Of a stretch of DNA of 64,000 nucleotides, positions 1 to 64,000 are shown one piece after another; position 1 is the stretch's first letter, and each line of letters begins with the position of its first letter. The notes under the pieces are model-generated. The model was not told the DNA's origin, did not search any database, and saw only the letters and a list, made by a program, of their open reading frames with translations. A program made the translations under genes and the position numbers. Location of the stretch: positions 3,472,001 to 3,536,000 of the forward strand of contig NZ_CP136600.1 of the NCBI RefSeq assembly GCF_032911225.1, read 5' to 3'. This stretch comes from Thalassotalea fonticola. GTDB lineage: Bacteria; Pseudomonadota; Gammaproteobacteria; Enterobacterales; Alteromonadaceae.

Positions 1-662
1 TCGTTTGACGCCTGTTTAAATGTGCCATCCTCTAAAGAAAAAACATGCTGAGCACGATTGGCCAGAACGTCGCTATGGGTAACCACAACGAGACCGGCAT
101 TATTTTCTTGGCAGCAGGAAAACAAAATATCGGCAATTTCTGTTGCGCTTCTTTGATCTAAATTTCCGGTGGGTTCGTCAGCGAAAATAAAGTTGGGTTC
201 AAAAACGAGCGCCCTTGCTATCGCCACTCGTTGCTGTTCACCGCCGCTGAGCTCACTGGGTTTATGATTGATGCGCTGGCTTAAACCAACCTTGTCTAAC
301 CAAGTCATGGCTTTTTTAAGCGCCTGTTTATCACCCCTTAACTTGAGTGGTAATGCCACATTATTAAGAGCTGTTAATTCAGGCAACAAGTGAAATTGTT
401 GAAAGATAAAGCCGATATCAGCTCTTAGAAAGTCTAAGGTTTTACTTTGTTTTCCTTTTACATATAGGCCTTGTCCGGTGGTTGGTTGCTCCAATCCCGA
501 CATTAACATCAGTAAACTTGATTTTCCGGCACCAGAAGGACCCGTAATGGCATAAGATTCACCCTGGACTATGGATAAATTGAGATCCTCGAAGAGAGTG
601 ACTTGTGAGTCGTTCATTTGAAACGACTGACTAATATTCTTTAATGCAATGTAGTTGGACAT
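1..662 (-). CDS. ABC transporter ATP-binding protein, LolD/YbbA type (partial)
   Basis: The gene starts at the ATG at 662 and reads out of the window, so its C-terminus is missing. It encodes the ATPase subunit of an inner-membrane ABC system of the LolD/YbbA/MacB class, which powers FtsX-fold permeases. The translation begins [14 protein letters not shown]. It shows the Walker A motif GPSGAGKSS (about residues 41-49), a Q-loop ([13 protein letters not shown]), the signature LSGGEQQR, a Walker B ending in DEPTGNLD and the switch histidine in VVVTHS. About 220 residues are visible, so little is lost. In E. coli ybbA lies beside tesA; here a secreted amidohydrolase is the divergent neighbour. 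The permease partner should lie just beyond the left edge. The family assignment is firm; the exact subfamily is not. Confidence 0.9.
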
Positions 663-833
663 GGTTTTGACCTGTAAAACAATAATATGCTTTACCTTAA
701 AACGAAGGTTGTAAAATGAATGTGAAATAAAGCAGCTATTTCAAATTATTCTCGATAAATCTAAATGTTGTTTTTTATCTCGTTAAAATTTACTAAGATG
801 AATGCATCCTAATATTCATCCAGTAAACCTATT

Positions 834-2477
834 ATGTTTAAAATACTTATGTTTTCTACGTTAATGCTCGCGAGCACTATATCACTCAAAGCGTTCGCGC
901 AAACTATAGCGCTAACCAATATTAATGTGCTTGATGTTGCTACGTTAGAAATAGTGAAAAATCAAACGGTAGTTATTGAAGATAATAAAATTAAATTGGT
1001 AACCAGTAAGCGCAAACCTAAATTGAGTCAAGATGCCATCTCTATAGACATGAGTGGTAAATATATTATGCCGGGCTTAATTGATACACATGTGCATCAT
1101 GGAACTGAGCCTGACGCGGGAGATAACGATAAAATAACTCGCATGAGGTTACGTAATTTACTGCGAGGTGGTGTTACCTCTGTTCGTGATATGGGAGGAG
1201 ATGTTAGAGCATTAAGTTCACTAAAACGACGAGCAGAAATAGATATTATTCAATCTCCTGATATTTATTATTCAGTTATTATTGGTGGAGAAGAGTTTTT
1301 TTCAGATCCTCGCACTGTTGCTTCAGCGAAAGGGCGAGTGCCTGGCAATGTTGATTGGATGAGAGCCGTCGATGAAAACACTAACTTTGATGAAATCATG
1401 CTACGGGCTTTAGGTACTGGTGCTACAGGCATAAAAATATATGCCAAAGTACCAGCTAAAGTAATTGTAAAACTTAGTCAATCAGCCAAAAAGTATGGCT
1501 TAAAAGTTTGGTCTCATGTATTTGTTGGCCCGGCGCGTCCTATTGAAGCAGTAACTTCTGGCGTTGAAACCATTTCTCATGCAGCCGATTTTTCAGCTGA
1601 GGTTATTGATAATTTTTATGAATTACGCCGAAAGGGCGAAAACATCACTGACCAACAACAAAAAGAATCGTTTGAATTATCCCGGTACCAAAGTCTAATT
1701 GCACAAATGAAAAAACACGGCACTATATTAGATGCGACTATGACCGTTTTTGAACAAAGACAAGAAGCACGCGGCGAACGTGGCACTCTAATGCATCAGT
1801 GGAGTAAAACGTTTACAAAACTTGCCTATGAAAATGGGGTACAAGTTTCTGCAGGCACCGATGGCGCAAGTGATTATTTCAACATGGATTATCCATTGGT
1901 GCATCATGAAATGCAGTTGTTAGTGAATGATGCCGGATTATCACCATTAGCAGCCATACAAGCTGCAACCTTGCACGGTGCTGAGGTCATTGGAATTGCT
2001 GAGCAATACGGAGAAGTAGTGGCAGGGAAAGTTGCCAATTTGGTTATTTTAAATGAAGATCCTACTGATGATATTAAAAAAACATTAGATATTGCTCATG
2101 TAATTAAAAATGGCGAATTTGTCTATTTAGGTGAAAACTCAAAGCTTCCGTTCTCAAGTGCTAAAGCTATTGGTGATACATTATGGTTATCAGGTCAGTT
2201 AGGTAACTTACCATCTACCATGACTTTAGCCAGTAAGACTATTGAAGGGCAAATGACACAAACCATGAAAAATATTGGTGTGTTATTGCAGGAACATAAC
2301 CTGGATTATGAAGATATTGCTAAATGTACTTTGATGCTGGCAGATATTAATGAATGGCAAGCAGCGAATAAAGCTTACACGCCATTCTTTACATCCTTGC
2401 CTGCCCGTAGTGCTTTTGCCGCTTCAGGGCTAGCTTTAGGTGCTAAAGTTGAGGTGGAATGCGTAGCGAAGCTATAA
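834..2477 (+). CDS. Secreted amidohydrolase fused to a C-terminal RidA (YjgF) domain
   Basis: This is a 547-residue two-domain protein. Residues 1-22 look like a Sec signal peptide (hydrophobic core, then AFA before Gln), so it probably acts in the periplasm. Residues about 23-430 are a metal-dependent amidohydrolase of the imidazolonepropionase/prolidase-like group: the HVH metal motif is at 86-88 in PGLIDTHVHHG, a Lys candidate lies in GIKIYAK, His in WSHVF and ISHAAD, and Asp in SAGTDGAS. From about residue 437 a complete RidA domain follows, keeping the Arg of PARSAF and the Glu of VEVEC that correspond to the imine-binding Arg105 and Glu120 of E. coli RidA. RidA domains hydrolyse reactive enamines and imines, so the fusion may process an unstable amine released by the first domain (inference). 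The substrate is unknown. No good Shine-Dalgarno precedes the start. Confidence 0.85.
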   Translation: MFKILMFSTLMLASTISLKAFAQTIALTNINVLDVATLEIVKNQTVVIEDNKIKLVTSKRKPKLSQDAISIDMSGKYIMPGLIDTHVHHGTEPDAGDNDKITRMRLRNLLRGGVTSVRDMGGDVRALSSLKRRAEIDIIQSPDIYYSVIIGGEEFFSDPRTVASAKGRVPGNVDWMRAVDENTNFDEIMLRALGTGATGIKIYAKVPAKVIVKLSQSAKKYGLKVWSHVFVGPARPIEAVTSGVETISHAADFSAEVIDNFYELRRKGENITDQQQKESFELSRYQSLIAQMKKHGTILDATMTVFEQRQEARGERGTLMHQWSKTFTKLAYENGVQVSAGTDGASDYFNMDYPLVHHEMQLLVNDAGLSPLAAIQAATLHGAEVIGIAEQYGEVVAGKVANLVILNEDPTDDIKKTLDIAHVIKNGEFVYLGENSKLPFSSAKAIGDTLWLSGQLGNLPSTMTLASKTIEGQMTQTMKNIGVLLQEHNLDYEDIAKCTLMLADINEWQAANKAYTPFFTSLPARSAFAASGLALGAKVEVECVAKL

Positions 2478-2540
2478 ATAATTGATTACACACTCGGCAT
2501 TTATAGGCCGATTACATAAAAGTTAATGGAGAACGAATTA

Positions 2541-3563
2541 ATGCAAACCAAAACCCCAAGAAACTTTTTTAAAGCTCTGGCTGTTGGCGCGCCAAAACCA
2601 TATCAGGAGTTACCTACGCGCTTGGAGCGAATGATTCACTTTTTTCCGCCACAGATTGAAAAAATGCGCAACAAAGTGCCGGAAATGGCAAAAAATGTTG
2701 ATGTGATTTTAGGTAATTTGGAAGATGCGATACCCGCTGACTCGAAAGAGGCTGCACGCGCAGGCTTGATAGAAGTCGCCCAAAGTACCGATTTTGGCTC
2801 TACTGGTTTGTGGGTACGTATTAACTGCTTAAACTCACCATGGGGCTTAGAGGACATTACAGAGTTGATGAATGCTATTGGCGATAAGTTAGACGTGATT
2901 ATGTTGCCAAAAGTAGATGGCGCCTGGGATGTTCATTACTTAGATCAACTCTTAGCCCAATTAGAAGCTAGAAATAATATTAAAAAACCGGTGTTAATTC
3001 ACGCTATTTTAGAAACGGCAGAAGGTGTGAAAAACGTCGAAGACATTGCTGCTGCTAGTCCTCGCATGCACGGTATGAGTCTTGGCCCAGCTGATTTGGC
3101 CGCTTCACGCGGAATGAAAACCACTCGTGTAGGTGGTGGTCATCCTTTTTATGGCATGTTGGCTGATCCAACTGCAGATGGTGCTGATCGCGCATTCTTC
3201 CAACAAGATCCATGGCATTACACCATAGCCAAAATGGTCGATGCGTGTATGGCCAATGGAATCAAGCCTTTTTATGGTCCCTTTGGTGACTTCTCAGATA
3301 ATGATGCCTGTCGAGCGCAATTTCGAAATGCCTTTTTATTAGGCTGCATGGGTGCTTGGTCTTTGCATCCAAAACAAATTGAAATCGCCAAAGAGGTGTT
3401 TTCACCAGACCCTGAAGAAGTAGTTTTTGCTAAACGTATACTTGAAGCCATGCCAGATGGCACGGGTGCAGTAATGATTGACGGTAAAATGCAAGACGAT
3501 GCTACTTGGAAGCAAGCCAAGGTTATTGTTGATTTAGCAAAACTTGTTGATGAAAAGGGTTAA
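2541..3563 (+). CDS. HpcH/HpaI family CoA-ester lyase, malyl-CoA/beta-methylmalyl-CoA lyase-like
   Basis: The protein belongs to the citrate-lyase-beta/malyl-CoA lyase TIM-barrel family. It most resembles L-malyl-CoA/beta-methylmalyl-CoA lyase (Mcl1), which reversibly splits (methyl)malyl-CoA into glyoxylate and acetyl- or propionyl-CoA. Visible motifs are NLEDAIP (Mg-binding Glu and Asp), [35 protein letters not shown] and [11 protein letters not shown], all shared with Mcl1. The frame is open from an ATG at 2526, but GGAG at 2528-2531 sits nine bases before the ATG at 2541, so the start was placed there (340 residues, beginning [10 protein letters not shown]). It follows the amidohydrolase by 63 bp on the same strand and could be cotranscribed. 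No other 3-hydroxypropionate or ethylmalonyl-CoA pathway gene is in the window, so the in vivo substrate is uncertain. Confidence 0.85.
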
Positions 3564-3602
3564 TACCAACCAGCATAAATATCTGATCATTTTGATTGGT
3601 AT
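3563..3602. repeat. Small palindromic intergenic repeat (ATACCAA ... TTGGTAT)
   Basis: ATACCAA at 3563-3569 faces TTGGTAT at 3596-3602, and the flanking GGTTA and AACC extend the inverted repeat with a one-base bulge. It overlaps the lyase stop codon and lies between two convergent genes. It has no U-tract and looks like a short dispersed palindrome rather than a terminator. Confidence 0.5.
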
Positions 3603-3613
3603 AACCTAAATAG

Positions 3614-3649
3614 AAAAAAGAAATATAAAGCGAGGTGTCAACTCGCTTT
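3614..3649 (-). terminator. Probable terminator of the RND efflux operon
   Basis: AAAGCGAG (3627-3634) and CTCGCTTT (3642-3649) form a perfect 8-bp stem with a 7-base loop. On the minus strand it is followed by a U-rich stretch. The stem overlaps the last codons and stop of the RND permease. Confidence 0.55.
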
Positions 3650-6600
3650 AACTTTATAAAAACTGCAATAAAGTACGGGTACAACGCCAAGGGTTAAAAT
3701 AGTGCCGATACCCAAGCCAAATGCGATGACGTTAGCCATGCCGTAAAACATCGCATCGTTACCAATAATTAATGGCAGTAGTCCCATCACAGTGGTGATA
3801 GTTGTCATCGTAATAGGACGCAAACGAGTTAAACAAGCATCAATAACAGCTTGATAATCACTTTTACCTTCTGATATCTCTATCTTTATCCGGTCAATTA
3901 AGACTATGGCATTATTGATAATAATACCGGCTAAGCTATATAAACCAAGGGTTACCATAAACCCAAATGGCGCTTGCATTATTTGCAAGCCGATAACGGC
4001 ACCGATAAAAGACAGTGGAATGGTTAAGGTGATCACCGCTGCTTTTCTAAATGAATTAAACTGGGCAACGAGTAAGATAAGGATAAACCCCAACACCATT
4101 GGCATGCTTGCGCTTAACGCTTTTTGAGCATCTTGTGAGTCAATAATTACCCCGCCATATTCAATGCTATGATTGACAGGAAGGTCAGCTCTTAAGGCGT
4201 TTATTTTATCATCAATCAGTAATTTCAGATCCTCTGCGGCAACCCTAGTATTACGCGCTTCAACACTAATGGTGGTGAACATATCCTCATGTTGAATCAC
4301 TGAAAATTGATTGATTGGTGCTAACGTAGCCACTTGAAATAAAGGAATTGCTTTGCCTGTTTTTTCAGAATAAATATTAAGCGTTCTTAGCCGATCAAGA
4401 TTGTATCGCTCGGCTTCTTGTGCGCGAAATACTACAGGGATAATCTCATCATCCTCTCTGAATTCGGTAATTTGTGCGCCGGAAAAATAGGCTTCAAGTG
4501 CTTGCGCAATGTCATTAGAGCTTAAGCCCGCACGCTTTGCGCGATGTTGATCAATTTGCACATCAATTTTAGTGATTAAGTTTTCCCAATCATTTCTTAC
4601 GTCAACAGTGTCAGGTTGTTGATGTAACACGTCCATGATTTGTTGGGCTTTTCTGTAAATAACGTTTTTGTCAGGCCCTTTTACTTGGATCTTAATCGTA
4701 CTGGAGTCAGACGGCCCTAAAAACATTTTCTTTACCCGCGCCGATACATTCACAAAAGTATGTTCTAGGCGAGTATCCAATTCAGCCACTTTTGCCGTTA
4801 CATCAGTATGCTCTGCAACATTTAACACAATGAAGCCTTTATTTGCTGCTGGATCTTCCGGATTAAGTGATAACACAAATCTTGGACCACTAAAGCCAAC
4901 ATAACCTGAATAGCTTTCGATAAATTCAAGATCAGGGGCTGTATTTAGCCAAGTGAATATATCTCGCATTTGCCGATCAGTTTCTTTTGAGGAGGTACCA
5001 TTAGGTAAATCGATGTTCACTACAATTTGGGTACGGTCGGAATCTGGAAAGAACTGTTTGGCGACAAACTGCATGCTAAATATCGAAGCAATAAATAAGG
5101 CCAACATTACAGTCATAAACAGTGCTTTATGAGTTAAAACCCAATGCAAAAACCGTTCATAACCTTGATATATATTATCCATTAACTTACTTGGAGACGC
5201 CCCAGTACTGGTTAACTGTTGAGTTTGATTACTTTCATGTTTAATGAAGAAATAACAAAGTAGTGGGGTAACACATAAAGCTAATACCCAACTGGTTAAC
5301 AAGGTAATTAATATTACTAATGAAACTGAACGAGTAAATTCACCGGCTACATGTTCGGCCAACATTAGCGGTAAAAAGAATAAAATAGTGGTCGCAGATG
5401 AGCTCAGTAAAGGTATGGCTAATTCTTTGCTACCTTGTAACATTGCATCGTATCGCTTGATGCCTAATTCTAATCGACGCTTAAAGTCTTCTGCGATGAC
5501 AATACCATTATCAACTAACAAGCCTAGTGATATGATCAAAGTCGCTAAACTCATGCGCTCTAATTTCATCTCAGTAAATTGCATAATTGACAGCGTAGCT
5601 AACATAACAAAAGGCACAATTGCACCGACGATCAGACCAGTTCTGAGGCCTAAAAATACAATAACCACCACCAGAACAATAGCCAGAGTTTGTATTACAT
5701 TGCTAGAAACACCGTTAATGGTTTTTTCAACTTGCTCAGCTTGAAACGTGGCAACATCAAGTTGGTAGCCAATCGGTAATGTCGCCGTAATTTGCTCAAC
5801 ATGTTTCATAAAGCGGGGTGCATATTCTAAAATATTGTTATCGGCTAGCATTGATGTAGCGAAGAATATTGCCGGTTGACCGTTGAAATAGGCCAACTTA
5901 TCGGGCGGATCAATAAAGTCTCTACGCAGTGTCGCGATGTCTTTTAAAGTTATATAGTTTTCACTGTTTGGAATGCTAATTTGGGTGTTGGCGATATCTT
6001 CAAACTTAATAAAGTTGCCCGATGGTTCGATAATAAAGCTTCTTGCTCCAGTGTCTATTTGCCCACCAGATTGAATTATATTTTGGTTGCGCAGTTCGTT
6101 AATTATTGTTGTTGGCGCAATACCTAGCTGAGAAAGCTTTGTATTGGAAATTTCAATAAAGATTCGTTCGGCTCTGCGGCCCATAATATCGATTTTCTTG
6201 GTGCCTGTTACAGCATATAATGTATCTCTTATATGTTGAGCGATATCATACATTTTCCCCATATCAAAACCATCAGCCGTAAGGGCCAGAGTAATGACCG
6301 AAACATCACCAAATTGATCATTAACAAATGGCAGAGAAGCCCCTTGTGGCATATTTGCATGGGCAGCTGCGGTTTTATTACGCAAGTCTTGCCATATTTC
6401 ATCAAGATTAAAATACTTGTCGTAAACTTTTACGTGTATGGTAGACAGTCCTGTAGAAGAGGTTGATCTAATTTCTTTTACCTCTGCAATTTTACGAATT
6501 TCTTCTTCAAGCTTTTTGGTAATGAGCTGTTCTACCCGATCAGGTGCCATACCTGGGAATGCAGTACTTACGATAGCTTCTCGTATGGTGATAGTAGGGT

Positions 6601-6712
6601 CTTCTTGCGCTGGCAGGGTAAAGTAAGCAAATACGCCGTTAATCAATAATAAACCTACGACGAGTAGAACCGTTTTACGATAATTAAAAGCGATTTCAGT
6701 AAAGTTCATCAT
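3638..6712 (-). CDS. RND efflux transporter permease (HAE1 type)
   Basis: This is the inner-membrane pump of a tripartite drug efflux system that uses the proton gradient to expel hydrophobic compounds. At 1024 residues it has the full AcrB-family length: TM1 near residues 13-33, a large periplasmic loop, TM2-6 near 335-500, a second periplasmic loop, and TM8-12 at the end. The TM4 motif reads GLLVDNGIVIAED: Asp401 is present, but the second aspartate of AcrB (Asp408) is Asn402, a variant seen in some RND subgroups. An AGGGG sequence lies two bases before the first ATG and five before the second (6709), so translation may start at the second. It is 7 bp downstream of its adaptor gene. No outer-membrane TolC gene is adjacent, so a channel encoded elsewhere is expected. 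Confidence 0.93.
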   Translation of the reverse strand: MMNFTEIAFNYRKTVLLVVGLLLINGVFAYFTLPAQEDPTITIREAIVSTAFPGMAPDRVEQLITKKLEEEIRKIAEVKEIRSTSSTGLSTIHVKVYDKYFNLDEIWQDLRNKTAAAHANMPQGASLPFVNDQFGDVSVITLALTADGFDMGKMYDIAQHIRDTLYAVTGTKKIDIMGRRAERIFIEISNTKLSQLGIAPTTIINELRNQNIIQSGGQIDTGARSFIIEPSGNFIKFEDIANTQISIPNSENYITLKDIATLRRDFIDPPDKLAYFNGQPAIFFATSMLADNNILEYAPRFMKHVEQITATLPIGYQLDVATFQAEQVEKTINGVSSNVIQTLAIVLVVVIVFLGLRTGLIVGAIVPFVMLATLSIMQFTEMKLERMSLATLIISLGLLVDNGIVIAEDFKRRLELGIKRYDAMLQGSKELAIPLLSSSATTILFFLPLMLAEHVAGEFTRSVSLVILITLLTSWVLALCVTPLLCYFFIKHESNQTQQLTSTGASPSKLMDNIYQGYERFLHWVLTHKALFMTVMLALFIASIFSMQFVAKQFFPDSDRTQIVVNIDLPNGTSSKETDRQMRDIFTWLNTAPDLEFIESYSGYVGFSGPRFVLSLNPEDPAANKGFIVLNVAEHTDVTAKVAELDTRLEHTFVNVSARVKKMFLGPSDSSTIKIQVKGPDKNVIYRKAQQIMDVLHQQPDTVDVRNDWENLITKIDVQIDQHRAKRAGLSSNDIAQALEAYFSGAQITEFREDDEIIPVVFRAQEAERYNLDRLRTLNIYSEKTGKAIPLFQVATLAPINQFSVIQHEDMFTTISVEARNTRVAAEDLKLLIDDKINALRADLPVNHSIEYGGVIIDSQDAQKALSASMPMVLGFILILLVAQFNSFRKAAVITLTIPLSFIGAVIGLQIMQAPFGFMVTLGLYSLAGIIINNAIVLIDRIKIEISEGKSDYQAVIDACLTRLRPITMTTITTVMGLLPLIIGNDAMFYGMANVIAFGLGIGTILTLGVVPVLYCSFYKVKAS

Positions 6713-6719
6713 AACCCCT

Positions 6720-7820
6720 TTAATTAAACCGCTGTGTAGAGTTGTCTAATAGAGTTACCTGCTGACCATCACGCAAAAAAGCAACGCCGGCGGTAGCTAT
6801 TATTTCTCCATCAGATAAGCCACTTGATAAATAGACTAAGTTATTAAGAATATTTTCCGTCTGCACTTGACGTAAACGAACAACACTGGCCTCAATATCA
6901 TAGACAAAGACATAAGATTTTTGATCTAAGCCAGCACGTAATGCGGTCATGGGAACAGCAATCGTTTTGCCTTTGTAGCCAGTACGCCCGATACCATCAA
7001 AAACAAAATCGACCTCAGCGGTCATTCCTGCACGTAACTTATTATTGGTTTCGGCCAAAATTACCGTAACAGGAAAGGCATTCGCTGATTGTGCACGAGT
7101 ACCAATTTCGTTGATACGGCCCTGCATCGTGACACCAGTTAACACTGGAAAACGAATAGCCAAGAATGTGTCTTGTTTTAACTCTTGAATTAGGGTTTCG
7201 GGGACGAGCACTTCAATTTCAAAACCATGATTACCTTCAACTTCGAAAGCGGCTTGGCCAGCGCCAATTTGTTGAGAGGGCTCAATTAAACGCTTGGTAA
7301 TAACGCCATCATAAGGCGCGAGAAGGGTACTGTCTTGCAAGTTCTTATTGGCAATGTCAACCTGTGCTTGGGCGACACCTACGGCACTTTTATTTGAATC
7401 ATAAGTGGCTTTGGCATTATCAAACCCAGATTGCGAGACTAACCCTTGCTTCACCAATTTGTCATAACGTTCAAATGTGTTTTTAGCTTCAGCCATTGCC
7501 GCATTTGCTTTATCTAACTGAGCTTGTGCTGATTGTAAGCTGAGATCAAAGCTGCGATGGTTTAATTGCGCTAGTACCTGACCAGCTATTACTATTTCAC
7601 CAAGTTGAACCTCAACTGTTTCTACTTTACCAATTACTTCAAAGCTTAAATTGGTTGCTTCAACGGGAGCAACGACTCCTGATAAAGTGCGTAACTGTTT
7701 TAAATTAGTCTCTGAAACTTTACTCCAAGCAATCGGACGAATAGCCTTTTCTGTGACAACGGCTTGCTCATTACAGCCCAGTAAAACTGAGGCTAACAGG
7801 ATAGTTAATAAAATACGCAT
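6720..7820 (-). CDS. RND efflux periplasmic adaptor (membrane fusion lipoprotein)
   Basis: This HlyD/AcrA-family adaptor bridges the RND permease and an outer-membrane channel. The 366-residue protein starts with a lipoprotein signal, MRILLTILLASVLLGCNEQ, with the lipobox LLGC and Cys16 as lipid anchor. A barrel-sandwich half (TNLSFEVIGKVETVEVQLG), an alpha-helical hairpin (about residues 95-155), the second lipoyl half (LAPYDGVITKRLIEPSQQIGAG) and a beta-barrel domain follow in the usual order. GGAA precedes the ATG. It is the first gene of the pump operon, and its promoter contains the palindromes described separately. Confidence in the family is high; the substrate is unknown. Confidence 0.93.
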   Translation of the reverse strand: MRILLTILLASVLLGCNEQAVVTEKAIRPIAWSKVSETNLKQLRTLSGVVAPVEATNLSFEVIGKVETVEVQLGEIVIAGQVLAQLNHRSFDLSLQSAQAQLDKANAAMAEAKNTFERYDKLVKQGLVSQSGFDNAKATYDSNKSAVGVAQAQVDIANKNLQDSTLLAPYDGVITKRLIEPSQQIGAGQAAFEVEGNHGFEIEVLVPETLIQELKQDTFLAIRFPVLTGVTMQGRINEIGTRAQSANAFPVTVILAETNNKLRAGMTAEVDFVFDGIGRTGYKGKTIAVPMTALRAGLDQKSYVFVYDIEASVVRLRQVQTENILNNLVYLSSGLSDGEIIATAGVAFLRDGQQVTLLDNSTQRFN

Positions 7821-7880
7821 AATAATTCCAATGATGAAGGCTACTAATGAGTTAAGTAAATAAACCCGAATAAGTAAATT

Positions 7881-7921
7881 GGTACTGCCAAGTACCGCGT
7901 ATTCTGGTACTATGTAGTACC
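7881..7921. promoter_or_regulatory. Twin TetR operators, GGTACT-N4-AGTACC
   Basis: Two perfect inverted repeats of the form GGTACT-N4-AGTACC lie at 7881-7896 and 7906-7921, 25 bp centre to centre, in the divergent gap between the adaptor and tetR. One sits between the -35 and -10 of the pump promoter, the other over its start region. They are the expected sites for the adjacent TetR repressor. Confidence 0.8.
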
Positions 7922-7929
7922 AATGTCAA
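7901..7929 (-). promoter_or_regulatory. Sigma-70 promoter of the RND pump operon
   Basis: On the minus strand TTGACA (7929-7924), a 17-base spacer and CAGAAT (7906-7901) form a good sigma-70 promoter. The spacer is almost entirely the second GGTACT-N4-AGTACC operator, so repressor binding would block polymerase directly. Confidence 0.7.
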
Positions 7930-7957
7930 CAAATATTATAAAAGTGTTAATGCAATA

Positions 7958-8578
7958 ATGCTAAATTGTGAACAAAAACATAAAAATGGATTAAGTGCGC
8001 GTGGGCAATTAATACTCGCTGCAGCGCAAAAATTATTTCTCAAACATGGTTTTGATGAAACGTCTCTTGAAATGATCATCAGTGAAGCTGGTGGTTCGCG
8101 GCGTTCTATTTACAATGAATTCAATAATAAGCAAGGCTTGTTGATGGCGGTTATGCAGCAGCAAGTTGCGATTCAGATAGATACTATTGCTGCTATCAAA
8201 TATGATCTAGAGCCGAGTGCTGCACTAAAAGAAGTTGTAGTACGGTTTGTACAAGGGATGTTATCTGAAACTCTGGTCTCGTTGTTTAGATTAGTAACTC
8301 AAGTTGTGCCAAAAATCCCCGAAGTTGGCCAGCTTATTTATGAGCGAGGGCCTTTAAAAGGATGCACTCCACTAGCAGATTACTTAGCCTACCTAAATAA
8401 GCAAGGCACATTGGTAATTGACGACTGCAGTTTTGCCGCTCAAATGCTAATTGAAATGTCTAAAGGAGGTTTACACCTTAAGGCGATATTAATGCCCAGT
8501 GTAAAAATAACCGATGACGAAATTGTTCAGCATATTGATCGCACAGTAGACTTATTTATGAAAGCTTACCAACCATAA
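7958..8578 (+). CDS. TetR/AcrR family transcriptional repressor of the RND pump
   Basis: The 206-residue protein has the TetR N-terminal helix-turn-helix at about residues 14-60 (ILAAAQKLFLKHGFDETSLE, then SRRSIYNEFNNKQGLL) and a variable ligand-binding C-terminal half. It is divergently transcribed from the efflux adaptor, the usual arrangement of local repressors of RND pumps. The gap between the two holds the paired palindromes, so it probably represses the pump and itself until an efflux substrate binds (inference from family and context). Translation starts at the ATG at 7958; the earlier ATG at 7950 is closed at once by TAA. Its 3' end converges on the esterase gene. Confidence 0.9.
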   Translation: MLNCEQKHKNGLSARGQLILAAAQKLFLKHGFDETSLEMIISEAGGSRRSIYNEFNNKQGLLMAVMQQQVAIQIDTIAAIKYDLEPSAALKEVVVRFVQGMLSETLVSLFRLVTQVVPKIPEVGQLIYERGPLKGCTPLADYLAYLNKQGTLVIDDCSFAAQMLIEMSKGGLHLKAILMPSVKITDDEIVQHIDRTVDLFMKAYQP

Positions 8579-8612
8579 GCAAATAAAAGTATAAGTACAA
8601 ATTAGTACTAAG

Positions 8613-9842
8613 TTACTTCATTTCCCATATTTGCCACATAGGTAGCTTTTGTTGCTGAGCTAAGGTCATTGCTTTTGTTTGAGCTTTATCAGCAAGCTCT
8701 ATTTGGCCAAGCCCTGCTAAAGCTAAACTGTATTGATGATGCCATAAAGCTATTTTTGCACCCTCAGCTTTTACACGATCTAAAATGTCTTGTGCTTTTT
8801 GAAATTGTTTTTTAGCATTAAAACCTTTCGCCAAGTAATTAGTTACATTGACTATTGAGTTTGGAAATTGTTGATTAATGATCGTCAAAATTTCTTCAAT
8901 TTTATCCGTTTGCTTTGAACCGAATACATACTTGGAAAACTTGTAGGCTTGTAACCACTCGATTCTAAAACCATTATAATTTTTCTTTTTATTTTCAAAT
9001 GTTGCTAGCACAGCAAACACATCTTTATGGGCCTGCAGTTCATAACCGTCTTCGTAATAGCCTGCAAATAAATATCCCAATGCATCGTGTAGTGCTGGCA
9101 ACGCAGTACTAAAGTGGTTTTCGTCAGGATATTGTTTATAGATTAATTTCCAATCATTTATGTTTTGTTCATTAAGGCTTTTATAGACTTTATCTACACC
9201 CATTCCTTGCTCATTAGCAACCGACAAAAATAGCGGTGAAGGGGGATTTTTATACTGTCTATAATATTCACCAATATAGTTTGCAATAGATTTTTCTGCG
9301 GAGTAATCATCAAACCAGTAGCTAGGGCTCATTGCTAAAAAGGCATTAAAAGGCGTATTATTTTGTACCATTGTATAGGTGGTAAATAACCCCCCTAATG
9401 AATAGCCAGACATTATTCTATTGCTGTTAGAGCGGTAGTTATCATCAATATAGGGTATTAATTCATCCGTGATGTATTGATAGAAAGTTGACGCGCCGCC
9501 GTAATCTTGTTCACCTTTGATCCGCCAAGTGGTTTGGTAAATATAATCCGCATTGCCCTGAGTCGCTATACCAATGACAATCATTGGCGGAATTTTCCCC
9601 ATACGTGATAAGTTTTTGACAACCGCTGAAACATGTTGAAATTGAAAGTCACCATCAATGACATATAGGGTAGGGTAAGAAAGGGCATTATCATGATAAT
9701 TTTCAGGTAAACCGATCATGAAGCGGCGATCCTGTTTCAATATATCTGAATGATGACTATCAACATAGCCAGCAACAATAGCCTCTTTTGCTTGAGCTAC
9801 GCCGATAAAGTGCAATGTTAAAATGAGCAGCAAGCGCATCAT
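8613..9842 (-). CDS. Secreted alpha/beta-hydrolase, esterase (Fes/IroE-like) with C-terminal helical repeats
   Basis: This is an esterase-D-type alpha/beta hydrolase (PF00756-like fold). From the ATG at 9842 it starts with a signal peptide, MMRLLLILTLHFIGVAQA before KEA. The open frame runs 17 codons further upstream, but AAAGGAA sits just before 9842 and a signal peptide starts there, so the shorter 409-residue form is chosen. The nucleophile elbow is GYSLGG in MSGYSLGGLF; YVIDGDFQF and ENHFSTALP supply the usual strand and catalytic His context. The last roughly 100 residues contain TPR-like helical pairs (NAKKQFQKAQDIL, ALAGLGQIELADKAQ). Related enzymes cut siderophore or carbohydrate esters. 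It lies 170 bp downstream of the trehalase on the same strand and may belong to that locus, but this is not proven. Confidence 0.82.
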   Translation of the reverse strand: MMRLLLILTLHFIGVAQAKEAIVAGYVDSHHSDILKQDRRFMIGLPENYHDNALSYPTLYVIDGDFQFQHVSAVVKNLSRMGKIPPMIVIGIATQGNADYIYQTTWRIKGEQDYGGASTFYQYITDELIPYIDDNYRSNSNRIMSGYSLGGLFTTYTMVQNNTPFNAFLAMSPSYWFDDYSAEKSIANYIGEYYRQYKNPPSPLFLSVANEQGMGVDKVYKSLNEQNINDWKLIYKQYPDENHFSTALPALHDALGYLFAGYYEDGYELQAHKDVFAVLATFENKKKNYNGFRIEWLQAYKFSKYVFGSKQTDKIEEILTIINQQFPNSIVNVTNYLAKGFNAKKQFQKAQDILDRVKAEGAKIALWHHQYSLALAGLGQIELADKAQTKAMTLAQQQKLPMWQIWEMK

Positions 9843-10012
9843 ATATTTTCCTTTGGTTAATGAACATGATAAGAAATAACTTTGGATAGCCATTTTTATT
9901 AAAACTTCATCGTAGTCAAAGACTTTAACTAAAACGACTTAACAATATCCAGTATTTATTTGTTACAAAATCTTGTGCATTAAAAAGGTACCCTCTACTC
10001 GGTTAACTAAAG

Positions 10013-11566
10013 TTATTTCTTTAATTCATTATAAAAAGCTTGGCTTACCCCATTTGTCCAACCAAAACCTTCTTGTACAGTATACTCTCCACCGCTGGCG
10101 GTATTCGACAGTTGACAGACGTTGTACTTTTCCATCATTTTTCCCGTCTGAGAAAAGTATGTTTCTACCGTAGATAACCACCGCTGCATAATGTCTTCAG
10201 CCAGAGGCCTGTTTTGATATTTTATGAGTCCTTGTACCGCAAACCAATGCAAAGGTGCCCAACCGTTAGGAGCATCCCATTGTTGTTCGCTTTCAATAGC
10301 GGTAGTGACTAAGCCGCCTTTTTTTAAAAATTGCTGGTTAATCACTTTTGCGACCTTATCGGCTTGCGCTTGCTCAGCTAAACCAACGAATAAAGGCAGT
10401 ATGCCAGCCAATGATTTAACTGGACTATGAGTTTGTCTATCCAGATCATAATCTAAGAAAAATCCCTCATGCTCTGACCACATGTGGCTTAAAATAGCCG
10501 CTTTTCTTTGTTTAGCCAGGTCAGAATAAACTAAACTTTTTCCACCCTTACCTAGCATTGTGTAGTAGGTTGAGAGCAACATTTCTTGTTTGTACAATAA
10601 GCAGTTCAAATCTACGGGTAATATTCGGCTAGTGCGAATTGACGTCAATGAATTAGATTCATCAAGCCAGCGCGAACTAAAATCCCAACCAGATTCACAA
10701 GCGGCACGAACATTACGATAAAAGCGTATTTTTTCCTTGCCGGTTAGTCCTTCTGATAATTCCATGTCTTCCCGATACGATTCGGGTCTAGGCGTAGCAC
10801 TGTCATCCCAGTATCGGTTTAACAGACTACCGTCAGGCATTTTAACCACTCGCGATTGTTCAGTGTGGTTATCAGATAATAGCTCACTACCATGCATCCA
10901 AAAATTATATTCAGCTTCAATTGCGTTAATATGAGCAGATAAAAATGAGTTCTTGTCAGCTTTTATAGGCAACAGTAATTCAACCAGTAGCGCCAAAATT
11001 GGTGGTTGTGAACGAGAAAGGTAATAACTTCTATTACCGTTAGGAATGCATCCAAATCGTGTTTGCAAATCAATAAAGTTCTCAAGCATCGATTCAACCA
11101 GGGCAACATGACCAGATTCAATCAGGCCTAATGCGGTAAAATAACTGTCCCAGTAATAAATTTCTCGAAAGCGACCGCCTGGTACTACATAAGGGTATTT
11201 AAGTGGTAATAAAGAGCTTTCATCTACTTCATCTGCCGGTTTCTGTAATAGCTGCCATAGGATTTTAATATGTTGTTTAACGTTTACACCGCGCTGATTA
11301 GACGATATCTCGGTTTGTTCCGGTAGGAAGAAAAACTCACTGATGAAATCTTCCAGGTTAAATTCATGATTAGTTTGTTTATTAACTTCATATTGTTGCA
11401 ATATCTCATCTATCGGTCCTTTCGGAATCGCATCAGCAAAGGTTTTACTGTCTGCAAAAATCTGAGAGATTTGCACGGTTTTGAATAATTCACTATTGAA
11501 AAAGTCCAAACCAAGTTGAGATGTTTGAGCAGATGAATTGGTTTTTACCATGTCGATACCTTTCAT
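10013..11566 (-). CDS. treF: Cytoplasmic alpha,alpha-trehalase (GH37)
   Basis: The enzyme hydrolyses trehalose to two glucose molecules. The 517-residue protein has both GH37 signatures: PGGRFREIYYWDSYF near residue 140, and QWDAPNGWAPLHWF near residue 425. ESGWDFSSRW carries the conserved acid Asp, and EKYNV followed by GGEYTVQEGFGWTNGV closes the active site. There is no signal peptide, so it should act in the cytoplasm like E. coli TreF rather than TreA. The first ATG (11566) is one base after the permease stop; AAAGG before the sixth codon would favour the ATG at 11551. It is cotranscribed with the MFS permease and so controlled by the LacI operator upstream of that gene. Confidence 0.95.
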   Translation of the reverse strand: MKGIDMVKTNSSAQTSQLGLDFFNSELFKTVQISQIFADSKTFADAIPKGPIDEILQQYEVNKQTNHEFNLEDFISEFFFLPEQTEISSNQRGVNVKQHIKILWQLLQKPADEVDESSLLPLKYPYVVPGGRFREIYYWDSYFTALGLIESGHVALVESMLENFIDLQTRFGCIPNGNRSYYLSRSQPPILALLVELLLPIKADKNSFLSAHINAIEAEYNFWMHGSELLSDNHTEQSRVVKMPDGSLLNRYWDDSATPRPESYREDMELSEGLTGKEKIRFYRNVRAACESGWDFSSRWLDESNSLTSIRTSRILPVDLNCLLYKQEMLLSTYYTMLGKGGKSLVYSDLAKQRKAAILSHMWSEHEGFFLDYDLDRQTHSPVKSLAGILPLFVGLAEQAQADKVAKVINQQFLKKGGLVTTAIESEQQWDAPNGWAPLHWFAVQGLIKYQNRPLAEDIMQRWLSTVETYFSQTGKMMEKYNVCQLSNTASGGEYTVQEGFGWTNGVSQAFYNELKK

Positions 11567-11567
11567 G

Positions 11568-12806
11568 TTACGGCTTAGCTACAGAATGCTTTTGGGTTGA
11601 GGTTTTAAAGAAATATAAGCTAATTAAAATCAGCGCCATTGGTACGATAGACATATAAAATGCTCTTTGCCCGCCAAATTCGGCAAAGATAAAACCGGTA
11701 ATGATAGAGCCCGTTGTGCCACCAAGAGCTGAAAAAATCACGATTAAGCCTGTCATCGCGGCATGTTTTGAGCGTTCTAAGCTACTTAACATCACCGAAT
11801 TTAAAACAGGATAAACAGGTGCCATAATCAAGCCTATTAATGGTAATAGGTAAGCAGCAATAGGTGCATTAAATACGTTGGTCACTGGCTGGTTTGGCAG
11901 ATCACTGGTTAAAGGTAATATCAGCAGAATAATCATCACCATCATGACTAAACAACCATTTAAGAATGGATACCAATTAATATAACGCAATATTTGACCC
12001 GCTAATAATCGTCCAATAGCAAGAGCTGCGGCAAATATACTGGTCATTTGCACACTGACGTCAGTTGGTAGTCGTAAAATTTCACTGTTAAATGTGGGTA
12101 ACCAGGTGCCGATGCCTTGTTCGATTAACACATAAAGAAATACTGAGATCACAAAAACCAGTACCAGAGGCTGATAGCTCATTCTTATCATGTCAACGAA
12201 ACCTTCAGTAGTAGATGACTTAATTTTATCAGTGTTGGGTTTACTGATAGGAGAAAAGCCAACCAATAATAAGGTTAGTAACGTTATTCCGGCAAGTGGG
12301 TAATATACGTTAAGCCAGTCGGTAGACTCAGCCGATAAAGGGTCGACATATAAACTGAATAACCAATAACCAGATAAACTGCCAAGCATAAATATGCCCT
12401 CTATGGTATTGAGCAATGATGAATGTGCTTTGGTTGAATTGGTTAATTGGCCAATTATCGAATATACGGAAACTTTAACTAAGGCAAATGAAACACCTAT
12501 GCAGGCAAATAATAGCTTAATGATCAGAAAGTTACCGACAATGGGGGTAACCAAACAAGCAATGGTTACGATCAACAAACCTATCATTAAAGCCATTTTA
12601 TAACCGATTCGAGGGATTTGTGATGCAATGAAAAATGAAACAAATGCGATCGATAAGTCTTTGAAGCCTTCTAAAGTACTCGCTTCCGGCTTAGTTATCC
12701 CCAAACTATTGATAGATTGTAAAATAACGGTACCTACGCTATTGAGTAATATAGCAAAGACAAAGTAACTCGTGGCAATTGCAGCAATGATAATAAATCG
12801 AGGCAT
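11568..12806 (-). CDS. MFS transporter, probable trehalose permease
   Basis: This is a 12-TM major facilitator protein of about 412 residues, with hydrophobic segments spread from residue 3 to the C-terminus and a basic loop in the middle. It probably imports the disaccharide taken up by the TonB receptor, because it is cotranscribed with the trehalase (one base between stop and start) and preceded by a 28-bp perfect operator palindrome. The frame could begin at a TTG at 12809, but the ATG at 12806 immediately after it is more likely. The sugar specificity is inferred from context only; the sequence itself shows just the MFS fold. Confidence 0.85.
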   Translation of the reverse strand: MPRFIIIAAIATSYFVFAILLNSVGTVILQSINSLGITKPEASTLEGFKDLSIAFVSFFIASQIPRIGYKMALMIGLLIVTIACLVTPIVGNFLIIKLLFACIGVSFALVKVSVYSIIGQLTNSTKAHSSLLNTIEGIFMLGSLSGYWLFSLYVDPLSAESTDWLNVYYPLAGITLLTLLLVGFSPISKPNTDKIKSSTTEGFVDMIRMSYQPLVLVFVISVFLYVLIEQGIGTWLPTFNSEILRLPTDVSVQMTSIFAAALAIGRLLAGQILRYINWYPFLNGCLVMMVMIILLILPLTSDLPNQPVTNVFNAPIAAYLLPLIGLIMAPVYPVLNSVMLSSLERSKHAAMTGLIVIFSALGGTTGSIITGFIFAEFGGQRAFYMSIVPMALILISLYFFKTSTQKHSVAKP

Positions 12807-12855
12807 CAAATAGACTCATCTTGTGGATATTTACCCTCAGTCTATATTCGAAATG

Positions 12856-12883
12856 AAATAATTGCAAACGTTTGCAATTATTT
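12856..12883. promoter_or_regulatory. LacI-family operator, 28-bp perfect palindrome
   Basis: The core TTGCAAACGTTTGCAA is centred between 12869 and 12870, and perfect dyad symmetry extends to 28 bp. It lies about 50 bp upstream of the MFS-trehalase unit, in the gap after the lacI stop. The same core occurs twice upstream of the TonB receptor. Confidence 0.88.
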
Positions 12884-12916
12884 GTTGGATATTAATCCTT
12901 TTAATAATATGAGCAA

Positions 12917-13939
12917 TTAGTGAGTACGAGAGGAGTTACGCTCAATCAATTCAATATCAATGACAGTTGATTGTGCCGCTTGCCCATTAAGTTGTTTAAC
13001 AAGTTGCTGCACCATTATTTTTGCCGCCGATTTAGTATCTTGCTTGATGGTTGTTAAAGAAGGATGCAACAGTTCTGCCATAGCAATATCGTCAAAACCT
13101 ACAATGCCAACATCGCTTGGAATGCCTATGTAGCGCTCTTTTAGTGCCTTTAAGGCTCCTAATGCAACCATATCACTGGTCGCAACAACACCATCAAAAA
13201 ATAATCCTTTTTCCAGAATGGCGGCTGCTATTTTATCGTAGGCAGCTTTGCTGGTAATATCACAAGATAGAGTCAAATTGCGGCGAACATCAAGGTTGAA
13301 TTCTGTTAATGCCCGAATATAACCTTTATGTCGTTCGCTCATTTCGGCATGTTCAGGATCACCTAAAAATAGAATGTTTTTACAAGCGCCTTCAATCAAG
13401 TGCTTAGTCGCGAGATAGCCACCTAATTCGTTATTACTCCCGACAACAGAATAGTTCGATAAACCTATAGGATCTCCCCAGACCACTAGAGGTGCGCCAG
13501 AGTTTGCTACTTTTTCAATGTTATCAGTGCTTTTACCCTGACCAATGACGATGATCCCGTCAGCTCTGCTACTGCTGATAAAATAATTAGCCCAATCTTC
13601 GGTAGCCATTAATGAATTGGAAAGTAAAAGTTCATAACCCATTTGGTTAAGCTCTTGGTTTAAATCGCCAACAACCTTCAGTAGAAATGGATCGCTAATA
13701 CTCTGATCGGTACTGTCTGTCAGGTTTAAAATAACCGCGACAACATTGGTTTTTTGGGTTCGCAGGCGACTGGCTGCGCGATTCAAACTAAAATTATGCT
13801 CTTTCGCTAATGCCTGTAATCGTTCTCTAGTTTCTTTTTTTATCAAAGGGTTATCATTAAGTGCCCTTGATACAGTAGACGTCGAAACCGATGCTAGTTT
13901 TGCTAGTCCCGCTAACGTTATTTTATTTTCATTGGCCAA
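12917..13939 (-). CDS. LacI-family transcriptional regulator of the trehalose locus
   Basis: The 340-residue protein has the LacI helix-turn-helix at residues 6-27 (ITLAGLAKLASVSTSTVSRA), the hinge helix (LNRAASRLRTQKTNVVAVI), and a type I periplasmic-binding-protein-like effector domain with GFDDIAMAELLHPSLTTIKQD near the end. It should bind the TGCAAACGTTTGCA sites flanking it and control both the TonB receptor and the MFS-treF unit; the effector may be trehalose or a derivative (inference). The only reasonable start is a TTG at 13939 (LacI proteins start a few residues before the HTH), which would give weak translation. Its promoter lies in the divergent gap that holds two operators, so autoregulation is likely. 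Confidence 0.9.
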   Translation of the reverse strand: MANENKITLAGLAKLASVSTSTVSRALNDNPLIKKETRERLQALAKEHNFSLNRAASRLRTQKTNVVAVILNLTDSTDQSISDPFLLKVVGDLNQELNQMGYELLLSNSLMATEDWANYFISSSRADGIIVIGQGKSTDNIEKVANSGAPLVVWGDPIGLSNYSVVGSNNELGGYLATKHLIEGACKNILFLGDPEHAEMSERHKGYIRALTEFNLDVRRNLTLSCDITSKAAYDKIAAAILEKGLFFDGVVATSDMVALGALKALKERYIGIPSDVGIVGFDDIAMAELLHPSLTTIKQDTKSAAKIMVQQLVKQLNGQAAQSTVIDIELIERNSSRTH

Positions 13940-14015
13940 TTGAAATTACATCCTAGATAGCATTTGTTGAATTATCACATAATCAGCCAGTTTTGCAATC
14001 GAAAGCAGATTAAAT

Positions 14016-14052
14016 TACAAACGTTTGCAAAATTTAATTGCAAACGTTTGCA
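14016..14052. promoter_or_regulatory. Two LacI-family operators upstream of the TonB receptor
   Basis: TACAAACGTTTGCA at 14016-14029 (one mismatch in the dyad) and TGCAAACGTTTGCA at 14039-14052 (perfect) are 23 bp apart, about two helical turns. They share the core of the operator at 12856-12883, so all are presumably bound by the LacI protein encoded beside them. Confidence 0.85.
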
Positions 14053-14066
14053 TTTGGATCTATATT
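14038..14066 (+). promoter_or_regulatory. Candidate promoter of the TonB-dependent receptor
   Basis: TTGCAA (14038-14043), a 17-base spacer and TATATT (14061-14066) form a plausible sigma-70 promoter whose -35 lies inside the perfect operator. Repressor bound there would block it. Confidence 0.5.
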
Positions 14067-14138
14067 TAATTCGGGGAAGGAAAAATATTCAATAAATGCA
14101 ACATTTGTTAATGTTGTTATATTAAGAGAGAACGAGAC

Positions 14139-16403
14139 ATGACCAATACATTTAAACTAACGTCCATTGCAATGGTAATTGCATGTACCTGCACAGTTCA
14201 ACAAAGTTTGGCGGCAGAGCAACCGGCAGCAGATACAACTAATGATAATGTTGAAAAAATTATTGTTACCGGTACTTTTAGTGGTAAAGCGGTTAAAAAA
14301 GAAGAAGCAAGTTTTGCCATCAGCTCTTTTTCTGAAGATGATATTAAAAAATTAGCACCTAAAAGCACCGCCGATCTTTTCAAGGCTGTCCCGGGTATAT
14401 GGGCAGAAAGCTCAGGTGGTGTTTCTGGAGCAAACGTATTTGTTCGTGGCTTCCCTGGTGGTGGAGATGCACCGTTTCTTACAGTTCAACTGCAAGGGGC
14501 ACCCATTTTTCCACCACCAACTCTTTCTTTTCTTGAAAACTCTACGTTATTTCGTTTGGATGAAACGGTTGAGTTTATGGAAGCACTACGTGGTGGCCCA
14601 AACCCGGTAGTATCAAATGGACAACCAGGTTTAACCACCAACTTCTTATTGAAAGAAGGCTCTGAACTTACCGAAGGGCTAGTTAAATATTCAACCTCGG
14701 ATTATGGCTTACAGCGCATTGATGGTGTCGTAAGTGGCAGCTTAGCCGACGATTTATATTTCATGATTGGTGGCTATATTAAAAGCTCTCCAGGAGTTAG
14801 AGATGCAGGCTTTAATGCGGAAGAAGGTAATCAATTTACCATTAACATTACTAAAAAATTAGACGATGGTAAGATTAACCTATATACCCGTCAAACCGAT
14901 GATCACGGCGTTTGGTATCTACCTTCGCCATTAAATGTTGATTCAGTTGATAATGAATATACTCAAATTGGTACAAACAACCGTCAGGCGACTATTCAAT
15001 ATGGTGCCGATAACACGACAGAAACAATAGATTTCGGTAAAGGCCGAGGCTGGGATGGTTCAGTTTCTGGTGGTAGCGTTGACTTAACGCTGGCCAATGG
15101 CTGGGATTTGGTCGACCGCTTTATTTATACTAAAGGTAATGCAGATACCTATGGTTTAGTGCCAAATGGTGATCCTGCCATGCTGTCAACAGTGGCAGAT
15201 AATGGTAATACTGCCTTTGGTGCAGTAACAGGAGCTGAGTATGATGGCTCTACTATGGTTCAACAAATTGGCCGTTGGGTAGTAAAAAAAGAAATTGAAG
15301 CATTCACCAATGATTTCACCTTAACCAAAAGTTTTGACAAAGGCACATTTACTGTCGGTTTTTACAATTCTACCTTTTCCGCAAAAGATTGGTGGGCACT
15401 AGGCAATCAAGCCTATCATGTGGTTGAATCTGGTGGTGAAATGTTAACTGGCATTGATTGTAATGATAACCAAGATAGTTGTGGTTGGAACTACGATATC
15501 AACAGTATTGGCGATGGCTCAACCCAAGCGCTTTACGCCGCAGCATCATACGATATAACTGACAGTCTCACCATAGATGCCGGTGTAAGAAACGAAAATC
15601 ATGAAATTGAATACACCGTTGATGAAGGTTTAGATGGCGTTATAACCAAGGCGGTATCCTACGATGAAACAAGCACCGCCTGGACTGTTGGTGTTAACTG
15701 GATGTTTACTGATAAGCAGGGGGTCTTTGCCCGAGTAAGTGATGGTAGTAAAATGCCATTTTTTGATGATTTTAGAGATAACTTTAGTGCTTATCAAGAT
15801 GGCGAAGATTTAATTAAAGAAGTGAGCCAATATGAATTGGGTTATAAACTTGCCAGCGACAATTTTGAATTGTATGCCACAGGATTTTTCAATGAAGTAA
15901 AAGGTGACACTTTTGTCACCCAGCCTGGAGCACCGGCGCAAGTATTAACGAACGAAGCCTATGGTATTGAGTTAGATTTAAATTACTACACGGATGGTGG
16001 TTTCTCTGTGAATTTGAACTCAACGGTGCAAGAAACCGAAATTACCGAAAGCCCGGATAATCTAGGAAATGAAGCACAAAGACAGCCGAGCTGGCAAGTA
16101 CGGATGACACCGAGTTATGATATTGATTTTTCAAACGGAATGTACGCGACCATTTACGGTACCGTTTCTGCCGTAGGCGATCGTTATGCCAATAATGAAA
16201 ATACGGTAACATTAGAAGGTTATGAAAAAGTTGATATTGGCTTGCTGTTGAACATCACTGATGAAGTTCAAATGCAGTTAGCGGTGAGCAATTTAACCGA
16301 TGAAGATGCGTTAACTGAAGGTGATCCGCGTGATTCATTATCATCAAATGGTCGTTATATTTTACCAAGAACGATAGATTTTAGTGTCAGCTACCAGTTC
16401 TAA
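14139..16403 (+). CDS. TonB-dependent outer-membrane receptor, probable trehalose or oligosaccharide uptake
   Basis: The 754-residue protein begins with a signal peptide (to about residue 25, SLAA before EQ). A TonB-box-like segment EKIIVTGTF (about 39-47), a plug domain with GANVFVRGFPGG and LRGGPNPV, and a 22-strand-type beta-barrel follow, ending in the outer-membrane signature SVSYQF with a terminal Phe. Such receptors import ligands too large or scarce for porins, using TonB-ExbBD. Its two operators match the one before the MFS-trehalase genes, so it is the likely outer-membrane step of the same pathway. Specificity for trehalose is inferred from that shared regulation. A clear terminator follows the stop. 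Confidence 0.92.
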   Translation: MTNTFKLTSIAMVIACTCTVQQSLAAEQPAADTTNDNVEKIIVTGTFSGKAVKKEEASFAISSFSEDDIKKLAPKSTADLFKAVPGIWAESSGGVSGANVFVRGFPGGGDAPFLTVQLQGAPIFPPPTLSFLENSTLFRLDETVEFMEALRGGPNPVVSNGQPGLTTNFLLKEGSELTEGLVKYSTSDYGLQRIDGVVSGSLADDLYFMIGGYIKSSPGVRDAGFNAEEGNQFTINITKKLDDGKINLYTRQTDDHGVWYLPSPLNVDSVDNEYTQIGTNNRQATIQYGADNTTETIDFGKGRGWDGSVSGGSVDLTLANGWDLVDRFIYTKGNADTYGLVPNGDPAMLSTVADNGNTAFGAVTGAEYDGSTMVQQIGRWVVKKEIEAFTNDFTLTKSFDKGTFTVGFYNSTFSAKDWWALGNQAYHVVESGGEMLTGIDCNDNQDSCGWNYDINSIGDGSTQALYAAASYDITDSLTIDAGVRNENHEIEYTVDEGLDGVITKAVSYDETSTAWTVGVNWMFTDKQGVFARVSDGSKMPFFDDFRDNFSAYQDGEDLIKEVSQYELGYKLASDNFELYATGFFNEVKGDTFVTQPGAPAQVLTNEAYGIELDLNYYTDGGFSVNLNSTVQETEITESPDNLGNEAQRQPSWQVRMTPSYDIDFSNGMYATIYGTVSAVGDRYANNENTVTLEGYEKVDIGLLLNITDEVQMQLAVSNLTDEDALTEGDPRDSLSSNGRYILPRTIDFSVSYQF

Positions 16404-16431
16404 CAACTAACTCTCTTCCAAATAAAACTTT

Positions 16432-16459
16432 AGGCTATTCGTGATGAATAGCCTTTTTT
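16432..16459 (+). terminator. Terminator of the TonB receptor gene
   Basis: AGGCTATTC (16432-16440), a 5-base loop and GAATAGCCT (16446-16454), followed by a run of T, form a typical intrinsic terminator 29 bp after the stop codon. Confidence 0.9.
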
Positions 16460-16482
16460 ATCGAAAATATTTACATGCCTTG

Positions 16483-16734
16483 TTAAGCACCATCCTTTCT
16501 AATTTTCAAATCAGGGATATCGGTGGCACCTATTGCATGTAAAACAATGCCAACCATAAAGAAGAAAAATGTTGTGGCGCCAACGGTCGCTTTAAAAATT
16601 TCAGTGGCATCAGCAGAATTAATCACTAAAAAACCACAGGCAACAGCCGCAATAATAAAGCAACAAATGGAACAGAATGAGGAAATTTTTTGTAATAAAC
16701 GTTTGTTGGTTTGCATAGTCTCTCTGTGGTTCAT
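16483..16734 (-). CDS. Small two-TM membrane protein of unknown function
   Basis: The predicted product is 83 residues with two hydrophobic segments (about 18-42, rich in Cys, and 51-70, TTFFFFMVGIVLHAI), separated by a short loop, and a charged tail ending in KIRKDGA. It is not recognised as a named family. No ribosome-binding site precedes the first ATG; AGAGAG before the seventh codon suggests a start at 16716 (77 residues, MQTNKRLLQ). The coding call rests on the coherent two-TM pattern and the isolated position between two terminated genes. Confidence 0.6.
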   Translation of the reverse strand: MNHRETMQTNKRLLQKISSFCSICCFIIAAVACGFLVINSADATEIFKATVGATTFFFFMVGIVLHAIGATDIPDLKIRKDGA

Positions 16735-16913
16735 TTAATTATTTATACCGAAGTATACAGGCAAATAGGATTAATACCTTGATACGGGTCAAGCTCATAT
16801 CGTTTATCATGAAATTCACACAAGGTTAACATAAGCAGATTTTGATCCTTATCAAGTACCTGACCAAATTAATCAAGTAATATAAGCCTATCTTTTAAAT
16901 AGAGGGGAATATT

Positions 16914-17006
16914 ATGGGTTGCTGTGGCGCTTGTGGTGGAGAAGAGAAGAAAGCTGTTGAAGAGCAGGAACAAACTCAAGAGACTGCTGATACAACAGAA
17001 GAGTAA
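16914..17006 (+). CDS. Cys-rich 30-residue protein, CCGSCS-motif-like
   Basis: A short ORF encodes a 30-residue peptide starting MGCCGACGGEEKKA and continuing with an acidic, Glu/Gln/Thr-rich tail. AGAGGGG lies seven bases before its ATG, an unusually strong ribosome-binding site, and an intrinsic terminator follows the stop, so it looks like a complete one-gene unit. The N-terminal CC-G-x-C pattern recalls the small CCGSCS-motif proteins annotated in marine gammaproteobacteria; that link is from memory. Three cysteines in five positions suggest metal or thiol chemistry, but no function is known. Confidence 0.65.
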   Translation: MGCCGACGGEEKKAVEEQEQTQETADTTEE

Positions 17007-17054
17007 ATGTGATTAAGTAAAATACTTTTAAACAGATGTTTGTATGTAGAACAA

Positions 17055-17083
17055 CAAAAAAGCGACCTAAAGGTCGCTTTTTT
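17055..17083. terminator. Bidirectional terminator between the small Cys-rich gene and the cytochrome
   Basis: AGCGACC (17061-17067), a 4-base loop and GGTCGCT (17072-17078), with A6 on the left and T6 on the right, can end transcription from both the small + strand gene and the - strand cytochrome gene. Confidence 0.9.
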
Positions 17084-17121
17084 AATTCAGGATGATGTCC
17101 CGTCCTGAAATAAGTATTAGC

Positions 17122-18369
17122 TTATTTTAAAGAAGACATATATTCAGCAACTGCAGCAATATCAGCATCAGTTAATTTTGCGGCAATGTTTACCATCATT
17201 GAATTCATATCATTATGACGAGTACCATCGCGGAATTTAGCAAGCTGCGATTTCAAGTAATCTACATTTTGGTTGCTAACGGCAGGGAATCCAGCTAGTG
17301 CTGCGCCTTTACCGTCAGTACCATGACAGGCGATACAAGCAGTGATTGCTCGAGTCGCGTCACCGCCTTGGTATAATTCCATGCCAACTTTATTCGTTTC
17401 TGTTGTCGATACTCTAGCTTTTTGGCTAGCAAAGTAAGCCGCTAAGTCTTGCATATCTGTTGGTGATAAAGCCGCGACCATACCTGCCATTACTGGATCG
17501 TTACGTCCTTCAGGGCCTGCTTTAAAATCAGCTAACTGTTTAGCAAGGTAGTTTTCATGTTGGCCAGCCAAATTAGGATACATAGCAACTAAGGCATTAC
17601 CGTCTGCGCCGTGACATGATGCACACATTGCCGCTTTAGCTTTACCTGCTTCAACATCACCAATAAATGTTAGTTTTGCAGCAGAAGGCTTTTTAGCCGC
17701 CACTGTGGCTACCGCTGCAGGGTCTTTAAAGTAAGCACCTAAATCAGCAACATCTTGCTCAGTTAAGTTTTTAGCAACAACATTCATTGAAACGTTAGTG
17801 CGTGTTTCATCTTTAAATGCATTTAATTGTTTTGCTATGTATTCAGGATGTTGCTTAGAAAGATTAGGGTTAATCAGCACATCCGAGTTACCTTCTTTAC
17901 CATGACAAGCGACACAAGCAGTGATACCGCGAGCAGTATCACCATTTTCGTACAAACTTTTACCTGTTGCTGCGTCAGCAACCATGGTTGGCGTTGCTAA
18001 GGTAGCGGGTGCCGGCGTTGCAGATGTTGAAGAAGAATCTGTTGCTGCTGTTGCACTTTCACCACTACGGCTGAACGTTGCAAAGTAAGCTGCTATATCA
18101 CTCATATCTTGATCAGATAAACCAGCAGCCATCGGTGCCATAACAGGGTCTTTACGAGAGCCATCTTTAAATGCTTTTAATTGCTTTGCAATGTAATCAG
18201 CATGCTGGCCAGCCAGGTTAGGGTAAGCATCCGCAATACCAATACCATTTGCACCGTGACAACCCGCACAAACGGCTGCTTTAGTTTTGCCTGCTGTCGC
18301 ATCGCCTGCAGCAAATGCATTGCCTAATAACCCGCAACCTAATATTGCTGAAATAATGATTTTTTTCAT
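17122..18369 (-). CDS. Tetraheme c-type cytochrome (duplicated cytochrome c4)
   Basis: The protein has a signal peptide (MKKIIISAILGCGLLGNAFA) and four class I cytochrome c domains, each with its own CxxCH heme site: CAGCH at residues 34-38, then CVACH, CASCH and CIACH. Each carries a distal Met candidate (PVMAPMAAGL, SMNVVAKNL, PVMAGMVAAL, NSMMVNIAAKL). Cytochrome c4 normally has two such domains; at 415 residues this is two c4 units in tandem, joined by a low-complexity Ala/Thr/Ser linker near residues 105-130. It should carry electrons in the periplasm, likely from the bc1 complex to terminal oxidases. Its place beside engB and polA matches the c4 locus of other gammaproteobacteria. Confidence 0.9.
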   Translation of the reverse strand: MKKIIISAILGCGLLGNAFAAGDATAGKTKAAVCAGCHGANGIGIADAYPNLAGQHADYIAKQLKAFKDGSRKDPVMAPMAAGLSDQDMSDIAAYFATFSRSGESATAATDSSSTSATPAPATLATPTMVADAATGKSLYENGDTARGITACVACHGKEGNSDVLINPNLSKQHPEYIAKQLNAFKDETRTNVSMNVVAKNLTEQDVADLGAYFKDPAAVATVAAKKPSAAKLTFIGDVEAGKAKAAMCASCHGADGNALVAMYPNLAGQHENYLAKQLADFKAGPEGRNDPVMAGMVAALSPTDMQDLAAYFASQKARVSTTETNKVGMELYQGGDATRAITACIACHGTDGKGAALAGFPAVSNQNVDYLKSQLAKFRDGTRHNDMNSMMVNIAAKLTDADIAAVAEYMSSLK

Positions 18370-18630
18370 AGATGTTCTGCCTGTTAATACCGTGGAATTC
18401 AGTTTTATACTGATTATTCCCTTTAAAAGCGCTTTTTACTAAGTGATCTGAAACGTTAAAGCAAAGTTTAATGTTTTCAGTTTACCTAGAGTGATAAAAA
18501 ATTTACGCTATTTTACACAATTCCCACGTTTGTGTAATGGTTAATGGCTAATTTTCGACAAAAAGATTAGTTTATTGCCTTTGTGACCCCGATTACAAAA
18601 AAACACTGCCTCAAATTGTTAAAAACAGGA

Positions 18631-18636
18631 TATAAT
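18631..18636 (+). promoter_or_regulatory. Candidate -10 element of engB
   Basis: A perfect TATAAT lies 20 bp before the engB ATG, but no good -35 is visible 16-18 bp upstream. The transcript leader would be only about 13 bases. The rest of the 286-bp divergent gap shows nothing else recognisable. Confidence 0.4.
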
Positions 18637-18655
18637 TGAATAAGTTATTTTATTT

Positions 18656-19345
18656 ATGTTTTTATTTATGGTGGATCCCGCTTTGACAACTCCTCTGGTT
18701 AATTTACATGTTGCCAAATTTGAGCTTAGTGCTCCTGACATTCGTCGACTTCCCGCTGACAGCGGTATTGAGGTTGCGTTTGCCGGTCGTTCTAATGCGG
18801 GTAAATCTAGTGCTTTAAACACACTAACGAATCAGAAAGCTTTAGCCCGAACAAGTAAAACCCCAGGTCGTACCCAGTTGATTAATGTTTTTGATATTCG
18901 AGAAAACCGTCGATTAATTGATTTGCCAGGTTACGGGTTTGCTAAAGTTCCTTTAGAAATGAAGAAAAAATGGCAAAAAGCATTAGCTGAATATTTAGAA
19001 AAGCGGATGAGCTTAAAAGGTTTGGTCTTATTAATGGATATTCGTCATCCGCTAAAAGATTTAGATGTAGACTTAATCAACTGGGCCAATGATTGTCAGT
19101 TGCCAACTTTAGTTTTATTAACTAAGGCTGACAAATTAAAACCCGGTAAACGAAATTCTGAAGTACTACAAGTTCGCAAGAAATGTGTGACTATGCATGA
19201 CAATATCAAAGTCCAAGCATTCTCATCATTAACTAAAGTTGGATTAGAACAGGCTACTGCCGCCATTAGTGACTGGTTTATCAATATCGAACATCAAGAA
19301 TTGGTCGATATTGAAGATGAAGAAGAATTCGACGAAAACGAGTAA
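18656..19345 (+). CDS. engB: Ribosome biogenesis GTPase EngB (YihA/YsxC)
   Basis: This essential GTPase acts in late assembly of the 50S ribosomal subunit. The 229-residue protein has G1 GRSNAGKSS at residues 44-52, G2 TPGRTQ, G3 DLPGYG and G4 LTKADK. The start is uncertain: ATG codons at 18656 and 18668 are both in frame and neither has a clear Shine-Dalgarno; E. coli EngB begins close to the residue following the second. The acidic C-terminal tail ([12 protein letters not shown]) is longer than in E. coli. It is convergent with polA, with a 957-bp gap that holds the twin sRNA-like units. Confidence 0.96.
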
Positions 19346-19364
19346 TTTAAAACTTATTTCTTAC

Positions 19365-19389
19365 AAAGAGCCTAACGGCTCTTTTTTTT
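19365..19389 (+). terminator. Terminator of engB
   Basis: AGAGCC, loop TAAC and GGCTCT (19367-19382), followed by seven or more T, form an intrinsic terminator 20 bp after the engB stop. Confidence 0.9.
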
Positions 19390-19586
19390 GCCTCGGATAG
19401 TCTATATTGAAAAATGCACTAATACTCAATGTATGTTGTTAGGACAATGTAGGGAACATTTGCTGAAGAGTAATTTTTTGTTTTTACTTCAAGGATGAAA
19501 ATCACCAAGAAGGGTATTAAATTTGTAAAGTAGGGTGCAGCAATAGCAACTTAATTATGTATTGAAACTGCCCATATATTTCAGGC

Positions 19587-19676
19587 AAAAAAAAACCAAC
19601 GTCAAGGACGTTGGTTAGAAAGCTTATGGGGAAGCTAGAAAACAAAAGTTATTACAACAAGAATTCCGTTAGGAAT
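19587..19676 (-). ncRNA. Candidate small RNA, copy 1 (spf-locus position)
   Basis: On the minus strand a promoter (TTTACA 19711-19706, 17-base spacer, TAATAT 19688-19683) is followed by about 90 bases and a strong intrinsic terminator, AACCAACGTC-loop-GACGTTGGTT (19594-19616) with nine U. The predicted RNA has a 5' hairpin (ATTCC-TAAC-GGAAT), a U-rich Hfq-like stretch (TTTTGTTTT), and a hairpin AGCTT/AAGCT with a C-rich loop (CCCCAT) that could pair with ribosome-binding sites. No ORF is apparent. It lies downstream of polA on the same strand, the exact place and orientation of spf (Spot 42) in E. coli, but the sequence does not look like Spot 42. A second copy lies at 20064-20151. Confidence 0.7.
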
Positions 19677-19682
19677 GAGGCT

Positions 19683-19744
19683 ATATTAGAGTGTTCACTC
19701 TAGTTTGTAAAGTATTTATTCTAAGTTTTATTACATTTTTGTAA
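19683..19744 (-). promoter_or_regulatory. Promoter and operator-like palindromes of sRNA candidate copy 1
   Basis: TTTACA-N17-TAATAT spans 19711-19683. The spacer contains the palindrome TAGAGT-N4-ACTCTA (19687-19702), and TTACA-N4-TGTAA (19731-19744) lies about 20 bp upstream of the -35. Both palindromes recur in copy 2, so regulation by a dimeric factor is likely. Confidence 0.6.
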
Positions 19745-19839
19745 AAAATATGAAATAAATAGGCTTTTTTTCTTAAGTTTTATTTGTCGATTGAATGTTT
19801 ATGTAGTTTTATTACATAAATGCTCGGCTAGTAAAGTGT

Positions 19840-19975
19840 TTGGCAGCAGGTGCTATTCGTGGTCTTGAGGTTAAAGGTGTATTTTTTTATGCTGAAATTT
19901 TAATAAATCTGGCAGTTTTTTCGATTGTTTCCACAATGTCGCGTTACCAAGGTAAAAAATAAGCTTATTTTGTAT
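19840..19975 (-). pseudogene. Degenerate duplicate of the polA 3' end
   Basis: Between the two sRNA-like copies the minus strand matches the end of polA. From TTAAAGG to TTTCCACAAT the spacing is exactly 60 bases in both. The translation IVETIEKTARF corresponds to IVETTEKLVEI of PolA and NTPL to NVPL. The match extends upstream into the HDELIF region, where AAGCTTATTTTT faces GAGCTAATTTTT. In-frame stops and many substitutions show it is non-functional. It marks the unit that was duplicated: polA tail plus downstream sRNA. Confidence 0.7.
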
Positions 19976-20033
19976 TAATGACGAGCGCTGTTTTCTTATA
20001 GTTTTGAATTTTTAAAGAGTGTAGAGAAAATTA

Positions 20034-20049
20034 AATTTAGATCTGACCC
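20034..20049. repeat. GGGTCAGATCTAAATT motif (inverted copy) at the duplication junction
   Basis: The 16-mer, read on the minus strand, is identical to part of 27512-27528, where it precedes the Tag-family gene. It lies at the boundary between sRNA copy 2 and the polA remnant. It may be part of a dispersed short repeat. Confidence 0.5.
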
Positions 20050-20063
20050 TATTTATTTCAGGC

Positions 20064-20151
20064 AAAAAAAACCAACGTCAAGGACGTTGGTTAGAAGCTT
20101 ATGGGGAAGCTAGAAAACAAAAGTTATTACAACAAGAATTCCGTTAGGAAT
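20064..20151 (-). ncRNA. Candidate small RNA, copy 2 (spf-locus position)
   Basis: This copy is nearly identical to copy 1; over about 160 bp only a few bases differ, mainly one A in the T-tract, one base before AAGCTT, and two in the promoter spacer. Its promoter is TTTACA (20186-20181), 17-base spacer, TAATAT (20163-20158). Its terminator is AACCAACGTC-loop-GACGTTGGTT (20070-20092) followed by eight U. It lies about 150 bp downstream of the polA stop, behind the polA terminator, so it should be transcribed independently of polA. Conservation of promoter, C-rich loop and terminator in both copies, while the polA fragment between them has decayed, argues that both copies are functional. Confidence 0.72.
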
Positions 20152-20157
20152 GAGGCT

Positions 20158-20219
20158 ATATTAGAGTGTTAACTCTAGCTTGTAAAGTATTTATTCTAAG
20201 TTTTATTACATTTTTGTAA
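20158..20219 (-). promoter_or_regulatory. Promoter and operator-like palindromes of sRNA candidate copy 2
   Basis: TTTACA-N17-TAATAT (20186-20158) with TAGAGT-N4-ACTCTA (20162-20177) inside the spacer and TTACA-N4-TGTAA (20206-20219) upstream. The N4 of the spacer palindrome differs between copies while the arms are identical, which fits a protein-binding site. Confidence 0.6.
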
Positions 20220-20227
20220 AAAAAATG

Positions 20228-20257
20228 AAAAAAAACAGCATTTATACGCTGTTTTTT
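20228..20257 (-). terminator. Terminator of polA
   Basis: AACAGC (20234-20239), an 8-base loop and GCTGTT (20248-20253) form the stem; on the minus strand a run of eight U follows. It lies about 45 bp after the polA stop and upstream of the sRNA copy 2 promoter. Confidence 0.75.
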
Positions 20258-20302
20258 ATCTGCTTCTGTAACTTTTTGTAATTTTATTACATTTTTGTTT
20301 GT

Positions 20303-23059
20303 TTAATGCGCTTGCTGCCAGTTGTCGCCAGTACCGGCCTCTGAGATTAAAGGCACATTTAATTGCACCGCATTGTCCATAATTTCAACTAATTTTTCGG
20401 TTGTTTCCACAATTATGCTTTCTTCGACTTCAAAAATTAGCTCATCATGTACCTGCATGGTCATTTTTATGCGCGGATCATTATTTTCTATCAGCCATTT
20501 ATCAACTGCGATCATCGCCTTTTTAATAATGTCTGCGGCGGTACCTTGCATAGGCGCATTTATTGCTGCCCGTTCAGCGGCTTTGCGTCTTGCACCGTTT
20601 CTAGATTTAATCTCAGGTAGAAATAGTCTACGGCCAAATAAGGTTTCAACATAGCCTTGTTCAGTCGCTAGTTGTCGGGTATCTTCCATATACTCTAATA
20701 CGCCAGGGTAGCGTTCAAAGTAGGTGTTCATATAGTCTTGTGCTTTACCACGAGCAATGCCTAGCTGCTTGGATAAACCAAACGCAGACATACCGTAAAT
20801 CAAGCCAAAGTTTATTGCCTTAGCACTACGACGGTGATCTGCCGTCACTTGCTCCAATTCGATGTTAAATATTTCAGCGGCAGTTGCTTGGTGAACATCC
20901 CTACCTTCAGCAAATGCAGACAATAGACCCTTATCATTCGATAAGTGCGCCATAATACGCAATTCAATTTGAGAATAATCTATTGCGAGTATTTTATAAC
21001 CGGTTGGAGCTACAAACGCCTGGCGAATTTTTTTGCCTTCTTCACTACGGATAGGAATGTTTTGTAGATTAGGATCGGTTGAAGATAAACGCCCAGTTGC
21101 CGTTACTGCTTGATGATAAGAGGTATGCACTCGTCCAGATTTTTCACTCACCATTAATGGTAATTTATCTGTATAAGTAGATTTTAATTTACTTAAACCA
21201 CGATGCTCAATAATCAATTTAGGCAATGGGTAATCTAAAGCCAGCTCTTGTAAAACTTCTTCAGCTGTAGAGGGAGCACCTTTTGGGGTTTTCTTGATCA
21301 CCGGTATGCCTTGCTCTTCAAACAAAATTGTTTGTAATTGTTTTGGTGAGCTTAAGTTAAAGCTTTTACCGGCAACATTGTGCGCTTGGATTTCTAGTTC
21401 ATCTAAACGCATGCCCAGTTGATGACTTTGTTCGATTAATAAATCAGAATCAATTAGTACACCCGTTTGTTCCATGCGCGCAAGCACCGGCATAAGTGGC
21501 AATTCGATTTCGTTGAAAACTTGCTTTTGCTCGGCTTGTTTAGCTAATTTTGGCCAAATGGCTTGGTGTAAACGTAGAGTAATATCAGCATCTTCGGCGG
21601 CATAATGACCAGCTTGCTCGATATCTATTTGGTTAAAGGTAAGTTGCTTCTTGCCTTTGCCGGCAATATCTTCAAAGTGTACGGTTTTGTAGCCTAGGTA
21701 TTTCTCAGCCAAGGCGTCCATGTTATGGCGAGTAGACACGCTGTTTAAACAATAGGACTCAAGCATAGTATCAAAACCAATACCTTGAATTGTTATGCCA
21801 TAATGACTTAACACATTGGTATCATATTTTAAATTCTGCCCGATCTTCAAAATTTTGCTGCTTTCTAATAATGGCTTAAATTGTTCTAATACCCAATCGA
21901 GTTCTAATTGCTCTGGAGCATCGATATAATCATGAGTAAGTGGCACATAAGCTGCTTTTCCAGCTTCAATAGCAAATGACAAGCCTACTAATTTGGCTTC
22001 CATATAGTTGACACTAGTGGTTTCAGTATCAAAGGCAAATTCGTTACAAGCGTTTAATTTATCCAACCAGGTTTGTAAATCTGCTTTGCTTAAAATGATG
22101 TCGTATGAACTTTCAATGGCGTCAGGCAATTCATCTTCTTCGTCAACTTCTGTTTCTTGTGCTGCACTTTTTGCTGTTGGGTTATCACTTGTCGTATTGC
22201 CTTTATCAAGATCGGCGAGCAAACGTTTAAGTTCAAACTCGGTATACATTTCACGTAATGTATCGGTATCTGCAGGTATCGCTTCTATTTCATTAATCGG
22301 CTGTTCCAGTTCTACATCCAGCTTGATTGTAGCTAATTCATAAGAAAGCGGTAATTGTTCAAGGGCTGCTCGCAGGTTTTCACCGATTTTACCTTTAACA
22401 GAATCAGCATTGGCAATAACATTGTCTAAGTTTTCATGTGCGGTGAGCCATTTTACTGCGGTTTTAGGGCCGCATTTTTCAACACCAGGGATGTTATCCA
22501 CCTTATCGCCCATTAACGCCAAGTAATCGATTATTTGATCGGGGCGCACGCCAAACTTTTCAATTACACCATCAACATCCATTGCCACATTCGTCATGGT
22601 ATTAATTAAGGTAACATGCTCGGTAACCAACTGTGCCATATCTTTATCGCCGGTTGAAATTACAGTTTCTAAGCCAAGGTTGCTGGCTTGGTCTGCCAAG
22701 GTACCAATAACATCATCTGCCTCTACACCATCTATAACTAATAATGGTAAGCCCATTGCTTTAATGATTTTATGAAGCGGCGCAATCTGGCAGCGTAAGT
22801 CATCAGGCATTGGTGGACGGTTAGCTTTATATTCAGGATATAAATCATTGCGGAAGGTTTTGCCTTTGGCATCAAAAATAACAACGATTTTTCCCGTAGG
22901 ATAATCTTTTTGCAGACTTTTGATCATATTTAATACGCCAGTAATTGCACCGGTGGGATGACCATCTTTTGTCGAAAGCGCTTGTAAATAAGGCACATAA
23001 TAAGCACGAAATAAGTAAGACGAGCCGTCAACGAGAATATAAGGGGAAGATTGAGTCAT
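20303..23059 (-). CDS. polA: DNA polymerase I
   Basis: The enzyme fills gaps and removes RNA primers in replication and repair. The frame opens at 23092, but PolA proteins begin just before the motif LVDGSSYLFRAYY, so the ATG at 23059 (MTQSSPYIL, 918 residues) is chosen. The N-terminal third is the 5'-3' nuclease. The 3'-5' proofreading domain is intact: FDTETTSV (Exo I), NLKYD (Exo II) and YAAEDAD (Exo III). The polymerase motifs are DYSQIELRIMAHLS (A), RRSAKAINFGLIYG (B) and MQVHDELIFE (C). A low-complexity acidic linker separates the nuclease from the Klenow part. Two DnaA-box-like sites lie in the 250 bp upstream, and a decayed copy of its 3' end lies downstream. Confidence 0.97.
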   Translation of the reverse strand: MTQSSPYILVDGSSYLFRAYYVPYLQALSTKDGHPTGAITGVLNMIKSLQKDYPTGKIVVIFDAKGKTFRNDLYPEYKANRPPMPDDLRCQIAPLHKIIKAMGLPLLVIDGVEADDVIGTLADQASNLGLETVISTGDKDMAQLVTEHVTLINTMTNVAMDVDGVIEKFGVRPDQIIDYLALMGDKVDNIPGVEKCGPKTAVKWLTAHENLDNVIANADSVKGKIGENLRAALEQLPLSYELATIKLDVELEQPINEIEAIPADTDTLREMYTEFELKRLLADLDKGNTTSDNPTAKSAAQETEVDEEDELPDAIESSYDIILSKADLQTWLDKLNACNEFAFDTETTSVNYMEAKLVGLSFAIEAGKAAYVPLTHDYIDAPEQLELDWVLEQFKPLLESSKILKIGQNLKYDTNVLSHYGITIQGIGFDTMLESYCLNSVSTRHNMDALAEKYLGYKTVHFEDIAGKGKKQLTFNQIDIEQAGHYAAEDADITLRLHQAIWPKLAKQAEQKQVFNEIELPLMPVLARMEQTGVLIDSDLLIEQSHQLGMRLDELEIQAHNVAGKSFNLSSPKQLQTILFEEQGIPVIKKTPKGAPSTAEEVLQELALDYPLPKLIIEHRGLSKLKSTYTDKLPLMVSEKSGRVHTSYHQAVTATGRLSSTDPNLQNIPIRSEEGKKIRQAFVAPTGYKILAIDYSQIELRIMAHLSNDKGLLSAFAEGRDVHQATAAEIFNIELEQVTADHRRSAKAINFGLIYGMSAFGLSKQLGIARGKAQDYMNTYFERYPGVLEYMEDTRQLATEQGYVETLFGRRLFLPEIKSRNGARRKAAERAAINAPMQGTAADIIKKAMIAVDKWLIENNDPRIKMTMQVHDELIFEVEESIIVETTEKLVEIMDNAVQLNVPLISEAGTGDNWQQAH

Positions 23060-23162
23060 GATATTTTTTATTGTCTTTAAAATTACTGGCAATAGAATGC
23101 CATATATTTGCTGAGTTTGGTATTGGTACTAATCATAAAAAACTATGAATATATCGAGCATC

Positions 23163-23314
23163 TGTGGATAAGTCTGTTGAAGGAATTGCTAAGCCCACCT
23201 GCTACAAAGAAACTTAGCGAGTGTAAAGTGCCTGTAAGGCTTGTTAATTATGATGTTCGGAAGTTACAAATGACCGTTTCTATTTATTATTATTGGTAAA
23301 ATAGATGTGGATAA
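23163..23314. promoter_or_regulatory. Two DnaA-box matches upstream of polA
   Basis: TGTGGATAA, the complement of the strong DnaA box TTATCCACA, occurs at 23163-23171 and 23306-23314, both in the same orientation and within 255 bp of the polA start. The rest of this 500-bp gap (23060-23555) is AT-rich and shows no gene. Confidence 0.4.
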
Positions 23315-23554
23315 TTTTTCCATAAATCCCAAAAGGTAAATACTACTGAGGCTAATTTTTCCTAAATGGGACAATGATACTAGCAGAAAGGTTTTTTAAA
23401 ACAAACGTTTATTTAACATAATATTAATAAAATAAGTTAATTTAAAAGTCGTCTTTTAATTAAAAAAAATGATTGCCCAGTCAAGCAAAGGCTTGCAGCT
23501 AAATTGAGTAAGGAAAACAAGAACTGCAGCTTTTTAGTGGGCAAAATAAAGAAG

Positions 23555-23596
23555 AAAAAAAGCCTGTTTATCCGAATAAAATTCTAATAAACAGGC
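23555..23596 (-). terminator. Terminator of gor
   Basis: GCCTGTTTAT (23562-23571) and ATAAACAGGC (23587-23596) form a perfect 10-bp stem; on the minus strand it is followed by seven U. It lies 25 bp after the gor stop. Confidence 0.9.
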
Positions 23597-23620
23597 GTGT
23601 TGAATTTGCGATCTGGAAAG

Positions 23621-24970
23621 TTAACGCATAGTAACGAATTCTTCAGCTGCAGTTGGGTGAATTGCAACTGTGTTATCAAAATCAGCTTTAGTGGCGCCCA
23701 TTTTTACCGCCACCGCAAAACCTTGTAGCATTTCATCACTACCAAGTCCGATACAATGCATACCGACAATTTTTTCATTTTTTCCTTGGCATATTAATTT
23801 CATTCGACATGGTTGTCTATGCTGAGTAACAGCCGTATACATAGAAGTAAACTGCGATGTGTAAACAGTTATATCTTCATCACCAAATGAAGCGACCGCT
23901 TGCTGCTCAGTTAATCCGATGGTACCAATTGTTGGATGTGAAAATACCACTGTTGGGATCAAGTTGTAATCTAGATGTTCATCGGTTTTACCATTAAATA
24001 AACGCTCAGATAAACGACGCCCTGCCGCGACCGCTACCGGCGTTAACTGTGCACGTCCGGTGTTGTCACCAACAGCATAAATGTTATCTACGCTGGTGTT
24101 TTGGTATTTGTCAGTATCGATAAAACCGCGAGAATTTAACTCTAGGCCTGTCGCATTGATATTGATGTTATCGGTAGCAGGCTCTCGGCCTATGGCCCAA
24201 ATAAGAGCATCAACAGTAATTGCTTCTCCATTTTCCAACTCAAGAGTTAAGCTGTTGTCTTCATTTTTAATGACTTCTTTTGGAGTACAATGAGTTTTAA
24301 GTGTTGGCCCCTCTGCTGCCATGATTTCAACCAAGGTGTCTGACATCATGTCATCAAAATCACGCAATGGTTTATGTTTACGCACTAATAATGTTGTTTC
24401 ACTGCCTAAAGCATTTAATACTCCGGCAATTTCTACAGCAATATAACCCGCGCCAACTACAGCAACGCGTTTAGGTTGTTCAGTTAATTCGAAAAAACCA
24501 TCAGAAGTAATGCCATATTCAGCACCTGGGATATCTGGCACACTAGGGCGCCCGCCCGTAGCAATTAAAATGTTGTCTGCAGTATAGGTTTCGCCATTTA
24601 CTTCAATGGTATTTTTATCAATAAATTTACCAAAACCATTAATAACGGTAACATTATTTTTAGCCAGACCATTGTCATATGACTGATGAATTCGAGAGAT
24701 GTAAGCTTGACGACTCTCAACAAGTTTCGCCCAGTTTAGTTTTCCTGCAGTCAAATCAAAACCGTAGTCTTGAGAGTAATGTACGGCATCGGCAATTTGA
24801 CCGGCATACCACATTACTTTTTTAGGAACACAACCAACATTAACGCAAGTACCACCCAAAGCTTTTGCTTCTATTAATGCGCACTTCTTACCATGCATAG
24901 CAGCACGGTTTATCGAAGCAATTCCGCCACTGCCGGCACCAAGGGCGATATAATCAAAATGTTGACTCAT
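23621..24970 (-). CDS. gor: Glutathione-disulfide reductase
   Basis: This cytoplasmic flavoenzyme reduces oxidised glutathione with NADPH. The 449-residue length matches E. coli Gor (450). It shows the FAD-binding GAGSGGIAS (residues 11-19), the redox-active pair Cys42 and Cys47 in [13 protein letters not shown], the pyridine-nucleotide motif [13 protein letters not shown], the second FAD motif [11 protein letters not shown], and the C-terminal [12 protein letters not shown] that supplies the active-site His and Glu. The start ATG is supported by a direct match of [16 protein letters not shown] to the family N-terminus. It is a single-gene unit with its own terminator. The reductant it makes could feed the peroxiredoxin-glutaredoxin fusion at 48 kb. 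Confidence 0.96.
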
Positions 24971-24992
24971 GAATAATTCCTAAATAAGAGTT

Positions 24993-25254
24993 ATACCCGC
25001 CACCATTCAAGATGCAGGTTTCAGAGTGCTTGAGCGATTCCAATACAAGGCGCAGTTATGTAGTAATGGTTATTCCCTTACAAATAGCTGCAACGAAGTA
25101 GTGGGATTGCTCAAGCGCTTCTTCGATGGGTTTAAAAGCAATTTATGCCGCGTTATTAAATTGAACAATGGAATAACCATTCTCTAAATTTAATACCTTG
25201 CCTAAATTGCTTTTAACTCCCACTGAAATCCCGCCTTTGAATGGCGGCGGGTAT
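24993..25254. repeat. MITE-like palindromic repeat element
   Basis: The 262-bp segment has related inverted ends: ATACCCGCCACCATTCAA at the left and ATACCCGCCGCCATTCAA (reverse strand) at the right, with further partial matches to TTTCAG. Inside, AATGGTTATTCC (25065-25076) and GGAATAACCATT (25170-25181) form a second perfect inverted pair, and CTTGAGCGATTCC is imperfectly complementary to GGGATTGCTCAAGCGC. It contains no ORF. The design fits a non-autonomous mobile repeat; the remainder of the 491-bp gor-prlC gap shows no gene. Confidence 0.65.
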
Positions 25255-25461
25255 CTATACTAATAATTGTGCTCATTGACACATATTTCAACTATAAGAG
25301 TGAAGTTTCACGATTTTAATTTCAGCAGCACTGTCAATGGTAACGGGTATACATAAATAAAAGCGCCCATAATGGCTTTTTTTTGATTGTTACTTGAATA
25401 ATTCCCTTAAAGCACTTATCTCTAGTAGTATTACTATCTCCCTAACTTTATAAGCAGCATT

Positions 25462-27504
25462 ATGAGCAACCCATTATTAGAGCAAGCAGGCCTTCCTGAG
25501 TTTTCAAAAATTAAACCTGAGCATATTAAGCCGGCAGTCGAGCGAGCTATTGCTAACGGTAAAAAAGCTATTGAACAAGTAGTTGCCAGTAAAGGTCCTT
25601 ATACCTGGGATAATTTAGTTGCTTTTATTGATGAAGCTGATGATCAGTTAGAAAAAATGTGGTCGCCAGTGTCGCACATGAATTCAGTAGTAAATAGTGA
25701 CGAATTGCGTGAAGCGTACGATTCATGTTTAGCAATGCTATCTGAATACGGTACTTGGGTTGGTCAACATGAAGGTTTATTTAATGCTTATCAACAACTT
25801 GCCAGCAGTGAAGAATTCAACACTTTAAATAATGCACAACAAAAAGTCATTACCAATGCTTTACGTGATTTTAAACTATCGGGTATTGCTTTAGCTGATG
25901 ATAAAAAAGCACGTTATGGTGAAATTCAGACCAAACTATCAGAGCTTGCTTCTAATTTTAGCAACAACCTATTAGATGCAACCGGTGCCTTTTCGGTAAA
26001 TATTACCGATGAGAAAGATTTAACCGGCTTACCAGACAGTGCTCTAGCTGGTGCGAAACAAATGGCCGAAGCGCAAGAAAAGCAAGGTTGGTTGTTCACC
26101 CTTGATATCCCTAGTTACTTACCGGTAATGATGTATGCTGACAATGCTGATTTACGTGAAAAAATGTATGTGGCATACGTTACACGGGCATCAGATAAAG
26201 GTCCTAATGCAGGCGAATTTGATAATTCAGCATTGATCACTGAAACCTTGGCGTTACGCCATGAAGTTGCAAAGCTTTTAGGCTTTACTAATTACGCTGA
26301 AGAATCACTTGCCACTAAAATGGCCGAGAATACCGAACAAGTATTAGGGTTTTTAGAAGATCTGGCGAGTAAATCAAAAGCGCAAGGTGGTGAAGATTTG
26401 CAACAGCTAACTGACTTTGCAAAAGCTGAATTTTCTGTTGATAAGTTAAACCCATGGGATTTGGCTTATTATTCGGAAAAATTAAAACAAGCCAAATATT
26501 CGATTTCAGATGAAGACTTACGCCCATATTTTCCAGAAGATAAAGTGGTAGCGGGGCTATTTGAAGTCGTGCACCGTTTATATGGTTTAACCATTAAAGA
26601 ACGGACAGGTGTTGATGTTTGGCATAAAAATGTCAGTTTCTTTGATGTTTATGACAATAGCGAAAACTTACGTGGTAGTTTTTATTTAGACCTATATGCT
26701 CGCGACAAAAAACGCGGTGGTGCCTGGATGGCAGATTGCGTTGGTCGTCGTCAACTAAGCAAGAATACCGTGCAATTACCGGTAGCATTTTTAACGTGTA
26801 ACTTTACTAAGCCCGTGGGAAGTAAACCGGCACTATTTACTCATGATGAAGTCGTGACGTTATTCCATGAGTTCGGTCATGGTTTGCATCACATGCTAAC
26901 CAAAATAAATGCTGCTGGCGTCGCTGGTATCAATGGCGTACCTTGGGATGCAGTAGAGTTACCAAGCCAATTTTTAGAAAACTGGTGCTGGGAGCCAGAT
27001 GCATTAGCATTTTTATCCTCACATTTTGAAACCGGTGAGTCTTTACCGCAAGCTATGTTAGATAAAATGCTGGCGGCGAAAAATTTCCAATCAGCGATGC
27101 AAATGTTACGTCAGTTAGAGTTTAGTATTTTTGATTTTAAAATTCATGCTGATTTTGACGCTAATGTTGAAAATCAAGTACAGCTAATTCTCGATCAGGT
27201 ACGCGCTCAATACGCCGTTGTTAAAGCGCCGGAGTTTAATCGTTTTCAACACAGTTTTGGCCATATTTTTGCTGGTGGCTATGCCGCAGGTTATTATTCT
27301 TATAAGTGGGCAGAAGTCCTATCAGCCGATGCATACTCGCGTTTTGAAGAAGAAGGCATCTTCAATCCTGTTACTGGTAAAGATTTCTTAGAATGCGTAC
27401 TCGAAAAAGGTGGTTCACAAGAGCCTATGGCGTTATTTAAAGCATTCCGCGGCCGTGAACCGCAAGTAGATGCTTTATTACGTCACAGCGGCATTAACGC
27501 ATAA
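25462..27504 (+). CDS. prlC: Oligopeptidase A (M3 zinc metallopeptidase)
   Basis: This cytoplasmic thimet-type peptidase degrades short peptides, including cleaved signal peptides. The 680-residue protein matches the E. coli PrlC length. The zinc motif HEFGH is at residues 469-473 in TLFHEFGHGLHHML, with the third ligand Glu a helix later in the ELPSQFLENW segment. The C-terminal GGYAAGYYSYKWAEVLSADAY is the usual M3 substrate-gating region. rsmJ follows two genes later; prlC and rsmJ are adjacent in many gammaproteobacteria, with the Tag-family gene inserted between them here. Confidence 0.96.
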   Translation: MSNPLLEQAGLPEFSKIKPEHIKPAVERAIANGKKAIEQVVASKGPYTWDNLVAFIDEADDQLEKMWSPVSHMNSVVNSDELREAYDSCLAMLSEYGTWVGQHEGLFNAYQQLASSEEFNTLNNAQQKVITNALRDFKLSGIALADDKKARYGEIQTKLSELASNFSNNLLDATGAFSVNITDEKDLTGLPDSALAGAKQMAEAQEKQGWLFTLDIPSYLPVMMYADNADLREKMYVAYVTRASDKGPNAGEFDNSALITETLALRHEVAKLLGFTNYAEESLATKMAENTEQVLGFLEDLASKSKAQGGEDLQQLTDFAKAEFSVDKLNPWDLAYYSEKLKQAKYSISDEDLRPYFPEDKVVAGLFEVVHRLYGLTIKERTGVDVWHKNVSFFDVYDNSENLRGSFYLDLYARDKKRGGAWMADCVGRRQLSKNTVQLPVAFLTCNFTKPVGSKPALFTHDEVVTLFHEFGHGLHHMLTKINAAGVAGINGVPWDAVELPSQFLENWCWEPDALAFLSSHFETGESLPQAMLDKMLAAKNFQSAMQMLRQLEFSIFDFKIHADFDANVENQVQLILDQVRAQYAVVKAPEFNRFQHSFGHIFAGGYAAGYYSYKWAEVLSADAYSRFEEEGIFNPVTGKDFLECVLEKGGSQEPMALFKAFRGREPQVDALLRHSGINA

Positions 27505-27511
27505 AATAATT

Positions 27512-27528
27512 GGGGTCAGATCTAAATT
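27512..27528. repeat. GGGGTCAGATCTAAATT motif before the Tag-family gene
   Basis: The motif lies in the 42-bp gap between prlC and the next gene. Sixteen bases match 20034-20049 in inverted orientation. A looser relative, AGGGTCAGAGTCAGG, occurs at 39779-39793. Confidence 0.5.
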
Positions 27529-27546
27529 AATAGGGTTAGGTTAAAC

Positions 27547-28263
27547 ATGGAAAAAATTCAGTCCATTTATCAGCGGGCAATTGATCGCAAAGGCGGAGCA
27601 GATAATGTTGAGCTTTTACTTTCGCCATACCAAACGCTGGCAAATTCAAATACAGAATTGGCTAAATTGGGCAACGATAGGTTTTTGGCTGAATTTACCA
27701 AAAAGGTCTTTCAATCTGGTTTTGTTTGGCGCGTGGTTGAAAATAAATGGCCGAGTTTTGAAGAGCATTTTTTCGATTTTAATATTGAAAAAATATTAAT
27801 GATGCCCGATGAGATGCTTGAGCGTAAGGCGCAAGATCCTAAAATTATCCGCAACTTTAAAAAAGTGCAAACCATAAAAGCTAACGCTCATATGATTCAT
27901 GATGTTGAACTAGAGCAGGGCAGTTTTAGTGAGTTTATTGCGGCCTGGCCTGAAGAAGATATTATTGGTTTGTGGGCTTACCTTAAAAAGCATGGCCAAC
28001 GCTTAGGTGGTAATACTGGGCCATATGCGTTGCGAACTTTGGGGAAAGATACTTTCTTATTAAGCCGGGATGTGGAAAGTTATTTTCGTAATCATGAGCT
28101 AATTACTGGCGGGCTTACCAGCAAAACAAGTTTAAACACCATTCAGCAATGCTTTAATGAATGGCGCGCACAAAGCGGCTTTAGTTTAAAGAAAATTAGT
28201 GGATTGATTGCTTTAAGTACCGGTGATAATCATTTTCATGTAGAACAGGTTCCTGCAACGTAA
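27547..28263 (+). CDS. Tag-like (adenine_glyco, HhH-GPD) DNA glycosylase, divergent
   Basis: The 238-residue protein aligns by eye with 3-methyladenine DNA glycosylase [56 protein letters not shown], and [18 protein letters not shown] follow the Tag core in order. It departs from E. coli Tag in two ways: the zinc ligands (N-terminal Cys and His, C-terminal His and Cys) are absent, and the position of Glu38, which contacts the base, is a Lys in my alignment. It may therefore recognise another lesion or be altered in activity. It sits between prlC and rsmJ, and its TAA overlaps the rsmJ ATG by one base (TAATG), so the two are translationally coupled. Confidence 0.75.
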
Positions 28264-29072
28264 TGGCAGATCCTAATGCTATACCACATTGTTTAGTGTT
28301 TGCTGATAGTTTTAATAACATTATGCGAGCTGAAAATGCCGCGCAAAAATGGGGCTTACCTTATGGTGGTGAATTACGTGATTTAAATAAAGTGAAAAGC
28401 CCTTTTTACTTATTAGCTACCGATCACCAATTAGAACTGCATAAAACAGACGAGCCAAAATTAGATGGTATTGTTGTTGACTTTATTGGTGGCGCTGTCG
28501 CTCATCGGAGAAAGTTTGGCGGTGGTCGTGGTCAAGATATTGCCAAAGCAATTGGCTTAAAGCATGGCTTTCAGCCTAGTGTATTAGACGCTACAGCTGG
28601 CCTTGGCCGAGATGCTTTTTTATTAGCAAGTTTAGGCTGCAAAGTTACCATGATGGAACGTCAACTGCCTGTTGCGGCATTATTAGACGATGGCTTAGAG
28701 CGTGGCAAGCTTGATGCTGATATTGGTGACTGGCTCAGCGAACGATTAGGGTTAATTAACGCATCATCAATTGATGCTATGGCAAAGCTAACAGATATTG
28801 ATGTGGTTTATTTAGATCCTATGTACCCGCATCGAGAAAAATCTGCAGCGGTAAAAAAAGAAATGCGCGTATTTCAAACCCTAGTAGGCAGTGATCCTGA
28901 TGCCGATGAATTATTAGATCAGGCATTGGCTTTAGCAAAATACAGAGTAGTAGTAAAACGCCCTAGTTATGCAGAACCATTAAATGGCAAAAAACCATCC
29001 ACGAGCATCAAAATGAAAAAAAATCGCTTTGATGTTTATGTCAACAAGGGCATTCCAAAAGCTGAACCTTAA
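28263..29072 (+). CDS. rsmJ: 16S rRNA (guanine1516-N2)-methyltransferase
   Basis: RsmJ (YhiQ) methylates G1516 of 16S rRNA with S-adenosylmethionine. The 269-residue protein has the SAM-binding motif [19 protein letters not shown], motif [11 protein letters not shown], and the catalytic-loop [20 protein letters not shown], which is diagnostic of this family. It overlaps the upstream gene by one base and converges on ubiK with one base between the two stop codons. Its presence near prlC agrees with the usual gene order. Confidence 0.95.
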
Positions 29073-29073
29073 A

Positions 29074-29328
29074 TTATTCAGCGTTATCTATTTTTTCTTC
29101 GAGTTCGGCGATTTTAGCAGCCATTTCATCGAGCTTAGCTCGTGTTTTTATCAATACTTGCGTTTGCACATCAAACTCTTCACGGCTAACAACATCTAAT
29201 TGTGATAATTTGCTCTGTAGTACTTGCTTTGCTTTTGCTTCAAAGTCTGTTGCTACATTTTTTACACCTGGTGGAATTGCTTCGGTAATTTGCTTGGCGA
29301 TATCTTCAATTTTCTTCGCGTTAATCAT
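29074..29328 (-). CDS. ubiK: Ubiquinone biosynthesis accessory factor UbiK (BMFP family)
   Basis: The 84-residue protein is nearly all helical: an amphipathic N-terminal part (KKIEDIAKQITEAIPPGVKN), the conserved VVSREEFDVQTQVLIKTRAKL segment, and a C-terminal coiled coil (DEMAAKIAELEEKI). These are the marks of the BMFP/YqiC family, whose E. coli member UbiK partners UbiJ in aerobic ubiquinone synthesis. It is a single gene, convergent with rsmJ and divergent from rep. Confidence 0.92.
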   Translation of the reverse strand: MINAKKIEDIAKQITEAIPPGVKNVATDFEAKAKQVLQSKLSQLDVVSREEFDVQTQVLIKTRAKLDEMAAKIAELEEKIDNAE

Positions 29329-29498
29329 AATGGTCTCGTTGGATTAATTTCTCAAATAGATAGCGCATATAATAGCGACTATTGACCGCTAAGCACAGAC
29401 TTTGAATAAATTTGTTAACACTTCTTGGTAATTGAAGAATTATATAAAAAAAACAGGTAAAATTGCCTCTTTTAAAATCTGACTATAAAATCATATAA

Positions 29499-31529
29499 AT
29501 GAAACTTAACCCTGGACAAAATGAAGCAAAAAACTACGTAAGCGGACCATGCTTAGTATTAGCCGGTGCTGGTAGTGGCAAAACAGGGGTTATTTGTCAG
29601 AAAATATCGTACTTGATTCAGGAATGCGGCTATAAAGCTCGAAATATTGCCGCGGTAACTTTTACCAATAAAGCTGCTCGTGAAATGAAAGAGCGAGTAG
29701 GGAAAATGCTTGGTAAGGATTTAACCCGAGGGCTCATGGTTTCAACCTTCCATTCTTTAGGCCTTGATATCGTTCGTCGGGAAATTAAAACATTAGGGTT
29801 TAAGCCTGGTTTTACCTTGTTTGATGATCAAGACTCGTTGGCTTTGTTAAAAGAACTTACTGAAAAAGAGCTCGATGGTGATAAAGAATTATTGTCACGT
29901 TTGCAAAGTATGATTTCCAATTGGAAAAATGATCTGATGTTGCCTGAGGTCGCCTTAAAAAGAGCGAGCGGCGCTGATGAGGTATTATTTGCTGAATTTT
30001 ATCAACGTTATCATCAAAATATGCGCGCCTATAATGCGCTCGATTTTGATGACTTGATCATGATCCCAACCCTGTTATTACGTAACTATGAAGATGTACG
30101 TCAGCGCTGGCAAAAAAAAATTCAGTACTTATTAGTCGATGAGTATCAAGATACCAACACCAGCCAATATGAATTAGTTAAAAATTTAGTTGGTGAGCGC
30201 GCACGCTTAACGGTGGTTGGTGATGACGATCAGTCTATTTATTCATGGCGCGGTGCTAAACCACAAAATTTAGTGTTGCTTGGTAAAGACTTTCCACAAT
30301 TAAAATTGATTAAACTGGAACAAAATTATCGCTCCAGTGGCCGCATATTAAAGTGCGCCAACATTCTTATTGCAAATAATCCTCATGTTTATGACAAAGC
30401 TCTTTTTAGTGAACTTGCCTATGGACCAGAGCTTCGAATAGTAAAAACAAAAAATGAAGACCACGAGGCAGAGCGAGTTGCCGGTGAGTTACTTGGCCAT
30501 CGTTTTTTAAACAAAAGCCAATTTAAAAATTACGCTATTTTGTATCGAGGCAACTTTCAGTCACGAGTGATAGAAAAAGTACTAATGCAGAATCGCATTC
30601 CATACAAAATAAATGGCGGCACGTCATTTTTCTCACGTTCAGAAATTAAAGATATTATGGCGTATTTACGCGTTATTGTTAATCCTGATGATGACAATGG
30701 CTTCTTACGTATCGTCAACGTACCAAGGCGTGAAATAGGTCCGGCAACATTAGAAAAACTCGGTACCTATGCCAATATACGCCAAATCAGTATGTTTGCT
30801 GCTAGCTTTGAGTTGGGTTTAGAACAACATTTAACCGGTAGAGGTTTAGCGCACGTACAAAAATTCACTCGCTTAATTGTAGAAACAGAAGATAACGCCA
30901 CCCGAGGTGATACCGCCGCAGTGCTTCGAGGTTTTATTCAAAGTATTAACTATGAAGATTACCTGTACGACACATCTCCTAGCGCGAAAGCCGCTGAAAT
31001 GCGGATGAAGAATGTTACCCAACTTTTTAGTTGGGTCACTGATATGCTTGCTGGCGATGATGAAAATGAACCGATGACATTAGCGCAAGTAGTCACGCGC
31101 TTAACCTTACGCGATATGATGGAAAGGGATGAAGAGGAAGGAGAAGCTGATCAAGTGCAATTGATGACATTACATGCATCCAAAGGTCTGGAGTTTCCGT
31201 ATGTCTTTCTTATTGGCATGGAAGAGGGCATGTTGCCGCATCAAACAAGTATTGATGAAGAAAATGTTGAAGAAGAACGTCGATTGGCTTACGTGGGCGT
31301 AACAAGAGCACAACGAGAGTTGATTTTTACCTATGCGCAAGAGCGCAGACAATATGGTGAAGTTATTCGCACCGAACCTTCAAGGTTTTTATATGAAATG
31401 CCGCAGGATGACTTAGCCTGGGAACAAGGCGGACAACGCAAACAAAGCGCAGAAGAAGCTCAAAATAAAGGCAAAGCAGGTGTTGCAGGTTTAAGAGCGA
31501 TGCTAGACGCTAAAAAACAAGCTAAATAA
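29499..31529 (+). CDS. rep: ATP-dependent DNA helicase Rep
   Basis: This is a 3'-5' superfamily 1A helicase that removes proteins ahead of replication forks. The 676-residue length matches E. coli Rep (673). Walker A is AGAGSGKT at residues 22-29; motif Ia is [16 protein letters not shown]; motif II is [10 protein letters not shown]; motif III is [15 protein letters not shown]; motif IV is KLEQNYRSS; motifs V and VI are [19 protein letters not shown] and [14 protein letters not shown]. The C-terminal extension is short, as in Rep rather than UvrD. The 125 bp after the stop contain several TTCGAA-like repeats without a clear terminator. Confidence 0.95.
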
Positions 31530-31654
31530 GTTTTTGCGCCTGCGGATATGGTACTTCGTATCTTCGAATATATAGCTACGCTATTTCGAATACGCTGACG
31601 CTTCGATAGCTGCTGCGTAATTCGAAACGTAATGTCTTCTAGATTCGTTCCTGA

Positions 31655-32737
31655 TTAAGCCATTTGCTCAATAATATCAATGTTGCCAACGCCCATACTT
31701 TTAGCTTGAAATAACGCGGTGTCGGCAATCGAAACTAATTCACCGATAGTGTTACTGGAATTACGAACCGCGATTCCCATACTAATGGTATTGAAAATGG
31801 TTTTATTACCAGAGCTGATAAAAGGCGAGTTTTCTATTTGTAGGTTTAACTTGTTAGCAAACTTTTCAGCTTCTGCTTTGGTATATTCAGGCAGGGTAAT
31901 AACAAATTCTTCACCGCTAATGCGGCCAACCTTTTCTCCATTCTTACACATATGGTTGATTACATTCGCGAAATAAACTAAATATTCATCACCAACTAAG
32001 TAGCCATGTTCATCATTTACTCGTTTAAAGTTATCCAAATTGGTTAAAATTAACGAGAATGGCCGACTATTGGTATTGGCTATTTCTAGTTGTTTTTGAC
32101 CTTCCTCAAAAAAGTAATTTCGATTTAAACAATTGGTTAATTTATCAGTTGTTGCGGTTTTATTTATTTGCATCTCGTGTTGACCAATTTGTTGATTAAA
32201 CATTGCCGAAATCACCACCAGTTCAAGCATGATAAAAAATACTACTGATTGATAAATAGTGCTATTTAGGTCACTCGATAATATGATTAAAGGATCTGGA
32301 TTTAATGTATTTTCACAATAAAAAAATAATAAAGTAGCCAAAATAGAAAGAGCTATTTTTTCTTTCTGCTGGTCTAATTCAAATAACAAAAATGCACCGG
32401 AAGGCACTAGAAAGTAGAATAAATGAAAGCCAGATTCTTTGCTGACAAAGATGTTTGTGCATACCCATACGTGTAACATTAGTACGCTAAAAAACCAGAG
32501 TTTTGCATTCGTTATGGCACGAAAGCGCATAAATAATAATCCAAGAGCGTAACTAATGGTAAAGGCTAAGTTAAACAGGCCGACTTTTACTTCATTTAAA
32601 ATAAACAGATATAAAAGCGTATAAATGGCCGAGATGAACACGGTAAATAACGTAACCCAGTTGGTAGTCTTTATTTTATTAGCAACATTAAATGGTTGAA
32701 ATTCAGCGCCAGTATTGATGATTTTGGAGATAGACAT
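31655..32737 (-). CDS. Membrane GGDEF-domain protein with a degenerate active site
   Basis: The N-terminal half (residues about 25-180) has six hydrophobic segments; the C-terminal half (about 195-360) is a GGDEF domain. The signature reads SGEEF (274-278) instead of GG(D/E)EF. The metal-binding Asp that opens the DID motif is Asn233 (LTNLDNFKRVNDEHGYLVGD), and the usual GH is GY. There is no RxxD inhibitory site. Active cyclases with a changed first residue of the signature are known, but the combined changes suggest weak or lost diguanylate cyclase activity, or a receptor role. It lies upstream of a canonical GGDEF-EAL gene's 3' end on the same strand. Confidence 0.85.
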   Translation of the reverse strand: MSISKIINTGAEFQPFNVANKIKTTNWVTLFTVFISAIYTLLYLFILNEVKVGLFNLAFTISYALGLLFMRFRAITNAKLWFFSVLMLHVWVCTNIFVSKESGFHLFYFLVPSGAFLLFELDQQKEKIALSILATLLFFYCENTLNPDPLIILSSDLNSTIYQSVVFFIMLELVVISAMFNQQIGQHEMQINKTATTDKLTNCLNRNYFFEEGQKQLEIANTNSRPFSLILTNLDNFKRVNDEHGYLVGDEYLVYFANVINHMCKNGEKVGRISGEEFVITLPEYTKAEAEKFANKLNLQIENSPFISSGNKTIFNTISMGIAVRNSSNTIGELVSIADTALFQAKSMGVGNIDIIEQMA

Positions 32738-32826
32738 GAAAAAATTTGCTCAACTAGATCGCTTAAGGCCAACTAATCTTAGCTCATTAATAAATAAAAT
32801 GTAAATAGAGCAATTCTTTATGCCTT

Positions 32827-34833
32827 TTATGCACAGTGGTCAATCCCGTTATCATCTTTATCGGCTTTGATAGCTTCTGGTTCACTAATAAAGAACCCCT
32901 GACCATATTCACAACCCGCTGCAATTGCTTTATCTAGTTGTGCTTGCGATTCTATGCCTTCTGCAATTAATCTAAAACCAAAAGACTCACCAAGAGCAGA
33001 TAAACTTTTCGCTAACTCCCAATTTCTAATATTGTTGATAAATGAGCGAACAAAATGTTGTTCTAATTTAATAAATTCGAAAGGATAGTTATTTAAGTAG
33101 TTGATTGATGATTGACCAGAGCCATAATCATCAAGGGCAAGTCTTACTCCGGTTTTTTTAAGTAGTTTTAAATTTTTTAATGAACGTTCTGGTTGCTGGT
33201 TAAACGCTTGCTCATTAAACTCAATAATTAAGCGTTCTGGTTCATTAAAGTGATGTTGGATCAGCTTACTAAGTTGTTGTACTGGTTTTGTTTGAAATAT
33301 GTGTTTGCCAGAAAGGTTGATGCTGATAAATATGCTTTTCAACTCAGGTTGAACGTCCCAGAGCGCTAATTGTTTAGCTACACTAGCAACTACCCAATTT
33401 TCAATTTCAATGATTAAACCTGTTTCCTCAGCTAACGCTAGAAAGCTAGAGGGTGTTAATAATCCTTTCGTCGGATGTTGCCACCTTAACAACGCCTCAT
33501 AACCGATAATGGCTGAGCTATTCAAGTCTGCTATTTTTTGATAGTTAAGCACAAACTCTTTTTTATTAACCGCCTGGCGTAAGTCTTGCTCAAGAGTAAG
33601 GCTTGCTAACAATTCTTCCCGCATACTGTCGTCAAAGAACATTAAACGACCTCTACCCATAGCTTTAGCTTGATACATTGCTGCATCTGCATCACGTAAT
33701 ACATCAGTCGCTTGTTTATAATGTTGATCGCAAATGGCAATACCAATGCTAGTGCTTGTAAACAATTGTTGGCCATCAATCTGAAATGGCTGTCTAGTTG
33801 CATCAATAATACGGTTTGCAATATCTTCAGCGTCATCTGCATGCAGCAAAGTATCAAGCAATACGACAAATTCATCGCCGCCTAAGCGAGAAACTATATC
33901 GTTACTACGTATACATTCTAAAATACGATCAGCAATTTGAATTAATAGCTCATCACCGACATTGTGCCCTAAGGTATCATTAATTACTTTAAAGCGATCT
34001 ATGTCGATAAATAGTACGCCAAATCGATGATTTATATGACGTTTTAAATGTTTAATAGAGTGCTCTAAACGTTCGGTAAACATTGCCCTGTTCGGTAATT
34101 TAGTCAGCGCATCGTGGTGAGCATCATAATAAAGTTTAAGCTCACTCTTTCGACGCTGCTCAACTTGTTGCCGCAAGTTGAAATTGCTTTTTTGCAGGTT
34201 TTTAGTCCGATCGAATATGATGTCTTCTATATCTTTACTGTACAGTTTCAGCTGGTCATTGGCTCTATTTCGATGAATTGCAGCTGCAATTTGCAACGCA
34301 ACAAATTTAATCATTTCTAAATTTGTTTGTGCTTTATGGTTAGGGTTTATAAAACCCTTCACCCCAACTATGCCAATGGTTATGCCTTCAACTAATAATG
34401 GCGTAGCTAACCATACATCAATAAGATGTGTTTGCGATTTTCGTGTAGGGAAGGGCCTTTCAGTAATACTGTTGTCACTATTTAAAATACTAACTTGATC
34501 GTGATTGATTAATACCGGGTTTGAAATATGATGAATAAAGTCAATTATATCTGGGGTAAGTTGTTGTTCAATAGGAGAGCAATTAAGTTCATCAATATAA
34601 AAGTGTTCAGCCTGACTAAAATTTGCCTGTGTATATAACTGGATATATAAATTTTCAGCAGGAAAGTACTTTTGAATGACTTGTTGCAATGCAGGATAAA
34701 AGCAAGACATATCCGTAACTGAACAACAAAGCTCAGAAAGTTTTAATAAGCCAGTCTGAACTTTCTTAGTTTGTTTATATTGCGATAAAACAGACTTGAG
34801 CTTTTTTATTTTGGGGACTGTTCTTCCTGCCAT
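32827..34833 (-). CDS. GAF-GGDEF-EAL cyclic-di-GMP protein
   Basis: This is a soluble three-domain protein of about 668 residues. Residues about 25-190 form a GAF-like sensor, followed by a coiled-coil linker. The GGDEF domain looks intact (LFIDIDRFKVINDTLGHNVGD, then SRLGGDEF), with an RSND inhibitory site five residues before the signature. The EAL domain begins GYEALLRWQHP and keeps DDYGSG, FIKLEQHF and AEGIES. It could thus make, degrade or sense cyclic di-GMP. The frame extends to a TTG at 34854, but AAAGG precedes the ATG at 34833, chosen here. It may respond to a small ligand through GAF; which one is unknown. Confidence 0.92.
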   Translation of the reverse strand: MAGRTVPKIKKLKSVLSQYKQTKKVQTGLLKLSELCCSVTDMSCFYPALQQVIQKYFPAENLYIQLYTQANFSQAEHFYIDELNCSPIEQQLTPDIIDFIHHISNPVLINHDQVSILNSDNSITERPFPTRKSQTHLIDVWLATPLLVEGITIGIVGVKGFINPNHKAQTNLEMIKFVALQIAAAIHRNRANDQLKLYSKDIEDIIFDRTKNLQKSNFNLRQQVEQRRKSELKLYYDAHHDALTKLPNRAMFTERLEHSIKHLKRHINHRFGVLFIDIDRFKVINDTLGHNVGDELLIQIADRILECIRSNDIVSRLGGDEFVVLLDTLLHADDAEDIANRIIDATRQPFQIDGQQLFTSTSIGIAICDQHYKQATDVLRDADAAMYQAKAMGRGRLMFFDDSMREELLASLTLEQDLRQAVNKKEFVLNYQKIADLNSSAIIGYEALLRWQHPTKGLLTPSSFLALAEETGLIIEIENWVVASVAKQLALWDVQPELKSIFISINLSGKHIFQTKPVQQLSKLIQHHFNEPERLIIEFNEQAFNQQPERSLKNLKLLKKTGVRLALDDYGSGQSSINYLNNYPFEFIKLEQHFVRSFINNIRNWELAKSLSALGESFGFRLIAEGIESQAQLDKAIAAGCEYGQGFFISEPEAIKADKDDNGIDHCA

Positions 34834-34969
34834 ATTCTGCCTTTGTTCCTTCAAAGTGCCTTTTTACATTGCTTATAAGTTTAGCAGTGAATCAAATCTT
34901 GTCGAATTTTAGATACAAGCCCACTCAAAAGGCCATCCCTGCCTGTCGTGGATAAAAATATCCATATAC

Positions 34970-34993
34970 AAAAAAGCCAGGCTAAACCTGGCT
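34970..34993 (-). terminator. Terminator of rpoH
   Basis: AGCCAGG (34975-34981), loop CTAAA and CCTGGCT (34987-34993) form the stem; on the minus strand it is followed by six U. It lies 28 bp after the rpoH stop. Confidence 0.92.
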
Positions 34994-35020
34994 TCTTCAA
35001 TATAATACAGGATTGCACAA

Positions 35021-35890
35021 TTAGTGTTCTGCAATAGAGCCTTTTAATTTGTTTAAGGCATTTTTTTCTAATTGGCGAACTCTTTCTGCTGATATTTGAT
35101 ATTTATCGGCTAAATCTTGTAGTGTTGATTTATCGTCGGTTAACCAACGTGCTCTAATAATATCTTGGCTACGCTCATCAAGACTGGTAATTGCCTGGCT
35201 TAGCTGATTATTAACATGGTTATCCCAATTTGAACTTTCAACTTGCTCTGATAAGTCTGAACTGTGATCTTCTAAGTATTGTGATGGCGAAAAGCTGCTA
35301 GTTTGGTGACCAGCATCATCATCGCTATCGGTTAGGTCAAACGCTTGATCACTACTTGCCATGCGGTTTTCCATCTCAAGTACGTCTTTTGTTGATACAC
35401 CTAAAGTTTCAGCCACAGTATGTACTTCGTCATTACTAAACCAACCCAAGCGTTTTTTGTTTTTACGTAGGTTAAAAAATAATTTACGTTGTGCTTTCGT
35501 GGTTGCAATTTTAACAATGCGCCAGTTTTTTAGTACGAATTCGTGAATTTCAGCTTTTATCCAATGCACTGCAAAAGATACTAAGCGTACGCCTACTTCT
35601 GGATTAAAGCGCTTTACCGCTTTCATTAGCCCGACATTACCTTCCTGGATAAGATCAGCTTGTGGTAATCCGTAGCCCGAATAACCTTTTGCTACATGAA
35701 TAACAAAACGTAAATGTGACATGATTAACTCTTGTGCCGCATTTAAATCGCCATCGTAATGTAGACTAGAGGCGAGTTCGTGCTCTTTTTCAGCCGTAAG
35801 CATTGGAATGCTATAAGCTGATTGCATGTATGATTCAATGCTGCCACTTTGTGGGACAGTAAGTGCCATTGATTGCATTGTATTACTCAT
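35021..35890 (-). CDS. rpoH: RNA polymerase heat-shock sigma factor sigma-32
   Basis: Sigma-32 directs transcription of heat-shock genes. The protein contains the full region 2 ([23 protein letters not shown], then [20 protein letters not shown]), the RpoH box [14 protein letters not shown], and the region 4 helix-turn-helix [21 protein letters not shown]. The open frame begins at 35932, but GAGG lies five bases before the ATG at 35890, and [10 protein letters not shown] matches the E. coli start MTDKMQSLAL, so the 289-residue form is chosen. It follows ftsX on the same strand, the conserved ftsY-ftsE-ftsX-rpoH order. The 190-bp upstream gap probably carries its own promoters. Confidence 0.97.
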
Positions 35891-36123
35891 TTCTACCTCT
35901 TCTAAAACCTTGTTTTTCGCTATTTCTGACACACCTATAAACTAGGTGGACTTTGGATACTATCATAGCTTTTTTGAGATCGCTAATTTAAAAAATAGCT
36001 TAATTTAATCGAAAAAAATGTAGCATTTAATTTGCTACTTAACTGTTTGATTAAAATAAATTTAATTAGTTCAATTAGCATGTTTTCAAATTGTAACCAA
36101 TGATGAATTTTAGACAGAAATGA

Positions 36124-37104
36124 CTAATCAGCGCTAGGTTCAATCGACTTAATATGTTGGCGAACAGAAATATAGCTGCCCAGTAAACCTAAACCAATAG
36201 CAGTAAACACCAGCAAAATGATCTCATCAAAGCTTAATGTTTGTAATGAAAATTGGCTTTGGTATAACTGAGCCAAATCAACAATAGCGTAATCGAGATA
36301 ACTACCCAGAATCGCAACCGTTATTGAGGCAAGTAATCCGCCAAAAACACCATACCAAAAGCCGGTATACATAAATGGTCTCTGAATAAAGGCATCTGTC
36401 GCGCCAACCATTTTCATTACCGCTATGGCATCTCTTTGATTTAGTATTGCTAAGCGTATGGTATTGCCAATAATTAATACCACAGATAAACTTAATAAGA
36501 TTGCTAATGAAGTAACGATATCTTGAATCAATACCATGATAGCTTCTAAACGTGTTAGCCACTCTAGATCGAGTTTACCTTGGGCCACACCTCTTTCTTT
36601 TTCTAATTTTTCCAGTAAAGCTTGTGCCGCTGTTGGTTGGCTGAAGCGTTTCGATGGGGTTACTAAAATTGTTGCCGGCAAAGGGTTATCATCTAAATAA
36701 GACAATGCCTTGCCAAACCCGGATAGTTTTTTGAATTCGATTAGAGCATCTTCAGCCGAAATATAACGTACGTCTTGCACTTCAGGGTACAGTTGTATGC
36801 GCTTTACCAGATTTTGTGCGTCTTTATCTTTTACCGACAGTTTTAGAAATACGCTAATTTGCGCCGCAGAATCCCAGTTTGAACTGACTTGTTGGGCATT
36901 CTTAGTAAATAAATGCAGGGTTGCCGGCAACGTTAAACTAATTCCCAGCACCAATATTGTCATGATAGACGCCATAGGCGTGCGCCATAAATCTCCTAAG
37001 CTGCCAATCGCTTGTTGCAGGTGACGAACAGGCAACATGATCAAAGTATTTAAAGAAAAGCCATTGCCTTTGCGAAGTAGAGCATTTGAGTCTTTCTTAG
37101 CCAT
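36124..37104 (-). CDS. ftsX: Cell division protein FtsX
   Basis: FtsX is the membrane half of the FtsEX complex, which at the septum activates murein hydrolases through EnvC and helps divisome assembly. The 326-residue protein has a cytoplasmic N-terminus (about 1-45), TM1 (SIMTILVLGISLTLPATLH), a periplasmic loop of about 120 residues, and three more TM segments, with the FtsX-fold IAVMKMVGATDAFIQRPF between TM3 and TM4 regions. Its ATG overlaps the ftsE stop by one base (TAATG), giving coupled translation. Order and size match E. coli. Confidence 0.96.
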   Translation of the reverse strand: MAKKDSNALLRKGNGFSLNTLIMLPVRHLQQAIGSLGDLWRTPMASIMTILVLGISLTLPATLHLFTKNAQQVSSNWDSAAQISVFLKLSVKDKDAQNLVKRIQLYPEVQDVRYISAEDALIEFKKLSGFGKALSYLDDNPLPATILVTPSKRFSQPTAAQALLEKLEKERGVAQGKLDLEWLTRLEAIMVLIQDIVTSLAILLSLSVVLIIGNTIRLAILNQRDAIAVMKMVGATDAFIQRPFMYTGFWYGVFGGLLASITVAILGSYLDYAIVDLAQLYQSQFSLQTLSFDEIILLVFTAIGLGLLGSYISVRQHIKSIEPSAD

Positions 37105-37790
37105 TACTCTTCCTCCTCTTCACTATGACTTAAACCATCGGTGATCATCGTCCCTTGTTTTAGTGTAAGTGTGCGGTATTTCATCCGGGCGATAAGACCA
37201 AGATCATGGGTTGCAATAAGTACGCATACACCAACAGAATTAAACTCTTCAAATAGGCGAATAATGTCTAATGATAACTTCGGATCTAAATTACCAGTAG
37301 GTTCATCGGCCAAGATGATAGGGGGCTTATTAACAATTGCTCTGGCGATACCCACTCTTTGCTGTTCACCACCAGAAAGCATGTGCGGGTAGCATTTAAT
37401 TTTGCTCGATAAACCTACTTTTTCTAATGCGGCTTCAACTCGCTTGCGAGTTTCTTTATGGCCAACGTTTTCAATAACTAATGGTAAAGCAACATTGTCA
37501 AAAATAGTGCGATCCATTAGCAAGTTATGATTTTGAAAAATCATCCCTATATTGCGGCGCATATAAGGAATTTGTGAATAATTAATCCGTGATATATCAC
37601 TATTATTAATCAGGATTTGCCCAGCAGTTGGCTTTTCCATCACACTGATCAGTTTTAATAAGGTACTTTTACCAGCACCGGAATGGCCTGTTAAGAACGC
37701 CATTTCACCAGCGTCTAAATCGAAACTAATGTTTCTTAAGGCGTTAAACCCTCCAGGATAAGTTTTATTTACAGCATTAAAACGGATCAT
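37104..37790 (-). CDS. ftsE: Cell division ATP-binding protein FtsE
   Basis: FtsE is the ABC ATPase partner of FtsX. The 228-residue protein begins MIRFNAVNKTYPGGFNALRN, typical of FtsE, and has Walker A GHSGAGKST at residues 35-43, Q-loop MIFQNHNLLMDRTIFDNV, signature [14 protein letters not shown], Walker [13 protein letters not shown] and the switch His in IATHD. It is 37 bp downstream of ftsY and overlaps ftsX by one base, so ftsY, ftsE and ftsX form one operon. Confidence 0.96.
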   Translation of the reverse strand: MIRFNAVNKTYPGGFNALRNISFDLDAGEMAFLTGHSGAGKSTLLKLISVMEKPTAGQILINNSDISRINYSQIPYMRRNIGMIFQNHNLLMDRTIFDNVALPLVIENVGHKETRKRVEAALEKVGLSSKIKCYPHMLSGGEQQRVGIARAIVNKPPIILADEPTGNLDPKLSLDIIRLFEEFNSVGVCVLIATHDLGLIARMKYRTLTLKQGTMITDGLSHSEEEEE

Positions 37791-37827
37791 TATTTGTCAC
37801 TTTTTATTTTTATATAAATTGTTTGCG

Positions 37828-39015
<1,188 letters not shown>

Positions 39016-39185
39016 AGTAAATAAATTCGATAATAAGTTGGTGGCTGCGACAACAATAATTTTACCCGGTTAGGTATATAGATTGGTATAATCGCCGATA
39101 ACAATAAATTTGTGTTTATAATATCATCATACTTGGTTTGGCAAAACCAACCAAGATAAAATAAACTCGCAGAAGTGGTAAGTAA

Positions 39186-39773
39186 ATGGCTAAAAATCGT
39201 AAAGTTATTGGGCAAAAACAACAAACTGGTCAAGTTCGGATTATAGCCGGACAATTTCGCGGCCGAAAATTGCCAGTCATTATGGCCGATGGCCTACGAC
39301 CAACAACCGATAGAGTGAAAGAAACAGTTTTTAATTGGTTAATGCCTTACCTTTATAATGTCAAATGTCTAGATTGTTTTGCTGGCTCGGGCAGCTTAGG
39401 CTTTGAAGCTTTATCGAGAGGAGTGCGTAGCACTCAATTTTATGAATTAAATGCAATTGCGGCTAAACAAATTCAAGATAATATTCAATTATTAAAAGCG
39501 AGTAACGCTAAAATTAATAAAGGCAGTTGTTTGGCGCTATTAGAAAAAGAACAACAAGAATTTGATTTAGTATTTATCGACCCGCCTTTTAGAAAAGGTT
39601 TTGTAGGTCAAACAGCAGAGCTGCTTGAATCTAAACAATTACTTGCCGATGAAGCAGTTATCTATATAGAGGTTGAGTCTGAACTCGCCGACTTGCAGCT
39701 ACCAGTAAACTGGCAGTTATTAAAAGAAAAGGTCTCTGGCCAAGTTGCTTATCGTTTATATCAAAGAACTTAA
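39186..39773 (+). CDS. rsmD: 16S rRNA (guanine966-N2)-methyltransferase
   Basis: RsmD methylates G966 of 16S rRNA. The 195-residue protein carries the family motifs: RIIAGQFRGRKLPV near the N-terminus, GLRPTTDRVKETVFNWL, SAM-binding LDCFAGSGSLGFEALSRG, and catalytic DPPFRKG. The N-terminal basic extension (AKNRKVIGQKQQTGQ) is typical. It is divergent from ftsY, the standard arrangement in gammaproteobacteria. A hairpin follows the stop. Confidence 0.96.
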   Translation: MAKNRKVIGQKQQTGQVRIIAGQFRGRKLPVIMADGLRPTTDRVKETVFNWLMPYLYNVKCLDCFAGSGSLGFEALSRGVRSTQFYELNAIAAKQIQDNIQLLKASNAKINKGSCLALLEKEQQEFDLVFIDPPFRKGFVGQTAELLESKQLLADEAVIYIEVESELADLQLPVNWQLLKEKVSGQVAYRLYQRT

Positions 39774-39778
39774 AAATC

Positions 39779-39827
39779 AGGGTCAGAGTCAGGTATTCAT
39801 ATGGATACCTGATTTTGCCCCTGGTTT
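39779..39827 (+). terminator. Long hairpin after rsmD, terminator-like repeat
   Basis: TCAGGTAT (39789-39796) and ATACCTGA (39805-39812) pair perfectly and are followed by four T. The stem extends imperfectly to about 19 bp, with CAGGGTCAGAG facing TTTGCCCCTG. The outer arm resembles the GGGTCAGA motif found at 20 and 27.5 kb, so this may be a repeat recruited as a terminator. Confidence 0.55.
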
Positions 39828-39829
39828 AT

Positions 39830-40045
39830 TTAGCTGTATTTAATTCTGAAACCTATTTTAATGGTTACTTGATAGTGAGCAACTTTGTTATCTACAAGGT
39901 GGCCTCTGGTTTCAATCACTTCAAACCAATTCATATCATTCACCGTTTTTGCACATTCGGCCAATGCATTTTCAATAGCTGCTTCAATACTCAGTGGTGA
40001 AGAACCAACGACTTCTAATTTTTTGTAAGTGTGATGATCTGACAT
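39830..40045 (-). CDS. Dodecin family flavin-binding protein
   Basis: Dodecins are small proteins that assemble into hollow dodecamers and store flavins (FMN or riboflavin). The 71-residue product has the expected single beta-alpha-beta-beta fold: KKLEVVGSSPLSIEAAIENALAEC is strand then helix, the conserved aromatic flavin-stacking residue is in MNWFEVIETRG, and VAHYQVTIKIGFRI holds the conserved Gln that contacts the flavin. Length and motif positions match the family. It is a single gene convergent with rsmD. Confidence 0.88.
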   Translation of the reverse strand: MSDHHTYKKLEVVGSSPLSIEAAIENALAECAKTVNDMNWFEVIETRGHLVDNKVAHYQVTIKIGFRIKYS

Positions 40046-40122
40046 GGCTATTCCTAATGTTCACGATAGATATATTAAGAATAGCTGAATTTTTATTAGT
40101 TCCTAGTTCTCAAAAAAATCTA

Positions 40123-40716
40123 TTAAATTTCTATGCCTAAGTTAGACATACCTTCACTCAATGCCATTTCTTTTAATTGTTTGCAGGTTTGCTTATTTTC
40201 TTTACTAATTTTAACCGACATGAATAATTCTTGTTGGGTTTCTACTTCCCATTGCATTAACGGGTGATCTTCAATGTCTTGTTCGTTAATAACAATAGCT
40301 TGCAGTTTTTCCTGTTCAGAAGCTAGCAAAATACCTAGGTAATAACTCACGCTACTTTGCGATAGCAAGCCTACGTTATTTATCGTCTCTTCATCTTTAT
40401 CTTGCATGCCTTGTAGTAATGAGCCTAAGGCCATACAAGTATCAAGCGCGGGGTGAACACCAAAAAAATCAAACTTGTCTACATCAGGTATTTCATCTTC
40501 AAGCTTTTCCAATTGTGCGGCAAAATTAATTTTTAACTGCCCTTGTTCAAGCAGTTGCCATACCAAGTCGAGCTGGTTGCGTAATATTTTGAAATTGCCA
40601 AAGTTGGCAGCTTGCGAGAACATTTGATAGTTAGGCAACATACGTTCAAGAATTGCAGCTGAAAAAGCGGTTTGCTGCCAAAGGGAAAGGTCTTGCAATG
40701 AAATATTTACTGGCAC
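40123..40716 (-). CDS. YjaG family protein (DUF416)
   Basis: The 197-residue protein matches the DUF416/YjaG family: an N-terminal LQDLSLWQQTAFSAAILERMLPNY, then VWQLLEQGQLKINF, the conserved DVDKFDFFGVHPALDTCMAL, and a C-terminal helical half. It is predicted to be soluble and all-helical. Translation appears to begin at a GTG (40716). No biochemical function is established for the family. It follows the large coiled-coil gene by 48 bp on the same strand, so they may be cotranscribed. Confidence 0.85.
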   Translation of the reverse strand: MPVNISLQDLSLWQQTAFSAAILERMLPNYQMFSQAANFGNFKILRNQLDLVWQLLEQGQLKINFAAQLEKLEDEIPDVDKFDFFGVHPALDTCMALGSLLQGMQDKDEETINNVGLLSQSSVSYYLGILLASEQEKLQAIVINEQDIEDHPLMQWEVETQQELFMSVKISKENKQTCKQLKEMALSEGMSNLGIEI

Positions 40717-40764
40717 AATGAGTGTCTCAATGATGATAAGTGCGCTAATTATAGCGCATCTACT

Positions 40765-43191
40765 TTAACCAATTGCTATTTGTTTTTGGGCATACTCAAA
40801 TTTTAAGCGATATTCAGTAACTTTTGATTCCATTTCGGCTAATTCATCGCTTAATTGACGTTTTAATTCATGGTTTTCATCACGTAAGTCTTTTAATGTA
40901 TGACGAATTTGCACATCACTTGAATCTTGCCGAGATTTTATTGCAGCATTTTTTTGTACATACTCAGCAATTTTTTCTCGTTCAAATTCTAATAAGCGTT
41001 CCAGACGAGTTACTTCTGAAGTGCCGTTGGCGCTGCTGTGCTGTAATTGCTCATATTGTGATTGGATGGAGTCTTTATCTTTATTTAATTTTTCGATGAT
41101 TTCATCAGTTTTATTTTGATGATTTTCAAGCCTTTTTAAAGCAGTAGATAGCTGTAATTCTAAATCACTAATTTTATTTTGTTGGCTATATTGCTTTGTT
41201 TCAGCTTGCAAATTAGCTTGTTCAAGAAGTTGCTTTTGTTCTTTATTTACGGCGTTGAGTTGTTTTTCTGATTTCTCGCGTTGGCTAATTAATTGACTAT
41301 TAATTTGTGAGTTCTTACTTCTTAGCTCTTCTAATTGTTCGTCTTTACTGGTTATTTTATCTTTTAGAGCGCTGTTTTGCACCCAAGTAGATTTCTGTTG
41401 CTTTTCGCTTTGCTCTAATAAATTCTCTGTGTCTGCAAGCTGCTTTTTCAAGTTAGCGGTTGCACCGGCAACATCTTGTTGTTCAGCATTAAGTGACAGT
41501 GTTAATTTATCAACTTGCTGTTGCAAGTCTGTGGCTTGTATTTTAGAAGTAGAGAGTGAGTTCTTTAACGATTGTTCTTTATTACTGTAGTCATTATTGA
41601 TTTTATTCAATTCAACTTGCTGAGCCGTTTTAATATCGCTAATTTGTTGCTTTAAGTTTTGTTGCTCAACATCTGCACTACTCAGTTTTTGTTCAAACTC
41701 TGCGATAGTCTCTGTAATACCATTTTTATCTTTGGCTAGGGTCGCTAGCTGTTTGTCAAAGCTTTGTTGTTGCGTTGACAAGGCTTTTTCATGGACTTCA
41801 TTAATGCACTCACATTTGATATTTAAGTCGCTAATATCTGTTTCGAGAGTTTTGAGCTGTAGTGATTGCTTATTAATTTTAGTGTTTTGCTGCTGTTCTT
41901 TAGTTGCCAACTTGTCTAGAGCCAGTAGTTGTTTGTCACACTCTTTTTGCTTTACTTTAAGCAATTTATCTTGTGCACTAATCGCCGTTTTATGTTCCTT
42001 TTCAAGTTTAGCAATGGCTTGCTCATGAGCTTTAACTAAGTTTTTACTTTCAACTGTAAGGGTTTTACTTTCTTGTTTCAGGCTTTTAATCTGACTTTTT
42101 AAGTCACTTATTTCATTTTGTAAGTTATTAGTTGTTTGTTGCGATTTGTCTAATTGCTGTTCTAATGTTTTTAAGGCATCAGTACTCGAGCCGGAAGCTT
42201 GTTCGTAAACTTTTAAGCGTTCATTGTGAGACTTTAATAACTTATCAGTGGCTGTTTTGTGTTCTTTTTTTAAAGAAGCGGTTAACCTTTCAGCTGCTTT
42301 CTTGTCAGACTCTACTGCAATAATCTGATTTTTTAAGTTACTTATTTCACCTTGTAAGTTATTAGTTGCTTGTTTCGACTTGTCTAATTGCTGTTCTAAT
42401 GTTTTTAAGGCATCAGTACTCGAGCCGGAAGCTTGTTCGTAAACCTTTAATCGTTCATTGTGAGACTTTAATAACTTATCTGTGGCTGCTTTGTGTTCTT
42501 TTTTTAAAGAAACGGTTAACTTTTCAGCTGCGGTCTTGTCTGATTCTACTGTAATAATCTGAGCTTTAAGAGACTCATGTGATTTGTTCAACAGGTCAAA
42601 ATCAGTTTTTAATGTTTGCTGATTTTGTTGGCCGTCAATAAACGTTGCCTTAAGTTCAGCAATATCATGGTCAGATGATTGCTGTAATTGTTGATATTTG
42701 TTCTCTAGTTTTTCTACATCCTTTAACAGCTTTTCTTTATCTTTGGCTAAGCCGGTCACTTGTTTATTAAGGGGTTCTAATTGGCTTTGTAGTAATTCGC
42801 GATTTTCTTTGGTTAAGCGTAAATCTTCTAAAGCTTGTTGTTCATCTTTTAATTTAATTTTTAAGTGAGTTTCAATTTGAATCGCACGTTCTTTTAAAGC
42901 AGAGTATTTGGCTTCGTAGGTAAGTAGTTTCTTTTTGAGTTGTTCAATTTCGCTAAATTTAAGATTTACCGAGTCATGCTTAGATTGGCTCAGCTTTTCA
43001 TGGACAGCACTGTTTTTTTCGTTAAGTTCAAGTTTTTGCTTTTTTAATGCTTGTTGTTTATCGATTTCAGCATGCTCACTAATTTTAGCGGCAAGTTGAT
43101 TGAATCTATCTTCAAGTTGAATAAAAATATCGCCGGCAAGTAATTGTAATTGCTCGTCAATTTCGCTATTGATTTCTGCTTGAGTTGTCAT
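40765..43191 (-). CDS. Large soluble coiled-coil protein with a 78-residue tandem repeat
   Basis: The 808-residue protein is almost entirely heptad-rich coiled coil (Lys, Glu, Gln and Leu rich), with no signal peptide, TM segment or ATPase motif, so it is not an SMC protein. A 78-residue block containing KLLKSHNERLKVYEQASGSS and TDALKTLEQQLDKS occurs twice in tandem (about residues 210-365), nearly identical at DNA level. The N-terminus (EINSEIDEQLQLLAGDIFIQLEDRF) may be a small globular or dimerisation part, and the end has EFEREKIAEYVQK. No named family was recognised. The large size and repetition suggest a structural or scaffolding role (inference). Confidence 0.8.
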   Translation of the reverse strand: MTTQAEINSEIDEQLQLLAGDIFIQLEDRFNQLAAKISEHAEIDKQQALKKQKLELNEKNSAVHEKLSQSKHDSVNLKFSEIEQLKKKLLTYEAKYSALKERAIQIETHLKIKLKDEQQALEDLRLTKENRELLQSQLEPLNKQVTGLAKDKEKLLKDVEKLENKYQQLQQSSDHDIAELKATFIDGQQNQQTLKTDFDLLNKSHESLKAQIITVESDKTAAEKLTVSLKKEHKAATDKLLKSHNERLKVYEQASGSSTDALKTLEQQLDKSKQATNNLQGEISNLKNQIIAVESDKKAAERLTASLKKEHKTATDKLLKSHNERLKVYEQASGSSTDALKTLEQQLDKSQQTTNNLQNEISDLKSQIKSLKQESKTLTVESKNLVKAHEQAIAKLEKEHKTAISAQDKLLKVKQKECDKQLLALDKLATKEQQQNTKINKQSLQLKTLETDISDLNIKCECINEVHEKALSTQQQSFDKQLATLAKDKNGITETIAEFEQKLSSADVEQQNLKQQISDIKTAQQVELNKINNDYSNKEQSLKNSLSTSKIQATDLQQQVDKLTLSLNAEQQDVAGATANLKKQLADTENLLEQSEKQQKSTWVQNSALKDKITSKDEQLEELRSKNSQINSQLISQREKSEKQLNAVNKEQKQLLEQANLQAETKQYSQQNKISDLELQLSTALKRLENHQNKTDEIIEKLNKDKDSIQSQYEQLQHSSANGTSEVTRLERLLEFEREKIAEYVQKNAAIKSRQDSSDVQIRHTLKDLRDENHELKRQLSDELAEMESKVTEYRLKFEYAQKQIAIG
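42126..42572. repeat. 234-bp tandem duplication inside the coiled-coil gene
   Basis: The segments 42126-42359 and 42360-42572 share long identical stretches, for example around CTCGAGCCGGAAGCTTGTTC, at an exact offset of 234 bp. The offset is a multiple of three (78 codons), so the frame is kept. Conservation at the DNA level points to a recent duplication. Confidence 0.9.
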
Positions 43192-43391
43192 ACAAAATTC
43201 TTGAATTTGTTATTATTGTTATCGATAAACAAGTGTTGAACATGCTCATCACTCTGTAAGTAGTGATATTGTTATCTTCACTATTGTTTTACAATAGCAG
43301 AAAACATTGTGCTTGCTTACAACTTTTTAACAAGTCCGATGATTAGTTCTTTATAGCGGCATATTTCGCCAATAATTTTACCGGGAGTTCC

Positions 43392-44234
43392 ATGCTTTAT
43401 TTAGTATTGGTGTCTGTAGTTTGGGCATTTTCATTTGGATTGATTAAAGGCCAATTGACTGGTATTGAGCCCGAAGTTGTCGCCAGCATTAGATTATTAT
43501 TATGTGTTGTAAGTTTTTTGCCTTGTTTACTATTTTTGAAGTCATTTAAGCCGAATAGTAAATTGATGCTGTTAGGGGCTCTACAATTTGGCGTAATGTA
43601 TCTTGCTTATATCCAGTCTTATCAATATCTTCCTGGTTATTTAGTCGCAGTATTTACCATTTTTACGCCTTTGTATGTATTGTTAGTTAATTCAATTATT
43701 AATAAATATTTTAATGTTAAACACTTACTGCCTGTACTTATCTCAATTATTGGTGCTGGTGTTATAGTCTTTAAATCGCCCCAACAAGCCGAATTTATTA
43801 CCGGTTTTTTATTGCTGCAGCTTGCTAATGTTGCATTTGCTATTGGCCAGGTAAGTTACAAATATGTAGCAAAAAATCAACCTGACAGTGAGAATATGCT
43901 GTGGATGTATATTGGCGCAGCGTTATTGGCCAGTATCTATACGGTAGTGAATGTTGATATGAGTTTGGTAAATATTGCGGCTAAGCAGTGGTGGGCACTT
44001 ATTTATCTTGGTGTAATTTCTTCAGGGCTGTGTTTTTACTTTTGGAATAAAGGCAGCAAACAGGTAAATACACCAACCTTGGCAGTCATGAATAATGGTT
44101 ATGTACCATTAGCGGTAATTTTTGCCATCACATTTTTTGCTGAAACTGCCGACTATACCCGTCTGACAATTGGCGGTTCATTAATCGCAATAAGTGTGTA
44201 TCTGGCATATTCAATGCAGAAGAGGAATAGTTAA
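43392..44234 (+). CDS. EamA/DMT family transporter
   Basis: This is a ten-TM drug/metabolite transporter-superfamily protein (280 residues) with two EamA repeats, the first opening LVLVSVVWAFSFGLIKGQL and the second FLLLQLANVAFAIGQVSYKYV. Members export amino acids, metabolites or drugs; the substrate cannot be read from sequence. GGGAG precedes the ATG by a short spacer. It is divergent from the coiled-coil gene and ended by a strong terminator, so it is a one-gene unit. Confidence 0.9.
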   Translation: MLYLVLVSVVWAFSFGLIKGQLTGIEPEVVASIRLLLCVVSFLPCLLFLKSFKPNSKLMLLGALQFGVMYLAYIQSYQYLPGYLVAVFTIFTPLYVLLVNSIINKYFNVKHLLPVLISIIGAGVIVFKSPQQAEFITGFLLLQLANVAFAIGQVSYKYVAKNQPDSENMLWMYIGAALLASIYTVVNVDMSLVNIAAKQWWALIYLGVISSGLCFYFWNKGSKQVNTPTLAVMNNGYVPLAVIFAITFFAETADYTRLTIGGSLIAISVYLAYSMQKRNS

Positions 44235-44256
44235 AATAATACGCTGATTGAAGTAA

Positions 44257-44294
44257 CTCCCGATAGTTGAGCAACAACAATCGGGAGAATTTTT
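44257..44294 (+). terminator. Terminator of the EamA gene
   Basis: CTCCCGAT (44257-44264) and ATCGGGAG (44280-44287) form a perfect 8-bp stem followed by AATTTTTATT, 22 bp after the stop. Confidence 0.85.
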
Positions 44295-44302
44295 ATTAGT
44301 CG

Positions 44303-44566
44303 TTAGATTGATTGAGCTAGTTTAGCCTGATGTTTTTTTAACATCAAAAACAATTCGTCTTTATGGTTAAGGCGTTGCATTTTAAGTTCATCTAAATATT
44401 CATCTGTAGTGTTTTCTACACCTTCTTCAATGCGAATTACTTCATGATCAAGCTCGTGATATTCTTTAAAAACTTTCGCAAAATGGTTGTTGTTCATTTT
44501 TAAGGTGCGGATCTCATCTCTAAACTCTGGAAATTCATGATGTAAATCGTGTTTTTGTATGTTCAT
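44303..44566 (-). CDS. YdcH family protein (DUF465)
   Basis: The 87-residue protein is a short helical hairpin of the DUF465/YdcH type: HHEFPEFRDEIRTLKMNNNHF, then AKVFKEYHELDHEVIRIEEG, and a closing helix ELKMQRLNHKDELFLMLKK. Family members are soluble, often growth-phase or stress related, with no firm function. It is 36 bp downstream of the DksA/TraR-type gene on the same strand and probably cotranscribed. Confidence 0.88.
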   Translation of the reverse strand: MNIQKHDLHHEFPEFRDEIRTLKMNNNHFAKVFKEYHELDHEVIRIEEGVENTTDEYLDELKMQRLNHKDELFLMLKKHQAKLAQSI

Positions 44567-44602
44567 TATCTCTTCCTGATTGTTAATGTGAACTGTAAAT
44601 TT

Positions 44603-44920
44603 CTATTCTTGACTGCAATTAAAACAAGTTTTGGTGTATGGCAATGCTTCTAAACGCTCTTTTGATATTTGCTTACCACACTCCGTACAAATACCGTATT
44701 GTTCGGTTTGTAACATTGCCAGTGTTTGTTGAATTTTTTGTAGTTCAAGCAAAGTTTGCTGATGAATTTCATCAAGAACTTCATCGTTTTCGCGCTCGGC
44801 ACTTTGCTCGGAAAAATCTTGACTACGACCTTTTTTAAAGTCATTTTCAATCGCCGCTAAGCGGCTTTTTAATTCATTTTGTTTGGTTATTAGTGAGGCT
44901 TTTAGTTTCTCAACAATCAT
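44603..44920 (-). CDS. DksA/TraR C4 zinc-finger family protein
   Basis: The 105-residue protein has an N-terminal coiled-coil part (KASLITKQNELKSRLAAIENDF, then LDEIHQQTLLELQKIQQTL) and a C-terminal four-cysteine zinc finger, CTEC and CFNC, in YGICTECGKQISKERL and YTKTCFNCSQE. It is shorter than DksA (151 residues) and closer to the YbiI/TraR-like members. Such proteins can enter the RNA polymerase secondary channel, but whether this one does is unknown, because the acidic coiled-coil tip is not typical. GGAG precedes the ATG. Confidence 0.88.
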   Translation of the reverse strand: MIVEKLKASLITKQNELKSRLAAIENDFKKGRSQDFSEQSAERENDEVLDEIHQQTLLELQKIQQTLAMLQTEQYGICTECGKQISKERLEALPYTKTCFNCSQE

Positions 44921-45038
44921 TGCAATTCTCCTTATGCTGCTAGATTAGCTTGTCTGAAAAACTACAATTTGATCTGGCTCAAAAAAGCATCGGTTGATTA
45001 CAATCAGTGATTAGATAAGGTGAAATGGCTAGGTAGAC

Positions 45039-45074
45039 GCACACTTAACTTGGTTAAATGCAAGTTAAGTGTGC
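45039..45074. repeat. Perfect 14-bp inverted repeat downstream of the M61 peptidase
   Basis: GCACACTTAACTTG and CAAGTTAAGTGTGC face each other across an 8-base loop, 36 bp past the peptidase stop. No U-tract follows on either strand, so it is not a standard intrinsic terminator. It could stabilise the mRNA 3' end or bind a protein. Confidence 0.7.
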
Positions 45075-45109
45075 ACTTTGGAATGATGAGTTATGGTGGT
45101 CGTTGATTG

Positions 45110-46888
45110 TTATATAATAGTTTGCCAGTTATTTACTAGTTCATCGTCAGCTACATCTAATTGCACAGCAAGTTTCGGGGCACACACAATTTTTAATTGC
45201 AAATTCAATAGCTTGTCATCTCTGAAAATATGGCAATCTATCAATTTGTTTTCGGGAATATGGTTAAGTAGCGATTGAAGAGATTTCTCATTAGCCTTTA
45301 AATTATCAACGGCAATAATAATATCATCCACACTTAAGCCTGCATGCTCGGCTGGGGAATTATTTTCTACAATCGTTACTTTTAAACCTGCAGGAGTCTG
45401 TTGATAAAATGCGCCTAAATAGGGTTTGTATTCAGAGTTTTTATCGCTCTCAAAACTATTTAATTTTTTATAAGGCGTATGTTCAAAAGCAATGCCTACT
45501 TTAGCTAAAAGTTGTTTAACGGGCACTCGGTTGGCGGTGTGGAGCAATTGGATAAATTGAGTACTTATATCACAGCTACACAATTGATTGGCAATATCAA
45601 TAAAGTGTTGTTCATTGGTGCCTACGCCTGTCTTACCATGATTTAACCACAATGTTCTCATCATGTTATCTAAACTAAATTTTCCATTGCTGTATTGTCT
45701 TATAGTTAAGTCTAACCATAAGGCAATTAAAGACCCTTTCGTATAATAACTGACAATATTATTAACCGCATCTGGACCCTGTTTATAAAATTTAGTCCAG
45801 GTATCAAAACTTGATTCGCTGACTGATTGCTTAAGCTCTCCCGCGCCACGATAAACACGGGTCATGGTTTTCGACAATATCGTTAAGTATTCTTTAAACT
45901 CAATTATGCCAGCTCTGAACAATGAAAAATCATCATAGTAAGAAGTAAATCCTTCATAAGCCCACAATTGCTCAGTATGTACTTCTTTACTTAAATCGTA
46001 TGGTACAAACTCTTCTGGTTTTATCCGGCAAACATTCCAGGCATGAAAGTATTCATGTGAGCAAAGTGACAAAAATGTTTTGTAATTGTCAGTTAGTTCT
46101 TTCGGTTTGTTTGGGTTAGGCAAGTCGAATCTACTGGCAACTAATACCGTTGAGTTCTTATGTTCTAAACCGCCAAACCCTTCTGCGAGCAGGTTAGTAA
46201 TAAACCAATACTCTGTAAAAGGCGCTTCACCAAATAAATCGATATGATGCTGGCATAGCTTGGATAGATCATTTTTCAATCTTTCACGGTCACCAAAATG
46301 TCGGCCGGCAAAAACTAGATAGTGCGGTACATTTGCAACACTAAATTCAATAACGTCAAAGTCACCAAGCTCTACAGGGCAATCGATTAAGTGCTGATAA
46401 TTGTCGGCAATATAGTCACCAAATTGATAAATATCGGTGCCATTCTCTCTAGGTAAGCCTGTAGCAACTTTCCAATTGCTTAACCCTTCGGGTTTAATTA
46501 TTTGCAAACTACAAGAGTGCTCAGCTAATTCTTTTACTTCTAAAAACGTTGAACTACCATTGAAAAATCCACGTTGGTTATCTAAAAAAGCGGTGCGTAC
46601 CGATAAATCAAAGGCATAAATGTCATATTCAACACTAACTGCTTCGCCGTTTGTTGTTAACAGCCAAGTTTGTTTATCTGTTTTGCGAAACTCTATTTGT
46701 TGTTGATGAGCTGATGCGTTAAACGTAATGATATTTTTGGCAAAGTCACGGATCATATAAGAGCCCGGTAACCATGAAGGCAAGCTTAGAGTAAGCTCAG
46801 AATGCTGATGAGCAGGTATATCTATAGTTACCGTAAATTGATGAGCATTAGGGTTACTGGCACTAATGCTATAAGCTATTGTCGTCAT
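45110..46888 (-). CDS. M61 family peptidase (glycyl aminopeptidase type) with PDZ domain
   Basis: The 592-residue protein has an N-terminal beta-rich domain (ISASNPNAHQFTVTIDIPAHQ), a gluzincin catalytic domain and a C-terminal PDZ domain. The zinc motif is HEYFH in CSHEYFHAWNVCRIKPEEF; the third-ligand Glu is in AYEGFTSYYDDF. The PDZ core is LKVTIVENNSPAEHAGLSVDD. The family is named for glycyl aminopeptidase of Sphingomonas. No signal peptide is visible, so it may act in the cytoplasm. It is a single gene with an unusual palindrome after its stop. Confidence 0.93.
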   Translation of the reverse strand: MTTIAYSISASNPNAHQFTVTIDIPAHQHSELTLSLPSWLPGSYMIRDFAKNIITFNASAHQQQIEFRKTDKQTWLLTTNGEAVSVEYDIYAFDLSVRTAFLDNQRGFFNGSSTFLEVKELAEHSCSLQIIKPEGLSNWKVATGLPRENGTDIYQFGDYIADNYQHLIDCPVELGDFDVIEFSVANVPHYLVFAGRHFGDRERLKNDLSKLCQHHIDLFGEAPFTEYWFITNLLAEGFGGLEHKNSTVLVASRFDLPNPNKPKELTDNYKTFLSLCSHEYFHAWNVCRIKPEEFVPYDLSKEVHTEQLWAYEGFTSYYDDFSLFRAGIIEFKEYLTILSKTMTRVYRGAGELKQSVSESSFDTWTKFYKQGPDAVNNIVSYYTKGSLIALWLDLTIRQYSNGKFSLDNMMRTLWLNHGKTGVGTNEQHFIDIANQLCSCDISTQFIQLLHTANRVPVKQLLAKVGIAFEHTPYKKLNSFESDKNSEYKPYLGAFYQQTPAGLKVTIVENNSPAEHAGLSVDDIIIAVDNLKANEKSLQSLLNHIPENKLIDCHIFRDDKLLNLQLKIVCAPKLAVQLDVADDELVNNWQTII

Positions 46889-46924
46889 ATTAGGAGATTA
46901 CTCTTAATGGTAAATGCAAAAACG

Positions 46925-47341
46925 TTATTTAGGCCCTTGTTCAAACTTTGGTAGTTTTTCAAAGCTGGTATGCCAATTAGGTGTTTCAGAGCAAAAAATA
47001 TTTTGTGTGGGTTTTAATTCAATTTCATCATCTAAGGTGCCAACAGGTAATACAAAAAGTTGTTCGGTTTGAGTTAACCATGGCATCGTTGAACCGCAAT
47101 TTGTACAAAAGCTGGTGGCAAAGTACTTGGCTTTAGGCTCGGTATAACGCCCTAAAAAAGCTTCACCACTGAGCCATTTAAATTGCTCTAAAGGTACGAA
47201 AATATTGGGAGCAAAAGCACTACCGGTTATTTTACGACAGCGTGAACAATGACAGTACTGAAATATTTTTAAAGGTTCGCTTACTTGATAGCGAACTTGT
47301 CCGCATAAACAACTGCCTTTGTAGGTTTTGGCTTCGCTCAT
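46925..47341 (-). CDS. GFA (CENP-V/Mss4-fold) family protein
   Basis: The 138-residue zinc protein shows the family cysteines: GSCLCGQVRYQV near the N-terminus, YCHCSRCRKITGSAFA in the middle, and FCTNCGSTMPW in the C-terminal half. The family was named after glutathione-dependent formaldehyde-activating enzyme, but that activity has been questioned and most members are uncharacterised. It is two bases downstream of the VF530-family gene and so in an operon with it. Confidence 0.88.
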   Translation of the reverse strand: MSEAKTYKGSCLCGQVRYQVSEPLKIFQYCHCSRCRKITGSAFAPNIFVPLEQFKWLSGEAFLGRYTEPKAKYFATSFCTNCGSTMPWLTQTEQLFVLPVGTLDDEIELKPTQNIFCSETPNWHTSFEKLPKFEQGPK

Positions 47342-47343
47342 TT

Positions 47344-47568
47344 TTACCCCAGCTGATGTTTGTTTTTAATGTAAAGCTGCTCAACTTTTTCACGAGCCCA
47401 AGGAGTTTTACGTAAAAATTTCAAACTAGATTTGATGCTTGGGTCAGTGGTGAAGCATTTTATTTTGATTAACTTTCCAAGTTCAGCAAAACCAAAGTGC
47501 TGTTCAAGATCAGTAACGATTTTTTGCAAAGTAACGCCGTGCAAAGGATTGTAAGGTTGATTGTCCAT
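47344..47568 (-). CDS. VF530 family DNA-binding protein (DUF2132)
   Basis: The 74-residue protein has the compact helical signature of the VF530/DUF2132 family: [20 protein letters not shown], then [20 protein letters not shown] and [13 protein letters not shown]. The Vibrio member has been reported to bind DNA; its role is unknown. It is the first gene of a two-gene operon with the GFA-family protein. Confidence 0.9.
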
Positions 47569-47647
47569 AGTGCTTTATATTGAATAGACTCGATAACTAA
47601 ATAGTAGCATTAATCTGAGATCATTTGAGCTGGTTTTTTGATCAAAA

Positions 47648-47681
47648 TAAAAAAGCCCCTCTTAGAATTCTAAAAGGGGCT
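47648..47681 (-). terminator. Terminator of the peroxiredoxin-glutaredoxin gene
   Basis: AGCCCCT (47654-47660) and AGGGGCT (47675-47681) bound a 28-bp near-perfect palindrome centred on an EcoRI-like GAATTC; on the minus strand it is followed by a run of U. It lies 80 bp after the stop. Confidence 0.88.
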
Positions 47682-47761
47682 GAAAGTTGCAATAAGCAAG
47701 GAAGAGGCTCATTACTTTTCAAAGTGCGCGAGCACAATTCTATGGTTAAAAGCTATTTAAG

Positions 47762-48493
47762 TTACGCTTTTAAATAAGCAACTAGGTCTTCGCTGCTACC
47801 GATATGGTTATTGTCAATAAATACCTGCGGCACGGTGTCGCTGCCAGTGATTGCTTTTAATGACGTTAAACTTGCGTCTTTACCTAATTCTATTTCTTCA
47901 AAGCTGTAACCGTTGTCAGTTAAAAGCTGCTTGGCTTTTATACAAAATTGACAACCAGGCTTAGTGAAGATACTTACCGCTTGTGGTTTTTTCGCGGTTG
48001 GGTTGATGTAATCAAGCATGGTATCGGCATCAGAAACTTCAAACGGGTCGCCTGGAACATTAGGCTCAATAAACATTTTCTCTACCACTCCATCTTTAAC
48101 TAACATTGAGTATCTCCAGCTGCGCTTACCAAAACCTAAATCAGCTTTGTCTACTAGCATGCCCATACCGTCAGTAAATTCACCGTTACCATCTGGAATT
48201 AACGTTACGTTGTCACTTTCTTGGTCGCTTGCCCAAGCATTCATTACAAAGGTATCGTTAACTGATAAACATACAATGTCGTCAACGCCATTTTCTTTAA
48301 ACGTTGTTGCTAACTCGTTGTAACGAGGTAAGTGGGTTGATGAGCACGTTGGGGTGAAAGCACCAGGTAGTGAAAATACAACAACCGTTTTACCTTTAAA
48401 TAATTCATCTGTAGTTACGTTTTTCCATTCGTTATTAACACGAGTTGGAAATGTTACGTTTGGGATTGATTGACCAGTTTTGCTATCTAACAT
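47762..48493 (-). CDS. Hybrid peroxiredoxin-glutaredoxin
   Basis: The 243-residue protein joins a Prx5-type peroxiredoxin (about 1-165) to a glutaredoxin (about 170-243). The peroxidatic Cys is in [15 protein letters not shown], and the glutaredoxin active site is CQFC in [16 protein letters not shown], with [18 protein letters not shown] as the GSH-binding segment. Such fusions, known from Haemophilus and Vibrio, reduce peroxides with glutathione directly, so it would be recharged by the Gor encoded in this window. The 240 bp upstream contain a copy of the direct repeat that recurs before the MDR oxidoreductase at 57 kb. Confidence 0.95.
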
Positions 48494-48550
48494 AGATGCT
48501 CCGATAAAGTTTAATAAATGTAAGGTCAGTAATTAATACTGCTTGTTAAT

Positions 48551-48708
48551 TCGATGGAGTAATTATGAAACAACTAGCTAATTAATTAAAATGATATAAA
48601 TTGATTGTTGTAATTGGAAAAAGTGATTAATACTTTGCAGCTATAGATAAAACATATAGTGAACAGTGTTAAACTTTACCTTTATATTAGTGCTGAATTT
48701 TAAATGCC
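48551..48708. repeat. Left copy of a diverged direct repeat flanking the ABC/CadC block
   Basis: The segment shares GATGGAGTA, ATTAAAATGATATAAA, GATTAAT and GAACAGTG-TAAACTTTACCT, in the same order and orientation, with 57127-57305 just upstream of the MDR oxidoreductase. It ends at TTTAAATGC, where the right copy has the oxidoreductase start codon. Confidence 0.7.
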
Positions 48709-48766
48709 GCATAAAAATAAGCGGCTTTAAATTGAAAATTTAACGAATATTGCAACTGATAGTAAA

Positions 48767-51181
48767 TTATTCACAAGACAGTGAGTCAACAGGCGGAGCT
48801 GTCGCAGCTCGATAAGCAATTACCATCACTGTGACGTAAGCGATAATTAAACTAAAAAAGCCACTTAAAATAAAGGCACTGTAAGGCATCTCTATCCGAT
48901 AAACAAAACCGTTTAACCAATATCGCATCAGAAAATAAGCGACAGGTAAGGCAACAATATTTGCCAATACGACTAAGTTAGAAAATTGATTTACTAGCAT
49001 AAAACACAATTGCGGTGTGTTTGCTCCTAGTATCTTACGCACTGCAATTTCTTTCACTCGCCTTTGGGTATTAAACGCAGCCAAACCGAACAATCCTATT
49101 GCAGTTACCATAATGGCTAATAAGGTAAATACATTAAGTAATTGAGTTTGTTGGTTTTCATTTCGATAAGAGGCTGAAAACAAATCGCTAAGCCAGTTAT
49201 ATTTAAACGCTAAACTGCCATCTAAATTTAACCACAACTGCTCAAGTTCTTTGACAGATTGCAAGTTTGAACCTGCTTTGAGTCTAATGGCTACCCAACG
49301 AAGCGGCCTATCTTGCGGTGCCGCGGATAATTCATAAGTCATTGGCGGCACAGTATTTTTCGCATTAACATAGTGGCTATCTTCAACAATGCCAATAATT
49401 TGATGATTATGTAAACCGTCATTGCCACCTCCTAAGGTGATCATTTGGCCAACAGCCTCTTCAGGGCTATAGCCTAATGTGGTTGCTAATGTTTGGTTGA
49501 TAATTATCTTTCCTTTTGAGCTTTGCCAGTCGTCTTTATTTTCTTTATAGGCATCATTCACATACGCTGTTGAAAAATCTCTGCCAGCAAGTATCTTAAT
49601 ACCAAACGTTTGAAAGAAATCATAACTAACAGGGTTGTTTCCAGACCAAATTTCAATACTGATATCATCCGCGCGCCTAACAGTATTTGATGTGCGTGTT
49701 GCTTTGGTCGGCACCGTATGAGACATGGTTGTAGAAATAACGTCGGGATGGCGCATAGCTTGGCTTTTAAATGCATCAAAGATATTTTCTCCGCGGCTAA
49801 CAATAATAACATTTTCACGATCAAACCCTTGTGGCATGTCTTTAATGAACTGCATTTGCCCATTTACAATTAAGCTAGATACAAGCAGGAATGCCGCGAT
49901 ACCAAATTGTAAGATAATCAGGCCTTGGCGAAGTAAGTTGCCAGATTTTGAACTACTCACTAGCCCTTTTAATACATGAGCAGGTGATAAGTGACTCAGG
50001 TAAAAAGCCGGATAACTGCCGGCTAAAATAGCAACTAATAGTGTTAAACCAACTAGCTGTAAGGCCAAGGGCAATGAAAGTACAAAACCAATATTGCTAC
50101 TCATTAATAAATTAAATCCCGGTATAAACAACTCTACCACCACTATTGAGCAGCTTGTTGCGGCACTGGTGAGTAATATTGCTTCTAATAAGTATTGCGT
50201 GATAAGTTGACTTTTGCTGGCGCCAAGAGCTTTTTTGACTCCTACATCTTTTCCCCTACGCATAGCTGCAGCAGTTGATAAATTGGTAAAATTAACGCAA
50301 GCCAATATTAAAATCATTAGTGAAATAATACTAAATACGTTAACCATCACTTCACTACCCGGAGCAACAAGACTGTATGTAGTATTGTTGTCTAAATATA
50401 TTTCAAGTAGGGGTTGGAAAGTCACACGTCTTTTTTTGTAAGACGATAACCCTTTTGCGCGTTCATCATAATACTCACCCGCGGTTAACGCTAAGTTTGA
50501 AATATTTTCAAAGTTAGTTATTTTGGCAAACGTCACCGTAGCAGCATAGTTCCAGCGTTCAGACCAGTCAGGTGCTGGTAATTGACGGTAAAAATTCTCC
50601 ATTGGGATCAATAGTGTGACTGGCATTGTATTTGGTATAAATGTCTTTTTAACAACGCCAGTGACTTGATGGTCTTTACCGTTGATGATTAAGTGACTGC
50701 CTATAACTCCGGTACTTCGACCAAAATATTTTATAGCAATGTCCTCATGAATAACTAAGCTGTCAGGTGCATTTAATGCTGTATGGATATCACCTTCTAA
50801 CAACTCAAAATCAAAAAATTCAAAATAGTTACTATCACCATATAAAGCACGCTCTGAAAATACGTTTTGTTGATGTTTCACTGAGATGGTAGATCTTGAT
50901 ACGCGGGTAGTATCAGCAACCTGATTAAAATTGCTTGCTAACGCTTTAGCAAAAGCTAAAGTTGTAGAAGCCTGCGGCCTTTTGTCATCACGGGTAAGGT
51001 TTACTCGGTAAATACTCTCTGCTTGACTAAATTGCGAGTTGTAACTTTTTTGATTGTCCACATACAGTTGCACTAAAATGAAACAGGCAATACCGATAAC
51101 TAAACCAGATAATTGAATAAAACTAGTAAGTTTATCTCGGCAGAAATTACGCCAAGCAATTATTAATAATAACTTAACCAC
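48767..51181 (-). CDS. ABC transporter permease, MacB/FtsX-fold with duplicated domains
   Basis: The permease of about 804 residues has an N-terminal TM segment, a large periplasmic MacB-like domain (about 45-280), three TM segments, a second periplasmic domain and three final TM segments. FtsX-fold signatures DVGKKALGASKSQLITQYLL and EIAVRKILGANTPQLCFM appear twice, as in duplicated permeases such as YbbP. The frame opens at an ATG at 51223, but GGAGGTGG lies six bases before a GTG at 51181, which overlaps the ATPase stop; that start is chosen. The complex probably exports a peptide, lipid or toxic compound with the adaptor upstream; the substrate is unknown. Confidence 0.9.
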   Translation of the reverse strand: MVKLLLIIAWRNFCRDKLTSFIQLSGLVIGIACFILVQLYVDNQKSYNSQFSQAESIYRVNLTRDDKRPQASTTLAFAKALASNFNQVADTTRVSRSTISVKHQQNVFSERALYGDSNYFEFFDFELLEGDIHTALNAPDSLVIHEDIAIKYFGRSTGVIGSHLIINGKDHQVTGVVKKTFIPNTMPVTLLIPMENFYRQLPAPDWSERWNYAATVTFAKITNFENISNLALTAGEYYDERAKGLSSYKKRRVTFQPLLEIYLDNNTTYSLVAPGSEVMVNVFSIISLMILILACVNFTNLSTAAAMRRGKDVGVKKALGASKSQLITQYLLEAILLTSAATSCSIVVVELFIPGFNLLMSSNIGFVLSLPLALQLVGLTLLVAILAGSYPAFYLSHLSPAHVLKGLVSSSKSGNLLRQGLIILQFGIAAFLLVSSLIVNGQMQFIKDMPQGFDRENVIIVSRGENIFDAFKSQAMRHPDVISTTMSHTVPTKATRTSNTVRRADDISIEIWSGNNPVSYDFFQTFGIKILAGRDFSTAYVNDAYKENKDDWQSSKGKIIINQTLATTLGYSPEEAVGQMITLGGGNDGLHNHQIIGIVEDSHYVNAKNTVPPMTYELSAAPQDRPLRWVAIRLKAGSNLQSVKELEQLWLNLDGSLAFKYNWLSDLFSASYRNENQQTQLLNVFTLLAIMVTAIGLFGLAAFNTQRRVKEIAVRKILGANTPQLCFMLVNQFSNLVVLANIVALPVAYFLMRYWLNGFVYRIEMPYSAFILSGFFSLIIAYVTVMVIAYRAATAPPVDSLSCE

Positions 51182-51884
51182 AAGCCACCTCCGAGATATC
51201 AGTGAAACTTGCGATATGTTCATCTTTTACAATTTTACCATCGAGTAGTTCCAGTACACGAGTTCCATAATGTACATGTTCTGGTGCATGGGTCACCATG
51301 ACAATGGTCGAACCGGCCTTATTAAGTTGCTGTAATAGTTCCATTACTTGCACTGAATTTTTTGAATCAAGGTTACCGGTAGGCTCATCAGCCAATATTA
51401 ATGCCGGCTTTGTAACGATAGCTCGTGCTATGGCAACTCGTTGTTGCTGACCACCCGACAATTTAGCAGGTAAATGCTTTCGACGATGAGTAATATCAAC
51501 TCTTTGCAATACTTGATCGACTAACCGCTTACGTTCATCTTTAGCTACTTTATGGTAATACAGAGGCAGTTCAATATTCTGCTCTACGGTTAGCTCATCA
51601 ATTAAGTTAAAGCTTTGAAAAATAAAGCCAATATTGTTTTTACGCAATTGTGCTCGTTGTTTTTCACTGCTTGTTTCAACTTGATGTGTTTGAAACTTAA
51701 ATTCGCCTTGATCGATACTGTCTAGCATGCCTAATACGTTAAGTAATGTCGATTTTCCACAACCCGAAGGGCCTAAAACTGACAAGAACTCGCCTTTTTT
51801 TATAGTTAAACTCATTTTGTCGATGGCAACAGTTTCTACTTCATCGCCGATGAATGAACGGCTGATATTGTTAAATGTGATCAT
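51174..51884 (-). CDS. ABC transporter ATP-binding protein, MacB/LolD type
   Basis: The 236-residue ATPase has Walker A GPSGCGKST at residues 39-47, Q-loop FIFQSFNLIDELTVEQNI, signature [14 protein letters not shown], Walker [13 protein letters not shown], and switch His in VMVTHAPEH. It energises the adjacent FtsX-fold permease, with which it overlaps by about 8 bp. The adaptor gene lies 39 bp further along, so the order regulator-adaptor-ATPase-permease reads as one functional block. Confidence 0.94.
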   Translation of the reverse strand: MITFNNISRSFIGDEVETVAIDKMSLTIKKGEFLSVLGPSGCGKSTLLNVLGMLDSIDQGEFKFQTHQVETSSEKQRAQLRKNNIGFIFQSFNLIDELTVEQNIELPLYYHKVAKDERKRLVDQVLQRVDITHRRKHLPAKLSGGQQQRVAIARAIVTKPALILADEPTGNLDSKNSVQVMELLQQLNKAGSTIVMVTHAPEHVHYGTRVLELLDGKIVKDEHIASFTDISEVACG

Positions 51885-51923
51885 GAAATTTCCTTAATTT
51901 TAGATTGTTTTTATTGGATTTTA

Positions 51924-53192
51924 TTAGTTGCTTGAAAGCTGTAAGCTTTCCGCATCAATAAAGCTGGCATAAGACGAAGTAATTACTCGCTCGCCAGGTT
52001 GTAAGCCTGAAACTACTTCGATGACTTGCGGGTTTTTTCTTCCTAAACGTACATTACGTTTGCTCGCAGAATTATTTTGTTCATCAAGAACAAACAACCA
52101 GCTACCTGCGGTATTTTGTAAAAATCCGCCATTCGCTATTTGCAGTTTTGATTCGCTTGATGAAAGATTGAACTTAAGCTGTAAACTTTGACCAAGTCTT
52201 AACTGCTTAGTGAATGCCTGCTCAGGCAACAGAAAGTCGATTTTGAACGTACCGTTTTCAATACCAGGGTAAACTTTTGCCACTGAAAGCTCATAGTCTT
52301 GCTGGTTAATGTTGAACGTCGCATTTTGACCTTTAAATACTCGGCTAACGTAAAATTCATCAACCTGTGCACTTACTTTATATTGTTCAATTAAATCAAC
52401 TCGTCCAAGGCGCTGCCCATTGCTTTTAGATTCACCAACTTTGGCATCTAAAAACGTTAGTTGCCCTGAGCTTGGGGCACGAATTATCAATTTATCTAAA
52501 CTCGATCTTGATATGGCTAGATTGCTTTCTAGTGTTTTAATACTTTGCGCTAATTGCGCAAGTTGTTGTGTTTGCAGTAATGCTTCTTTTTCTTGACTTT
52601 CTTTGACTAATTCTCGGTACTTTAATTGAAATGCTAGTTCGTCTTGTACTTTTTCAAATGCTTGGATAGAAATTAATTTTTGCTGCGTTAATGTTTGTAT
52701 ACGGGCAAATTCCTTTTCCAATCTAAGTACTTCAAAATCGAGTTCAATAACATCACGCTTAAGTTTTAATTGGTTTTGTTCTAGGGCTAATCGTGTATTA
52801 CGCATGTTGTTTATTTGCTCTGAAACTTCAGCTTCTCGCGCCAAAACATTCAGTTGTAAGTTGGTATTGCTCAATTTAAGTATTGGCTGGCCTTTCTCAA
52901 CAAGTGCGCCTTCTTGAGTGAATATTTCTTCAACTCGGCCGCCGTCTATTGCATCGATAAATACCATATCTTCTGGTTCAACAGTGCCACGTAAAGGTAG
53001 ATATTCTGCAAATTGTGCTTGTGTAACTTTACTAATCACTAAATTTTTTATTGATACGTTATAGGTTTTTCCTGTATCGCTTGATGTATTGTTCGAGGCA
53101 TAAACAATGCCAGCGATTCCAAAGACAAATAAAATAGAAAATATTTTTTTATAATTTACTTTAATTGCTTTCTTGCTTAGTGGTTTGTCCAT
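51924..53192 (-). CDS. Periplasmic adaptor (HlyD/MacA-like) of the ABC exporter
   Basis: The 422-residue protein has an N-terminal TM anchor (KKIFSILFVFGIAGIVYA, about 14-31), a biotinyl-lipoyl half (LVEKGQPILKLSNTNLQLNV), a long coiled-coil hairpin (about 110-215), the second lipoyl half (RAPSSGQLTFLDAKVGES), and beta-barrel domains. It would link the MacB-like permease to an outer-membrane channel. The coiled coil is longer than in AcrA-type adaptors, as expected for MacA-type pumps. An inverted repeat lies about 100 bp upstream of its start. Confidence 0.92.
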   Translation of the reverse strand: MDKPLSKKAIKVNYKKIFSILFVFGIAGIVYASNNTSSDTGKTYNVSIKNLVISKVTQAQFAEYLPLRGTVEPEDMVFIDAIDGGRVEEIFTQEGALVEKGQPILKLSNTNLQLNVLAREAEVSEQINNMRNTRLALEQNQLKLKRDVIELDFEVLRLEKEFARIQTLTQQKLISIQAFEKVQDELAFQLKYRELVKESQEKEALLQTQQLAQLAQSIKTLESNLAISRSSLDKLIIRAPSSGQLTFLDAKVGESKSNGQRLGRVDLIEQYKVSAQVDEFYVSRVFKGQNATFNINQQDYELSVAKVYPGIENGTFKIDFLLPEQAFTKQLRLGQSLQLKFNLSSSESKLQIANGGFLQNTAGSWLFVLDEQNNSASKRNVRLGRKNPQVIEVVSGLQPGERVITSSYASFIDAESLQLSSN

Positions 53193-53292
53193 AAAGATGA
53201 TCCCTGTTTGAAAATGTTGAGCGTAGTGTCAGGGAAATTTGTTATGAAAGAAGGAACAAAGAAGGAATTAAGCGTGAACAACGATGAAATAA

Positions 53293-53316
53293 TTGTGACC
53301 ACTGCTCCGGTCACAA
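53293..53316. promoter_or_regulatory. Operator-like palindrome TTGTGACC-N8-GGTCACAA
   Basis: A perfect 8-bp inverted repeat with an 8-base centre lies about 100 bp upstream of the adaptor gene and 67 bp after the regulator stop. It could be the binding site of the CadC-like regulator or, less likely, its terminator (no strong U-tract). The spacing rules out a CRP site. Confidence 0.5.
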
Positions 53317-53382
53317 GTTTAGTGCAATAATATCAATGAGTTGAGGTTTATTTTAAGTGTTGTCAGATCTAAGTTTTAACAG

Positions 53383-55512
53383 TTATTGGCTAGAGGTTTG
53401 CATTACATCAGCAACTGATTGGCTCATTTTAGTATAAACAATACCGTCGCCGGTGCTATCAAAATCACTTTTTGGCAACGGGGAAAACCATGCATTTTGC
53501 AATTGATGTGGCGTATTGATGTCATAAGCAAGCAAGCCTTGTTCGGGCAAAGAGGATTTGCACACTATTGAATCACCTGATTGATGTAAATTTAGTTTTC
53601 GGTTGATAAAGCTAGAACTACAATACAATTTAGTTTCTTCAGGTTTTTCGGTAAAGTTTTTAAACTTCATTACTTGTGCATCCTTATCAGCGATAGCATA
53701 GTAGTGTTCATCAACTTTAGAGTATATTCCGCCTTGATAACCAGACGGTAATGATGATAACTGCTGAGTGCTGATTTGATAACGCATGAAATACCAGTCA
53801 TTATTTTTAATGGTTGAAAATAGTAGTGTATCTTTGTTCTGCCAACTTAATCCACTGATGGCGATATTATCAAGAGGCAGCTTTTCTATCTCGTAACTGA
53901 TTGTATCTGCAATAAATATTTGATTATCAGCCAAAATAGCTAATTGGTTGTCATCAGGTGAAAAAGCCAGGTGATATAGCTTTACCGGGTTCTTAAAAAA
54001 AGTTAGCTGTTGGCTTTCATTAGTGTCTATATTGGATACATAAACTTCAGCAGATGTTGATCGCTTAGATACAAATGCATATTTGTCACTGTTATTTGCT
54101 AGCGTGGGCAAGTAGTCCATCACTGATGAATTATCCAAACTGACAGCAGGAGTTTTTCCTATTAATGAGCGTGATTGGTAGTAAATATCTCTATTGAGTA
54201 AATAGGAAACAAACGAAAAGTCTTTACCATTATTAATTCTAGATACGTGCTTTACCCGAGAAGTATTACTGGCAAGAATGGACAAATTTTCACCTTTAAG
54301 GTTACTTTGCCATAACTCGTACGCAGGGTGAGGTGATGGATGAACAATCGTACTATTATCATGAGCCCAGCGAACCGAACGCATCAAATAAGGTAATTGC
54401 ACTGTTTTAGTTAATCGTGAATCTTGAATATCGAGGGTGTAAATACGTGTTTGCGGCGAAAATTCACTATTAAGCAATATTAAACGTTCACCATTAGGCG
54501 ATATATCAAACGCATAGTTACCAAGCCCACTAGTAATCGGCTGATTTACAATGTCTTTTTGCATCGTTTGTAAATCAACTCGAAATACTTGGTAGCCATT
54601 TGTATTCGATTGGCGATCATTAAAATAGAAAGATTGACCATTTGGAGAGAATACAAATTGAGGGCTACTGTCTGCGCCACATTCACTAATCGCTTGCCAC
54701 GACTTTACATTCTTAATGTCACTTAATGCTGACCAATATATGATGCAAACGTGATTGTGTTGATATAAAAAGGCTATTTTATCCTCAATAGGTGACCAAA
54801 CTGGCTTAGACAGTTTTCCTCTGGGATGGGAGATACTTTGCTTGTTTTTAGATTTTAAGTTTTCAATATTGATATAAGCACGTTTCCCTTCGTGCTGTTT
54901 AGTATATGCTAGTTTTGTTAAATCAGGAGATACCGATGGGTTTAGTTCCTCTGCAACCTCTCGCGTTAATGGTCTAATTTGTTTAGTCTCTAATGCCGTG
55001 GTGTTATCACTATACCAATACGCTTTGTAAATCATCGCGACTAAGAAAAAAATAATTCCAACAACAATCGCTAAACTTTTGTTATTCGTCTTAGTTGCCT
55101 TGTAGTTACCTTCGTGATTATGACTAATGGCAGAGTTGTCAAAATGCTGATTAAGTTGCTCAGTTTCTTTGGTGTTATTTATCGTTTGGATAGCATCATC
55201 AATCGCGGTAAATTCTGCGACCATGCGATAGCCTTTTTTGGGTACAGTGATGATGAATTGCGGATACTTAGGGTCGTCATCTAATACTTTTCGCACTTTA
55301 ACTAAAGTACGACTTATGGCATTTTCTGTAACAATAGTGCCAGACCACACGTTATCCATAAGCTCATCTTTGCTAATGACGCGATGATGGTTTAGACAAA
55401 AATACACCAACAAATCATAAACTTTAGGTGCAAGTGGAATTTGAACGCCTGATTTAATAAGTAGTTGATTATTGGTATCGATACAAATATCGTTGTACTG
55501 AAGGTAACGCAA
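53383..55512 (-). CDS. CadC-like membrane-bound regulator with TolB-type beta-propeller
   Basis: The 709-residue protein has an OmpR/ToxR winged-helix DNA-binding domain (about 1-100, with LAPKVYDLLVYFCLNHHRVI and VTENAISRTLVKVRKVLDDD), a Ser/Asn-rich linker, one TM helix (about 147-165, IVVGIIFFLVAMIYKAYW), and a periplasmic domain of repeated TolB/WD40-like blades (RPLTREVAEELNPSVSPDLT, VWSPIEDKIAFLYQH, VFSPNGQSFYFND, FSPDDNQLAIL). It is a one-component transmembrane regulator. Translation starts at a TTG supported by GGAG five bases before it. By position it should control the downstream ABC exporter and perhaps the divergent DJ-1 gene. Confidence 0.9.
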   Translation of the reverse strand: MRYLQYNDICIDTNNQLLIKSGVQIPLAPKVYDLLVYFCLNHHRVISKDELMDNVWSGTIVTENAISRTLVKVRKVLDDDPKYPQFIITVPKKGYRMVAEFTAIDDAIQTINNTKETEQLNQHFDNSAISHNHEGNYKATKTNNKSLAIVVGIIFFLVAMIYKAYWYSDNTTALETKQIRPLTREVAEELNPSVSPDLTKLAYTKQHEGKRAYINIENLKSKNKQSISHPRGKLSKPVWSPIEDKIAFLYQHNHVCIIYWSALSDIKNVKSWQAISECGADSSPQFVFSPNGQSFYFNDRQSNTNGYQVFRVDLQTMQKDIVNQPITSGLGNYAFDISPNGERLILLNSEFSPQTRIYTLDIQDSRLTKTVQLPYLMRSVRWAHDNSTIVHPSPHPAYELWQSNLKGENLSILASNTSRVKHVSRINNGKDFSFVSYLLNRDIYYQSRSLIGKTPAVSLDNSSVMDYLPTLANNSDKYAFVSKRSTSAEVYVSNIDTNESQQLTFFKNPVKLYHLAFSPDDNQLAILADNQIFIADTISYEIEKLPLDNIAISGLSWQNKDTLLFSTIKNNDWYFMRYQISTQQLSSLPSGYQGGIYSKVDEHYYAIADKDAQVMKFKNFTEKPEETKLYCSSSFINRKLNLHQSGDSIVCKSSLPEQGLLAYDINTPHQLQNAWFSPLPKSDFDSTGDGIVYTKMSQSVADVMQTSSQ

Positions 55513-55849
55513 AGCGACTCCGGCTTTTATCTTTATAGCTTTTCTTTTAACGTATTAATGTTTAGCGCAGCTATAGTTCTTTTTAAGTGTACCCATACTA
55601 CTTCACTTCAATTCGTATAGTAAATGCATTCACAAAACTTTTACAATTAAACGTTTTGACACTTAGCCGATTGCTTTCAATACGCAAAATTTTGTTATAA
55701 ATAAATATCTAATCACTTGAAAAATAAAGTAATCATTACTTGGTCACAACTTTTTCATCTTAATTCCGATCTTGTTCATTCTTTTTGTTTATAAGCCAGT
55801 TAACGTAACGTTTGTCATTTAATATTAATAACCCAAAAGAGAGAAAATA
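55513..55849. other. Divergent intergenic region, nothing firm
   Basis: This 337-bp gap separates the CadC-like gene from the divergent DJ-1 gene and must contain both promoters. TTGACA occurs at 55655-55660 without a convincing -10. No gene, strong palindrome or repeat was seen. Confidence 0.5.
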
Positions 55850-56647
55850 ATGCTAAAACGTATGCTGCAACAACAAACATCAATGAAATACCACGCCCTG
55901 TGGATCATGCTTGCTATGTCTTTTTACTTTATTTGCGGCAGTGTTATTGCTGCGCAAGTGAGTGGAGCAAAACAAGACATTGTTAATGATAAGGTGCTTA
56001 TTGTTGTATCCAGTGACAAATATGGTTATTGGTTACCAGAAGTACTAGAGCCTTATCAAATATTACAACAGGCGGGTTTTGAAATAGATATCGCCAGCCC
56101 TAAGGGTGGTGAAGGAACCGCGAGAGGTTCGTCTCGATTGTCTAATAAGCAAAAAAAGTGGTTTGAAAACTCTACCTTACAAAATAAATTGTTACAGAGC
56201 ATGCCATTAGCAATCATAGATAGTAATCAGTATATCGCCATATATTTTGCCGGTGGGGCCGGGCCAATGTTTGATTTAGTCAATGAATATGACGCACAAA
56301 GAGTTACTAGAGAAATATATGAGGCCGGCGGTATAGTGTCTGCTGATTGTCATGGTCCTGCTGCGCTTTTAAATGTTAAATTATCGAATGGTCAGCGCCT
56401 AATTGCTGACAAAGAAGTAACGGGCAAATCTAATATAGAAGAAGGTCGTTGGGCACTCAGTAATTACCCTTTCTTGTTAGAAGATAAACTTACTGAGGTA
56501 AGTAAAAAGTACAGTGCAAAGGGAAAAGGGAAGGTTCATGTAGTGGTTGATCAACGCGTTATTACCGGACAAAACCCTGCTTCAGCAGCCCCTATGGCTG
56601 AAGCATTGTTATCACAATTGAGCTTGCTGGTTGCAATAATTAAGTAA
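55850..56647 (+). CDS. Exported DJ-1/PfpI family protein (Hsp31-like)
   Basis: The 265-residue protein has an N-terminal hydrophobic segment (WIMLAMSFYFICGSVIAA, about 18-36) and a DJ-1/PfpI domain. The nucleophile elbow with the reactive Cys is SADCHGPAALLN; GFEIDIASPKGG and IAIYFAGGAGPMFDL are the usual Hsp31/GATase1-like strands. Cytosolic relatives act as glyoxalases, chaperones or deglycases; this one appears exported. AAGAGAG lies about seven bases before the ATG at 55850, though an in-frame ATG at 55883 would give a neater signal peptide. It is divergent from the CadC-like regulator and 8 bp upstream of a small secreted protein. Confidence 0.87.
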   Translation: MLKRMLQQQTSMKYHALWIMLAMSFYFICGSVIAAQVSGAKQDIVNDKVLIVVSSDKYGYWLPEVLEPYQILQQAGFEIDIASPKGGEGTARGSSRLSNKQKKWFENSTLQNKLLQSMPLAIIDSNQYIAIYFAGGAGPMFDLVNEYDAQRVTREIYEAGGIVSADCHGPAALLNVKLSNGQRLIADKEVTGKSNIEEGRWALSNYPFLLEDKLTEVSKKYSAKGKGKVHVVVDQRVITGQNPASAAPMAEALLSQLSLLVAIIK

Positions 56648-56655
56648 GGATCTCT

Positions 56656-57048
56656 ATGTTAAAAGTTACCATGCTATTCATAGTAATCTTCAGCAGTGCA
56701 TTGCATGCTGATGAAATTGAAAATAAACACTTAGATGGCGCATTTGGGCGAATATTAAAGATAGAGAATGATGAAAATAACTTTACTGAAAAGTTCAGTA
56801 GTACTTATATCATCATGCATAAAAAGTTATATGGCCCTAATGCCTACCTGAGTCAATTTAGATGTCTAGACGGTGTGGCGAATGAGTCAAAAGCAGCATT
56901 ATTAGTTAGTGCTATCAATTCAACCGATAATACTCGTTGGACATATTTAATAAAAATGGCTTATGAAGAATCGCAGTGGCAAGTTATATCTATTGGCACT
57001 TATGATAAAATAAATTTTGAAAAAAATAAGAACAGTTATTTACAGTAA
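56656..57048 (+). CDS. Small secreted protein of unknown function
   Basis: The 130-residue product begins with a signal peptide (MLKVTMLFIVIFSSALHA, before DE). The mature part is about 112 residues, of mixed polarity, with one Cys (QFRCLDGVANES) and a strand-rich end (WTYLIKMAYEESQWQVISIG), like a small NTF2- or lipocalin-like fold, but no family was recognised. It is 8 bp after the DJ-1 gene with AAGGATC before the ATG, so the two form an operon. Confidence 0.72.
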   Translation: MLKVTMLFIVIFSSALHADEIENKHLDGAFGRILKIENDENNFTEKFSSTYIIMHKKLYGPNAYLSQFRCLDGVANESKAALLVSAINSTDNTRWTYLIKMAYEESQWQVISIGTYDKINFEKNKNSYLQ

Positions 57049-57126
57049 TGAGCCAGTTACCGTAGACAGTCATTAACGTTTTTTGGTACACCTACACTCG
57101 ATGAAGTGCTTTTTACCTTTATCTAA

Positions 57127-57305
57127 TTTGATGGAGTATAGATACGACAACTTGTGCAAAATTAAAATGATATAAACTTATGTTTGTAAACGATAAAATA
57201 GATTAATGGTTTTGATAAAAATTGTAATGGCAATGAATACAAATTAAATATTGAACAGTGCTAAACTTTTACCTCCCTGTATTAACACTGGAGCTTTAAA
57301 TGCAA
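57127..57305. repeat. Right copy of the diverged direct repeat flanking the ABC/CadC block
   Basis: This segment, matched to 48551-48708, includes the region just upstream of the MDR oxidoreductase start. The preserved GAACAGTG-TAAACTTTTACCT block may be the core of its promoter or leader. Confidence 0.7.
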
Positions 57306-58337
57306 CATCAACAAGCGTGGATAATTAATGAGTATGCAAAGGGTGACTTAACCGGTAATGAATTGTCACTTGTTAAAATACCACAGCCAGATTTAAATGA
57401 CGGTGAAGTATTAATTAAAACCTTATTGTTGAGTTTAGATCCCTCTAACCGTTTATGGCTAAGTGAAGAGAAAGATTATTTACCACAACTACAGATTGGC
57501 GACGTAATGCGCGGTTTGGTAGTTGGCAGAGTAGAAGAGTCTAAAGACGATCACTTTAAGGTAGGCGATCATGTTTTCGCCATGCTTGGCTGGCAACAGT
57601 ACGCTGTAGTTTCTGCTAAGCAATTAACCGCGCAAAATGCGGCTATTAAATTTACTCCACATCCAGAAATACCACTTGAAGCTTATGTTTCTGCTCTAGG
57701 GTTAACAGGCTGGACAGCCTATGTTGGCATGCACCATATTGGTAATGTTAACCCCGGTAGTAAAGTGCTTGTTTCTGGGGCCGCTGGTGCGACAGGCCTG
57801 GCGGCATGTCAAATTGCTAAAGCAACTGGTTGTTATACGGTTGGTATTGCCGGCTCAGAGCAGAAATGTGATTTACTACGTTCAAAGTTTGAGCTGGATG
57901 GCACTATCGATTATCGCAATGAACAAGACTTATCTGCAGCGATGAAAGCCCAGTTTCCGAATGGCATCGATGTGTTTTTCGATAACGTTGGTGGTGAGAT
58001 GCTTGATGCAGCTCTTGAAAATATGGCAATGAATGGCGTGGTTGTTGTTTCTGGCAGTATTTCTCAATATCAGACCTTGGAAGAAAAAGACAAAGTCTAT
58101 GGCTTGAAAAATACCTTTATGCTGGCGAGTAAGCGTTTGCGCATGGAAGGTTTTTTAATACTGGATTACTTAGAGCAAATGGACTCGATTTTACCAACCA
58201 TGGAGCAATGGTTGCTTGAAGGTAAACTACAATATCGAAATACTATTGTCGATGGCTTAGAAAATGCGCAAACGGCATTACCAAGATTATTTTCGGGTAA
58301 AAACACCGGCAAACTTGTTATAAATGTTGCTGGTTAA
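57300..58337 (+). CDS. NADP-dependent MDR oxidoreductase, CurA/leukotriene-B4-dehydrogenase type
   Basis: The 345-residue protein is a zinc-free medium-chain dehydrogenase/reductase of the PTGR/CurA (YncB) group, which reduces alpha,beta-unsaturated carbonyls with NADPH. It shows the nucleotide-binding motif VSGAAGATGLAACQIAKATG, the YVSALGLTGWTAYVGMHHIG segment, and FDNVGGEMLDAALENM, all typical of the group. No zinc-ligand cysteines are present. The gene stands alone, and the segment before it is duplicated at 48.6 kb. Confidence 0.92.
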   Translation: MQHQQAWIINEYAKGDLTGNELSLVKIPQPDLNDGEVLIKTLLLSLDPSNRLWLSEEKDYLPQLQIGDVMRGLVVGRVEESKDDHFKVGDHVFAMLGWQQYAVVSAKQLTAQNAAIKFTPHPEIPLEAYVSALGLTGWTAYVGMHHIGNVNPGSKVLVSGAAGATGLAACQIAKATGCYTVGIAGSEQKCDLLRSKFELDGTIDYRNEQDLSAAMKAQFPNGIDVFFDNVGGEMLDAALENMAMNGVVVVSGSISQYQTLEEKDKVYGLKNTFMLASKRLRMEGFLILDYLEQMDSILPTMEQWLLEGKLQYRNTIVDGLENAQTALPRLFSGKNTGKLVINVAG

Positions 58338-58408
58338 AATTGAAAGAAAACCATGCTTACCGGAATGTAAACATGGTATTTATACTTTAAATACGACTGG
58401 CAGATTAA

Positions 58409-60241
58409 CTATTCAACCGTAACTGATTTTGCCAAATTGCGCGGTTGATCAACATCCGTACCTTTAATTATGGCTACATAATAGGACAACAATTGTAGGG
58501 GTAGGGTATACACAATTGGCGCAATAACATCATCACAGTGTGGCACGTTAATGACCTTCATTGTATCGTCACTGGCAAACTTTGCGTCAACATCGGCAAA
58601 TACATACATTAAACCACCACGGGCACGTACTTCTTCCACATTTGATTTTAGTTTTTCAATCAAGTCATTGCGCGGCGCTACTACGATAACTGGCATGTCA
58701 GCATCGATAAGGGCCAATGGACCATGTTTTAGTTCACCTGCGGCATAAGCTTCGGCGTGAATGTATGAAATTTCTTTTAGCTTTAATGCACCTTCCATGG
58801 CGATAGGATATTGATCGCCACGCCCTAAAAATAATGAATGGTGTTTGTCGGCGAAATCTTCAGCTAAATCTTCAATGCTACTTGCCAAAGTCAGTACTTC
58901 TTCAAGCTTATTCGGTAAGCTCATTAGTGAGGTAACAATGTCTTTTTGTGCTTCATCATCCATGCATTTGTGCTGGCCAATGGCGATAGTCATCATCATT
59001 AACCCTACTAGCTGGGTGGTAAAAGCTTTCGTTGAAGCAACACCAATTTCGGCGCCCGCTTTAGTCATAAAGGCTAAGTCTGATTCACGCACCAGTGAAG
59101 AACCCGGAACATTACATATGCTAAGGCTGGCGCGATAGCCAAGATCTTTAGCTAAACGTAATGCTGCTAACGTATCGGCTGTTTCACCCGACTGAGAAAT
59201 AGTAACAATCATGGCGTTTTTAGGAACAAATGATTTGCGATATCTGAACTCGCTGGCAATTTCAATGTTACACGATACGCCGGCGTGTTCTTCTAACCAG
59301 TAGCGGGCAACCATGCCTGAATGGTAAGACGTACCACAGGCAATAATCTGCACATGTTCTATGTCTTTAAAAATTTTATCTGCATCAGGACCAAACGCAT
59401 CGCTATTAATTTTGCCATCGGTGAAACGGCCTTCTAAAGTGTTACGAATAGCGGTTGGCTGTTCATAAGTTTCTTTAAGCATAAAGTGGCGATACTCACC
59501 TTTATCACCCGCGTCATGACTAACCGATGCTTCAGTAATTTCACGTTCAACGCTGTTACCATCTTTATCTAATATGTTTACCTCAAAACGCGTGATTTCA
59601 GCCACGTCGCCTTCTTCTAAATAGGCAAAGCGACGAGTAACCGGTAATAAGGCCATCATATCTGAGGCTAAAAAGTTTTCGCCTAAACCGTAACCAATAA
59701 CCAATGGGCTACCAGAGCGGGCAACAACAACCCTGTCTTTATCATTGGTATCCATTATTACCGTGCCGTATGCACCTTCAAATTGCTTGCTGGCGTTTTG
59801 CACGGCTTCGAGTAATGATTGAGCCGTTTTCAATTGGTGATGAACCAAATGACCAATAACTTCGGTATCAGTTTCAGAAACAAAGACATAACCTAAGGCT
59901 TGCAATTGTTCTCTCAGTTCTTGGTGGTTTTCAATAATACCATTGTGTACTACGGCTATGTTATTTCCTGAAACATGTGGATGAGCGTTAGCTTCGCTTG
60001 GTACACCATGCGTTGCCCAGCGAGTGTGAGCGATTCCGGTACCACCATGTACAGGTGTTTCATCTAAGGCATTTGATAATTCTTGTACTTTACCTAAACG
60101 GCGTACTCGTTGGAGGCTATTATCGCTGCCAATTACAGCAACACCGGCTGAATCATAGCCTCGATACTCTAAACGGCGCAAGCCTTCTACTAAGATGTCT
60201 GCTACATCACGCTGTGCTACCGCACCAACTATTCCACACAT
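58409..60241 (-). CDS. glmS: Glutamine-fructose-6-phosphate aminotransferase (isomerizing)
   Basis: GlmS makes glucosamine-6-phosphate, the first step to UDP-GlcNAc for cell wall and LPS. The 610-residue protein matches the E. coli length (609). The N-terminal nucleophile Cys2 is in [12 protein letters not shown], with [12 protein letters not shown] and [17 protein letters not shown] of the glutaminase domain. Two SIS domains follow ([31 protein letters not shown], and [20 protein letters not shown]), ending in [11 protein letters not shown]. It is 24 bp downstream of a DeoR-family gene and cotranscribed with it. Confidence 0.97.
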
Positions 60242-60265
60242 ATTAAACCCTTAAAATTGTTATAA

Positions 60266-61027
60266 TTAATTATATTTTGCACAAATCAGTTGAATGCCCT
60301 GTGCTTTAATTTTGTTTTGTAATTCTGTTGATAAACCATCATCGGTGATCAGCGTGTCTATGCTGTGCCATGGTAATTCTAAATTTGGAATTCTTCGCCC
60401 TATCTTTTCTGACTCAACCACAACAATTACCTCGCGTGCGACTTCGCTCATTACTTGTGAGAGACCAATTAGCTCATTAAATGTTGTCGTGCCACGATCT
60501 ATATCGATACCGTCTGCACCAATAAATAATTGATCAAAGTCATATGATCTTAGTACCAATTCAGCCACTTTTCCTTGAAATGCCTCAGAACTTGCATCCC
60601 AAGTGCCACCGGTCATCAATAGAGTTGGCTCGTTTTCTAATTCATTCAAAGAATTAGCAATTGATAATGAGTTTGTCATTACCACTAGGCCTTTTTTTAA
60701 TTTGAGCTCAGGGATAATCGCTGCCGTTGTTCTGCCACTATCAATAATGATGCGATTGTGATCACGAACATGCTTTGCTGCTTCTATAGCAATGGCAACT
60801 TTTTGCTTAGAGATTTTTTCAGAAGACGTTATTTCTTTAGGTAAAGGTACTGCGCCGCCATAACGGCGTAAGAGTAGCCCACTTTTCTCTAATGCTGATA
60901 AGTCCTTGCGAATGGTCACTTCAGATGTTTCAAATTGAACTGACAATTGATCAACACTCACTTCGCCGGTTTCGGTTAACTGGCTAAGAATATTGTGACG
61001 TCGCTGCTGAGTGTTTCTTTTTGACAT
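60266..61027 (-). CDS. DeoR/GlpR family regulator upstream of glmS
   Basis: The 253-residue protein has the DeoR winged helix-turn-helix (QQRRHNILSQLTETGEVSVD, TSEVTIRKDLSALEKSGLL, RRYGGA) and a sugar-phosphate-binding C-terminal domain (IIDSGRTTAAIIPEL, LLMTGGTWDASSEAFQG, FIGADGIDIDRGTTTFNE). Placed 24 bp before glmS, it is likely to sense an amino-sugar or hexose phosphate and regulate the pair; this arrangement recurs in related marine bacteria. The effector is inferred. Confidence 0.9.
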   Translation of the reverse strand: MSKRNTQQRRHNILSQLTETGEVSVDQLSVQFETSEVTIRKDLSALEKSGLLLRRYGGAVPLPKEITSSEKISKQKVAIAIEAAKHVRDHNRIIIDSGRTTAAIIPELKLKKGLVVMTNSLSIANSLNELENEPTLLMTGGTWDASSEAFQGKVAELVLRSYDFDQLFIGADGIDIDRGTTTFNELIGLSQVMSEVAREVIVVVESEKIGRRIPNLELPWHSIDTLITDDGLSTELQNKIKAQGIQLICAKYN

Positions 61028-61169
61028 AAGTTTCAGTTTATCGGCGTAAGTTTCGTTTCGAAAGAAGTGGGATTAAAACAAAACTTAAGTAAGAATGCAA
61101 ATCAAATTGCTATAAATTAGGAATTCCTTTGCCTGTAAGCCGGCAAAATGTTAAATTGCCTTAATAATC

Positions 61170-61179
61170 TGTATATACA
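61170..61179. promoter_or_regulatory. HutC-type operator TGTATATACA
   Basis: The perfect palindrome TGTATATACA lies 64 bp before hutG and fits the TGTA-N2-TACA sites described for the histidine-utilisation repressor HutC. No hutC gene is visible in the window. Confidence 0.5.
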
Positions 61180-61243
61180 ACTTGTGAGTGTTGATATTTA
61201 TTCAATACAAATAAGCTCTTTTGAACTGCAACGTTAGGTTTTT

Positions 61244-62035
61244 ATGACACATTCTACGTATACCTTAATAACCGGTCGAATCCCGCTATTAATTAGCATG
61301 CCGCATAATGGTGAAGAGATCCCGGATGATATTAAAGCTAAGATGACTGACATCGGTTTATCTGTGCAAGATACTGATTGGTACATGGATAAGCTTTATG
61401 ATTTTGCTGTTGAGCTTGGCGCATATATTTTAATGCCTAAATATAGTCGCTATGTTATTGATTTAAACAGAGATCCTGCCGGCATAAATTTATACCCTGG
61501 CAGTGATACTACTGAGCTTTGTCCAACCACAAGTTTTGAGTCCAAAGCGCTATATTTACCCGGTCAACTACCTGACGAAGCTGAAAACGAGCGCCGGGTT
61601 AAACTTTATTGGCAGCCATATCATCAAGCCATTTCATCAACTTTAGATAAGATACAACAACAATTTGGTAAAGCCGTAATGCTTGAAGCACATTCAATTG
61701 CATCTGTAGTGCCAAGGTTTTTTGATGGACAACTACCGGATTTCAATTTTGGTACCAACAATGGAGTAAGTTGTGCTAGCGCATTAGTTGCAGCAATTGA
61801 AGCGGTTGATTACTCACCTTACAGTCAAGTAACTAACGGTCGTTTTAAAGGTGGCTATATCACCAGAGCTTATGCAGATTTAGAGCGTAACATCCATACT
61901 TTGCAACTTGAGCTGTCGCAACGAACTTACCTAAACGAAGAATCGTTAACCTATAATGAGCAGCAGGCTGATTTAGTTAAGCCTAAGTTAGCAATGATTG
62001 TCGATGCTATGGCAAAGTTTGCCTTAACCAGTTAA
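61244..62035 (+). CDS. hutG: N-formylglutamate deformylase
   Basis: HutG hydrolyses N-formylglutamate to glutamate and formate, the last step of the five-step histidine pathway. The 263-residue protein belongs to the N-formylglutamate amidohydrolase family: ITGRIPLLISMPHNGEEIPDD at the start, TDWYMDKLYDFA, RYVIDLNRDPAG, AVMLEAHSIASVVPRFFDG, and GRFKGGYITRAYADLERNIHTLQLELSQRTYLNE with zinc-binding Glu and His candidates. It precedes hutF by 19 bp, and these two always act in sequence (HutF then HutG), so the operon is coherent. hutH, hutU and hutI are not in this window. Confidence 0.93.
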   Translation: MTHSTYTLITGRIPLLISMPHNGEEIPDDIKAKMTDIGLSVQDTDWYMDKLYDFAVELGAYILMPKYSRYVIDLNRDPAGINLYPGSDTTELCPTTSFESKALYLPGQLPDEAENERRVKLYWQPYHQAISSTLDKIQQQFGKAVMLEAHSIASVVPRFFDGQLPDFNFGTNNGVSCASALVAAIEAVDYSPYSQVTNGRFKGGYITRAYADLERNIHTLQLELSQRTYLNEESLTYNEQQADLVKPKLAMIVDAMAKFALTS

Positions 62036-62054
62036 CCAATAAAATAGATTTATT

Positions 62055-63428
62055 ATGATGAAACTATTCGCAGAAAATATTTTGTTAGCCACAGGCTGGC
62101 AGCAAAATAAAACCTTACATATAGACAATGGTGTGATCAGCAACATTACTGATGGCCAAGAGACAGATGCAGAACTAGTCACTGGTGCGGTTATTCCAGG
62201 TATGGTGAATTGCCACTCGCATGCGTTTCAGCGTGGTTTTGCCGGATTTTCTGAGCAAGGCAGTGATCGCGGTGACAGCTTTTGGACTTGGCGCAAAATT
62301 ATGTATCAGTTTTTGGATAATATTTCTACTGAACAAGCCGAAGTTATTGCCAAGCAGCTGTATATTGAAATGCTTAAAGCCGGCTATACAAGAGTGGCAG
62401 AGTTTCATTATTTGCATCATGAAAAAGATGGCAACAACCATCAGCAGCTTGCTGCTATGGCAAAAGCTATTTTTAACGCTGCAGATGATACAGGCATAGG
62501 ACTTACCATGTTGCCAGTAATGTATCGATTTAGTGGCTTCGGTCCACTTGCGCCTAATGATGGTCAGAAGCGTTTTATCAATACAATTGAGCAATTTAAT
62601 CAATTAGTCAGTGATTGCTTTGCCATGGCTAAAACCAGTCAAAACGCTAATGTTGGTATTGCTCCGCATTCATTACGTGCCGTAGATAAAGAATCATTAG
62701 TTGCGGCAGTTAAACACGTACGCAGTCTTGATGAAAAAGCGCCGGTGCATATTCATATTAGTGAGCAGCAAAAAGAAGTACAAGATTGCTTAGCTCACTA
62801 TGGCAAGCGTCCAGTGCAATGGTTACTAGACAATATGGAACTCGATCAACATTGGTGTTTAATTCATGCCACTCATATCGATGAACAAGAGGTTGCCGGA
62901 ATTATTGCAGCTAAAGCCATTGCCGGTATTTGTCCAACTACTGAAGCCAACTTAGGTGATGGTATTTTCCCTACTACCGAGTTTATGGTGCAAGGTGGTC
63001 AAGTTGCTATTGGCTCTGACAGCCATATTAGCGTGTCGGCAATTGAAGAAATCCGTTTACTTGAATACGCACAGCGCTTAATCAAGCAACAGCGCGCTAT
63101 TTTAGCAAACAATGAAACCCGTTCTGTCGGGCAGAATTTATGGCAACATACCGCCAAAGCTGGGGCATTAAGCACTAGTAGCAATATTGGAGAACTCGCT
63201 ATTGGCAAGCAGGCCGACTTGTTAGTACTTGATGAAAGTAAAACCCGTTTATTTGCCAATCAAAATAATTTTATTTTAGACAGTATGATGTTTGCCAGCC
63301 AAGACAATCCAATAAAAGACGTGATGGTAAATGGTCATTGGTGTGTTCTAAATGGCGAGCATAGTGAACAAAATACTAGTGCTGATGCGTTTGCTAAGGT
63401 GTTAAAAGACTTAGGTGATAATCGCTAG
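62055..63428 (+). CDS. hutF: Formimidoylglutamate deiminase
   Basis: HutF converts N-formimidoyl-L-glutamate to N-formylglutamate and ammonia. The 457-residue protein is an amidohydrolase-superfamily enzyme: metal motif HSHAFQRG in PGMVNCHSHAFQRGFAGFSE, His in APHSLRAV and HIHISEQQKEV, and Asp in AIGSDSHISVSAIEEIR. The KIMYQFLDNISTEQAE and RVAEFHYLHH segments are typical of HutF. Its product is the substrate of HutG encoded just upstream, so the pathway here releases formate rather than formamide. The first ATG of a tandem pair is used. Confidence 0.95.
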   Translation: MMKLFAENILLATGWQQNKTLHIDNGVISNITDGQETDAELVTGAVIPGMVNCHSHAFQRGFAGFSEQGSDRGDSFWTWRKIMYQFLDNISTEQAEVIAKQLYIEMLKAGYTRVAEFHYLHHEKDGNNHQQLAAMAKAIFNAADDTGIGLTMLPVMYRFSGFGPLAPNDGQKRFINTIEQFNQLVSDCFAMAKTSQNANVGIAPHSLRAVDKESLVAAVKHVRSLDEKAPVHIHISEQQKEVQDCLAHYGKRPVQWLLDNMELDQHWCLIHATHIDEQEVAGIIAAKAIAGICPTTEANLGDGIFPTTEFMVQGGQVAIGSDSHISVSAIEEIRLLEYAQRLIKQQRAILANNETRSVGQNLWQHTAKAGALSTSSNIGELAIGKQADLLVLDESKTRLFANQNNFILDSMMFASQDNPIKDVMVNGHWCVLNGEHSEQNTSADAFAKVLKDLGDNR

Positions 63429-63446
63429 CCTATAAAGAGCATAAGG

Positions 63447-63803
63447 TTAAAGAATTCTATATTGATCAATAGTTGCACAAACTTTCAATTGATACTGTCT
63501 GCGTAACCGTGGGTTGTCTTTCGGCTCTACGCAGTACTCTTTATGAAATGTTTTTAATGAGTCACGTGTTTGCGCCACTTTTTTCACATAGGCAACTTCA
63601 TTTTTAGAGAACTTTTTAAAGTCTTGCTGTAAAGCTGAAATCAGCTTAGATGGGGCAACTTTGGCCTTGGTATCAGCGATTTCAGCAAAGCTTTCCTGTG
63701 CTTCTTCTTTTGTTGTACTAAGCCATTCATTAAACTCTTCATTTGGATAAAAGTGTAAATACACGGCTATAGCAACAATTATTATTATTAGATTTTTAAA
63801 CAT
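63447..63803 (-). CDS. Small membrane-anchored protein of unknown function
   Basis: The 118-residue protein has an N-terminal TM anchor (LIIIIVAIAVYLHFY, about 5-19), a helical Lys/Glu-rich stalk, and a C-terminal part with two cysteines (EYCVEPKDNPRLR and KVCATIDQYRIL) that could form a disulfide. No family was recognised. It is convergent with hutF with 18 bp between stops. Confidence 0.65.
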   Translation of the reverse strand: MFKNLIIIIVAIAVYLHFYPNEEFNEWLSTTKEEAQESFAEIADTKAKVAPSKLISALQQDFKKFSKNEVAYVKKVAQTRDSLKTFHKEYCVEPKDNPRLRRQYQLKVCATIDQYRIL

Positions 63804-63954
63804 GTGCGCTCTATTTTATCGAAATGAGTCATTAACTATGATAATAACTCATTTTGTCAAAATGTTAAAAAAATTCAGAAAACTTAATCTAAATCACGCT
63901 TTTACCCTATCTTTTGGTTATAATTAGCCGATAAAAACATATCTAAATTTCGGA

Positions 63955-64000
63955 ATGGCCATGGTTGACAATAAAAAGCCTGCAGAAGTACAAACTCAAA
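63955..64000 (+). CDS. Start of a gene running past the window edge (partial)
   Basis: An open frame begins with in-frame ATG codons at 63955 and 63961 (MAMVDNKKPAEVQTQ) and continues to the edge. TATAAT at 63919-63924 may be its -10. Only 15 residues are visible, so it cannot be identified; it may also be a non-coding stretch. Confidence 0.35.
   Translation, partial: MAMVDNKKPAEVQTQ

Follow-up and report, generated by a model that had tools for sequence, protein, structure and literature searches.

A tandem pair of small RNA genes behind polA in Thalassotalea fonticola, probably of an undescribed family that stands in the place of Spot 42

Two sRNA units between polA and engB

The window analysed here is a stretch of 64,000 nucleotides from Thalassotalea fonticola, in which polA and the convergent gene engB/yihA flank an interval carrying two near-identical units in tandem (Table 1). 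As the original prediction had stated, both units lie on the polA strand, behind polA and before engB, which is the location and orientation of Spot 42. Sequence and repeat analysis also bore out most of the anatomy predicted for them: each has a promoter of the form TTTACA-N17-TAATAT, the palindrome TAGAGTNNNNACTCTA within the promoter spacer (previously described as TAGAGT-N4-ACTCTA), and a strong intrinsic terminator. What is conserved upstream of each unit is a HexR-like box and the promoter element TTAGAATAAATACTTTAC, and not the TTACA-N4-TGTAA motif named there before.

The 5′ ends of the two RNAs (20151 and 19676) are placed from promoter spacing and conservation. Promoter-like matches in the stretch do not exceed chance (5 found, 3.8 expected), and the case for the promoters therefore rests on conservation; terminators number 4, against 0.4 expected. 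The pattern TAGAGN6CTCTA has only two sites in the 4.9-Mb genome, both of them in the sRNA promoters, but the same pattern read backwards likewise gives two sites, so that its rarity alone proves nothing.

Table 1. Features of the polA-engB interval, in window coordinates.
Feature	Coordinates	Strand	Remark
polA, DNA polymerase I (upstream anchor)	20303..23092	-	NCBIfam NF004397, 1199 bits
engB/yihA GTPase (downstream, convergent anchor)	18656..19345	+	TIGR03598, 242.5 bits
HexR-like box, copy 1, TGTAATAAAATTACA	20277..20291	-	starts 140 nt ahead of inferred RNA start
Terminator-like hairpin 3′ of polA, ahead of sRNA promoter	20230..20257	-	
Conserved upstream promoter element TTAGAATAAATACTTTAC, copy 1	20182..20199	-	overlaps -35
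Promoter TTTACA-N17-TAATAT, copy 1	20158..20186	-	supported by conservation
Palindrome TAGAGTTAACACTCTA in promoter spacer, copy 1	20162..20177	-	putative operator
sRNA copy 1, 89 nt	20063..20151	-	5′ end inferred
Unpaired conserved core UGUUGUAAUAA, copy 1	20124..20134	-	putative seed
Hairpin 2, AGCUU-CCCCAU-AAGCU, C-rich loop, copy 1	20096..20111	-	single fold
Intrinsic terminator stem, copy 1	20070..20092	-	
Decayed duplicate of polA 3′ end	19828..19974	-	89/147 aligned bases identical
HexR-like box, copy 2, TGTAATAAAACTACA	19802..19816	-	14/15 identical to copy 1
Upstream promoter element, copy 2	19707..19724	-	
Promoter TTTACA-N17-TAATAT, copy 2	19683..19711	-	
Palindrome TAGAGTGAACACTCTA, copy 2	19687..19702	-	putative operator
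sRNA copy 2, 90 nt	19587..19676	-	5′ end inferred
Intrinsic terminator stem, copy 2	19594..19616	-	

Tandem duplication and uneven decay

Repeat families of 149, 33, 24 and 20 nt recur at a spacing of 475-477 and trace a 475-bp tandem duplication that took the 3′ end of polA along with it. The polA copy has since decayed to 61% identity (89 of 147 bases), and the region between box and promoter stands at 35 of 52; the RNA, by comparison, is identical at 89 of 89 positions, the promoter block at 68 of 70 and the box at 14 of 15. The upstream parts of the two units align with a score of 85, where 300 shuffles reached at most 46, and in a second test with 116, where 200 shuffles reached at most 56. 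This upstream extension of the repeat, the decayed polA end, is absent from the original prediction. Such uneven decay must reflect either purifying selection or gene conversion confined to the sRNA gene, and either way it points to function.

By BLASTN, the close relatives G004 and G006 carry one copy each. Two other genomes of the window's genus hold two copies, spaced at 472 in G011 and 611 in G014, and each copy is preceded by a box scoring 11-12 of 12; this suggests that tandem pairs in the genus either are of greater age or have formed more than once. Similarity between the region separating the copies and that preceding copy 1 is clear in the window's own genome (G000), exceeds shuffles in G011 (61, against 39), equals the shuffle maximum in G014, and does not rise above shuffles in G001, G008, G012 and G013. 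Tandem duplication in the window's genus could have served a higher dose of the RNA or a division of its control. At one three-copy locus (L016, genome G012), copies 2 and 3 have lost the palindrome (6 and 5 of 10 positions) and retain a HexR-like box at -58 (11 and 10 of 12); control may possibly be split between the copies there.

Predicted fold and covariation

The original prediction described some 88-90 bases with a 5′ hairpin, a U-rich tract and a CCCCAT loop, and folding recovers this order in both copies: hairpin 1 (AUUCC-UAAC-GGAAU), a single-stranded U-rich stretch with the core UGUUGUAAUAA, hairpin 2 and the terminator. Each copy folds at -19.4 kcal/mol (z -4.84 and -4.52), and none of 200 shuffles folded as well. 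The core, unpaired in the predicted fold, corresponds to mostly invariant columns in an alignment of 38 sequences.

The structure is further supported by compensatory change. In an alignment of 60 distinct sequences, which is fitted to the covariance model, 97.6% of the cells pair, 10 of 13 pairs have changed on both sides, and 130 cells show such two-sided change where shuffles give 32.4. None of 500 shuffles matched any of five measures, and a slid alignment gave at most 20 two-sided cells. An unfitted MAFFT alignment of the 38 sequences, analysed with RNAalifold, likewise shows 10 of 13 pairs changed on both sides. Hairpin 2 rests on single folds: its register in the window's genus is not that of other genera, and for this reason the RNAalifold consensus does not include it.

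The near-identity of the tandem repeat would also be expected of a repeat that is not transcribed, or of a short coding gene. However, BLASTN detected no further copy in the genome at E 0.001, which also weighs against the dispersed element considered in the original prediction; promoters, terminators and compensatory changes have been kept over many genera; and the RNA copies of relatives differ by one-base insertions and deletions. A non-transcribed repeat or coding gene is hence hardly credible. The units instead combine features expected of a trans-acting Hfq sRNA, namely a promoter of their own, as judged by conservation, an accessible conserved core, and a terminator with a U tail.

Distribution in related genomes

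A BLASTN search of relatives, as the original prediction had proposed, found the RNA in 30 of 117 genomes, its own included. A covariance model of the window RNA, R1, was built from 38 sequences and run over larger samples with strict filters, at which weak matches are lost. Within the host's GTDB family, R1 detected the RNA in 75 of 245 genomes sampled, spread over 17 of 49 genera; in the order and class samples it did so in 8 of 247 and 2 of 370 genomes, all of which belong to the same family. A pattern scan of named genomes returned 20 loci, from Thalassotalea, Thalassomonas, Colwellia and metagenome-assembled genomes of related or broader name.

Copy number, counted with some draft genomes included, is one in 7 of the 12 genomes of the window's genus, two in 4 and three in 1; among the 63 positive genomes of other genera it is exactly two in 54 and one in 9. 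The two copies of a genome lie from 0.6 kb (G237) to more than 300 kb (G137, G183) apart, several of them at 10-90 kb. Relatives with gaps of 10 kb to more than 300 kb, which include G044, G027, G035, G026, G137 and G183, make the tandem site seem a place of insertion or rearrangement.

The Rfam search that had been proposed, run on the window, found no family at its threshold. The restriction to one family in these samples and the absence of an Rfam match at threshold, together with conservation against decayed flanks and compensatory change, support the earlier suggestion that the Spot 42 locus here carries a pair of regulatory RNAs not described before. Among the best-ranked open-licence articles in PMC, no paper was recognised on this RNA or on HexR control of Spot 42.

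Two copy types and their promoters

Scoring covered 37 distinct copies from other genera, 23 of them behind polA and 8 convergent with engB; the 6 that lie near neither gene within their stretch were left out of the counts, and the copies in L023, L065, L066 and L073 escaped the scoring motif. The two positions differ in sequence: polA-linked copies read CUUGUUG...CCUCAU, engB-linked copies CCUGUUG...CCCCAU. One exception (L026) has engB-type sequence and sits between polA and engB. An element TTAGAGTAANNACTTTAC lies at about -49 in all 13 engB-type copies at 14-16 of 16 positions, a set that was picked by sequence and takes in L026 and four unanchored copies. With a consensus derived from the scored sequences themselves, this upstream element reaches at least 13 of 16 in 5 of 23 polA-type promoters, in none of 23 Spot 42 promoters and in 22 of 24 copies of the window's genus.

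Of the polA-linked copies, 9 of 23 have a perfect palindrome, as do 6 of 8 engB-linked copies and 18 of the 19 copies that lie behind polA in the window's genus; at 9 of 10 positions or more the palindrome is found in all 8 engB-linked copies. The window's genus mixes the types, an engB-type element and CCCC loop being joined to a polA-type core, which makes the lineage of the window's own copies ambiguous. As a marker of a wider regulon, TAGAGN6CTCTA was rejected: each of 16 genomes holds 1-6 sites, 47 in total against 39 for the backwards control. By coordinates, the sites include an sRNA promoter in 15 of the 16 (G055 being the exception).

HexR-like boxes

HexR, whose ligand is KDPG, is reportedly the subject of a 2011 study by Leyn et al., and the pattern TGTARTNNNAYTACA is what we take to be its consensus. 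PMC5489143, which has KDPG in its title and names HexR often, fits that ligand. The genome encodes HexR (NF008451, 513 bits) and contains five exact boxes, at gnd/gapA, at zwf/hexR-pykA, near rfaH, and one before each sRNA. Since the backwards control gives three sites against these five, the argument lies in the company of genes and not in the count; the presence of boxes at gnd/gapA and zwf/hexR-pykA supports this consensus. Excerpted text of PMC5343134 describes HexR as a central regulator of carbohydrate metabolism, with zwf and pykA among its genes. The box near rfaH (L104, G000:C1:1770470; rfaH as TIGR01955) also adjoins a gene that reads like a nucleotidyltransferase.

At about -58, a box of at least 10 of 12 positions stands ahead of 22 of the 23 polA-linked copies outside the genus (15 with at least 11), compared with 1 of 8 engB-linked copies (none with at least 11); several loci in these counts share one genus and are not independent. 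AT-rich shuffles score 10 of 12 in 1.1% of cases and 11 of 12 in 0.1%. In the window's genus the arrangement differs: the -58 site is degenerate, and a good box lies at -131 to -152, distant from the promoter. Behind polA, 17 of 19 copies of the genus have a box of at least 11 of 12. Over the 24 genus copies scored, a perfect box lies within 260 nt in 12, one of 11 of 12 in 6, and a poorer one in 6; a good distal box is missing from the three copies of L016, which lie near neither gene, and from two in L015 that count as engB-linked, and L014 stands outside the count.

The position of the window's own boxes raises the question as to whether HexR plays any part here. The box lies 126-140 nt before the RNA start, behind a terminator-like hairpin, and in engB-linked copies it is wanting (only 1 of 8 reaches 10 of 12), though all 8 have the palindrome; the boxes could thus be relics of lost promoters, or act elsewhere, with the RNA family governed by the palindrome's regulator alone. 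However, in other genera the box is immediately next to the promoter, those 22 of 23 polA-linked copies having it at about -58; the box of copy 2 in the window has been kept at 14 of 15 amid decayed flanks; and the second copies in G011 and G014 likewise retain 11 of 12. A family in which HexR has no role is accordingly judged unlikely, though it keeps appreciable weight, and HexR control of the polA-linked RNA is the reading carried forward.

Spot 42 and a second RNA in sister genera

The original prediction held that the units do not look like Spot 42. This proved correct: RF00021 has no gathering match in the window, none up to E 10 in 19400-20400, and none in G000, while sister genera have a true Spot 42 in this interval. 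RF00021 matches 46 of the 245 family genomes, in 15 genera, one match lying above the curated cut-off. A single R1-positive genome (G164) is among them, with E 9.5e-4 at a site that has neither polA nor engB (L270), and this match is regarded as chance. In the sister genera, the block GUAGGGUACAGA[GC]GUAAGAUGUUC, or a close variant, follows polA, and engB lies beyond it wherever the locus extends that far. E. coli served solely to identify this RNA: the copy in L096 shares its first 33 bases with E. coli Spot 42, and among the matches listed one of three records annotates it so. The two RNAs are therefore complementary in occurrence, Spot 42 not having been found in the sampled Colwelliaceae-type genera, where a copy of the RNA described here takes its place.

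The HexR-like box is common to both. At about -58 it is found in 22 of 23 Spot 42 loci (L094-L101, L257-L272) at 10 of 12 or more, and in 17 of 23 at 11 or more; these loci span 14 genera, and five of them come from one genus. On this pattern, Spot 42 may itself be a HexR target in sister genera.

Between Spot 42 and engB, a second RNA was recognised by motif in 4 of 14 sister genera (g18, g37, g43, g46), at 11 of 23 loci. It consists of a hairpin, CCCUGUUGAU, an AUAGC-UCUCCCC-GCUAU hairpin and a terminator; three hairpins were predicted in all four sequences folded, with a small extra one in L095 and L097 (z -2.30 for L095). R1, which was built without these RNAs, matches 7 of the first 8 loci (E 0.0007-0.012, five of them from one genus) and 2 of 17 further loci (E 0.0012 and 0.005), at 22.8-29.4 bits; L264 and L271 have the motif and no R1 match. 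However, R1 also matches the short Spot 42 at 6 of the 17 sister loci (15.8-24.4 bits, E 0.012-0.65), two of these alignments resting on short matches and the terminator. Because the short Spot 42 of L265, at 24.4 bits, outscores the second RNA of L097, at 22.8, R1 scores alone leave homology unsettled.

In the alignments, the second RNA shares UGUUG, UAGCUU and CCC blocks with the window RNA, and TTTAGAG[TC]AANNACTT lies upstream in 10 of 11 second-RNA loci, the longer element reaching 13 of 16 in 4 of 11. From the shared blocks, position, fold and upstream element, the second RNA is likely to be homologous to the window RNA. On our reading, the engB-linked RNA was resident first, and the polA-linked RNA is a copy of it in the place of Spot 42. 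The core GUUGUAAUAA, common to nearly all Colwelliaceae-type copies, is absent from the sister RNA, which fits a duplication after the split.

In nine sister genera without the second RNA, a similar block was seen by eye between the short Spot 42 and engB (L257-L263, L265, L266, L269, L272): TGAACTT..., then TTTATGTGTGTYYCT..., then a terminator. This block could represent yet another sRNA that has not been described.

A strongly diverged Spot 42 ortholog, with no replacement by another RNA, would explain why place, strand and box position are as for Spot 42 in sister genera, and it would account for the weak R1 matches to short Spot 42 at 6 of 17 fetched loci. Yet RF00021 has no match in the window and, G164 apart, none at a polA site in R1-positive genomes. 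Furthermore, neither the window interval nor any of loci L001-L031 contains the block GGGTACAGAGG; among R1-positive loci it turns up once, in L081, where it precedes polA and is followed by unrelated sequence. In addition, Spot 42 coexists with a possible relative of the window RNA in four sister genera. Simple divergence is therefore improbable.

Replacement of Spot 42 by another RNA can be reconstructed only tentatively, and the following scheme is given somewhat less than an even chance. The ancestor would have had the order polA, Spot 42, an RNA X and engB, with HexR sensing sugar catabolism through a box at about -58 of Spot 42; Spot 42 was then lost, a copy of RNA X took over its place and its box, the engB copy remained free of HexR, and the window's genus re-amplified the gene together with the box. 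The tie of the window RNA to RNA X is weakened by the weak matches of R1 to short Spot 42.

Candidate targets

The complement of the core, TTATTACAACARG, with at most one mismatch, matches 504 sites across 10 genomes, those in the RNA genes counted, against 310 for the backwards control; most of 20 regions inspected are TTA-TTA-CAA-CAA-like codons within genes. A pattern restricted to leaders gives 163 sites over 12 genomes where the control gives 81, though in the window's own genome there is no excess (19 against 22). Leader matches precede genes named from their translations as citrate synthase, methylcitrate synthase, malic enzyme and a FucP-like sugar transporter, among others.

Three candidates failed on conservation of the pairing, and no target is named. 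For gltA, at least 8 contiguous pairs occur in 4 of 20 R1-positive genomes, within the core in G013 only. For prpC, at least 10 pairs occur in 3 of 20, within the core in G010 and G014 and at an uncertain start in G044. For the FucP-like transporter, at least 9 pairs occur in 2 of 20 R1-positive and 0 of 8 R1-negative rows, 2 of the 30 rows being unread.

Proposed function and meaning

The units are real members of an sRNA family that has not been described before; the kind of element is familiar, its evolutionary history unusual. That this family acts in trans and has taken the place of Spot 42, perhaps with HexR control, is probable. Both units would be genes of one RNA, native to the polA-engB interval of Colwelliaceae-type genera, probably Hfq-dependent, and transcribed from its own sigma70 promoter under a regulator that binds the palindrome. 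The RNA would most likely pair with mRNA leaders through the core, the C-rich loop or both, and thereby block ribosome binding.

Spot 42 is under CRP control in E. coli, CRP being its known regulator in enterics, and its targets are sugar genes of the galK type, with which it base-pairs. Through the HexR box, the RNA described here could come under the sugar-phosphate-sensing control of HexR, follow sugar catabolism, and so take the part of Spot 42 in carbon control, standing in for it in those Colwelliaceae-type genera from which it has gone. The sign of this control is a guess that could fall either way: by analogy with Spot 42, relief of HexR repression would make the RNA abundant during sugar catabolism.

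The polA-engB interval of this marine lineage thus offers an undescribed sRNA family that complements Spot 42 in occurrence and has the same HexR-like box, so that it can be tested directly whether one regulatory RNA was exchanged for another while the switch stayed the same. Outside the enterics, Spot 42 itself is also predicted to be under HexR control.

Comparison with known sRNAs

Below threshold, Rfam names such as ErsA, DsrA, P26, NmsRb, OmrA-B, Hrs13 and others were returned, and these mostly vary from locus to locus. The Pseudomonas ErsA family (Pseudomon-1, RF01719) merits consideration, since excerpted text of PMC8575079 places ErsA between polA and engB and gives it the order of the window RNA: a stem-loop (SL1), a U-rich single-stranded domain, a second stem-loop (SL2) and a third (SL3). 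In the window, RF01719 scores 21.7 and 18.1 bits (E 0.11 and 0.85). However, its gathering score is 50, and searches to E 10 did not bring it up in 20 related loci, where sensitivity was reduced by size, or in two sister-genus stretches. Membership in the ErsA family is accordingly very doubtful, and an undescribed family remains the preferred reading.

The related locus nearest to any Rfam cut-off matches P26 of Pseudomonas (RF00630): L028, at 30.9 bits against 36 (E 0.019). P26 also appears below threshold in L021 (25.6 bits), that is, in 2 of 20 related loci, and has no match in the window; the two matches (L028 1509-1568, L021 1467-1526) lie on engB-linked copies. A reading as a CsrA sponge was rejected, as the Pseudoalteromonas Pf RNAs are GGA-rich in the part of PMC11882849 drawn on here and the window RNA is not.

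Three further systems offer partial likenesses. The Xanthomonas RNA sX13 lies 175 bp behind polA and has C-rich apical loops, but it is described as 115 nt long, with three stems and three C-rich loops, Hfq-independent and confined to Xanthomonadaceae (PMC3771888, in part); the window RNA has a C-rich loop in its second hairpin only. VSsrna24 of Vibrionaceae is a second sRNA between polA and engB, behind Spot 42, which is the place of the sister-genus RNA, but it is about 60 nt long and is set beside that RNA by description (PMC3295665, in part). The Neisseria siblings NgncR_162/163 (NmsR) are a highly similar pair concerned with carbon and amino acid metabolism, whose targets are reached via the second loop and the stretch preceding it (PMC9973317, in part); their sequence is different, the sister-genus RNA scoring 19.5 bits on RF02877 against a gathering score of 52. 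By analogy with sX13, ErsA and the Neisseria siblings, pairing with leaders through the exposed core or the C-rich loop is likely for the window RNA.

The closest comparison is with Spot 42 of the sister genera. In sequence and hairpins it is unlike the window RNA, and RF00021 finds the one and not the other; yet the two share the same interval and strand, and Spot 42 has its HexR-like box at about -58, as the polA-linked copies of other Colwelliaceae-type genera do.
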